Shown: piece after piece, positions 1 to 39,721 of the stretch
How positions within the stretch are numbered: the stretch's first letter is position 1
Layout: each line of letters begins with the position of its first letter
NCBI GenBank assembly: GCA_008933025.1
Contig: WBXI01000010.1
Location: 1-39,721 of the forward strand
Length of the DNA stretch: 39,721 bases
Reading direction: 5' to 3'
Source: Verrucomicrobiota bacterium
Lineage (GTDB): Bacteria > Verrucomicrobiota > Verrucomicrobiia > Limisphaerales > UBA9464
Notes under the pieces: generated by a model
What the model saw: the letters and a program-made list of their open reading frames with translations, nothing else
What the model was told of the DNA's origin: nothing
Databases searched by the model: none
Position numbers and translations under genes: made by a program

Positions 1-2
1 AG

Positions 3-473
3 GGATCGTTCTGGGAACATTATTTCCGCGGCGTCCGCGATCTCCTGGAGACGCCCTCCGCCGCGCCGCTCGTCGAACGCCTCGCCGCGATCCCGATCCC
101 CTCGCCGACCGGCGGTTGGGTCCCGCTGGGACAGTTGCGGGACGCCGCCTCGCTCCGGTTCGGTGCCGAGTGCCTGTCCACCGTGGACCCCGGGGTCTTC
201 CGGAGCCTTCCCTCGGGGCGTTGGCTGGAGGGCTACGACGTGCCCGCGAACATCGGTGCCATCCGTTGTCCCGTCTTTCTACTCCAAGGCGACCCCGCCC
301 TCGGGGGTGCCTTGACCGACGAGGATGCCCGACTCTTCGACGCGGTTCCCGGCGGCTGCCAACGCATCCGGATTCCCGGGAAGGGACACCTGATGCATTG
401 GCCGTCACCCGACCCGGTGCTGCCCGTCTTCGACGACCTCGCCACCATGCTCCGAATCCAGCCCGGCCGATGA
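3..473 (+). CDS. alpha/beta hydrolase, C-terminal part (5' end outside window)
   Basis: Frame open from the window edge; residues '[14 protein letters not shown]...[23 protein letters not shown]' match the C-terminal strand/His region of alpha/beta hydrolases. Stop overlaps the next ATG (ATGA). Confidence 0.75.
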
Positions 474-1309
474 AATTCCCACCCAACCTTTCCCCGGGAC
501 GCTCGCGGTCCGGGGCTTTCACGCTGATCGAACTGCTGGTGGTGATCGCCATCATCGCGATCCTCGCCGGGATGCTCTTGCCGGCGCTTGGCCGGGCCAA
601 GGAAAAGGCCAAGGGCATGCGGTGCCTCAGCAATGGTCGCCAGATCGGCCTGGCATTCGTGATGTATGCCGAGGACAACCGCGACAACATGGTGCCCCTC
701 GAGGTCGTCGGAACGCCGCCTGCCAACGCCTTCGTGCCCGGCGGTTCCACCATCTGGTGGCCCGATCTCCTCCGGTCCTATCTGCCCGCCAAGAACGGCG
801 TGGATTGTCCCAGCGTCACCGGCACCAACCAGTCCGGCGTGGTGCAGGGCACGCCCAAGGCCACCGGGCAGGGACGGTTTGGCATCGGCATGAACCACAT
901 CGAATTCAGCTATTCGCCCTGGGCCGGCGACAAACTCGGCACCCTCAAGCTTTCCTCCGTCAAAAACCCCACCGAATCGCTCGTCTTCGCGGATGCCGGG
1001 AAAGTCCGGAATCCCACCGAGAAAGACCCGGACCTATGGACCGAGGTCAAGGGGGCCCAACTCCTCTATTTCCTCACCCCCAGCCATCCCGATTATGCCA
1101 TCAACAATCCCTACCGCGTCGTCAACCGACACGCCGGGTCGGCGATGATGAGTTGGGCCGACGGCCATTCGTCGGCCACCAAGGTCAGCAAGGTGGGGTT
1201 CCAGTATTTTCCGGGGAAAACCGCCGGCGGCGACGTGGCCCGGGGCGATTCGATCGTCGGCGTGGGCAACGACAAATGGGACCCGCGCTGGATGTGGGAC
1301 CGGGAATGA
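470..1309 (+). CDS. type II secretion/prepilin-like protein with H-X9-DG motif
   Basis: N-terminal methylation motif '[38 protein letters not shown]' and '[12 protein letters not shown]' (H-X9-DG). Start taken at internal ATG 470, not the ORF-track start at 116. Confidence 0.9.
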
Positions 1310-1514
1310 CCCCGGGGCACGACGGGGTGCGGAGGGAGATTCCGAGACGCGCGTGCCACCCATCCCCACTTCGAATCGGGAAAACGTTTCGACGGGACGA
1401 ACGGGACGCCCCGGCAAGCCAACTGGGAGACCCGACAACTCCCGCACGCGGGACCGACGGAGGTCGCAAACACGCTGGTGGCCCAATCGCACCGGGGCGT
1501 GACAGTCTACCGCC

Positions 1515-2111
1515 ATGGTCGCTCGCAACAACGCCGACTCCGAACCGAAACTCGCCCCGCCGGGAGCCGGACTGCCCACGCCCGAACTCCAGATTGCCAG
1601 ACTTCTCTTCCGACTGCGGCGATGGGGCGGGAACCGGGACGCATTCACCGCCCGTTTCCAACGGGAACGCGGGTTGATCCGGGCATTGGTGCTCTCCTGC
1701 GACGCCGGGTCCGGTTCCCGCCGGGTCCTGATCGAACGTCCCCGGGGTCTCGAGGACAGCAGTCGCAACTGGTCGGTGTGGATGACACTCGATCACCTGC
1801 GGATCGTGAATGGCGAGATCACCCGCGTGGTGGATGCACTGTCGAAAGGCGTGGCGCCAAAAGGCGTGGCCAGTACCGCCGCCGTCAAACCCGGCCAAGG
1901 GATCACCGAGGCGGTGGTCGCGGCTTACGAGGACTCTTGCGACGCCTATCTGGCCGCGGTGGCCGCGGCACCCGACTTGGATTCCGCGCTGAAATTTCCG
2001 CATCCTTGGTTCGGCCCGTTGGACGCGGCCGGTTGGCACGCATTGTCCGGCGCCCACATGGGCATCCATCGGGAACAGATCCAACGCATCCTGACCGGCC
2101 TCCGCCAATAA
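1515..2111 (+). CDS. DinB-like / DUF1569-type protein
   Basis: 'WSVWMTLDHLRIVNGEI...HPWFGPLDAAGWHALSGAHMGIHREQIQRI' resembles the DinB-like four-helix metal-binding fold (His positions). Confidence 0.65.
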   Translation: MVARNNADSEPKLAPPGAGLPTPELQIARLLFRLRRWGGNRDAFTARFQRERGLIRALVLSCDAGSGSRRVLIERPRGLEDSSRNWSVWMTLDHLRIVNGEITRVVDALSKGVAPKGVASTAAVKPGQGITEAVVAAYEDSCDAYLAAVAAAPDLDSALKFPHPWFGPLDAAGWHALSGAHMGIHREQIQRILTGLRQ

Positions 2112-2133
2112 CCCGCGTCGACAGGGGCCAACG

Positions 2134-2255
2134 GGGTCGTATCTGTGCATTGGACAACGGCGATCCCGGCCCACGCGCCGGCGTCCATCCGTACGCATTG
2201 CCGGCGCATCGCGGCGTCCACCGGCGTCCGGATGTCCAATGTACAGGTACGACCC
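2134..2255. repeat. 122-bp element with 23-nt imperfect inverted repeats and a nested hairpin
   Basis: Left arm 2134-2156 GGGTCGTATCTGTGCATTGGACA; right arm 2233-2255 is the reverse complement with 21/23 identity. Inner IR GCGCCGGC (2175-2182) / GCCGGCGC (2200-2207). Lies between convergent genes. Confidence 0.85.
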
Positions 2256-2259
2256 GGAA

Positions 2260-3075
2260 CTACTTCATCCAACCCGGGAACTGCACCTTGGTCCTATACG
2301 CCTCGACATCCCATTCCCTGTGCCATTTGAGGCTCCAAAGGTTGCGGACCTGCGTGCCCCGGGCCGAGCCGTCGAAGAACAGGATCTGGTTGCGCCGGTC
2401 GTGGCGGCCAAAGGCGAAATGCTGCATCTCGTATGCCTCGAAGTTGCTCTCCTGGGAATAGTCGCCGGGCCTGTTCGAAGGGGCATAGGTGATGGGATCG
2501 CCATACCAAGGACCACCGCCACGCCACATGGAATCCAGTTGGAGGGGAATGTTGGAGGCATCGCCGGGAACATTGATGGAGCCCCAATGCCAGGCCTTGG
2601 TCCGGCCCTGGATGTCGGTCGGGGCGCTGTAGCCCCAGTTGTTCATGCCATAGCTGGCAACCTCGTTGGTCGCGTTGGAACCGGTCCCCATGACGTACGC
2701 GCCGTTGATGCCGCCGTGTTCCAGCAACGTCCGGCCATCGGGCCCCTTGCGGCGCTTGGTGGCTTCGGGACACAGCAGCAACTCGGCTTTCCGCCTCCAG
2801 TGCGCCTGCAGGGCGTTCAGCCATTCCCCGCGGGACCATCCGACCGACAAGCCCGTCGGCAACTGGTCCCGATGGTCGGAGGCATAGAGGTTCCAGATGA
2901 TGCCCCACTGGCGGATGTTCGAGAGACAGGCGGTGGCCCGCGCCTTGGATTTCGCCTTCGCGAGGGCCGGCAGCAGCATGCCGGCGAGGATCGCGATGAT
3001 GGCGATGACCACGAGGAGTTCGATCAGCGTGAACCCCGAATGCCGGGCGAATATAGATCGACGGAATGTTTTCAT
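2260..3075 (-). CDS. type II secretion/prepilin-like protein with H-X9-DG motif
   Basis: '[45 protein letters not shown]' and C-terminal '[12 protein letters not shown]' (H-X9-DG). Confidence 0.9.
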
Positions 3076-3106
3076 GGCTGGGTTGGGGGCCGGTATCCAT
3101 CCGGGG

Positions 3107-4424
3107 TCACGGCAGCGGCCCTTTCCACCACCGGTCAAGGTCGCGGCGCAAGCGGTTTGCCATCCGGCTCTGGTCCAGCGCCAGATTGCGCTCCTCGAAG
3201 GGATCCCGGTCGATTCGATACAACTCCACGGTTCCCGCCGGCTCCCGGACCGGATCGGGCACGATGAGTTTCCATCCATCCCGGATCATCCACCGCCACC
3301 GCAACCCCCGCTCGGGACGATCGAGATCGGGGATGTCGTGCGCGAAGCAGGCCCCGAACACCGCCCTGCGCGAGCGCACGGCGCGATCGTCGAGCAAGTC
3401 CACGCCGGGGCTGTCCTCGGGGATCCGGATGCCGACTTGCTTCAGAAGCGTCGGCAGCACGTCGATGGAACTCACCGGTTGGTCGACGACGGCCGGCCGG
3501 ATGTGCCCGGGCCATCGCAGGAGAATCGGTGTCCGCAAGCCCCCGTCATAAGGCGACTGCTTGGACCGCGGCGCGTATCCCGGGCGATCCGGCGACTGGA
3601 TCCACCCATTGTCCGTCACGTAGACCACGAGGGTGTTCGATGCCACCCCGCGGCGGTCGAGATCCGCCAGCAACTGCCCGCAGGTTTCGTCGAACCATTC
3701 CACCATCGCGCGGTATCGGGCCACGTGGAGGGACGGCGCCGAGTCCCGATGCCGGGCCAGAAACCGCTCCGGCGGGTTGTGGGGTTCGTGCGGCAGCATC
3801 GGGGCATACGACAAACCACGGCAGGCCGTCCTTCTGGGCCGAGTCGATGAAGTCCCCGATTGGTTGCAGGGTCTCGCGTCCGATGCGCAGGCCGTCGTCG
3901 CCATGTCGGCCCCCGCCCGCATCCTCGCCGCGGGTCATGCCATGGGTGAATCCGCCGTGACGGAAGTTTCCCTGCCACCATTTCCCTGACTGGAAGGACC
4001 GATACCCGGCGCCCGCCAGCAGGCGGGGCAACGCGGGGCTTTCGTCCATCCTCGCGTTGAGCCGTTGCCGTCCGGCGACGAACTCCGGGGATTGGTACTT
4101 GGCACCGCCGGACGGCCCCGAGGGCAGGGGCGGATCGTTGCCGGTAATCCCATGCTGGTGCGGGTATCTGCCGGTGATGAGCGAGGCGAGACTCGGGCAG
4201 CAAAGGCTGGAGGGCACATAACCGCGCGTGAACCGACGGGACTCGGAAGCCAACCGGTCCAAATGGGGCGTCCGGATCTCGCGATGTCCCATGAACCCGT
4301 AGTCCGTCCACGCTTGGTCGTCGGAGACGATCACCAAGATGTTGGGCGGCGCGGCGCGCAAAAGGTTCCCTGTCGTCAGGACGACGACGAGGAACAGGAG
4401 AAGGCGGATCCGCGGGGAGTTCAT
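3107..4424 (-). pseudogene. exported arylsulfatase-like protein split by a +1 frameshift near 3804-3815
   Basis: N-terminal half 'AAPPNILVIVSDDQAWTDYGFMGH...SSLCCPSLASLITGRYPHQHGITGND' is in one frame to '...GLPWFVV'. The sequence continues in the next frame as 'YAPMLPHEPHNPPERF...VTDNGW...DGGLRTPILLRWPGHI...', giving a normal sulfatase only if one nucleotide is skipped. Confidence 0.8.
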
Positions 4425-4506
4425 CGGGTCATTGCGCCGAAGAGGGCGCCCGCCCGCAAGGCACCATTGGAAGCGAACGCCACGGTGCCGGCACTGCCCG
4501 CGCGCC

Positions 4507-4854
4507 TCAATGGGGGCGCCCGGTGCCATGGGCCCGCGACAGGTATTCCCCGATATCCCGTGCCCCGGCGACGAACCGGGCACGACCATCCGCGCCCACC
4601 TTGGATCCGATCGCCGCGTCGGACGCGGGATTCCCGATCACCAGCACGGGGCAGGACTGGTTGGCCTCGCCCAGCAACGCCACGATCTCTGGGCGCGGAC
4701 GCTGGAAATCAACGTAACGCACCTCGATCCGGTGACGGAGTCCCGGGTAATAGTGCAACACGCCGTTCAACTCCGCGCACTCGGGGCAGTAATACGCGGG
4801 GAGGTTGCCGTCGGCAAAGTCGTGTTTCAGCAGGAAGAGGATGTCCTTGTCCAT
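4507..4854 (-). CDS. DUF3088-like (thioredoxin-fold) protein
   Basis: 'MDKDILFLLKHDFADGNLPAYYCPECAELNGVLHYYP...FQRPRPEIVALLGEANQSCPVLVIG' resembles the DUF3088 family, with an N-terminal CxxC. Confidence 0.7.
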   Translation of the reverse strand: MDKDILFLLKHDFADGNLPAYYCPECAELNGVLHYYPGLRHRIEVRYVDFQRPRPEIVALLGEANQSCPVLVIGNPASDAAIGSKVGADGRARFVAGARDIGEYLSRAHGTGRPH

Positions 4855-4988
4855 GGCTCGAGCGAGCAAAGCATGGCGCGACGGACCGCACGAGGCTCAA
4901 GGGATGCGCGGTGAAGCGCGGACCGCGCTTGCGCATCGGGAAACCCGATCGCCACGCCGGCTTTCCGCCGGCGGGGCGGCTGAAACTC

Positions 4989-5011
4989 AAAACCCCTCCG
5001 GGGAGGAGGGG
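4989..5011 (-). terminator. Rho-independent terminator of tRNA-Leu
   Basis: On the minus strand CCCCTCC-TCCCC-GGAGGGG followed by TTTT, just 3' of the tRNA. Confidence 0.75.
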
Positions 5012-5021
5012 TCGAGAAGAT

Positions 5022-5106
5022 TGGTGCCCGCGACAGGACTTGAACCTGTACGATGTTACTCACTAGAACCTGAATCTAGCGCGTCTGCCAATTCCGCCAC
5101 GCGGGC
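5022..5106 (-). tRNA. tRNA-Leu (anticodon CAG), CCA encoded
   Basis: Minus strand GCCCGCGTGGCGGAATTGGCAGACGCGCTAGATTCAGGTTCTAGTGAGTAACATCGTACAGGTTCAAGTCCTGTCGCGGGCACCA. Has 7-bp acceptor stem, anticodon stem CTAGA/TCTAG with loop TTCAGGT, long variable arm and GGTTCAAGTCC T-arm. Confidence 0.95.
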
Positions 5107-5387
5107 AATGCGCCCCCGGAGATAGAGGCGCGGCGGTCAGGTCTCAAGTTCTTTTTCTGTCCGGCCGACAATACCGCCACCGGCAATGCCCTCTGGAACG
5201 GGATCCGGCGATGCCCAAACGGAGGAAATGGCGACGGCAATCGATGGGAATCCGCGACGAAAAGCGGTTGGGATCGACACACCCCGGACACCGGGCTGTC
5301 GCCGCTTCTTTTCGGGTCCGTTGCAAGCCCGAAATGCCGGCGCCATGGAATCGAATGGAACACGCGTAATTTCGCGAGATTTAGGGC

Positions 5388-5407
5388 TGTGAACAACTTG
5401 GGAACAA
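5388..5407 (+). promoter_or_regulatory. tandem DnaA-box-like 9-mers (possible oriC element)
   Basis: TGTGAACAA (5388-5396) and TGGGAACAA (5399-5407), 11 bp apart. The reverse complement TTGTTCACA differs from TTATNCACA at one position; the second 9-mer differs at two. Confidence 0.35.
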
Positions 5408-5650
5408 TGGCGAATATGTTTGCCTCGTCGATTCGCGGACCTCTGCCCTAAAAGCCTGTCGCTCCGCGCAATGGCCTTCGGGTTAGTCCCCTTCGGACGT
5501 TGCGTCGGCGCGAGACAACACACTACCCGCCAACCATTGATGACAAGCGAGTTGCATAGGACGCCGAGCCGGATTGGGCGTCGCGCCACGACGGCCGGAA
5601 CCGGGAATTCGATCCCGGGAATCCCGCCGCAAGCGCTTTTCCTGTTGTCG

Positions 5651-5666
5651 GTTACACCTCGGTAAC
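5651..5666 (+). promoter_or_regulatory. palindrome GTTAC-N6-GTAAC just upstream of the dnaA start
   Basis: GTTACACCTCGGTAAC ends 8 nt before the GTG start codon; flanked by tgtcg/cgaca half-complementarity. Confidence 0.45.
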
Positions 5667-5674
5667 AACGACAG

Positions 5675-7102
5675 GTGAATAAACCCTTGTTTTCGGCGCA
5701 AACCCGCCAACCCTTGCCCCCGTTGATCACCGTCACCGCCGATGCCATTTGGTCGGCCGCCCAGGACCTCCTGCGCGGCATGCTCAAGGCCGAGATTCAT
5801 TCGCTGTGGTTTGCCCCGGTCCGGGCGCATTCGATGGAGGGTGATTCGCTCCGTCTCGCGGTTGGCGACGAGTTCTGCGAACTCTGGCTCCGCGACAACT
5901 ACCTCGACCTGCTGCGATCGGTGGTGAGCCGTGCCGCGGTGCGGCCGATGCAAGTTGAGTTTGTCGTCGATGTCAGCCTGCGTCCGGCGGCACCGGCCAC
6001 TCCCGAAGCGGCGGGGATCGCGGTGGAAGTCCCCGCGGCGGCACTGGCCCTCGCGGAAACGGAGCCCGCGAAGCGCGACGAACCGCCTTTCAACCCGAAC
6101 AACACGTTCGACACCTTCGTGGTGGGGAACAACAACCAGTTCGCGCACGGCACGGCGCTGGCCGTCGCCCAGAACCCGGGCAAATCGTTCAACCCGCTGT
6201 TCCTGTTCGGCGGGGTGGGATTGGGAAAGACCCACCTGCTGCACGCGATCGGGCACCATGTCCTCCAGAACAAGAAGGGCGCCCGCGTGGCGTACCTGAG
6301 TTGCGAGCGCTTCACCAACGAGTTCATCGACGCGCTGCAAAACAACTCGCTGCTCAAATTCCGCCGGCGTTACCGCCAGCTCGACCTGTTGCTGGTCGAC
6401 GACATCCAGTTCCTCGCCGGCAAGGAGCGCATCCAGGAAGAGTTCTTCCACACGTTCAACGCGCTGCACGAGGCCCGCAAACAGATCGTTCTCTCCTGCG
6501 ACCGGCCGGCCAACGAGATCCGCGGACTCGAACACCGCCTGATCTCGCGCTTCGAATGGGGCCAGACCGCGGACGTGCAGGCCCCCGACGGCGAGACCCG
6601 CCTCGCCATCCTGCGCAAAAAGGAAAAGGCCTACGGGTTCCATCTCCCCGAGGAGATCTCCAACTTCCTCGCGGCCCGCATCCGGACCAATGTCCGGCGC
6701 CTCGAGGGCGCCTTCACCCGCGTCGCCGCCTACGCGCAGCTCACCGGGCGACCCCTCTCCCTCGAGACCGTCGAATCGTTGCTCCGCGAGATCCTCCAGG
6801 AAGAAGGCCGGCAGACGGTCACCATCGATTTCATTCAGAAACGCGTCGCCGAGCACTACGACATCCGGCTCGCCGACATGACCAGCAAGCGGCGCCCCGA
6901 GAACATCGCGTTTCCCCGGCAGGTGGCCATGTTCCTCTCGCGCCAACTCACCGAGTCGTCGCTCGCATCGATTGGCGACGCCTTCGGTGGACGCGACCAC
7001 GGGACCGTGCTGCATGCATGCCGTCAGGTGCGCGACCGGATGGAAGTGGACGCGAATGTCCGGCAAACGGTGAGTTACCTCGAGAAACAGTTGCTCCGCT
7101 GA
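5675..7102 (+). CDS. dnaA: chromosomal replication initiator protein DnaA
   Basis: 'FNPLFLFGGVGLGKTHLLHAIGHHV' Walker A, 'LLLVDDIQFLAGKERIQEEFFHTFNAL' Walker B/sensor, C-terminal 'SLASIGDAFGGRDHGTVLHACRQV' DnaA-box-binding signature. GTG start is the first start after the in-frame stop at 5663-5665. Confidence 0.97.
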   Translation: MNKPLFSAQTRQPLPPLITVTADAIWSAAQDLLRGMLKAEIHSLWFAPVRAHSMEGDSLRLAVGDEFCELWLRDNYLDLLRSVVSRAAVRPMQVEFVVDVSLRPAAPATPEAAGIAVEVPAAALALAETEPAKRDEPPFNPNNTFDTFVVGNNNQFAHGTALAVAQNPGKSFNPLFLFGGVGLGKTHLLHAIGHHVLQNKKGARVAYLSCERFTNEFIDALQNNSLLKFRRRYRQLDLLLVDDIQFLAGKERIQEEFFHTFNALHEARKQIVLSCDRPANEIRGLEHRLISRFEWGQTADVQAPDGETRLAILRKKEKAYGFHLPEEISNFLAARIRTNVRRLEGAFTRVAAYAQLTGRPLSLETVESLLREILQEEGRQTVTIDFIQKRVAEHYDIRLADMTSKRRPENIAFPRQVAMFLSRQLTESSLASIGDAFGGRDHGTVLHACRQVRDRMEVDANVRQTVSYLEKQLLR

Positions 7103-7119
7103 GCGGCGCGCCCTTCCCG

Positions 7120-8358
7120 ATGCGAGTTCCCGGCAGAGTCCGGTGCGCGCTCCTCCTGTGGGTGCTCGCCATGGGCATTCCGCGGGGGCTTGCCGACCGC
7201 TTGGCAATGCCGCTCCACCGGGCCGAGGACATCTTCCCGACGGAGCGTTGGCACAACCACGGGTCCTGCGTGGTCGAGGTGGCCGACGGCCAACTCCTCG
7301 CGTGCTGGTTCCATGGCTCGGGCGAACGCAAGGCGGACGACGTGCGGATCGAGGGTGCCCGCGGGGTGCGGACGAAAGGCGGCATCCGCTGGAGCCCGCG
7401 CTTCACCCTTGCCGACACGCCCGGTTACCCGGACACCAACCCGACGATGTTCGTCGACGGGTCCGCCCGCCTTTGGCTGCTCTACCCGACCATCCTCGCG
7501 AACACGTGGGAATCGGCATTGATGAAGGTGCAGGTGAGCCGCGACTTCCGGGGTCCGGGCGTGCCGCGCTGGGAACGGACCGGGGTGTTGCACGTGACGC
7601 CGGGACCGGAATTCGACGCCACGATGAAGGCACGACTGCCCGAGATGACGGCGGCGGCGGCGGGCCACGCCGAGTGGAGCCAAACCACGCGGCGGGAGGT
7701 GCAGGAGTACCTCGACGCCATGCAACACCACGCCGGGGACAAACTCTACCGTCGCCTCGGCTGGATGACCCGGGCCCATCCCCAGGTGATCGATGGCACG
7801 CGTTTGTTGGTGCCGTTGTACCACGATGGCTTTTCCTGTTCGTTGATGGCGATCAGCGACGACAGCGGGGCGCATTGGCACGCGAGCCATCCGATCGTGG
7901 GCGGCGGCAACATCCAACCCAGCGTGCTGCGGCGTTCCGACGGGGTGCTGGTGGCGTTCATGCGCGACAATGGCGCGCCGCCGAAGCGGTTGATCGTCGC
8001 CGAATCGCGCGACCGCGGGGAAACGTGGACGAACGTGCACGACGGCGAGATCCCGAATCCGGGTTCCGGCGCCGAGGTGATCCGGTTGGCCGATGGCTCT
8101 TGGCTCTACATCGGCAACGACACCGAGGACGGACGAAACCGGCTGGCGGTATGGTTGTCGCGCGACGAGGGGCGGACATGGCCGTCGCGGCGGGCGTTGG
8201 AAACGGCACCCGTGGAATCGGGGGAAGCGTGGTCGTACCCGAGCGTGATCCAGACGAAGGATGGCCGGCTGCATGCGACCTACAGCGCGCATGACGGCCA
8301 TGGCGGGCGGATCCGGCACGCGGAGTTCGCGGTGCCGTGGGTGACTGCGGGACCGTGA
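7120..8358 (+). CDS. exported BNR-repeat sialidase/neuraminidase-like protein
   Basis: Signal-peptide-like N-terminus; Asp-box motifs 'SDDSGAHWHAS', 'SRDRGETWTNV', 'SRDEGRTWPS'; 'YPSVIQTKDGRLHATYS'. Confidence 0.85.
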   Translation: MRVPGRVRCALLLWVLAMGIPRGLADRLAMPLHRAEDIFPTERWHNHGSCVVEVADGQLLACWFHGSGERKADDVRIEGARGVRTKGGIRWSPRFTLADTPGYPDTNPTMFVDGSARLWLLYPTILANTWESALMKVQVSRDFRGPGVPRWERTGVLHVTPGPEFDATMKARLPEMTAAAAGHAEWSQTTRREVQEYLDAMQHHAGDKLYRRLGWMTRAHPQVIDGTRLLVPLYHDGFSCSLMAISDDSGAHWHASHPIVGGGNIQPSVLRRSDGVLVAFMRDNGAPPKRLIVAESRDRGETWTNVHDGEIPNPGSGAEVIRLADGSWLYIGNDTEDGRNRLAVWLSRDEGRTWPSRRALETAPVESGEAWSYPSVIQTKDGRLHATYSAHDGHGGRIRHAEFAVPWVTAGP

Positions 8359-8467
8359 GGGCAAAGGGGCACGGCGAAGGAAGCCGGCGTGTCGGTCCTT
8401 GCGCCCGACTCCCTGTCCCTTCGTCCAAAAGCTTGTGCCATGGGGCGCCGCGGGGCATTCACGGGGC

Positions 8468-9400
8468 GTGATCGCGCCGCTGGTCGAGGAATTCCTGGTT
8501 CATGTCCGCCACGAGCGCGGGCAATCGCCCAATACCCAGCGGACCTATGCGGCGTTGCTCGGCAGGTTCGCCGCGTGGACGGGCTCGCAAGGGATCGCTT
8601 CGGCGGGCGAGATCCAATTCGCGCACCTCATGGAATACCTCGAGCACGAACGCGCGCGGAAACTCGAGGGACAGGCCAAGGATGGATCGCGAGGGAAGAC
8701 GCTCAGTTCCTCGAGCCTTTACCTGCAGGTGGCGGCGTTGCGGGCGTTCTTCCGCTTTTGCCAGGCCGAGGGATTCGTCGCGGCGAATCCCGCCGAGAAC
8801 CTGACCCTGCCACGCCGCTGGAAGCGGCTCCCAAAATCCCTGGCCGCCGAGGAAATCGCGCGGTTGCTCCGGCCGCCGACCGAAGCGGATCCCTCCTCCC
8901 TGTGCGACCACGCGGTGTTGGAAACGGCCTATGCCAGCGGATTGCGGCTCGCCGAACTGCGCGGACTCCGGCTCGAGGGACTGCATCTGGATTCCGGGTT
9001 CGTCACCGTCGTCGGCAAGGGCAACAAGGAACGGGTCGTGCCGATCGGGCGCAGCGCGATCGCGGCCCTGCAGCGCTATCTCGGGTCGGGCAGGCCCGCA
9101 TTGGTCACGAAACGATCGCCCGGCTGCGTGTTCCTGACCCGGCGCGGCACCGCGTTCGCGCACGTCACGCTCTGGCTGCGCATCAAACGCTGCGTGGCCC
9201 GCGCGGGCATCGGACGCAACGTGACGCCCCACATGCTCCGGCACAGTTTTGCCACGCACCTGATGGAACACGGGGCGGACCTCCGGGTGATCCAGGAATT
9301 GCTCGGGCACTCGAGCATCGCGACGACGGAGGTCTACACCCACGTCGCGGGCAAGCGCCTGCGCGACGTGCACGAACGGTTCCATCCACGGGCGCGCTGA
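8468..9400 (+). CDS. XerC/XerD-type tyrosine recombinase
   Basis: Core-binding N-terminus and catalytic set: 'SGLRLAELRGL' (R), 'GKGNKERVVP' (K), 'HMLRHSFATHL' (HxxR), 'LGHSSIATTEVYTHV' (H..Y). GTG 8468 start inferred. Confidence 0.9.
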   Translation: MIAPLVEEFLVHVRHERGQSPNTQRTYAALLGRFAAWTGSQGIASAGEIQFAHLMEYLEHERARKLEGQAKDGSRGKTLSSSSLYLQVAALRAFFRFCQAEGFVAANPAENLTLPRRWKRLPKSLAAEEIARLLRPPTEADPSSLCDHAVLETAYASGLRLAELRGLRLEGLHLDSGFVTVVGKGNKERVVPIGRSAIAALQRYLGSGRPALVTKRSPGCVFLTRRGTAFAHVTLWLRIKRCVARAGIGRNVTPHMLRHSFATHLMEHGADLRVIQELLGHSSIATTEVYTHVAGKRLRDVHERFHPRAR

Positions 9401-9416
9401 GCCATGGCGCCGCCGT

Positions 9417-9443
9417 CGGCGGGCCTTCGTCCGAAGGCCGCCG
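9417..9443. terminator. bidirectional hairpin between convergent genes
   Basis: CGGC-(G)-GGCCTTCG-TC-CGAAGGCC-GCCG between the recombinase stop (9400) and permease stop (9446); no clear U-tract. Confidence 0.45.
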
Positions 9444-9445
9444 TG

Positions 9446-10969
9446 TCAACGACCCCTCAGCCAGCGGAGCAACTCCACCAACCGCGGCGGTTGGCCGGTG
9501 CGGAGAATGGCCATCCGGAAGACTCGCCCGCAGCCCCAGAGCACCAGCGCGGTGAACCCGGCCAGCAGCAACCCGGTGCCGACCACGTCCCGCGCGGGTG
9601 GGTGCGCCGTGATGCGGTTCATCATGACGAAGGGCGTGTACCAGGGGATCCACGACAGGAACGTGGCGATGGGGCCGTTGGGATCGCGGGGAATGAACGG
9701 CATGAGGAACAGGGGGACCATGAGCACGAGCATCAGCGGTCCCATGAAGTTCTGGGCTTCCTTCAGCGTGTTGCAAAGCGAGCCAATGGTGAGGAACACG
9801 CCGGCGTACAGCAGGAAGCCCATGGCGAAATAGAAGGCGAACGCGGGCAACAACCACGTGGTGTGCACCAGCGCGAGCACGTCCGCGGGCAAGGTCGCCA
9901 TGGGCGAGTCGGGCGCGAGGCTGCCGGCAACGTGCGCGGTCTGGAAAAACGCGGCGCCGACCAGCGAACCAATCCACGCCGCCATCATCACCACACCGAC
10001 GGCGGCGATGCCCGCGAGTTTTCCCATCATCAACTCGCCCGGCGTGACGCTCGACAGCAGGACCTCGATGATGCGGTTCGATTTCTCCTCGATCACGGAA
10101 TTGAGGAGCATCTGGGAGACGGCGAAGATCGCGACCCAAAGCAGGTAGACGAAAAAGCTCGGGGCCCATTGGCGGAGAAGGTCCGGAAGCCCGACGCGCT
10201 CCTCGCCGGTGGCCTTGCTGGGGTCGAGCGCGACCACCGGCGCCCGGAGCGCATCGATGCGCGCGACCACCGCGGGATCCAACCCGACCCGCCGGTATTC
10301 CGAACGACGGAATTCCTCGCCGAGCCTTCGCTGGACGAGGTCCCGCAGTTCGGTGTCGGCCTGGTTCCCGCACCAGAACTCGACCGCGTTGGTGGAGCCG
10401 GGACCGTAGCCGGGCGGGATGACGACGGCGGCGAACAGTTTGCCGTCGGCCGTGGGCAGGGTGCGTTCGCCGCCGAACCACGGGCGGAGTCTTCGTCCCA
10501 ATTCCGCGGGATCGGCGATGCGCGCGAGTTCCGTGGGCAAGGAAACCTCCAGCAAGCTTGGACGCGGCGGGGTAAAACCGGGGACGCGCAACCAGTTGGT
10601 GCCGGCGGCCGTCTTCCAGGCCGCGAGGTCGAGTTCGCCGCCATGCCACGCGACGCCCTTGGCGTCGGTGGTCCGGATGTAATAAGAAAACGGCTCCGAA
10701 TAGGGCCCGCGCCGCGCGTGGGTTTTCAACGCGTTGCCGAGTTCCTCGGCACGTTGCAGCGCCAGTTCCCCGCGGATCACGCTCCCGTAGCGACCCGTGA
10801 AATCGACGAGGACAAAATGCCGCGTCGGCACTGCCTTCCGCGCCAGGAACAACGGCACCGCCCCCGCAAACACCAGGATTGCCGGGAACAGACAAATGCC
10901 GAGCCAGAAGCCCTTCGTCTTCACGTTCTCGACGAATTCCCGCCACGCCACCAGCCATGCGCATCTCAT
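9446..10969 (-). CDS. ABC-2 type transporter permease (NatB-like)
   Basis: 'LLNSVIEEKSNRIIEVLLSSVTPGELMMGKLAGIAAVG', multiple TM segments; start overlaps the upstream ATPase stop. Confidence 0.9.
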   Translation of the reverse strand: MRCAWLVAWREFVENVKTKGFWLGICLFPAILVFAGAVPLFLARKAVPTRHFVLVDFTGRYGSVIRGELALQRAEELGNALKTHARRGPYSEPFSYYIRTTDAKGVAWHGGELDLAAWKTAAGTNWLRVPGFTPPRPSLLEVSLPTELARIADPAELGRRLRPWFGGERTLPTADGKLFAAVVIPPGYGPGSTNAVEFWCGNQADTELRDLVQRRLGEEFRRSEYRRVGLDPAVVARIDALRAPVVALDPSKATGEERVGLPDLLRQWAPSFFVYLLWVAIFAVSQMLLNSVIEEKSNRIIEVLLSSVTPGELMMGKLAGIAAVGVVMMAAWIGSLVGAAFFQTAHVAGSLAPDSPMATLPADVLALVHTTWLLPAFAFYFAMGFLLYAGVFLTIGSLCNTLKEAQNFMGPLMLVLMVPLFLMPFIPRDPNGPIATFLSWIPWYTPFVMMNRITAHPPARDVVGTGLLLAGFTALVLWGCGRVFRMAILRTGQPPRLVELLRWLRGR

Positions 10970-11892
10970 CGGAACGACGCCTCCCGCGCCCCGGAGCCCA
11001 CCAATTTGACGAACACGTCGTGCAAAGACGGCTCGGCGGCATCGAACGACCGCAACCGGACCGGCGTCTCGAAGCATGCGCGCAAGACGGCCTGGGGATC
11101 GGTTCCCTCGCGGAGTTCGACCTCCCATTGGCCGCCGCCGACAGCGTGGAGTGCCGCGACCGAAGGCAATGCGCGCAGGGGCGAGGGATCGTCCGCGGTC
11201 GCCAACCGGACGCGGCGCGGTATCAACCGGCGCGCCGCCCCGACGGTCCCGTCGAACAACGCGCGCCCCTTGGCGATCACGACGATCCGGTCGCACAGGC
11301 GTTCCGCGTGCTGCATCACGTGGGTGCTGAAAAGCACGGTCCGACCGCGCCGGCGCAGGTCCATGACGATCTCTTCCATGACGCCCTGGTTGACCGGGTC
11401 GAGACCGGAGAAGGGTTCGTCGAGGATCACGAACTCCGGATCGTGGGCGATGCTGGCGAGCACCTGGACTTTCTGGCCCATGCCTTTCGAGAGGGCCTCG
11501 GTGCGCGCGGTGGCGAAATCCTTGAGCCCGTACCGTTCCAGCAACTCGAATGCCCGTCGTTTGGCGGCGGCGCGGCCCATGCCTTTCAGCGTCCCGAAGT
11601 ACGCGATCACCGACCACGCGCGCATCTTCTTGTAGAGCCCCTTTTCCTCGGGGAGATAGCCGATGCGCGCGCGGACCCCCATGGCCGAGGGCGCGCCGAG
11701 AACGGAGATGGATCCCGACGTCGGCTTCAGGATGCCGAGGATCATCCGGATGGTGGTGGTTTTTCCGGCGCCATTGGGGCCGAGGAACCCGTAGATGCAG
11801 CCGGCGGGAACCGAGAGGGAAAGATCGTCGACGGCGCGGAAGTCATCGTAGAGCTTGGTGACCCCGCGGAGTTCGAGCACGGCCGACGACAT
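10966..11892 (-). CDS. ABC transporter ATP-binding protein (NatA-like)
   Basis: 'GPNGAGKTTTIRMILGILKPTSG' Walker A, 'ALSKGMGQKVQVLASIAHDPEFVILDEPFSGLDPVNQ' signature and Walker B. Confidence 0.95.
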   Translation of the reverse strand: MSSAVLELRGVTKLYDDFRAVDDLSLSVPAGCIYGFLGPNGAGKTTTIRMILGILKPTSGSISVLGAPSAMGVRARIGYLPEEKGLYKKMRAWSVIAYFGTLKGMGRAAAKRRAFELLERYGLKDFATARTEALSKGMGQKVQVLASIAHDPEFVILDEPFSGLDPVNQGVMEEIVMDLRRRGRTVLFSTHVMQHAERLCDRIVVIAKGRALFDGTVGAARRLIPRRVRLATADDPSPLRALPSVAALHAVGGGQWEVELREGTDPQAVLRACFETPVRLRSFDAAEPSLHDVFVKLVGSGAREASFR

Positions 11893-11978
11893 GGCTGGCG
11901 ACACTAGCGGGGCGTGCCCCTCGGTCAAACTCCCCTTCCCCTCTTCTCGGCGAGCCCCGGCCCTGCTAAACCCGGCCC

Positions 11979-12461
11979 ATGGAATCGCACGAAGTGCTGC
12001 GGGACGTCCTGAAGTCCACCTCGGCCAAACGGATTGCGGCGGACCTGAACCTCTCGCTGTCGCTCGTCTACAAGTGGACGGAGGCGCCGGATCCGGAATC
12101 CATCACGCAGTCGTTCAACCCGCTGGACCGGGTGGACCAACTATTCCGGAGCACCCAGGACCTGCGGTTGATCCATTGGCTTTGCGAACGCGCCGACGGG
12201 TTCTTCATTCCCAACCCGAAGACCGTGCCCGGACACCCGGACCGGTTGATGCCGGCGACCAACGAGATCGTGCAGGAATTCGCCGACTTGCTGGCGGTGG
12301 TGGCCACCGCGGCGGCCGACCACACGGTGTCCGCACCGGAGGCGAAGCAGATCCGCGCCCGGTGGGAAGAGTTGAAGACCGTCACGGAGGGCTTCGTGCG
12401 CTGCTGCGAGGAGGGGAATTTCTCGACGTTGAAAACCCGTTCCACGCCGCCCCGAGCCTAG
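11979..12461 (+). CDS. HTH protein, phage CII-like regulatory domain
   Basis: 'MESHEVLRDVLKSTSAKRIAADLNLSLSLVYKWTEAP...NPLDRVDQLFRSTQDLRLIHWLCERADGFFIPNP' resembles CII-like/DUF-type HTH proteins. Confidence 0.6.
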   Translation: MESHEVLRDVLKSTSAKRIAADLNLSLSLVYKWTEAPDPESITQSFNPLDRVDQLFRSTQDLRLIHWLCERADGFFIPNPKTVPGHPDRLMPATNEIVQEFADLLAVVATAAADHTVSAPEAKQIRARWEELKTVTEGFVRCCEEGNFSTLKTRSTPPRA

Positions 12462-12491
12462 CCCCGGTTTCCATTCCATCTCCCGAGTCCC

Positions 12492-14351
12492 GTGACCGAA
12501 GACCCCTCCGAATTCCGCCCGGCCCCCGATCCCGCCCTGCAGGAGGCCGCCGGCGCGCAAGCCCTGCGGCGATCGCTGCTCGTGCTGCTCCTCCTCGGCG
12601 GCTTTGCCGGGGGCGCCGTGTGGTGGCTGGCCCGCGATCCCAAAACCACCCATGCGCCGGGGGCCGGCCCCGCGACCGCACTCGGACGCATCGCTCCCGC
12701 CGCCACGTTTACCGATGTCACGGTCGCGTCCGGCATCCGCTTCCGCCATTCGAACGGCGCGACCGGGAACAAATGGCTGCCGGAAACGATGGGCGGCGGC
12801 GTCGCGTGTCTGGATTTCGACGGCGACGGCGATGCCGACCTGCTTTTCGTCAACGGCACGGCCTGGCCGGATGACCAACGCACGAACGCCACGCCCACGA
12901 CCGCCGCGCTGTACCGGAACGACACCGAGCGCGGCGGCCCCCTGCGCTTCGTCGACGTCACGGCCGGTTCCGGCCTCGACATCCCGATCCAGGGCATGGG
13001 GGTCGCCTGCGGCGATTTCGACGGCGACGGGCGCGTGGATGTTTTCCTCACCGCGGTGGGCGGGGACCACCTGTTCCGCAATCTCGGCGGGGGAAAATTC
13101 GAGGAGGTCACCGCCGAGGCCGGCGTCGGCGGGCCCGTCGCCGGCTGGAGCACCGCGACCGCGTGGATCGACGTCGACAACGACGGCGACCTCGACCTGT
13201 TCGTCGGCGAATACGTCCAATGGTCTCCGGAGCTGGACCGGAAGGCGGCGACGGGAACGCCCGGCATACGGCGCGGGTATGGCCGGCCGTGGAATTTTTC
13301 CGGAGCCTTCCCGCGTCTCTATCGCAACGACACGCCGCGGGGCGGGCGCCCGCGATTCACGGACGTCTCGGCCGCGTCGGGTCTCGCGGTGCGGCATCCG
13401 GTCACGGGCCTTCCCCTGGCGAAGACGCTCGCCGTGGCACCCATCGATCTCAACGACGACGGCTGGATGGACCTGGTGGTGGCGAACGACACGGTGCAGA
13501 ACCTGGTGTTCACCAACCGCCACGACGGGACGTTCGCGGAAATCGGCGTCCAATCGGGGATGGCCTTCGATGCGTACGGACAGGCGCGGGGCGCCATGGG
13601 CATCGACGCCGCGCGGTTCCGCAACGACGGGGCGCTGGGCATTGCCATCGGGAATTTTGCCAACGAGATGAACGCATTGTACGTGGCCCAACCGACGCGC
13701 GACCAACTGGTGTTCGCCGACGAGGCCACCCAGGAAGGCATCGGGCCGGCGAGCCAACCCCTGCTGAAATTCGGCCTCTTCTTTTTCGACTACGACCTCG
13801 ACGGACGGCTCGACGTGCTGACCGCGAACGGACACATCGAGGAATCGATCTACCGCGTGCAACCGGACGCGAGCTACCGGCAACCGGCCCAATTGTTCTG
13901 GAACGCGGGCGGCGCCAAATCGTTCGTGGCGGTCGGCGCGGACCGGGCCGGCGGGGATTTGTTCCAGCCGTTGTCGGGCCGCGGCAGCGCGTATGCGGAT
14001 TTCGACCGGGACGGGGATCCCGACGTGGTGATCATGCAGGTGGAGGGACCCCCGGTGATCCTGCGCAACGACCAGAACCTCGGGCATCACTGGCTCCGCC
14101 TGCGTTTGGTCGGGACGCATTCCAACACGGACGCGATCGGGGCCTGGGTCCAGGTGCGCGTGGGTGGCCGGACCCTCTCGCGGCAGGTGATGCCGACCAA
14201 GAGCTACCTTTCGCAGAGCGAACTGCCGGTCACGTTCGGGCTCGGGACGACGACGGCGATCGACGGCATCCAGATTCGCTGGCCGGACGGCAGGATCCAG
14301 ATCCCGTCGGTGCCGGGCATCGACCGCGAGATCGAGGTTCGGGAACCGTAG
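12492..14351 (+). CDS. FG-GAP/VCBS repeat protein with ASPIC/UnbV C-terminal domain
   Basis: Repeated 'DFDGDGDADLLFVNG', 'DFDGDGRVDVFLTA', 'DVDNDGDLDLFVGEY', 'DLNDDGWMDLVVAND'; C-terminal 'AIGAWVQVRVGGRTLSRQV...GLGTTTAIDGIQIRWPDG' (ASPIC/UnbV). Confidence 0.92.
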   Translation: MTEDPSEFRPAPDPALQEAAGAQALRRSLLVLLLLGGFAGGAVWWLARDPKTTHAPGAGPATALGRIAPAATFTDVTVASGIRFRHSNGATGNKWLPETMGGGVACLDFDGDGDADLLFVNGTAWPDDQRTNATPTTAALYRNDTERGGPLRFVDVTAGSGLDIPIQGMGVACGDFDGDGRVDVFLTAVGGDHLFRNLGGGKFEEVTAEAGVGGPVAGWSTATAWIDVDNDGDLDLFVGEYVQWSPELDRKAATGTPGIRRGYGRPWNFSGAFPRLYRNDTPRGGRPRFTDVSAASGLAVRHPVTGLPLAKTLAVAPIDLNDDGWMDLVVANDTVQNLVFTNRHDGTFAEIGVQSGMAFDAYGQARGAMGIDAARFRNDGALGIAIGNFANEMNALYVAQPTRDQLVFADEATQEGIGPASQPLLKFGLFFFDYDLDGRLDVLTANGHIEESIYRVQPDASYRQPAQLFWNAGGAKSFVAVGADRAGGDLFQPLSGRGSAYADFDRDGDPDVVIMQVEGPPVILRNDQNLGHHWLRLRLVGTHSNTDAIGAWVQVRVGGRTLSRQVMPTKSYLSQSELPVTFGLGTTTAIDGIQIRWPDGRIQIPSVPGIDREIEVREP

Positions 14352-14391
14352 GCACCGGTCGGCAACCGCGCCGGCCCCGGGGTGAACCACC

Positions 14392-15459
14392 CTACTTTGC
14401 CGACTGGGCCGCGCAGGCGGCGGCGAGATCGGCGGCAAAAGAGCGAACGTCGCTTTCGGTGGTGTCCCACGAGCACATGAGACGGCAACCGCCCTCGCCG
14501 ATGAAATTGTAGAACTGCCAACCCCGCGCCCAGAGGGAATCGATGACCGGTTTGGGCAGATCGACGAAGACGGCGTTGGCCTGGACGGGGAAGAGAACCC
14601 TCGCGCCGGGCAGGTTCGCGACGAGGTCGTGGAGGAGGAGTGCCATGCGGTTGGCGTTGCGGGCATGGCGCAGCCAGGCGTCGTCGCGGAGCATTCCCAG
14701 CCAGGGCGCGGAGACAAACCGCATCTTCGAGCACAGTTGTCCGCCCTGTTTGGTGCGCAGGTCGAATTCCCGCGCCAACTCCCGGTTGAAGAACACCACG
14801 GCCTCACCGACGTGGATGCCGTTCTTGGTGCCGCCGAAGCACAGCACGTCCACGCCCGCCTGCCAGGTGATCTCGCGCGGCGCGCAACCCAGCGAGGCCA
14901 CCGCGTTCGCGAACCGCGCGCCGTCCATGTGGAACCGCAATCCATGCCGCTTCGCCATCGCGCCGATGGCCCGCAATTCGGCCGGCGAATACACCGTCCC
15001 GACCTCGGTCGACTGCGTGACGGTGACCACCCGCGGTTTCGGGTAGTGGATGTCGTTCCGACGGCGCACCGCCTCGTCGATGCCCGCGGGCGTCAGGCGC
15101 CCGTTCTCGCCCGGAAGCAGCAGCAGCTTGGAACCGTTGCCGAAGAACTCGGGCGCGCCGCACTCGTCCCTCTCGACGTGCGCGACCTCGTGGCACAGCA
15201 CGGAATGATAACTCTGCGTCGAGTGCGCGAGCGCGAGCGAGTTCGCCGCCGTGCCGTTGAAAACGAAGAAAACCTCGCACGGCGTCTCGAACACCTCGCG
15301 GATCGCATCGGCGGCGCGCTGCGTCCAACGATCGTTGCCGTAGGCCGGTTCGTGGTCGGCATTGGCTTCCTGCAGGGCGGCCCACGCCTCGGGCGCGATG
15401 CCGGCATAGTTGTCCGACGCGAAATGCCGGACGGGCTTGTGGGAAGGTTCCGTGCTCAC
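14392..15459 (-). CDS. low-specificity L-threonine aldolase family (PLP, beta-eliminating lyase)
   Basis: 'FASDNYAGIAPEAWAALQEAN...AYGNDRWTQRAADAIREVFETPCEVFFVFNGTAANSLAL...HMDGARFANAVASLG...CFGGTKNG' (PLP Lys region). GTG start inferred. Confidence 0.9.
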   Translation of the reverse strand: MSTEPSHKPVRHFASDNYAGIAPEAWAALQEANADHEPAYGNDRWTQRAADAIREVFETPCEVFFVFNGTAANSLALAHSTQSYHSVLCHEVAHVERDECGAPEFFGNGSKLLLLPGENGRLTPAGIDEAVRRRNDIHYPKPRVVTVTQSTEVGTVYSPAELRAIGAMAKRHGLRFHMDGARFANAVASLGCAPREITWQAGVDVLCFGGTKNGIHVGEAVVFFNRELAREFDLRTKQGGQLCSKMRFVSAPWLGMLRDDAWLRHARNANRMALLLHDLVANLPGARVLFPVQANAVFVDLPKPVIDSLWARGWQFYNFIGEGGCRLMCSWDTTESDVRSFAADLAAACAAQSAK

Positions 15460-15514
15460 GTTCCGCGCATCAAGCCCGGTCCCGGACCCCGCTGCAATCC
15501 CCCGCCGCACGGGT

Positions 15515-16825
15515 TCACTCGGGAGCGCGCATTTTCCACACGCGCCCCTTTCCCGGCGTGAGCCCGTTGGATCCGTTCGTCATCACGAACAACTCGCCGT
15601 CGGCATCCTCGCCGAGTGCCGTCACGTAGACCGGCCATTTCTCGGGTTTCGAAACCTCGATGGGCTCGATCGTCCAACGGGCCGTGCCGTCGACGGGCCG
15701 ACGGGCCACCAGCAATCGCCCCTGCGGCATCGCCCACCCGCGCGACCAGTCGGCGCACACATAGTGCCCGACGAGCGCCGGCAAGGCCTTCCCGCGGTAC
15801 ACATGGCCGCCGATGATGCTCACCCCCACCGCGCCAGGATCCTTGCGCGGGCCGGGATGCCGGTACTCGGCAATCGGATCGACCAACGGTTCCCCACGCA
15901 CCCCCGACCGAGCGCCGGGTTCCGGCGGGTTGTTCGGCGAGCGCGGATCGAAGCCATGGAACCCCTCGCGCAACGCCCAACCGTAGTTGCCCCCCTTCCT
16001 CACGATGTCGATTTCCTCGAACAGATTCTGCCCGACGTCCACGGCGAACAGTTCGTGGCTGCCGCCACGGTCGAACGCGAGACCCCAGGCATTGCGAAGA
16101 CCGTAGGCGAAGATCTCCTGCCGCCCGCCCTTCCCATCCGCGAATGGGTTGTCCTTCGGGATGTCGAACGGCTTCGCGCCGTCGACGTCGAGGCGGAGGA
16201 TCTTGCCCAGCAGGTTGAAGGTGTCCTGGGCGTTGCCGGTCGCGGGACGTCGTCCCTGGTCGTTGGCATTGCCGCCGTCGCCCACCGACATGTAGAGGTA
16301 ACCGTCGGGTCCGAAGGCAAGCCGCGCGCCGTTGTGGTTCCGGTACGGCTTGTCGATCTCGAGCAAAACCCGTTCTCCGGACGGATCCATCCGCACCGTG
16401 TCCCCGACCTCCAACGCGAACTCGGACAACCGGAGCGTGCAGTCGTAATCCGCGGGTGCCGTCGCGCGCCGCGGCGCGTTGTACGCCACGAAAACCCGGT
16501 GGTTGCGCGCCACGCCGGGATGCGTCGCCACGCAGAGCAATCCGCGCTCGTCGAACGCGCCGTGGTTCAGGGCGGCCAAACGGCCCGCGAAATCCAGCAC
16601 CGGAACCCCGCCGTCGGCCAACCGGCCGTCGCGACCCAGCAACCGGACGAACCCGGTCTGGTCGGCGAGCAACTTGCGGCCGTCCGGCAACGGCGCGACG
16701 GCAACGGGGGAAACCAGTCCGTCCGCAACCAGTTCGAGCGCGACCCGGGGAGCACCGTGCGCGGGCGACCCCGCGACGAGCAACCAAGCCAAGCCAGCGC
16801 TGGCGGCGGCGAGACGGCGAATCAT
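15515..16825 (-). CDS. exported PQQ-dependent sugar dehydrogenase-like protein (glucose/sorbosone dehydrogenase family)
   Basis: Signal peptide; 'GAFDERGLLCVATHPGVARNHRVFVAYN...RLAFGPDGYLYMSVGDGGNANDQGR...GKILRLDVDGAKPFDIPKDNPF...YGLRNAWGLAFD'. Confidence 0.9.
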   Translation of the reverse strand: MIRRLAAASAGLAWLLVAGSPAHGAPRVALELVADGLVSPVAVAPLPDGRKLLADQTGFVRLLGRDGRLADGGVPVLDFAGRLAALNHGAFDERGLLCVATHPGVARNHRVFVAYNAPRRATAPADYDCTLRLSEFALEVGDTVRMDPSGERVLLEIDKPYRNHNGARLAFGPDGYLYMSVGDGGNANDQGRRPATGNAQDTFNLLGKILRLDVDGAKPFDIPKDNPFADGKGGRQEIFAYGLRNAWGLAFDRGGSHELFAVDVGQNLFEEIDIVRKGGNYGWALREGFHGFDPRSPNNPPEPGARSGVRGEPLVDPIAEYRHPGPRKDPGAVGVSIIGGHVYRGKALPALVGHYVCADWSRGWAMPQGRLLVARRPVDGTARWTIEPIEVSKPEKWPVYVTALGEDADGELFVMTNGSNGLTPGKGRVWKMRAPE

Positions 16826-16846
16826 GCGGGCGCGGTGGCCGGACGG

Positions 16847-17737
16847 TCAGGATGCGAAGATCCGGTCCATCTCGGAGCTGAGCTTTTGGAGCCCTTCCGG
16901 GGACCCTGCGCCACCCTGCTCGGCGATGCCCCAACCGTGGTAGCCGATGTCGTCCAGCGCCTTCATGATCGCCGGCCAATTGTTGTCGCCGGTGAGGAAC
17001 TCGGCGTCGAACCCGGCCCACTTGCCCTGCTTGTCGGACTTCTTGCGGCTGTACTCCTTGATGTGGAGGGTGGCGATTCGCTTGTTGAGGATGCGGATCC
17101 ACTGCTCGGCCCAGCCGTAATGGATGATGTTCCCGCAGTCGAAGTGCCAACCCACGTAGGGCGATTGGAACTCGTCGATGTAACGGGCGGCCTCCATCGG
17201 GCTGAGGAGGAAATTGTTCCAGACGTTCTCGATGGCGATGCGCACGCCAAGGTCCTCTGCGAACGGCAAGACCTTGCGGATCTCGTCCTGCGAACGTTGG
17301 TAGGCGACGTCGTAGGCCACGCTTTCGTTGACGACGGCGGGAACGAGCAAAACGGCCGGAGCCCCGTAGCGCTTCGCGTCCTTCAAGGACTGGCGCAGGC
17401 CCTCGAGACCGGTCGCGCGGACGGCCGGATTGGGATCCGACAACGGTTTGGCCCAATGCGTGTGGCAACAGACGCTGCCGGCCTTGAGTCCGGAAGCCTC
17501 GAGGCCCCTGAGGACGTCATCCTGGTCCATGCCCCCCATGGGTTCGACGCCCTCGTAACCGGCGGCCTTGACCGCGTGCATTTTCTCGAGCGTCGAGCCT
17601 TTGACCCCGACGGTGCCCCACATGATGCCCTTGCGGATGCGTCGTTTGGGTTTGGGCGGGTCCTGGGAGAGGACGGCGGGCAGGACGGCGACGGCGGAAG
17701 CCGCGGCGGAGGCCAGAAGGAACGATCGGCGATTCAT
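16847..17737 (-). CDS. Tat-type exported sugar phosphate isomerase/epimerase-like TIM barrel (AP-endonuclease-2 fold)
   Basis: 'MNRRSFLLASAAASAVAVLPAVLSQ' leader; 'AAGYEGVEPMGGM...IAIENVWNNF...VGWHFDCGN...LHIKEYSRKK'. Confidence 0.88.
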   Translation of the reverse strand: MNRRSFLLASAAASAVAVLPAVLSQDPPKPKRRIRKGIMWGTVGVKGSTLEKMHAVKAAGYEGVEPMGGMDQDDVLRGLEASGLKAGSVCCHTHWAKPLSDPNPAVRATGLEGLRQSLKDAKRYGAPAVLLVPAVVNESVAYDVAYQRSQDEIRKVLPFAEDLGVRIAIENVWNNFLLSPMEAARYIDEFQSPYVGWHFDCGNIIHYGWAEQWIRILNKRIATLHIKEYSRKKSDKQGKWAGFDAEFLTGDNNWPAIMKALDDIGYHGWGIAEQGGAGSPEGLQKLSSEMDRIFAS

Positions 17738-17752
17738 GGTGGACGGAAGGTG

Positions 17753-17784
17753 AAAAAAAGGGGCGCCGGGATTGCCGGCGCCCC
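17753..17784 (-). terminator. Rho-independent terminator after Gfo/Idh/MocA gene
   Basis: Minus strand GGGGCGCCGG-CAATC-CCGGCGCCCC followed by TTTTTTT (perfect 10-bp stem). Confidence 0.92.
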
Positions 17785-17817
17785 GAAAACGGAACGGATT
17801 CGGAAGGCGCGGCGCGA

Positions 17818-19125
17818 CTAGACGAGCTTGGTCTTGCCGGGCTGGGCCTGCGGGAGGATGGGAAGGTGCATGTCCCAGGAAAGCACGTCGGGCACCAGCT
17901 TCTGCTGGGAATTGAGGGCCTGCTCCCAAGTCACTTCCTGACCGGTATAACCCGCCATGCGGCCCATCAGGCCGGCCAGCGTGCTCTGGGCCATGCGATC
18001 GCCGTCGTTGTGGAACTCGCCGGCACGGATCGACCGGTAGAGCACCTCGTGCTCGATGACGTACATGTCGCGCGCCTTGTCGCCGCGGTAGCGCCATTTC
18101 ATCTGGTCGCCGCTCTTGATGGTCGGGTTGCCCCAACCGCTCACGCCCTTGCCGGTGCTCCCGAGCACATAGTCGCTGTTGTCGTTGTAACAACCGGCGA
18201 TCTGGCGCTGCGCCACGATGCCGCGGGCGCCGTTGGCCCACTCGTACACCACGGTGACATGGTCGAAAATGTTGCCCTCGCCATTGGGATGGACGCGGCC
18301 GCCGTTCGCCGTGCATTTGATCGGCGCGACGTCCTTGAACGCCCAAAGCACTTTGTCGACGGTGTGGATGCACTGCTCGACGATGCCGTCGCCGCCCAGC
18401 CAGCCGAAATTCATCCAGTTGCGCATTTGCCACTCGAGGTCGCCCATGCCGACGGGGCGGGTGTGCGCGGGCGCCATGGGCTTCACGGGCCCGGTCAGGT
18501 AGGTGCCGTAGACGCCCACCACTTCCCCGAGCGCGCCGTCGTGGATCTCTTTGTAGAACGCTTGGCGCGGCAGGTCGTAGCGCCAGCAGTAGCCCGCCAC
18601 CACGTTCAACTTCTTCTCTTTCGACATCCGGACCGATTCCATCACGTGACGGATGCCGGGGGCGTCCGTCGCCATGGGCTTCTCGCAGAAGATGTGTTTG
18701 TTCTTCTCGACGGCGTAGCGGAGATGGGTGGGACGGAATCCGGGAGGCGAGGCGAGGAGGACGACGTCGACCCCCGAGTCGATCACCTTCTGGTAGGCGT
18801 CGAGCCCGACGAATTGCTTCTCGACGGGGACCTGCACGCGGTTGCCGTACCTCTCGGAGAGGCCCTTGACGCTGCCTTTGGCGGGTTCCGGGAACGCGTC
18901 GCCCACCGCCGTGATGATCAAGTTCGGATCGGCATCCAGGGCATTGCCGGCGGCCCCGGTGCCACGGCCGCCGCAGCCGACCAAGCCGATCTTGATCGTG
19001 TCGGTGTTGGCGGCAAAGGCGCGTTCACGGATGAGGATGGCGGGGGCGGCGAAGGCAACCGCGGCCGCGGCCGAACCGGTGCGCAGGAAATCCCGGCGGG
19101 TAGAGGGCGAAGACGAAGCGTTCAT
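17818..19125 (-). CDS. Gfo/Idh/MocA family oxidoreductase with Tat signal
   Basis: 'STRRDFLRTGSAAAAVAFAAPAIL' Tat leader; 'IKIGLVGCGGRGTGAAGNAL' Rossmann; 'KHIFCEKPMATD' EKP motif. Confidence 0.93.
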   Translation of the reverse strand: MNASSSPSTRRDFLRTGSAAAAVAFAAPAILIRERAFAANTDTIKIGLVGCGGRGTGAAGNALDADPNLIITAVGDAFPEPAKGSVKGLSERYGNRVQVPVEKQFVGLDAYQKVIDSGVDVVLLASPPGFRPTHLRYAVEKNKHIFCEKPMATDAPGIRHVMESVRMSKEKKLNVVAGYCWRYDLPRQAFYKEIHDGALGEVVGVYGTYLTGPVKPMAPAHTRPVGMGDLEWQMRNWMNFGWLGGDGIVEQCIHTVDKVLWAFKDVAPIKCTANGGRVHPNGEGNIFDHVTVVYEWANGARGIVAQRQIAGCYNDNSDYVLGSTGKGVSGWGNPTIKSGDQMKWRYRGDKARDMYVIEHEVLYRSIRAGEFHNDGDRMAQSTLAGLMGRMAGYTGQEVTWEQALNSQQKLVPDVLSWDMHLPILPQAQPGKTKLV

Positions 19126-19221
19126 GATAGGGGAAATGACGGCCCCAAGCCTTCGCCATTCACGCGAAGCTGGTCAAGCGGCCAACCTTGCCCGAATCCG
19201 GGGAGCACCCGCCGAACGCAA

Positions 19222-20511
19222 TCACGACACCTCGGCGACGATGAACCGCGCGAATTCGTGGCGAAGATGGGGCGGGAGCATCGCCCGGACACGCGCGATG
19301 TCCCCGGAAAAATCCTCCGACATCACCTGCCCCACCGCATGCAACCGGGCGATCAGGCGCTGTTCGGCGAACGGAAACTCCAGATCCACGAAATCGCGCA
19401 CCGGCCGCAACAGCGTCCCCAACACCTCCATCAACTCCGGGAACCCCCGGCCGGTCCGCGCGGAGATCGCGACGGCCTTGGGATACAGTTCGAGAAAGCG
19501 GGCCGCAGCCACGGGATCTTCCAGACGATCCACCTTGTTGAAGACCATGAGCGTGCTTTTTTCCGGGACGCCGATCTCCGCGAGGACCGCGTTGACCGCG
19601 GCGATCTGCTGTTCGGCGTGGGGATGGCTGGCATCCACCACGTGCAGCAGCATGTCCGCCTGGGCGACTTCCTCGAGCGTCGCCTTGAATGCCTCGACCA
19701 GACCGTGGGGCAATTTGCGGATGAACCCGACCGTATCGCTGAGCAAAACGTTCTGGTTGGTCGGAAGCCGCAGGCGACGCGTGGTGGGATCGAGCGTCGC
19801 GAAGAGTTTGTCCTCGGCCAGAACCCCGGCGCCGGTCAGGGCATTGAGCAGGGTCGATTTCCCGGCGTTCGTGTACCCGACGATCGAGGCGAGGGGCCAT
19901 TGGTGACGCTGCCGGCCGGCGCGTTGGGTCGAGCGCTGCCGCCGGACGACGTCGAGTTCCTCGAGGATCTTCTCGATGCGCTCCTGGGTCTTGCGGCGAT
20001 CCGCCTCAAGCTGGGATTCGCCTTCGCCCCCGATGGCGCCCAGACCGCCGCGCTGGCGGGAAAGATGGGTCCAATATCGCGTCAACCGCGGCAGAAGGTA
20101 CTGAAGTCTGGCCAATTCGACCTGAAGCTTGCCCTCGCGAGTGCGCGCCCGGTGGGCAAAGATCTCGAGAATCAGCGCCGTGCGGTCGAGAATCTTACAG
20201 CCGAAGATCTCCTCCAGATTCCGGGTCTGGGCCCCGCTCAATTCGTCGTCGAAAAGGATCGTGTCCACCCCGGATTCGCGACAATGGGCGGCGAATTCGG
20301 CCGCCTTGCCGGGCCCGATGTAGGTTGCGGAACTGGGAACATCCAGACGCTGGGTGCCCTCCCCCACCACCACGGTGCCGGCGGTGGTGGCCAACTCGGC
20401 GAGTTCGTCGAGGGAATCGCGAACGTCCCAAGCGGAGCGAGCCTTGAGCTCGGCCCCGACGAGAAAAACGCGTTCGGAGCGGCGTTCGACGGTATCGAGG
20501 AGTGCTTTCAC
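19222..20511 (-). CDS. hflX: GTPase HflX
   Basis: 'GAIGGEGESQLEADRRK', 'IVGYTNAGKSTLLNALTGAGVLAEDKLFATLDPTTRR', 'LSDTVGFIRKLPHGLVEAFKATLEE', 'FNKVD'. Confidence 0.96.
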   Translation of the reverse strand: MKALLDTVERRSERVFLVGAELKARSAWDVRDSLDELAELATTAGTVVVGEGTQRLDVPSSATYIGPGKAAEFAAHCRESGVDTILFDDELSGAQTRNLEEIFGCKILDRTALILEIFAHRARTREGKLQVELARLQYLLPRLTRYWTHLSRQRGGLGAIGGEGESQLEADRRKTQERIEKILEELDVVRRQRSTQRAGRQRHQWPLASIVGYTNAGKSTLLNALTGAGVLAEDKLFATLDPTTRRLRLPTNQNVLLSDTVGFIRKLPHGLVEAFKATLEEVAQADMLLHVVDASHPHAEQQIAAVNAVLAEIGVPEKSTLMVFNKVDRLEDPVAAARFLELYPKAVAISARTGRGFPELMEVLGTLLRPVRDFVDLEFPFAEQRLIARLHAVGQVMSEDFSGDIARVRAMLPPHLRHEFARFIVAEVS

Positions 20512-20631
20512 GTGTGATGGGCGGGCAAACTAGCGGAGGGAAGGAGGTGGGCAAGCGCGCGCAATGTCGGCGCTGGGGGGGGAACGCGGGTGTGTGGGAA
20601 CGCGCAAAGCCCAGTCCACCAGAATTTACCC

Positions 20632-20661
20632 TTGACGGCGAGCACCCACTATCTGTTTACT
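20632..20661 (+). promoter_or_regulatory. possible sigma70-like promoter of the PEP-CTERM gene
   Basis: TTGACG (20632-20637) and TTTACT (20656-20661), 18-bp spacing; followed by palindrome CCAACAGTTGG (20664-20674). Confidence 0.3.
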
Positions 20662-20721
20662 CACCAACAGTTGGACCGATGTGTTGACCGTTGATAACGC
20701 CAACCCCGTTTCAAACGATTT

Positions 20722-21366
20722 ATGGGCCACAATTTCCTGAAGCTTTTGGCTGCCGCCGCGACCCTCTCCGTGGCGACCTCGTCCTTCGCGGGTGTAGTCT
20801 ACCAGATGGCGGGCGACCCGAATAGTTACAGCTACACCACGGCCGCCGAGTACGGCGACGAAGTAATTTTGGCGGGCACGGAGCGAGTCATCACCGGCTT
20901 TTCGTTCCACTACTACGCGAACTACACGCAGGCCGGAGCGATGACGTTCCGGATCTATGCGCAGGATGGACCGCTGATCGGTGGATTCGCTTCGCCGGGT
21001 TCGCTGATCGACTCGAGGTCGATCGACGTGATCTCCGGCGGAAAAGACGTTTCGATCGATTATGGATTGGATCTTTCGAACGTGATTCCCAGCCGTTTGA
21101 CCTACACGGTTGAATTCGCCGGTCTGACGCCGGGAAACCAAGCCGGCTTGATCGCGCCCGGTGGCTCACCGGTGGTTGGACTCTCCGGAAGCGATTTCTG
21201 GGAGAAGACCGGCTCCGGTGCCAATGATTGGGCGCTCAAGGTCATCGCTGGCGGCACGCCGACCGGAAACTTTATCGCCACGATCACCGCGGTTCCCGAA
21301 CCCGGTACGGTTGCCTTGATGTTGGCCGGTGCCGGATTGCTGTTGGCGGCTTCCCGCCGGAAGTAA
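20722..21366 (+). CDS. PEP-CTERM sorting domain protein
   Basis: Signal peptide and C-terminal 'VPEPGTVALMLAGAGLLLAASRRK' (PEP motif, TM, basic tail). Confidence 0.93.
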   Translation: MGHNFLKLLAAAATLSVATSSFAGVVYQMAGDPNSYSYTTAAEYGDEVILAGTERVITGFSFHYYANYTQAGAMTFRIYAQDGPLIGGFASPGSLIDSRSIDVISGGKDVSIDYGLDLSNVIPSRLTYTVEFAGLTPGNQAGLIAPGGSPVVGLSGSDFWEKTGSGANDWALKVIAGGTPTGNFIATITAVPEPGTVALMLAGAGLLLAASRRK

Positions 21367-21396
21367 TCGCACCCGATAGACATCTTGCAGGTTCAA

Positions 21397-21419
21397 GGGC
21401 GCCTCACGGCGCCCTTTTT
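21397..21419 (+). terminator. Rho-independent terminator of PEP-CTERM gene
   Basis: GGGCGCC-TCAC-GGCGCCC-TTTTT. Confidence 0.92.
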
Positions 21420-21470
21420 AATTTCACCCACTCCCTTTTTCTAATGCGCCAGTCGGATATGCTTTGCCCC

Positions 21471-23633
21471 ATGTCACGAGTTCGGCATTGGCTTCCATTG
21501 GTGTTGGCGCTCTTGGCCCCGCTCTTGGCATCCGGACAGAATCCCCAGACGAAAGTCCGACTCCTGCTTGAGTCCCAGCGGATGGCCCCGGGAACCACCG
21601 TCTATGCCGCGGTGGAACTCCAAATGCCCGAGGGTTGGCATACCTATTGGTCAAACCCAAGCGATTCGGGAGATACCGGCCAACCGACCCGAATCGACTG
21701 GACCCTTCCACCTTTCCTGACGGCGGGCCCCATCGAGTGGCCCGTCCCGACAAAACTTCAGGAAGAAGCCGGTGTGGTACTGACCCTTTCGGGACGCGCA
21801 ACATTGCTGGTTCCCATCCGAATCGCCAGCAATGCCCCCGCGGGGACCGTCGGCATCACGGCCAAGGTCAGGTGGTTGGAGTGCCAGAAATCCTGCGTCC
21901 AAGGTTCCGCTTTGATCCAAGCGAACCTAATCATCGACAACTCGGCCCCTCCGTCCGCGATTTCCGAGGCGTTCTCCGGATTCCGCAAGCAACTACCCCT
22001 TCCGCAGGTCTTCCCGCTCTCCTTCCGCTGGCTGGATCCCCCCAGCGTCAAGGCGCGTCGATTCGCCGTATCATTCAGGAACCCGGAAGGCGTCTGGGAT
22101 TTTTTTCCGGAGCCCATCTCCGGCGGCTCGTTTTCATCCAGCAAGGAAGGACGACCGGGAAGTGACGGAATGATAGTCGTCGAGAAAAGTCTCGAGATGA
22201 CCGAGGCCAAGTGGCCAGAGAGCATTCCGGGTCTCGTCGTGCGGATCGGTGAGGGAGGAAAGCCGCTGGCGGCCCATGCGGTTGCCGGCGCGTTCAATCC
22301 GGCACGGGAAGGTTTGGCAGCCATGGAAGCCGAGAGCGGCACCGCCGCCCCGTCGCTGCCCATGCTCCTGCTGTTTGCGTTCATTGGGGGACTGATCCTC
22401 AACATCATGCCCTGCGTGCTGCCGGTGATTGCCCTGAAAATCCTAGGGTTCGTTCGCCAAGGCCACGAAGCCCCGAAGCGAATCCGGATCCTTGGCCTCG
22501 GATATGGAGCGGGCGTCTTGGCCTCGTTTGCAATTCTGGGCGCCTTGGTGATCGCCGTGAAACTGGGCGGCAAGAACGCCCACCAAGGCATGCTGTTTCA
22601 GAATCCGATGTTCTTGGTCGCGATGACCGCATTGATGGTGTTGATCGCCCTGAACCTGTTCGGCGTCTTCGAGGTTAGCTTGGCCGGCGGTGCGCTCGAT
22701 GGAGCATCACAACTCGCGTCCCGCGAGGGTATCGCGGGCGCGTTTTTCAATGGCGTGCTGGCGACCGTCCTGGCGACGCCCTGCACGGCACCCTTCCTGT
22801 CGGTTTCGATCGGATTCGCCCTGGGGCAGGACGCCCGGACGAACCCCGGGTTGATCCTGCTGTTTTTCCTGACGGCCGGTCTTGGCCTTGCGGCGCCCTA
22901 TGTGGCCCTCTGCATGCAACCGCGTTGGCTGCGATTCCTGCCCAAACCGGGTGCATGGATGGTGCGTTTCAAGGTGATCATGGGCTTCCCAATCCTCGCG
23001 ACGGGGATCTGGTTGTTCAGTCTCGCCGCCGGCCATTATGACTCGGACGGGTTGCTCTGGCTGGGGATGTTTTTGGTGACGATCGGGTTTGCGGCATGGA
23101 TCTACGGCGAGTTCGTCCAAAGATCCAGGCGTCGGAAACTCATGGGTGCAGCCTTGGCAGCGGGAGTCCTGGCAGCGGCCTATCTTTGGATACTCGAATC
23201 GGAGTTGAACTGGCGCGAGCCGTCCAAAAGCGCTGGTACAAAGCTCGTGGGTTCCAAACGGCGTGGGAAACACAAACTGGACTGGGCCGACTGGTCCCCC
23301 GCGGCCGTCACCGAAGCTCAGGCAGCCGGGCGCCCGGTGCTGGTCGATTTCACCGCCGATTGGTGCAACACCTGCCAGGCAAACACGCGGACTGCCATCG
23401 AGGTGCCCCCGGTCCTGGCGATGCTCAAATCCATCCGCGCGGTGAGCCTAATCGGCGATTATACCCACGAGGATCCGGCCATTGCCGCCGAACTTGCCAA
23501 ATACCATCGCCCGGGCGTTCCGCTGGTCTTGGTCTATAGCAAGGACCCGGGACGTCCACCCAAGGTGCTTCCGGAGCTACTTACCCGGGGAATGGTGCTC
23601 GAGGCACTGGAATGGGCTGCCAATCCGAAGTGA
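21471..23633 (+). CDS. thiol:disulfide interchange protein DsbD family
   Basis: Signal peptide; DsbD alpha-like N-domain ('GWHTYWSNPSDSGDTGQPT'); TM domain 'LILNIMPCVLPVIALKILGF' and 'LATPCTAPFL'; C-terminal thioredoxin 'VLVDFTADWCNTCQANTR'. Confidence 0.95.
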   Translation: MSRVRHWLPLVLALLAPLLASGQNPQTKVRLLLESQRMAPGTTVYAAVELQMPEGWHTYWSNPSDSGDTGQPTRIDWTLPPFLTAGPIEWPVPTKLQEEAGVVLTLSGRATLLVPIRIASNAPAGTVGITAKVRWLECQKSCVQGSALIQANLIIDNSAPPSAISEAFSGFRKQLPLPQVFPLSFRWLDPPSVKARRFAVSFRNPEGVWDFFPEPISGGSFSSSKEGRPGSDGMIVVEKSLEMTEAKWPESIPGLVVRIGEGGKPLAAHAVAGAFNPAREGLAAMEAESGTAAPSLPMLLLFAFIGGLILNIMPCVLPVIALKILGFVRQGHEAPKRIRILGLGYGAGVLASFAILGALVIAVKLGGKNAHQGMLFQNPMFLVAMTALMVLIALNLFGVFEVSLAGGALDGASQLASREGIAGAFFNGVLATVLATPCTAPFLSVSIGFALGQDARTNPGLILLFFLTAGLGLAAPYVALCMQPRWLRFLPKPGAWMVRFKVIMGFPILATGIWLFSLAAGHYDSDGLLWLGMFLVTIGFAAWIYGEFVQRSRRRKLMGAALAAGVLAAAYLWILESELNWREPSKSAGTKLVGSKRRGKHKLDWADWSPAAVTEAQAAGRPVLVDFTADWCNTCQANTRTAIEVPPVLAMLKSIRAVSLIGDYTHEDPAIAAELAKYHRPGVPLVLVYSKDPGRPPKVLPELLTRGMVLEALEWAANPK

Positions 23634-23648
23634 TCGCCCGTCGGCGAA

Positions 23649-24092
23649 TCATTTGCCCGCTGTCTGCGGCCAGATGACGTAGAGCACCAGATACACAAGA
23701 ACACCGGTCAGGCTCACGTACATCCAGATCGGCCACGTCCAACGTGCGATCCTGCGATGTTCGGGAAAGCGTTGGTGCAACCCCCGGTGGATGCTTACCA
23801 ACGCGAGGGGCACCACGGCTATCGCCAGCGTAATGTGGCTGAAAAGCATCGCGAGATAGGCGCCCTTGAGGAAATCGGGACCGCGGAATGGTGTATGTAC
23901 CCCGCGGACGACCCAGAACTTGTGAAACAAATAGAGCACCAGAAAGACACACGACGTGGCGAACGCGGCAAGCATGCACCGCCGGTGCGCCTCTTGCCGG
24001 CCGGTCTTGACCAATACCAAGCCGAGAACCAGCAGACACGCGGCGAAACCGTTCAACGACGCGTTGATGAGCGGCAAATCGGTGGCTTTCAT
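23649..24092 (-). CDS. DUF420 membrane protein (cytochrome oxidase assembly-associated)
   Basis: 'LPLINASLNGFAACLLVLGLVLVKTGRQEAHRRCMLAAFATSCVFLVLYLFHKF...FSHITLAIAVVPLALVSI...RRIARWTWPIWMYVSLTGVLVYLVLY'. Confidence 0.88.
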   Translation of the reverse strand: MKATDLPLINASLNGFAACLLVLGLVLVKTGRQEAHRRCMLAAFATSCVFLVLYLFHKFWVVRGVHTPFRGPDFLKGAYLAMLFSHITLAIAVVPLALVSIHRGLHQRFPEHRRIARWTWPIWMYVSLTGVLVYLVLYVIWPQTAGK

Positions 24093-24712
24093 CGGGCTCC
24101 CTCCTTCAGTAGCGCCGCGACGGACCGCAGCACGGTTTCCTCGGCGTCAGGGGCTTCCGCCTGTACCATTGCCCTCAATCTACCCTGGCGATCCACGATC
24201 GCGAACGAGGCGGAATGTATGAACTGATCCTCGAGGCTCACTGGCTTCACGGCGTCGCTTTCGACGACGGAGAACTTCAAACCGGTCGTCGCCAATCCGT
24301 AGACAGCGGCTTTGGGTCCGGTCAGGAACAGCCAGTTGTTGGTCCCGAATCCATAGCGCTCTCCATAGCGCGCCATCACGGCGGGAGTGTCATACTCCGG
24401 ATCGGCCGTCAGCGACACGAGCCGGACCTGCGCGCCGACCGGCAGGCGCTTCTGGATGCGGCGGAGCATTTGGCTCAACTGGTGGCACTGGCCGGGACAG
24501 CGTGTGAAGACGACATCGGCGATCCACACGAAATCCTCCAGCTGGGTGTTTTCGGTCCGCATCCCGAATTGGTTCGTCAGTGCGAACGAACCAATCCGGG
24601 AAATCACCGGCATGGAAGGTCGCTCGCGACGACGATCCCGGATGAAGACGGCCATGACGACCAGCATGGCCGCCACCAATCCCGTCCAAAGCATCCGGTC
24701 CAAGAACTTCAC
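24089..24712 (-). CDS. SCO1/SenC-like copper chaperone
   Basis: 'VWIADVVFTRCPGQCHQLSQMLRRIQ' (CxxxC), 'VRLVSLTADPEYDTPAVMARYGERYG', 'FIHSASFAIVDRQGRLR'. GTG start inferred. Confidence 0.88.
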   Translation of the reverse strand: MKFLDRMLWTGLVAAMLVVMAVFIRDRRRERPSMPVISRIGSFALTNQFGMRTENTQLEDFVWIADVVFTRCPGQCHQLSQMLRRIQKRLPVGAQVRLVSLTADPEYDTPAVMARYGERYGFGTNNWLFLTGPKAAVYGLATTGLKFSVVESDAVKPVSLEDQFIHSASFAIVDRQGRLRAMVQAEAPDAEETVLRSVAALLKEGAR

Positions 24713-24776
24713 GTCCCAAAAAGTAAGATGGCCGCGGGCAATGTGCCAGCGGCAATCCGAATGGAATATCAGGCGG

Positions 24777-25565
24777 TCACTCGAAGCTGTTGCCACCGCC
24801 GCCGGCCTTGGACTTCTCGGCGAACCACTTGTCGAAGTCTTCCTGGCTGACCACCTCGAAATCGCCGCGCATCACCGAGTGTCCGCTGCCGCAGAGCTGG
24901 GCGCAGGTGACGACGAACTTGCCGATCTTGGTGGGCTTGAAATGTACCGGAATGCTCATGCCCGGGATCGCATCCTGACCCACCCGCAGCGCCGCCACCT
25001 TGAACGAGTGGATGACGTCCATGCTGGAGATCCGGCAGATGGCTTCGCGGTTCACCGGCAACTTGAAAGGTTCCCCCGCCACGCACACGACGTCGTCCTT
25101 CGCCGCCGGATCCTTGGCATCGATGCCGAAGGGATTGCCCTGCGAGGCTTCCGTCTGGATCTGGCGTCCCATCTTGCCATCGGGACCGGCAAAATGGGCG
25201 TTCCACTTGAACTGCATGCCCATGATCTGGAGTTCGATCGGGTCGGTCTTGGGATCGCCCTTGCCAACCGGCATTTCGTCGACCGCGTGCGCCCAGAGGG
25301 GAATGGCAAATCCGACCAGCAATACCGCCTCGATGAGGGCCACGCCGATCTCGAGATAGGTGGACATGCTGCTCTTGACACCGGTGTAGTCGGCCTTGGG
25401 GTTGGCACCCTTCCGGAACCGGAACAAAGCCAACACATAGTAGCCCATCCATCCGATGAACAACGCGAGCATCAACAGGTGGATGTACCCGATGAAGTCA
25501 TCAATGCCCTGCGCATGGGACGAGGCCGGCGCCGGCATTCCAAGTTTTTGGAGGATTTCAGTCAT
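24777..25565 (-). CDS. ctaC: cytochrome c oxidase subunit II
   Basis: CuA site 'CAQLCGSGHSVMRGDFEVV', 'DVIHSFKVAALRVGQDAIPGMSIPVHF', two N-terminal TM segments. Confidence 0.95.
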   Translation of the reverse strand: MTEILQKLGMPAPASSHAQGIDDFIGYIHLLMLALFIGWMGYYVLALFRFRKGANPKADYTGVKSSMSTYLEIGVALIEAVLLVGFAIPLWAHAVDEMPVGKGDPKTDPIELQIMGMQFKWNAHFAGPDGKMGRQIQTEASQGNPFGIDAKDPAAKDDVVCVAGEPFKLPVNREAICRISSMDVIHSFKVAALRVGQDAIPGMSIPVHFKPTKIGKFVVTCAQLCGSGHSVMRGDFEVVSQEDFDKWFAEKSKAGGGGNSFE

Positions 25566-25616
25566 GGCGAAGAAGTGGACTCGGAAGAAATTGAAAATCG
25601 GAACGGACCGCGGACA

Positions 25617-25883
25617 TCAATGATGCTGCGGATCTTGGGATTCGCCCGGCAGGGGTTCGTTGTTGGCGCGGGCTCGACGGACGATGAAGACGAAAAAACT
25701 CGCGAAAGCGATCCACAGCGCCGCGACGAACGCCAGCATCGCGAAAATGCCGGCGTTCATTCCCTTGGCCAGCGCCGAGTCGGTCTGGCCGAAACACGAG
25801 GCGCAGGCCAGGGCATGCGTGGGAGCGAGACAGGCGGCACAAAGTGCCGCCAACCAGGGGATGGATCTTTTTCCGGGAATCAC
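25617..25883 (-). CDS. small exported/membrane protein with CASC motif in oxidase operon
   Basis: GTG start overlaps the upstream stop (GTGA); 'VIPGKRSIPWLAALCAACLAPTHALACASCFGQTDSALAKGMNAGIFAMLAFVAALWIAFASFFVFIVRRARANNEP': signal peptide, CxxC, one TM. Confidence 0.75.
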   Translation of the reverse strand: MIPGKRSIPWLAALCAACLAPTHALACASCFGQTDSALAKGMNAGIFAMLAFVAALWIAFASFFVFIVRRARANNEPLPGESQDPQHH

Positions 25884-26086
25884 AGGAAGCTGATGTGCCT
25901 GAGTTTCTTGAGGAAGTAGCGGGTATAAGCCGCCAGCGTCGCGGCCGCGGCGAATGCCACGCCCGACCACGCCAACTCGCTGGTGCCGCCGCCGTCCCTG
26001 TAATTGGCGAAACACCAAGCCGAAAGCGTCATCATGAGCACGATCGACGCCGACAGGAAAACCAGATGGAACGCCTTGAGGGACAT
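25880..26086 (-). CDS. 68-aa two-TM protein in oxidase operon
   Basis: 'MSLKAFHLVFLSASIVLMMTLSAWCFANYRDGGGTSELAWSGVAFAAAATLAAYTRYFLKKLRHISFL'; translationally coupled to the neighbour. Confidence 0.75.
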   Translation of the reverse strand: MSLKAFHLVFLSASIVLMMTLSAWCFANYRDGGGTSELAWSGVAFAAAATLAAYTRYFLKKLRHISFL

Positions 26087-26095
26087 GATTGGCCT

Positions 26096-26461
26096 TCAGC
26101 GACTGTACAGCGCCTTCATTTCCGTGTTGCGGGGCATGTCGTTGCTGCTCCAGAGGGTCAGCGCGCCCAGCGCGAAGAAAAACACGCCCGTCACCGCGAG
26201 CATGCTGTAGATCATCTTTTTCTCCGAAAGCAGGTGCATGAAATAACCCGCCACCAAGAACGCTTTGATCGATGCAATGAACAGCGCGATCGTGATCGTC
26301 ACCGCCATGCTCTCGAAGTGCACGTAATAGAGGCCCACGGTGACGACGGTGCCGACGAGCAGCGCGAGGAACACCCCGAGATAGACCCGGACGTGACCCG
26401 CGATGTCGTGGTCGTCATGGCCCGCCGCGGCGGGGGAATTGGAATGCGAATGGTCGCTCAT
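26096..26461 (-). CDS. ctaF: cytochrome c oxidase subunit IV (caa3-type, prokaryotic COX4)
   Basis: 'HVRVYLGVFLALLVGTVVTVGLYYVHFESMAVTITIALFIASIKAFLVAGYFMHLLSEKK'. Confidence 0.9.
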   Translation of the reverse strand: MSDHSHSNSPAAAGHDDHDIAGHVRVYLGVFLALLVGTVVTVGLYYVHFESMAVTITIALFIASIKAFLVAGYFMHLLSEKKMIYSMLAVTGVFFFALGALTLWSSNDMPRNTEMKALYSR

Positions 26462-26465
26462 GGAA

Positions 26466-27317
26466 TCAAAGGAGATAAACCACGGGGAAAAGGAAGATCC
26501 AGACGAGATCGACGAAATGCCAGAAGAGGCCCACCACCTCGATGCGATTGGTAAACTGCTCCGGTTTGGTCTTCCACATCCGCGAACCGGGGAATGCGAA
26601 ATAGCCCATCACCAGCGCGCCGCCGAGCACATGGAGACCGTGGAGGGCGGTGATCGTGAAATAGATCGCGAAGAACGGGTGGTTGCGCGGGATGAAGGCG
26701 TCGAGATGGGCGATGTCGGCCACCTTGGGCTTCAGCGTCACATGTTCATGCGAGGCCTCGGCGTGCTTGGCTCCGTGGGATTCCTTCTTCGGATCCGCCA
26801 CGAACTCGACCGTCGCCACTTTCTCTTTGTTCAGGCGGTCGAGATTCCAGATGTCCGACAGGCTCCAAAAGCCCGGATGCTTGCCGTTCACCGCGAGGTG
26901 ACCGGTATAGACTTCACCGCTCTTCAGGCGCAGTTCGTAATGGGTGAACTTTTCGTTGTACTCGTAGGACTTCACGCCGAGGAAGCCGAACGCGCAAACC
27001 AGCGTCACCACCATGTAGCGCCGGAAGGCCGCCAACTTGCCCATCTTCAGGGAGGCCCATGCCATGACCACCGTGACGGAGGACGTGATGAGCACCGCCG
27101 TGTTGAACGTGCCGATGGGGATGTTCAAGAGCCCATGGGGCCAACCGAGGCGCATCGCCGGCCAATCACCCAGCGGCGCCTGGACGCGCAGCAGGATGTA
27201 GGACGAAAACAGCGCCCCGAAGAGCATGATTTCCGACGCTAGGAACAGCCAGATGCCGACCTTCGCGTTGTAGAGCCCGGTATCCGGCCGGGCCTTGTCT
27301 GTGTACGGGATTTCCAT
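26466..27317 (-). CDS. ctaE: cytochrome c oxidase subunit III
   Basis: 'KVGIWLFLASEIMLFGALFSSYILLR', 'FFAIYFTITALHGLHVLGGALVMGYF', 'NRIEVVGLFWHFVDLVWIFLFPVVYLL'. Confidence 0.95.
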   Translation of the reverse strand: MEIPYTDKARPDTGLYNAKVGIWLFLASEIMLFGALFSSYILLRVQAPLGDWPAMRLGWPHGLLNIPIGTFNTAVLITSSVTVVMAWASLKMGKLAAFRRYMVVTLVCAFGFLGVKSYEYNEKFTHYELRLKSGEVYTGHLAVNGKHPGFWSLSDIWNLDRLNKEKVATVEFVADPKKESHGAKHAEASHEHVTLKPKVADIAHLDAFIPRNHPFFAIYFTITALHGLHVLGGALVMGYFAFPGSRMWKTKPEQFTNRIEVVGLFWHFVDLVWIFLFPVVYLL

Positions 27318-27344
27318 GAAACGTCTGGGCTGGGGTCGAAATAC

Positions 27345-29141
27345 TCAGGGTTTGCGATCCTGCGGAATGAAGTCTGCCGGGGCACCCGGAACGCTATATT
27401 CGTAGGGTCCACGGTAAACCACGGGTTCGGTCGCGAAATTGCCGTGGGGCGGCGGCGTGGGGGTCGCCCAATCCAGGGTCGTCGCTCCCCAAGGGTTGTC
27501 GCCCTCCACCTTGCGTCCGGACTTGATGCTCAGGAATAGATTGATGATGAAAGGAATCTGCGCCACGGCCAGCAACAGTGCCGAGTGCGTGATCGATTTG
27601 TTCAGATGGATGGCGATGTCATCGGCGCCGAAATAGGTGGTTCCACCGTCCGCCATGCGGCGCGACATGCCGCGAATGCCCTGGATGAACATCGGCGCGA
27701 ACACGAGGTTCATGCCGACCAAGGACAGCCAGAAGTGAATCTGGCCCAGCACCTCGTTCATCCGCCGCCCCGTCATCTTCGGAAACCAGTAATATATTCC
27801 GGCGAACAACCCGAAAATCGTCCCGGGCGCCACCACGTAGTGGAAGTGGCCGATCACGTAGTACGAATCGTGGAGGAAAATGTCGGAAGCATTGAAACCC
27901 AACGGCAGACCCGTGAGGCCCCCGATGCCAAACATCGGCAGGAACGAGACCGCGAACAGCATCGGCGTGTTGAAACGGATCGATCCGCCCCAAAGCGAGA
28001 TGAACAGCGCGGTGAGGATGATGACCGAGGGGATGGAGATCATCATCGTGGTGGTCTGGAAGAACGTCGAGACCTTCGTCCCCATGCCCGTGAGGTACAT
28101 GTGGTGCGCCCAGACGATGAAGCTGAGGAAACCAATGCTCATCACCGAGTAGACCATGGACTTGTAGCCCCAGAGCGGCTTGCGGGTGTTGTTGGCGATG
28201 ACTTCCGCGACAATACCCATGGCGGGAAGGATCAGCACGTACACCTCGGGATGGCCAAGGAACCAGAACAGATGCTGCCACAACAACGGGCTGCCACCGC
28301 CACTCACCGGGAGCGTCTCGCCGCCGACCACGAGGCCCGTCGGGAGGAAAAAGCTCGTGTGGAGGAGATTGTCCATCAACTGGAGGATGCCGGCGGCCTC
28401 AAGCGGCGGGAACGCGAGCAACAGGAGGAAACCGGTCACGAATTGCGCCCAGACGAAGAAAGGCAGCCGCATCCAGCTCATCCCTTTCGTCCGGAGCTGG
28501 ATGATCGTCGTGATGAAGTTCACGGCGCCCAGCAACGAGGAGGAAATCAGGAGAACCATGCCGATCAGCCAGAGCGTCTGGCCGTTGAACGGACGGCCAA
28601 ACTCCGCGACCGTCGCCAGCGGGGAATAGGAGGTCCAACCGGACTTGGCCGTTCCACCCGGGACGAAAAAGCTGCCAAGCATCAGCACCCCACCCCAAAA
28701 GAACAGATGGTAGCTGGCCATGTTGAGTCTCGGGAACGCCATGTCGGGCGCACCGATCTGGAGCGGCGTCACATAGTTGCCGAACGCACCGAACGCCAGG
28801 GGCACCACCCCGAGGAACACCATGATCGTGCCGTGCATCGCCCCAAAGGAGTTGTAAAGGTCGGCCGACATGATCCCGCCCTTGGCTCCCTCGCCGAGGA
28901 TCGTCTCGAGCAGGTTGCCGAAGATGGCGACCGGTTTGCCGGGATTCGCCAACTGCAACCGCATGCACAGCATCAGCAGGAACCCGAACAGCAGGAAGAC
29001 CAGCGAGGTCAGCCCATACTGGATGCCGATGACCTTGTGGTCGGTGCTGAAAACGTACTTTTGCCAGAAGCCCGGCTCGTGGTGGTGCTCCGCCTCGTGC
29101 CCGTGGGCCGATGCGTGCTGGGTGCTCGTCGCTGTGCTCAT
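27345..29141 (-). CDS. ctaD: cytochrome c oxidase subunit I
   Basis: 'FWFLGHPEVYVLILPAMGIVAEVI', 'HHMYLTGMG', 'HDSYYVIGHFHYVV', 'NSFGAMHGTIMVF'. Confidence 0.97.
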   Translation of the reverse strand: MSTATSTQHASAHGHEAEHHHEPGFWQKYVFSTDHKVIGIQYGLTSLVFLLFGFLLMLCMRLQLANPGKPVAIFGNLLETILGEGAKGGIMSADLYNSFGAMHGTIMVFLGVVPLAFGAFGNYVTPLQIGAPDMAFPRLNMASYHLFFWGGVLMLGSFFVPGGTAKSGWTSYSPLATVAEFGRPFNGQTLWLIGMVLLISSSLLGAVNFITTIIQLRTKGMSWMRLPFFVWAQFVTGFLLLLAFPPLEAAGILQLMDNLLHTSFFLPTGLVVGGETLPVSGGGSPLLWQHLFWFLGHPEVYVLILPAMGIVAEVIANNTRKPLWGYKSMVYSVMSIGFLSFIVWAHHMYLTGMGTKVSTFFQTTTMMISIPSVIILTALFISLWGGSIRFNTPMLFAVSFLPMFGIGGLTGLPLGFNASDIFLHDSYYVIGHFHYVVAPGTIFGLFAGIYYWFPKMTGRRMNEVLGQIHFWLSLVGMNLVFAPMFIQGIRGMSRRMADGGTTYFGADDIAIHLNKSITHSALLLAVAQIPFIINLFLSIKSGRKVEGDNPWGATTLDWATPTPPPHGNFATEPVVYRGPYEYSVPGAPADFIPQDRKP

Positions 29142-30160
29142 AGTGATGTCTTCAACCGGGGAACCGGCGCGCCGGCATCGATTCCTCGCGCGGCCTGCGC
29201 GATCGATTGGCCTCCCGGATTCCTTCCAAAATCATTGTCCCCGAACTCGGCCCGGGGAAGCTTGTCGGCCACCAAAACCCCAAGTACCAGGGGCAGGTAG
29301 AGGATGCTTGCGAAAAACAGGATCCGCGCGTCCCGTGCGCGCAGGCGCATCGAAAAGGAAACGGCGGCCGCTAGGAAACAGATCCCGAGAACCAAGGCCG
29401 TGGCCAGATAGAATTTGCCCGAAACTCCCATGAGAAAAGGGGCCAGACTGAAAGCCAGCAGCAACAAGGTATGGCGCACTGCCGTCGCCCCCGTCCGCCG
29501 CCCATCCGGGTCGACCGTCGGGAGCATCCGGAACCCGCCCTTCGCATAGTCCTCGCGGTAGAGCCATGCGATTGCCATGAAATGGGGCAATTGCCAGAAA
29601 AAGAGCAGCGTGAACAGCGCCCAACCGCCCGCGGACAAACGCCCGGTGGCCGCCGCCCACCCGATCAACGGCGGCAGGGCTCCCGGCACCGCACCCACCA
29701 AAGTATTCAGCACCGTGATCCGCTTGAGCGGCGTATAGACGAAGAGGTAGCTCGCCAAGGTGATCATCCCGAGCAACCCCGACAAAGGGTTCACGCAGGC
29801 GGTCAATACCAGCATGCCCGCCATCGACATCATCACGCCGACCACGAGCACGGTGCGCGGTTGCACCTCGCCTGTCGGCAGCGGCCGATGCGCCGTCCGC
29901 GGCATGCGGGCATCGTGTTCCCGCTCGAGATACTGGTTGAGCGCAGCCGCGCCCGCAGCCAGAAGCGATGTCCCCAGCAGCGTCTCCACCAACAAGCGGT
30001 AATCCATCGGATCTCGCGACCCGAGATGAAAGCCCACCGCCGTCGTGAGAAGCACCAAAGCCGAAAGTCGCGCCTTGAAGAGTTCCGACCAAATCGCGAA
30101 TGCGCCACGCCCCTCGAAAGAGGTTGGGTCGGCCACGGCGATTTCGGCGTGCGTCTTCAA
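29138..30160 (-). CDS. ctaB: protoheme IX farnesyltransferase
   Basis: 'AALNQYLEREHDARMPRTAHRPLPTGEV' (prenyltransferase motif), 'FWQLPHFMAIAWLYREDYAKGGFRMLP'. Confidence 0.96.
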   Translation of the reverse strand: MKTHAEIAVADPTSFEGRGAFAIWSELFKARLSALVLLTTAVGFHLGSRDPMDYRLLVETLLGTSLLAAGAAALNQYLEREHDARMPRTAHRPLPTGEVQPRTVLVVGVMMSMAGMLVLTACVNPLSGLLGMITLASYLFVYTPLKRITVLNTLVGAVPGALPPLIGWAAATGRLSAGGWALFTLLFFWQLPHFMAIAWLYREDYAKGGFRMLPTVDPDGRRTGATAVRHTLLLLAFSLAPFLMGVSGKFYLATALVLGICFLAAAVSFSMRLRARDARILFFASILYLPLVLGVLVADKLPRAEFGDNDFGRNPGGQSIAQAARGIDAGAPVPRLKTSL

Positions 30161-30172
30161 AAAAAGGGAATG

Positions 30173-31315
30173 TCAGGAAGCCCCGATCGGCTCCCCGGCC
30201 GCGGTTTGTATTTCGCCGCGCGTCGGGTCGCAAGGATTGATTGCCAATCGGCCGTTTCTTGCCCGACAAAGCGCGATTCCCAAAGTGACCCCGGTCAGCA
30301 AGGAAAGCGCCCCAATCCCCACGTGCGCGGTCGCCACCGCGTCGAGTTTCCCAGTCCAAATCGTCGCGGCACCCAACAGGCACTGCGCACCCAGCAGGAT
30401 CGCCCACAGACGGAACCAACCCGACCACGGGCTAGCCGCCCGTCGCTGCCGGGCCGCGAGGGAAATCACGCCCGCCAGCAGCAGCACGGCCAGGATCCGG
30501 TGCACCATCTGCAGATGGATCTGGAAGGCCGTGACCGGCATGTCGTCGACGATCGATGTTCGCTGCTGGTTGATGCGCGCCAACGTGTCGGCATCCGTGG
30601 CGGGATAGACGCGGCCATAGGCCAAGGGAAAGTCGGGGATCGCCAGCCCGGCATGCTGTTGGCGCATCGTTGCGGCGACGACCAACTGGACCGACATCAA
30701 TGCCACGATGCCCAGCACCTCGCGATGTGCGCGGACCGGACCCGTGCTTCCGGAAGGACCGCCGAATCGACGCCATGACGGCGACGTCGCGAGCGCCACG
30801 ACACCGAGCAGGCAGAGGAAGATCTGCGAGGTGGTCGCGTGAAGGATTCCGAAAAACGTCGCCCCGGAAATCCCGAACACGGGGATGTCGTTCAACTTCA
30901 CCCGGTAGCCTCCGAGGGCCCCCTGGAGACACACGACGGCCACGGCGGTCCATGCCAGGCGACGCAACCAACGGCGTGATTCCGTGGCTTGGACACAACC
31001 GGCCAGAACGAGGGTCAATGCGCCGACGGAACTGGCCACCACCCGGTGCGCGTGTTCCCAGAAAACGCCGCCTTGCCGCCATTTTTCGAACGGGAAGGCG
31101 AACATGTGGTGGCCATAAGTGGTAGGCCAATCCGGGACGGCCATGCCCACGCTTTTCGAGGTGACAACCCCCCCCAGGACAATCAGTGCCAGCGTGGCGG
31201 CGACCACGGCACACGCCAAGACATGGACCCAGAACGGCGCGGACCGCCGGATGGACAGGGAACTGGGACGTTCGGGGGGCATCGGGACGGGACCGCGGGG
31301 AATCGTAAGCGACAT
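30173..31315 (-). CDS. ctaA: COX15/CtaA family heme A synthase
   Basis: 'VLGGVVTSKSVGMAVPDWPTTYGHHMFAFP...VFWEHAHRVVAS...QGALGGYRV...ILHATTSQIFLC...HRILAV'. Start chosen after the intergenic hairpin. Confidence 0.93.
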   Translation of the reverse strand: MSLTIPRGPVPMPPERPSSLSIRRSAPFWVHVLACAVVAATLALIVLGGVVTSKSVGMAVPDWPTTYGHHMFAFPFEKWRQGGVFWEHAHRVVASSVGALTLVLAGCVQATESRRWLRRLAWTAVAVVCLQGALGGYRVKLNDIPVFGISGATFFGILHATTSQIFLCLLGVVALATSPSWRRFGGPSGSTGPVRAHREVLGIVALMSVQLVVAATMRQQHAGLAIPDFPLAYGRVYPATDADTLARINQQRTSIVDDMPVTAFQIHLQMVHRILAVLLLAGVISLAARQRRAASPWSGWFRLWAILLGAQCLLGAATIWTGKLDAVATAHVGIGALSLLTGVTLGIALCRARNGRLAINPCDPTRGEIQTAAGEPIGAS

Positions 31316-31333
31316 CGCCGACAAAAACACATT

Positions 31334-31362
31334 GCCGCCGCGGGGCAAGACCCCGCAGCGGC
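31334..31362 (-). terminator. hairpin between cupredoxin gene and ctaA (weak terminator/processing hairpin)
   Basis: GCCGC(c)GCGGGG-CAAGA-CCCCGC(a)GCGGC; minus strand followed by AATGTGTTTTTGT. Confidence 0.55.
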
Positions 31363-31379
31363 ATGCATGGCGGAAGGCG

Positions 31380-32078
31380 TTACTTCAGCTCGATGGTGGC
31401 GTTCGCCGCGGCACCGGAATCCTTGACCTCGACCTCTTGGGTCACTTCGCCGCCCTTGAGATGCTTGAAAGCCAGCGTGTACTTGCCGGCGGGCAGTCCC
31501 TTGATCGCGTAATGCCCGTCCTTGTCGGTCACGGCGAAGAACGGGTTACCCACGACGCCGATGTAGCCGAACATCCACGGATGGACGTTGCATTGCAGTT
31601 TCACGAACACTTCGGGGTTCTGGAAGACACGATCCATGGGCTTGGCGCCGGGACCCTGCGCGGTGTTGAACGGCGTGTTGCCCGCGTCCGACTTCATGAA
31701 GTTGACGTTGTGCAGGAACGGATCGGAATTGGTGATCTCGACCGCAACGCCCGCCATGGCTCCCGAGACATAGGGTTCGTAGAGGCAACCCTTTTGGTCG
31801 ACGACCGTCTTGGTGGCGGGCGCATCGAACTTCGTGCCCGACAGGCCGGCTTTCACGTAGACAAACACGTTGCCAAGGCCGTGGTCCGCACCCACGACGA
31901 AATGCCGGGTGGTCACGGTGCCACTGACCGCCTTGCCGCAATTGGCATCGGCCATCAGCGGTGCGATGGGCTTCTCGGGAGGCGGGGTTCCCTTGAGGGT
32001 AACCTTGCCGGTGACATCGCCGCCGAGAACGGTGGCAGCGGAGGCCGCGATCGCGGCCGCGATGAGGGATTGTTTCAT
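31380..32078 (-). CDS. exported cupredoxin-domain protein (plastocyanin-like with carboxypeptidase-regulatory-like C-terminus)
   Basis: Signal peptide; 'SDPFLHNVNF' His and 'LQCNVHPWMFGYIGVV' Cys-His-Met type-1 copper ligands; 'TDKDGHYAIKGLPAGKYTLAF'. Confidence 0.85.
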   Translation of the reverse strand: MKQSLIAAAIAASAATVLGGDVTGKVTLKGTPPPEKPIAPLMADANCGKAVSGTVTTRHFVVGADHGLGNVFVYVKAGLSGTKFDAPATKTVVDQKGCLYEPYVSGAMAGVAVEITNSDPFLHNVNFMKSDAGNTPFNTAQGPGAKPMDRVFQNPEVFVKLQCNVHPWMFGYIGVVGNPFFAVTDKDGHYAIKGLPAGKYTLAFKHLKGGEVTQEVEVKDSGAAANATIELK

Positions 32079-32150
32079 AGTTTCTTTGGTCAAATGACTG
32101 CCACGAATCGCCGCACGCTAAGGACGAGTCCCCGGAGCGGCAAGCATTTC

Positions 32151-32164
32151 GTGAAACTTTTCAC
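32151..32164. promoter_or_regulatory. CRP/FNR-family-like palindrome upstream of the cupredoxin/oxidase operon
   Basis: GTGAAACTTTTCAC = GTGA-N6-TCAC, a perfect palindrome with CRP core spacing, 73 nt upstream of the cupredoxin start. Confidence 0.4.
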
Positions 32165-32200
32165 AAGCTCGATTGAAAGACGATGGCTGGGTTGCGGTAT

Positions 32201-32713
32201 TCAGCGCTTTTCTTGGCGTTTAATGGCCTTCGACCCGGCGGTCCCGGCCCGCAACCGGCGCAATAAACGTCCCATTTCCAGCGCCGTCCCGGCGGCTTCC
32301 AACCCTCGGTTTGTCCCGGGGTCCAGACAACGCTCCCGCGCCTGGTCTTCCGACGCCAAAGTCAGGACTTCGTGCACGCAGGGCACGCCCGTCTCCAACT
32401 GCAGTGCCATCAACGCACTCGTCACTGCCTCGCCAATTTGCTGCGCATGGGTCGTTGCCCCCTGCCAGATCACGCCGAGACACACGATGGCGTCCGGCCG
32501 CCCTTCGCCGCGCCGCGCCAACGCCGCGGCTGCGACCGGGATCTCGAACGAGCCGGGTACGCGAACCTCCTCGACCGCCGCGCCGGCATCCGAAAGGACC
32601 CCCACGGCGGCCCGGCGCAGGCCGTCCACGAACCGGGCGTTGTAACGGGATGCGACGATCGCCACCACCAAGCCTCGCCCATCCTGTTTCCGAAGTTTGG
32701 CTTCCTTCAGCAT
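32201..32713 (-). CDS. ribH: 6,7-dimethyl-8-ribityllumazine synthase
   Basis: 'VVAIVASRYNARFVDGLRRAA', 'VPGSFEIPVAAAALA', 'AIVCLGVIWQGATTHAQQIGEAV'. Confidence 0.92.
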   Translation of the reverse strand: MLKEAKLRKQDGRGLVVAIVASRYNARFVDGLRRAAVGVLSDAGAAVEEVRVPGSFEIPVAAAALARRGEGRPDAIVCLGVIWQGATTHAQQIGEAVTSALMALQLETGVPCVHEVLTLASEDQARERCLDPGTNRGLEAAGTALEMGRLLRRLRAGTAGSKAIKRQEKR

Positions 32714-32723
32714 CGGTTCACTT

Positions 32724-33926
32724 TCACAAAGTGTGCCCCATCCGGTCACGCTTGGTCTTCAGGTAGCGTTCGTTGTGAGGGTTCGGTTTCACCCGAACCG
32801 GCAGTTGCTCGACGATTTCGAGACCATAGCCCTGCAACCCGACCACCTTCTTGGGATTGTTGGTGAGCAACCGGATCGAATGCAGCCCCAGATCCACCAG
32901 CATCTGCGCGCCGATGCCGTAATCGCGCAAATCCATCGGAAACCCGAGGCGAAGATTGGCCTCCACGGTGTCCAAGCCCTGCTCCTGAAGGCGGTACGCC
33001 TTGAGTTTCGGTCCCAACCCGATCCCACGGCCTTCCTGGCGCATGTACAATACGACGCCACAACCTTCCGCCTCGATCCGCGCCATTGCAGCGTGCAATT
33101 GGGGCCCACAATCGCAGCGCCGCGACCCAAACACGTCGCCCGTCAGGCATTCGCTGTGAACCCGGACCAAGACCCCTTTGCGTCCGGCCGGCTTGCCCTT
33201 GACCAAGGCCAAGTGGTGCAGGCCGTCGGCCTTGGATGCATACAGGTAAAGCTCGAATTCGCCATAATCCGTCGGCATTTGCACCACCTCCAGGCGTTCG
33301 ACCAGTTTTTCCTGACTCCGGCGGAACTGGATGAGGTCGGCGATCGCGCATACCTTGAGCCCATGTTTGCGGGCAAACTTCCGCAATTCCGGCAACCGCG
33401 CCATCGTCCCGTCGTCGTTGAGGATCTCGCAGATAACCCCCGCCGGACGGAATCCCGCCAACCGCGCCAAATCCACCGCCGCCTCCGTATGGCCGGCCCG
33501 CCGGAGCACCCCGCCCGGTTTGGCTCTCAACGGGAAAACATGGCCGGGCTTCCGGAGATCCGTGGGGGTCGCCGTTGGATCCGCGATCACCTGAATGGTC
33601 CGGGCCCGGTCCGCCGCGCTGATTCCCGTGGTCACCCCGGTCGCGGCGTCGACGCTGACCTGAAAATCGGTTTTGAACGAGTCCTCGTTCCGCGCCACCA
33701 TTTCCTCGATCCCGAGCTGGTGCAGGCGTTCCGGGGTCGTGGGAACACAAATCAGGCCGCGTCCGAAGCGCGCCATGAAGTTGATGGCCTTGGGTGTCGC
33801 CTTCTCCGCCGCCATCACCAAGTCCCCTTCGTTCTCGCGATCCGCATCGTCGACAACGATGACCATCTTTCCCTTCCGAAGGTCGCCCAAGGCGGATTCG
33901 ATGCTATCCAACGACTTTGACCGCAT
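32724..33926 (-). CDS. ribBA: bifunctional 3,4-dihydroxy-2-butanone-4-phosphate synthase / GTP cyclohydrolase II
   Basis: '[40 protein letters not shown]', '[13 protein letters not shown]', '[23 protein letters not shown]', '[10 protein letters not shown]'. Confidence 0.97.
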
Positions 33927-34073
33927 GCCGGGACGATAGAAGCGGAGTCCCGGGAGTGAAAGAAAGGTCGAAGACTGTCGGCAAGGTTGCAGGCGGCGCC
34001 CGTTTCCGGTTACTTTCCGGGGAAGCAGGCACCAGTCCCCGGACCGCGAATGCGGTTTCGAAGAGGCGGATGG

Positions 34074-34595
34074 ATGTCTGGCATCAGCAGCGTGGCCGTC
34101 TACACCGCCAGCAATCGACACCGAAGGGCCCGCGTCAGCGCCGGCCTGCTGATGTACCGCGGCCGCGACGCCGAGTTGGAGGTCTTCATCGCGCACCCCG
34201 GCGGGCCATGGTTTCCACACCGCGACACCGATGTCTGGACCATTCCCAAAGGCGAACTCGAGCCCGGCGAGGATCTGCTTGCCGCAGCCATCCGCGAGTT
34301 CGAGGAAGAGGTCGGCATCAAGCCCAAGGGACCGTATCTCGAACTGGGCTCGATCCGTCAGAAGGGCGGGAAGACCGTCCATGCATGGGCCTTCGAGGGA
34401 GACCATCCCGACGACGAACCGGTCAAAAGCAACCGGGTCGACATCGAGTGGCCCCCCGGCTCCGGCAAATGGGGTTCGTGGCCGGAAATCGACCGCGCCG
34501 GGTTTTTCCCGGTCGCAGCGTCTCGGACCAAGCTGAAGCAGAGCCAGCACCCGTTGCTGGATCGCTTGGTGCAAGCCGTGGGCGCGTCCATTTGA
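34074..34595 (+). CDS. NUDIX hydrolase
   Basis: Nudix box '[23 protein letters not shown]'; '[43 protein letters not shown]'. Confidence 0.92.
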
Positions 34596-34611
34596 GCGCC
34601 CGTACCGCACC

Positions 34612-35019
34612 TCAGCGCCGCACCAAGAAGTCGATCACGAAGACGTCCGCGAGAAACGGTCGCAACAGCGCGCCGAACGCCTTGTGGTCGGGATGCACGA
34701 GGTATTCGTCCCGGGCCTTTTCGGAGGCGAAGGTCAGCACAAAGGCGTGGGTCAGGCCCTTGTTGAGTCCCTCCGGACTGTTGTTCAGCCCCCATTCGTA
34801 GCGCTGAATCTGCGGGATCTTGTTCTTGAGGCCGGCAAAGGCGTCTTCCACCCGGCGGACATCCTCCGGTTTCGCGGTGTCCTTGAACCGGAACGCCACC
34901 ACGTGGCGGAGTTCCGCCTTTCCCTTGTCCGCTTTCGCCTTTCCCGGCGGTGCCGCGGCAACTCCCATCGCCATCGAGGTCACCCAGGCAACCGCCAATG
35001 CCAGCCACATCGATTTCAT
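34612..35019 (-). CDS. exported Dabb (stress-responsive alpha-beta barrel) protein
   Basis: Signal peptide then '[80 protein letters not shown]'. Confidence 0.92.
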
Positions 35020-35257
35020 CGGCCCGAAGCGTCCCCGAATCCTCGCGCGGTCAGCAACACATTCCCCACACGGCCCCTTCCCCTCCTCTGCCGGCATGTC
35101 GAAGGCCGTCCCGCCCCCGAATCCCACCGCTCGCTCGTTAGGCTTTTGCACTTTCCCGAGTTTCGCTGAAACTCAACCCCATCTGCAGCGATCTTGCCGT
35201 GAGGCGTGGGTCGGCGGTGGCGGAAAACCGGAATCCAAGTCGGCAAGGAACCATTCC

Positions 35258-36100
35258 ATGGCGGAAGATCGGATGCAGCTTCATCGATGGGAGCTGAAGT
35301 ACATCATCCCGGAAGAGCTGGCGCTCGGCATCCGGGAGTTCGTGCGTGCCTATCTCGACGTCGACGAGTACGGCATCGGCCGCCCCAACCTTTCGTACAC
35401 GATCCACAACCTGTATCTGGATTCGGACGACCTCGCGATCTACTGGGGCACGATCAATGGGGACCGAAACCGTTACAAACTGCGGATCCGCTTCTACGGG
35501 GACAATCCCAAGTCGCCGGTTTATTTCGAGATCAAGCGCCGATCGAACGACGCGATCCTCAAACAACGCGGCGGGGTCAAACGCGGGGCGGTCGCCGCGG
35601 TTCTTGCCGGGCAATTGCCCGGCGCGGAAGACTTGGTTTCGGGCGATGCCCGGCAATCGGCCGCGATCCAGCGATTTGTCCAACTGATGGAGGCGGACCG
35701 AGCGACGCCCACGGCACACGTGTGCTACGAACGCGAGGCATGGATCAGTCCGTCGGACAACGCGGTCCGCGTGACCTTGGACCGCAACGTGCTCATCGCG
35801 CCGGAATTCAATGCCCGGTTCGAGGCGCGGATGGACGGCGCAAGCGAGGTGTTCGGCAAGCGGGTGGTCCTGGAACTGAAGTTCACGGGGCGTTTCCCGG
35901 ATTGGTTCGGGGAAATGGTCCGCATCTTCGGCCTGAAGCAGGGATCCGCCTCGAAATACGCCGATGGGATTGCCACCAAGGGCGAGTCGCATTTCTATCG
36001 GCACGGGCAACAAGGGCCGGTACGGGCAGACCCGGCGGCAAGCGAAGCGAACCGCCGCGCACGCCTTGGGCGCATCGAGAGGCCTTTGGAAGGGGCATGA
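35258..36100 (+). CDS. VTC-domain (polyphosphate polymerase-like) protein
   Basis: 'RWELKYIIPEELALGIREFVRAYLDVDEYG...YTIHNLYLDSDDLAIYWGTINGDRNRYKLRIRFYGDNPKSPVYFEIKRRSNDAILKQR...VRVTLDRNV...VVLELKFTGRFPDW': tunnel-fold VTC signature residues. Confidence 0.88.
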   Translation: MAEDRMQLHRWELKYIIPEELALGIREFVRAYLDVDEYGIGRPNLSYTIHNLYLDSDDLAIYWGTINGDRNRYKLRIRFYGDNPKSPVYFEIKRRSNDAILKQRGGVKRGAVAAVLAGQLPGAEDLVSGDARQSAAIQRFVQLMEADRATPTAHVCYEREAWISPSDNAVRVTLDRNVLIAPEFNARFEARMDGASEVFGKRVVLELKFTGRFPDWFGEMVRIFGLKQGSASKYADGIATKGESHFYRHGQQGPVRADPAASEANRRARLGRIERPLEGA

Positions 36101-36119
36101 CCAGCAGGGGAACGACACC

Positions 36120-36806
36120 ATGATCGACTGGATACAACGGGGAAACTTCGGATCCGCCGCGGAAGACGCGGACGGCATGTTGCTGGGGTTGCTGTTGGCA
36201 TTCCTCTGCGGCCACGTGGTGGCGTGGGTCTACATGGCCTGCCATTCGGGCCTCAGTTACTCGCGCTCGTTCGTCAACGCCCTGGTCGTGCTCAGCCTGG
36301 TGGTCAGCCTCGTGATGATGGTGATGGCGAACAACCTCCTCGTGGCCTTCGGATTGATGGCCGTCTTCGCGATCGTGCGTTTCCGCAACGTGCTGCGCGA
36401 CACCCTCGACACCACGTACATCTTGGCCAGCATCACGCTGGGGATGGCCGCGGGCACCCACAAGTTCGGCACGGCCGTCGTCGGCACCCTTCTCTTCGCG
36501 GCTCTGATGCTTTACCTTCGGTGGACCTCGTTTGGCGCACGCCACCGCTATGACCTCATCCTCAACCTCCACTGGGGTCGCCCGCTTGGGGAATTGCCCG
36601 ACCTCGGCGGATTGCTGGAGCGCCATTCGCGCCGCACTGCTCTCGCAACCCAACGTGCGGCCCAGGGCTACGAAGGTGCGGATCTCTCGTATCGACTGCT
36701 GCTCCGGGATGCGGGTCGGGTCGACGAATTGATGACCGAACTCAAGGTGCTCCCGGGCGTATCGCGCGCGAAGAGCCTCAAGGCCGAGGACGAATCCGAA
36801 GTCTAG
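36120..36806 (+). CDS. DUF4956 membrane protein
   Basis: Multi-TM followed by 'LLVAFGLMAVFAIVRFRNVLRDTLDTTYILASITLGMAAGTHKFGTAVVGTLLF', typical DUF4956. Confidence 0.88.
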   Translation: MIDWIQRGNFGSAAEDADGMLLGLLLAFLCGHVVAWVYMACHSGLSYSRSFVNALVVLSLVVSLVMMVMANNLLVAFGLMAVFAIVRFRNVLRDTLDTTYILASITLGMAAGTHKFGTAVVGTLLFAALMLYLRWTSFGARHRYDLILNLHWGRPLGELPDLGGLLERHSRRTALATQRAAQGYEGADLSYRLLLRDAGRVDELMTELKVLPGVSRAKSLKAEDESEV

Positions 36807-36809
36807 CCG

Positions 36810-37505
36810 ATGGACAAACTACCACAGATCCCCAGCCCGCCGGGCACCGCATTCCGGGAGTTCCGGATCCGGGTCGTGCCCTTCCTGGTCTTTGCCGCGG
36901 TGCTCGTCGCAACCATTGTTCTGTGGCGCCGTTACGTGGGCCCGGGCAGCTTGGTCGGCACCGTGCAGGCGACGCGGTCGGCCGTCGTCAGCACGGTCCC
37001 CGCCCGTGTTTCCGTGCTCAAGGTCCACCTTCTGGACCCCGTGGGACGTGGTCAACCGGTTGCCGAGGTCGTTCCGGCGGATACGGGGAGCGCCGATCCC
37101 CTTTCGAAACCCATCGTCCTCGTCTCCCCAATCGAAGGATTCGTCAGTTTCATCGGACACGTCGCCGGGGAGTCCGTGCTCGCGGGCGACCCCATCGTGA
37201 TCGTGAGTGCTTCCAAGCCCGAGCGGATCATTGCCTACCAGCGCCAACCGCTGCGCCTCTCGTTGCGTCCGGGCATGGCGGTCGAAGTCCGCGCCCGCTC
37301 GTTCGGACGCGTTGCCGGCCAAGGCCAAGTGCTTGGGGTTGGCGCCCAGATGGAAACGATCCCTGCGGAATTGCTGCCGACCCGACCCGGCGCCGGTTCG
37401 GCCCCGGTCGAGTATGGCCAACCCGTTGTCGTCAGCCTCCCGGCTGGCCTGAGGGTTCTGCCCGGCGAGATCGTGGACCTCCGTCCGCTCCCTGGCGGAC
37501 CGTGA
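36810..37505 (+). CDS. HlyD-like membrane fusion/biotinyl-lipoyl-like protein, minimal form
   Basis: N-terminal TM 'RVVPFLVFAAVLVATIVLWRRYVGPG', 'GTVQATRSAVVSTVPARVSVLKVHLLDPVGRGQPVAEV', 'IVLVSPIEGFVSFIGHVAGESVLAGDPIVIVSA'; no long coiled-coil hairpin. Confidence 0.7.
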   Translation: MDKLPQIPSPPGTAFREFRIRVVPFLVFAAVLVATIVLWRRYVGPGSLVGTVQATRSAVVSTVPARVSVLKVHLLDPVGRGQPVAEVVPADTGSADPLSKPIVLVSPIEGFVSFIGHVAGESVLAGDPIVIVSASKPERIIAYQRQPLRLSLRPGMAVEVRARSFGRVAGQGQVLGVGAQMETIPAELLPTRPGAGSAPVEYGQPVVVSLPAGLRVLPGEIVDLRPLPGGP

Positions 37506-37612
37506 GAACCGTGTCGGACCTCAATCCGACCGAGACATTTGGTCCCAAGGGCAAAAACCCGCTTGCGACCCCTCGGGTCCGGACCCATAAATCCGCGCAA
37601 CTTAAAAGGTAT

Positions 37613-37843
37613 ATGGCTGATCTCGCAAACCGCTACGCCCAGAACATCACCGGCAAGTTCTACGTCGACAACCAGTGCATCGACTGCGACCTCTGCCGCG
37701 AGACCGCTCCGAACAATTTCACCCGCTGGGACGACGGTGGTTACTCCTACGTCTTCAAGCAGCCTTCCACGCCGGAGGAAGAGGCTGCCTGCAAGGAAGC
37801 CATGGAAGGCTGCCCCGTCGAGGCAATCGGCAACAACGGCTGA
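37613..37843 (+). CDS. 4Fe-4S ferredoxin
   Basis: 'CIDCDLCRETAPNNFTRWDDGGYSYVFKQP...CKEAMEGCPVEAIG': CxxCxxC plus distal CP motif. Confidence 0.9.
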   Translation: MADLANRYAQNITGKFYVDNQCIDCDLCRETAPNNFTRWDDGGYSYVFKQPSTPEEEAACKEAMEGCPVEAIGNNG

Positions 37844-37884
37844 TCCCGGAAAACCCTGCCAAGCGCCCGCGCTCGGCGCAAAAG

Positions 37885-37913
37885 TGCCCGCCCAACCGGC
37901 GGGCATTTTTTTT
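37885..37913 (+). terminator. Rho-independent terminator of ferredoxin gene
   Basis: TGCCCGCC-CAACC-GGCGGGCA-TTTTTTTT. Confidence 0.95.
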
Positions 37914-37939
37914 GGCACGGTCCGATCCGGTTCAGACGC

Positions 37940-39292
37940 CTACTTCCCGAGGCAGAACGCACTGAATATCGTGTCCAGCAGGTCGTCGGTCGCCGTCTTC
38001 CCGACCACTTCGCCAACGGCATTCGCTGCCACGCGGATTTCCAGCGCCAACAAGTCCAGGGGGACCCCCGACTCCATCGCCGCGATCGCTCGCTCCATCG
38101 CGGCAGCCCCCCGCGCCAGCGCGTCCCGATGACGCGCTCCAATCGCGATTTCATCCCCCGCCGCCGACTCCCGGCCACCGGCCGCCTCCATCGCGATGCG
38201 ATCCCGCAGCGCGTCGATCCCATCGCCCGAAAGACAACTTGCCGTGACGCCATCCGTCCCGGGTGGCACGCCGATGTCCGACTTGTTCCATACCACCACC
38301 GTCCGTGCGGCGCCCAACTCGGCGCGCAATGCGTCGTCGTCGGCCGTCCAACCGCGGGAGGCATCCACCACGTGCAACAAGAGTTCGGCCCGTTCCGCGG
38401 CAAGCCGTGCACGGCGTATGCCCTCCACCTCCACCTCGTCCGCCCCTTCGCGGACGCCGGCCGTGTCCACGAGGACGATCGGCCAACCCCTGACCGACGC
38501 GGTTTCCTCGAGCGTGTCGCGGGTCGTGCCGGCAACCGGGGTGACGATCGCCCGATCCTCGCCAAGCAAACGGTTCAGCAGGCTGGATTTTCCCGCGTTC
38601 GGAAGGCCGACGATGGCAACGCGAAGACCGGTGCGCAGGATGCGGCCCTCGTGGGAGGTCCGAAGGATTCCCCGGACCAATTCCAAGGCATCCCGCATGC
38701 GGGCGGCCAACAAACGCCCTGTCGAGGGTTCGATGTCCTCGTCCGGGAAATCCAGATGGGCCTCCACGTGCGCGAGCACCAACATCAGCGCATCGCGCGC
38801 CTCGTGGATCTTGCCGGACAGGTGACCCTGCAACTGCGCGAGCGCCACCCGCGCCGAACGCTCCGTCCGGGCATGGATGAGGTCCGCCACCGCCTCCGCC
38901 TGCGCCAGATCCAACCGCCCGTTCACGAACGCCCGGCGCGTGAATTCGCCGGGCTCGGCCAGACGCGCGCCGGCTGCAAGCACCGCTTCCAAAACCCGAC
39001 GCGACACCAACACGCCGCCGTGACAACCCACCTCCACCGTGTCCTCGCGGGTGTAGGTGCGCGGTGCCCGCAACACCGTCGCAAGCACCTCGTCCACCAC
39101 GGCCTCGCCCCGAATGATCCAGCCGTGGTGGACGGTGTGGCTCGGCACTTGGTCCAAGGGGATTCCCCGGGAACCGCCGCGAAAACACCGGTTGGCCACC
39201 GACAATGCCGCGGCGCCCGAGATGCGGATCACCGCCAAACCACCCTCGCCGGGCGGCGTCGCGATCGCGGCAATCGTATCGGCAGGATTCAT
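37940..39292 (-). CDS. mnmE: tRNA-5-carboxymethylaminomethyl-2-thiouridine modification GTPase MnmE (TrmE)
   Basis: 'DTIAAIATPPGEGGLAVIRISG', 'AEPGEFTRRAFVNGRLDLAQAEAVADLI', 'VAIVGLPNAGKSSLLNRLLGEDRAIVTPVAGTTRDTLEE', C-terminal 'FCLGK'. Confidence 0.97.
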   Translation of the reverse strand: MNPADTIAAIATPPGEGGLAVIRISGAAALSVANRCFRGGSRGIPLDQVPSHTVHHGWIIRGEAVVDEVLATVLRAPRTYTREDTVEVGCHGGVLVSRRVLEAVLAAGARLAEPGEFTRRAFVNGRLDLAQAEAVADLIHARTERSARVALAQLQGHLSGKIHEARDALMLVLAHVEAHLDFPDEDIEPSTGRLLAARMRDALELVRGILRTSHEGRILRTGLRVAIVGLPNAGKSSLLNRLLGEDRAIVTPVAGTTRDTLEETASVRGWPIVLVDTAGVREGADEVEVEGIRRARLAAERAELLLHVVDASRGWTADDDALRAELGAARTVVVWNKSDIGVPPGTDGVTASCLSGDGIDALRDRIAMEAAGGRESAAGDEIAIGARHRDALARGAAAMERAIAAMESGVPLDLLALEIRVAANAVGEVVGKTATDDLLDTIFSAFCLGK

Positions 39293-39295
39293 GGG

Positions 39296-39538
39296 CTAGC
39301 GGGGACACGCCCCCTGTTCCGGATCTTTTCCCTCGAGCCAAAGGTGCGCCTTTTCGTAGCTGCGCTTTCCGAGGTAGTGCAGCAGCTCGCCGGAAGTCCC
39401 GGCCGGCAACCGCCGCGCCGCTTCCTCAACCCGACGCAGGGCCTCCGCCAACCCGGGTCTCGGGCCCGGGGCCCCGCTGCCCGCCACACCTTCCAAACCC
39501 ACCAGCGCGTCCAGCAATTCCCGTTCGACGACGTTCAT
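39296..39538 (-). CDS. small hypothetical protein immediately upstream of mnmE
   Basis: 'MNVVERELLDALVGLEGVAGSG...LAEALRRVEEAARRLPAGTSGELLHYLGKRSYEKAHLWLEGKDPEQGACPR'; stop lies 4 nt from the mnmE start. Confidence 0.65.
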   Translation of the reverse strand: MNVVERELLDALVGLEGVAGSGAPGPRPGLAEALRRVEEAARRLPAGTSGELLHYLGKRSYEKAHLWLEGKDPEQGACPR

Positions 39539-39631
39539 CTTCCACGATGCTACGCGAGCCGCCGCCGAATCCAAGCGGGTGCATTGTCACCCGTCCGATG
39601 GGGTGCACGACGGAATCGTTGGAATGTGGAT

Positions 39632-39721
39632 TTAGGCGGCCAAGGCAAGGGAGTCGTTGCGGGCCGAGGCGGCATTGGCGCGGTCGACCCAGAAAGCATC
39701 GAGCCGGCGGCTCAGCAGGAG
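39632..39721 (-). CDS. C-terminal end of an unidentified protein (starts outside window)
   Basis: Open frame to window edge: '...LLLSRRLDAFWVDRANAASARNDSLALAA*'; no family recognised. Confidence 0.35.
   Translation of the reverse strand, partial: LLLSRRLDAFWVDRANAASARNDSLALAA

Follow-up and report, generated by a model that had tools for sequence, protein, structure and literature searches.

The inverted repeat that lies between two convergent genes in the window, the whole 39,721-nt stretch of DNA analyzed here, is probably (about four chances in five) a non-autonomous miniature element mobilized by a TIRYT, a RAYT-like tyrosine transposase whose gene is flanked by terminal inverted repeats (RAYT group 1). 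The element is multicopy and paired, its sequence is homologous to that at the ends of sister-species TIRYT genes, and its variants differ from species to species. Enzymes of the TIRYT group (Y1/HUH) act on single-stranded DNA and leave no target duplication, and we infer that a transposase acted on these ends by such single-strand chemistry. In the mechanism that we propose, private DNA is enclosed by a TIRYT-type terminal repeat (GCAACGGGGTCGTATCTGTACATTGGACA) that is present twice in opposite orientations. A RAYT-like HUH/Y1 transposase of the TIRYT type (RAYT group 1, TnpA-Y1 subclass 2.1), whose own gene this repeat would normally bound, would have recognized the ends and copied arm pairs, or moved them, to intergenic locations in single-stranded form and with no target duplication. 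The proposed link between repeat and transposase rests on the homology of the ends with those of sister species, from which 6 of 29 positions differ. Since a single arm does not fold, any structure that is read would be that of the arm pair, or else the end would be read unfolded.

A paired repeat between convergent genes

The earlier note had read from the sequence two 23-nt arms (2134-2156 and 2233-2255) with two differences between them, in an element filling the gap between the stop of a DinB-like gene and that of a prepilin-like gene. Both arms are as described and both stop codons were located (2109-2111 and 2260-2262; Table 1). Because GCAAC stands outside the GGGG in other copies, the true element is slightly wider, from about 2128 (CCAAC) to about 2261. 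The inner 8-bp stem is present, as are GCGAT (2160-2164) and ATCGC (2208-2212), which had been taken to extend it; the minimum-energy structure of the + strand includes an inner hairpin but not this extension. The N-terminal coding region of the prepilin-like gene (window about 2870-3060) had very many matches across the genus, pointing to what may be a large paralogous family of prepilin-like genes.

Table 1. Parts of the element and its neighbors in the window, and repeats that flank TIRYT genes in related genomes.
Feature	Location	Strand	Description
Left terminal repeat (arm)	2128..2156	+	CCAAC + GGGGTCGTATCTGTGCATTGGACA; 1 difference from the GGGG..GACA family consensus
Interior	2157..2232		Not common to other copies; holds private 8-bp stem 2175-2182/2200-2207 and GCGAT/ATCGC
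Right terminal repeat (arm), inverted	2233..2261	-	CGGGTCGTACCTGTACATTGGACA; the decayed outer GTTGC edge runs into the prepilin stop codon
Flanking DinB_2-domain gene	1515..2111	+	Pfam DinB_2; stop 2109-2111, 16 bp ahead of the element
Flanking prepilin-like gene (N_methyl motif)	2260..3075	-	Convergent; stop codon 2260-2262 abuts the element
Flanking repeat at TIRYT gene	G006 and G007		GGCAATGGGGTCGCGTCTATAAATTTGACA
Flanking repeat at TIRYT gene	G002		CAATGGGGTCGCGTCTATATTGTTGACA
Flanking repeat at TIRYT gene	Family member G019		GGCAATGGGGTCAGATCTATCCATTTGACA

Dispersed pairs and solo arms in the host genome

The host assembly (G000) comprises 4.47 Mb and is 86% complete. A 143-bp query of the element gave 26 matches in this assembly, nearly all of them confined to the arms, and only weak GC-rich extensions of 78-80% identity were found beyond these. 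The arm pattern GGGTCGTATCTGTACATTGGACA, allowing up to three mismatches, had 29 matches on 16 contigs, whereas the reversed pattern, searched as a control at the same threshold, had 0. The fragmentation of the host assembly into 375 contigs might favor a chance inverted repeat or an assembly artifact; the contrast between the two patterns and the strength of the fold (z = -4.2, see below) refute that reading, to which we attach practically no weight.

The 29 arm matches are arranged mostly as inverted pairs, with the remainder as solo arms, and about 19 places in the assembly hold the element. Eleven pairs are clean and span 81-233 bp. A further pair, on contig C201, has its right arm split by another insertion, and the pair on C49 is decayed; one recognizable arm each is left on C18, C28, C62, C231 and C262, and in the truncated C215a. 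The earlier note had proposed a MITE- or REPIN-like repeat and had named a single copy lacking homologues as the finding that would speak against it; the dispersed, mostly paired matches in the host, together with homologous repeats in sister species, are the opposite of such a finding.

The consensus terminal repeat is GCAAC-GGGGTCGTATCTGTACATTGGACA, and each arm in the window is one position off the 23-nt consensus. The conserved unit, at about 29 nt, is longer than the 23-nt arm, as GCAAC lies outside the GGGG in most copies. By eye, an asymmetric interior is common to seven copies (C261a, C261b, C261c, C191, C77, C89 and the inversely oriented C215b). The window copy and those on C32, C110 and C227 have private interiors, and the nested hairpin of the window is therefore not a family feature. 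According to a simple ORF score, the flanking genes are convergent at the window, C261a, C89 and C262, and elsewhere the context is mixed or not callable. The C261a copy (L009 1951-2192) exactly fills the space from one stop codon to the other of a convergent gene pair, with a 0 bp gap on either side. An integron attC site was considered for C261, which has three copies at intervals of 1.4-1.7 kb, and rejected, as the intervening genes are by eye ordinary chromosomal ones and the arms lack an attC core.

The insertion in the C201 pair (L017 3476-3872) is about 290 bp long, has the ends GGTTCCTCGCT../..AGCGAGGAACC and is accompanied by an 8-bp duplication, TGTACAGA. An ISL3-type element on C296 (L166 1611-2953, DDE_Tnp_ISL3) has matching ends, and the insertion is thus apparently a miniature derivative of ISL3 lodged within the repeat.

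Search for insertion traces

The absence of an obvious target-site duplication, which the earlier note had reported for the window copy, extends to the family: across 11 copies, no offset or length showed a clear excess over permuted flanks. This result bears on the possibility that the element is a MITE of a DDE-type insertion sequence (e.g., ISL3, IS1595 or IS630-like) whose autonomous copy is missing. The long terminal inverted repeats are in keeping with such an origin, as is a subgroup of 176-233-bp copies that have a common asymmetric interior and resemble descendants of one longer element, and an ISL3-type element with an 8-bp target duplication does exist in the host genome. However, besides the lack of a duplication at any tested offset or length, solo arms occur often, the ISL3 ends (GGTTCCTCGCT) bear no relation to the arms, and the homologous ends in sister species belong to Y1 genes. 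Together, these points largely refute a DDE-type MITE, which we regard as improbable.

Empty sites were sought by comparing 15 joined flanks with the eight genomes of the same genus, and no match spanned a junction. At several loci, homology to the gene of a relative breaks off no more than about 50 bp from the element, and the repeat was not seen there. Such breaks are compatible with insertion, but they are not clean empty sites because the intergenic DNA has diverged. In the closest relative, G002, the locus is rearranged past window position 1467. There the DinB-like gene is rearranged after position 1969 of L055 (equivalent to window 1467), and 53 bp identical to window 1912-1964 follow directly. 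Beyond those 53 bp lies unrelated DNA that includes, by eye, a tyrosine-recombinase-like stretch, possibly an integron integrase.

The hairpin as a candidate RNA

A second alternative is that the element is a structured RNA, either a bidirectional 3'-UTR hairpin or a small RNA, retained for its fold and possibly exapted from a mobile element. The + strand fold is strong (z = -4.2, with 0 of 200 shuffles as good) and that of the - strand is weaker (z = -2.2). The position at convergent 3' ends at the window, C261a, C89 and C262, with C261a placed exactly between two stops, would also suit an RNA. The earlier note had further pointed out that both arm differences leave G-U pairs on the + strand. 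This is literally correct but conveys almost nothing: whenever inverted arms differ by a transition, one strand has G-U and the opposite strand A-C, and the chance that two such differences fall on the same strand is one half.

Over ten gap-free copies we counted 20 differences between the arms, of which 12 are unpaired on both strands, six are G-U and two are A-C on the chosen strand. As 12 of 20 break the pair on both strands, there is no sign of selection for pairing. In addition, the interior hairpin of the window is not common to other copies, no Rfam match was obtained at 2100-2270 even at E values up to 1, and the repeat is not found in the eight sister species at up to two mismatches. 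No terminator (a GC-rich stem followed by a T-tract) or promoter-like site was detected at the element, in agreement with the view of the earlier note that it is not a standard terminator. That note had left open a MITE/REPIN-like repeat or a structured 3'-UTR RNA; the former is borne out by the multicopy inverted pairs, the lack of duplication and the homologous repeats beside Y1 genes of sister species, and the latter, given the unpaired differences, the private interior and the Rfam result, we consider very unlikely. The 122-bp hairpin is a side effect of having inverted ends. Within the 3' UTRs of the two neighboring genes it may fold into a stem, but no constraint for this was seen.

Y1 transposase genes in the host genome

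Mobilization by a TIRYT transposase raises the matter of the gene itself. Two Pfam Y1_Tnp genes score above the cut-off in the host, and no transposase flanked by this exact repeat was found in the 86%-complete assembly. A transposase with matching ends was thus not seen for the exact repeat in this incomplete genome, and homologous repeats lie beside Y1 genes of sister species.

The host genome has a second family, in which an intact Y1 gene (C5:16348-17440, L047) is flanked by its own inverted repeat, GGGGTCAGTCCTCACTTTTGACA. This repeat has 24 matches in the assembly, many of them in inverted pairs of about 100-210 bp (e.g., C16:8386/8510, C32:27097/27282 and C49:1665/1848). The C5 family serves as a positive control within the host, since its Y1 gene and its dispersed pairs have common ends, again of the form GGGGTC...GACA. 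A solo copy of GGGGTCAGTCCTCACTTTTGACA adjoins the C89 element. A third Y1 type is represented by L048 (C25:465) and L168 (C273:3974-4435), which are 54% identical over 343 aa; upstream of L048 are GACAAAGGGACAG-like repeats (inverted CTGTCCCTTTGTC at 191/304).

A permissive search of the host with the G002 protein yielded only relics of that TIRYT clade. One, at C44:19618-19863, retains 85 aa of the C-terminus with an internal stop and is 66% identical to L088, and the C5 type gives no match to it. The other, at C296:2105-2218, comprises about 40 aa (best identity 66%, to L091) and adjoins the ISL3 element. The cognate gene may lie in the part of the genome that the assembly lacks, or it may have been lost, leaving the repeats alone.

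TIRYT genes and their flanking repeats in relatives

The exact arm had no match in 84,980 genomes, nor did its degenerate form, and it was absent from viral contigs. At up to two mismatches no match was found in 144 relatives, including the eight of the same genus, and at up to three mismatches a search of 388 genomes of the phylum returned five look-alikes in three other genomes (G310, G404 and G325), e.g., GGGCAACGGGGTCGTATCACGACATTGGACA. None of the Y1 genes of these three genomes is flanked by the host repeat. On these searches, the exact repeat would be private to one species, with sister species bearing their own variants.

One of the Y1 proteins of G404, L070 (353 aa), is encoded by a gene bounded by GGGGTCGTGTGTCTAGATTCTAGAATT-type repeats. 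L070-like TIRYT genes are present in seven of the eight same-genus genomes, and only a distant match exists in the host. In a maximum-likelihood tree, the same-genus proteins belong to a group (support 97/97) that also takes in further proteins from the family and a small number from the order. Y1_Tnp is above the cut-off in the proteins of the relatives; Bac_DnaA_C, a C-terminal helix-turn-helix of the sort (DnaA_C or other) that characterizes subclass 2.1, is below the cut-off in L070 (E 0.0096) and was not seen in three other relatives' proteins.

The repeats flanking the same-genus TIRYT genes (GCAATGGGGTCGCGTCTATAAATTTGACA) are homologous to the host arm, with 23 of 29 positions in common. 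At the TIRYT genes of G006, G007 and G002, the bounding repeats are of the CAATGGGGTCGCGTCTATA.. type, and the homology includes the outer CAAT/CAAC. By eye, the host 29-nt unit is 6/29 positions off the G006/G007 unit and likewise 6/29 off that of G019 (Table 1). Homologous repeats flank the Y1 gene in inverted orientation in G006, in G019 and in further relatives; in G002 and G007, such a repeat was found at one end at least. When 30 TIRYT loci were searched with the 23-nt arm at up to six mismatches, 14 matches were obtained, all within about 300 bp of the TIRYT gene, against a chance expectation of about 0.3 (binomial estimate).

A search of the genus with GGGGTCGCGTCTATANATTTGACA gave 42 matches in G007, 24 in G002, 23 in G008, and two each in G006 and G001; G003-G005 had 0, as did all controls, and two matches in the host are members of the host family. 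The two in G006 are both around its TIRYT gene. The dominant variant differs by genome (...TATATTGTTGACA in G002, ...TATAAATTTTACA in G007 and ...TAAANATTCGACA in G008). Next to its TIRYT gene, G002 has a copy (C378:1272) that is letter-identical to dispersed ones, and the corresponding copy in G007 is one letter off its dispersed ones; in both genomes, several matches are arranged in the manner of REPINs, as inverted pairs with a spacing of about 55-70 bp. The one TIRYT locus of G008 that was examined (L096, its best) ends in the GGGGTCAGTCCCG type and the dispersed repeats are of the GGGGTCGCGTCTAAA type (GGGGTCGCGTCTAAANATTCGACA); as these are unlike, a match of gene and repeat is not demonstrated in this genome. 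A second TIRYT or an orphan repeat family in G008 would be implied. G003 and G004 have a TIRYT without GGGGTCGCGTCTATANATTTGACA matches, and the pairing of gene and repeat is thus not universal.

Together, four members of one genus (G000, G002, G007 and G008) have tens of copies of the same end, in a form that differs between them, and in two of them (G002 and G007) the matching variant lies beside the transposase gene. The interest lies in this species-private turnover, with several species of the genus having their own versions of the repeat. The system allows transposase and repeat ends to be compared species by species, and a direct test is possible of whether TIRYTs, unlike classical RAYTs, recognize a hairpin-less end. 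It also bears on how such repeat families persist after decay of the transposase. We tentatively speculate, at less than even odds, that TIRYTs (RAYT group 1), which are reported to be without REP partners, maintain populations of hairpin-less REPIN-like pairs that are private to a species; that the arm pair or an unfolded end replaces the single-arm hairpin as the recognized feature; that both repeat and transposase undergo turnover from species to species within a genus; and that repeats can outlive the transposase, as in the host.

Comparison with known systems

The ends of IS200/IS605 elements are subterminal hairpins and not long inverted repeats. The element resembles this group in its association with a Y1 transposase domain (PF01797) and in lacking a target-site duplication; unlike in IS200/IS605, the NCBIfam IS200 model fits the C5 protein only, and below the cut-off.

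With REPINs and the REP-RAYT system (PMC3116915) the element has these features in common: two short inverted repeats, intergenic location, host-specific types tied to a Y1 gene, no target duplication, and short spacing, as in the 11 clean host pairs of 81-233 bp. A classical REPIN was nevertheless rejected. The host arm, GGGGTCGTATCTGTACATTGGACA with its outer GCAAC, has no GTAG foot; one arm folded by itself gives -1.6 kcal/mol, on a par with shuffles, and so lacks a hairpin, unlike GTAG REPs, each of which is a palindrome that folds on its own; and the transposase belongs to the TIRYT branch.

RAYT-like genes flanked by GGGGWSAS terminal repeats were named TIRYT/TIRtron by Di Nocera et al. 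2013 (PMC3733652), and some of these repeats are also dispersed as single and dimeric copies (PMC3733652). Most TIRYTs correspond to TnpA-Y1 subclass 2.1, or RAYT group 1, with no REP-like sequences found nearby (PMC6006769). The host family is similar in having GGGG-type terminal repeats dispersed as singles and dimers. The start of the host arm, GGGGTCGT, fits GGGGWSAS at six of eight positions, and many repeats of the relatives (GGGGTCAC, GGGGTCAG) fit it fully, the starts in sister species being GGGGTCGC, GGGGTCAG and GGGGTCAC. Unlike in the published TIRtrons, the cognate gene is not in the host assembly, the repeat is species-private and a subgroup has a longer common interior. The element fits the TIRYT/TIRtron kind as a new family; as two motif positions differ and the cognate gene was not seen, its strict membership is putative.
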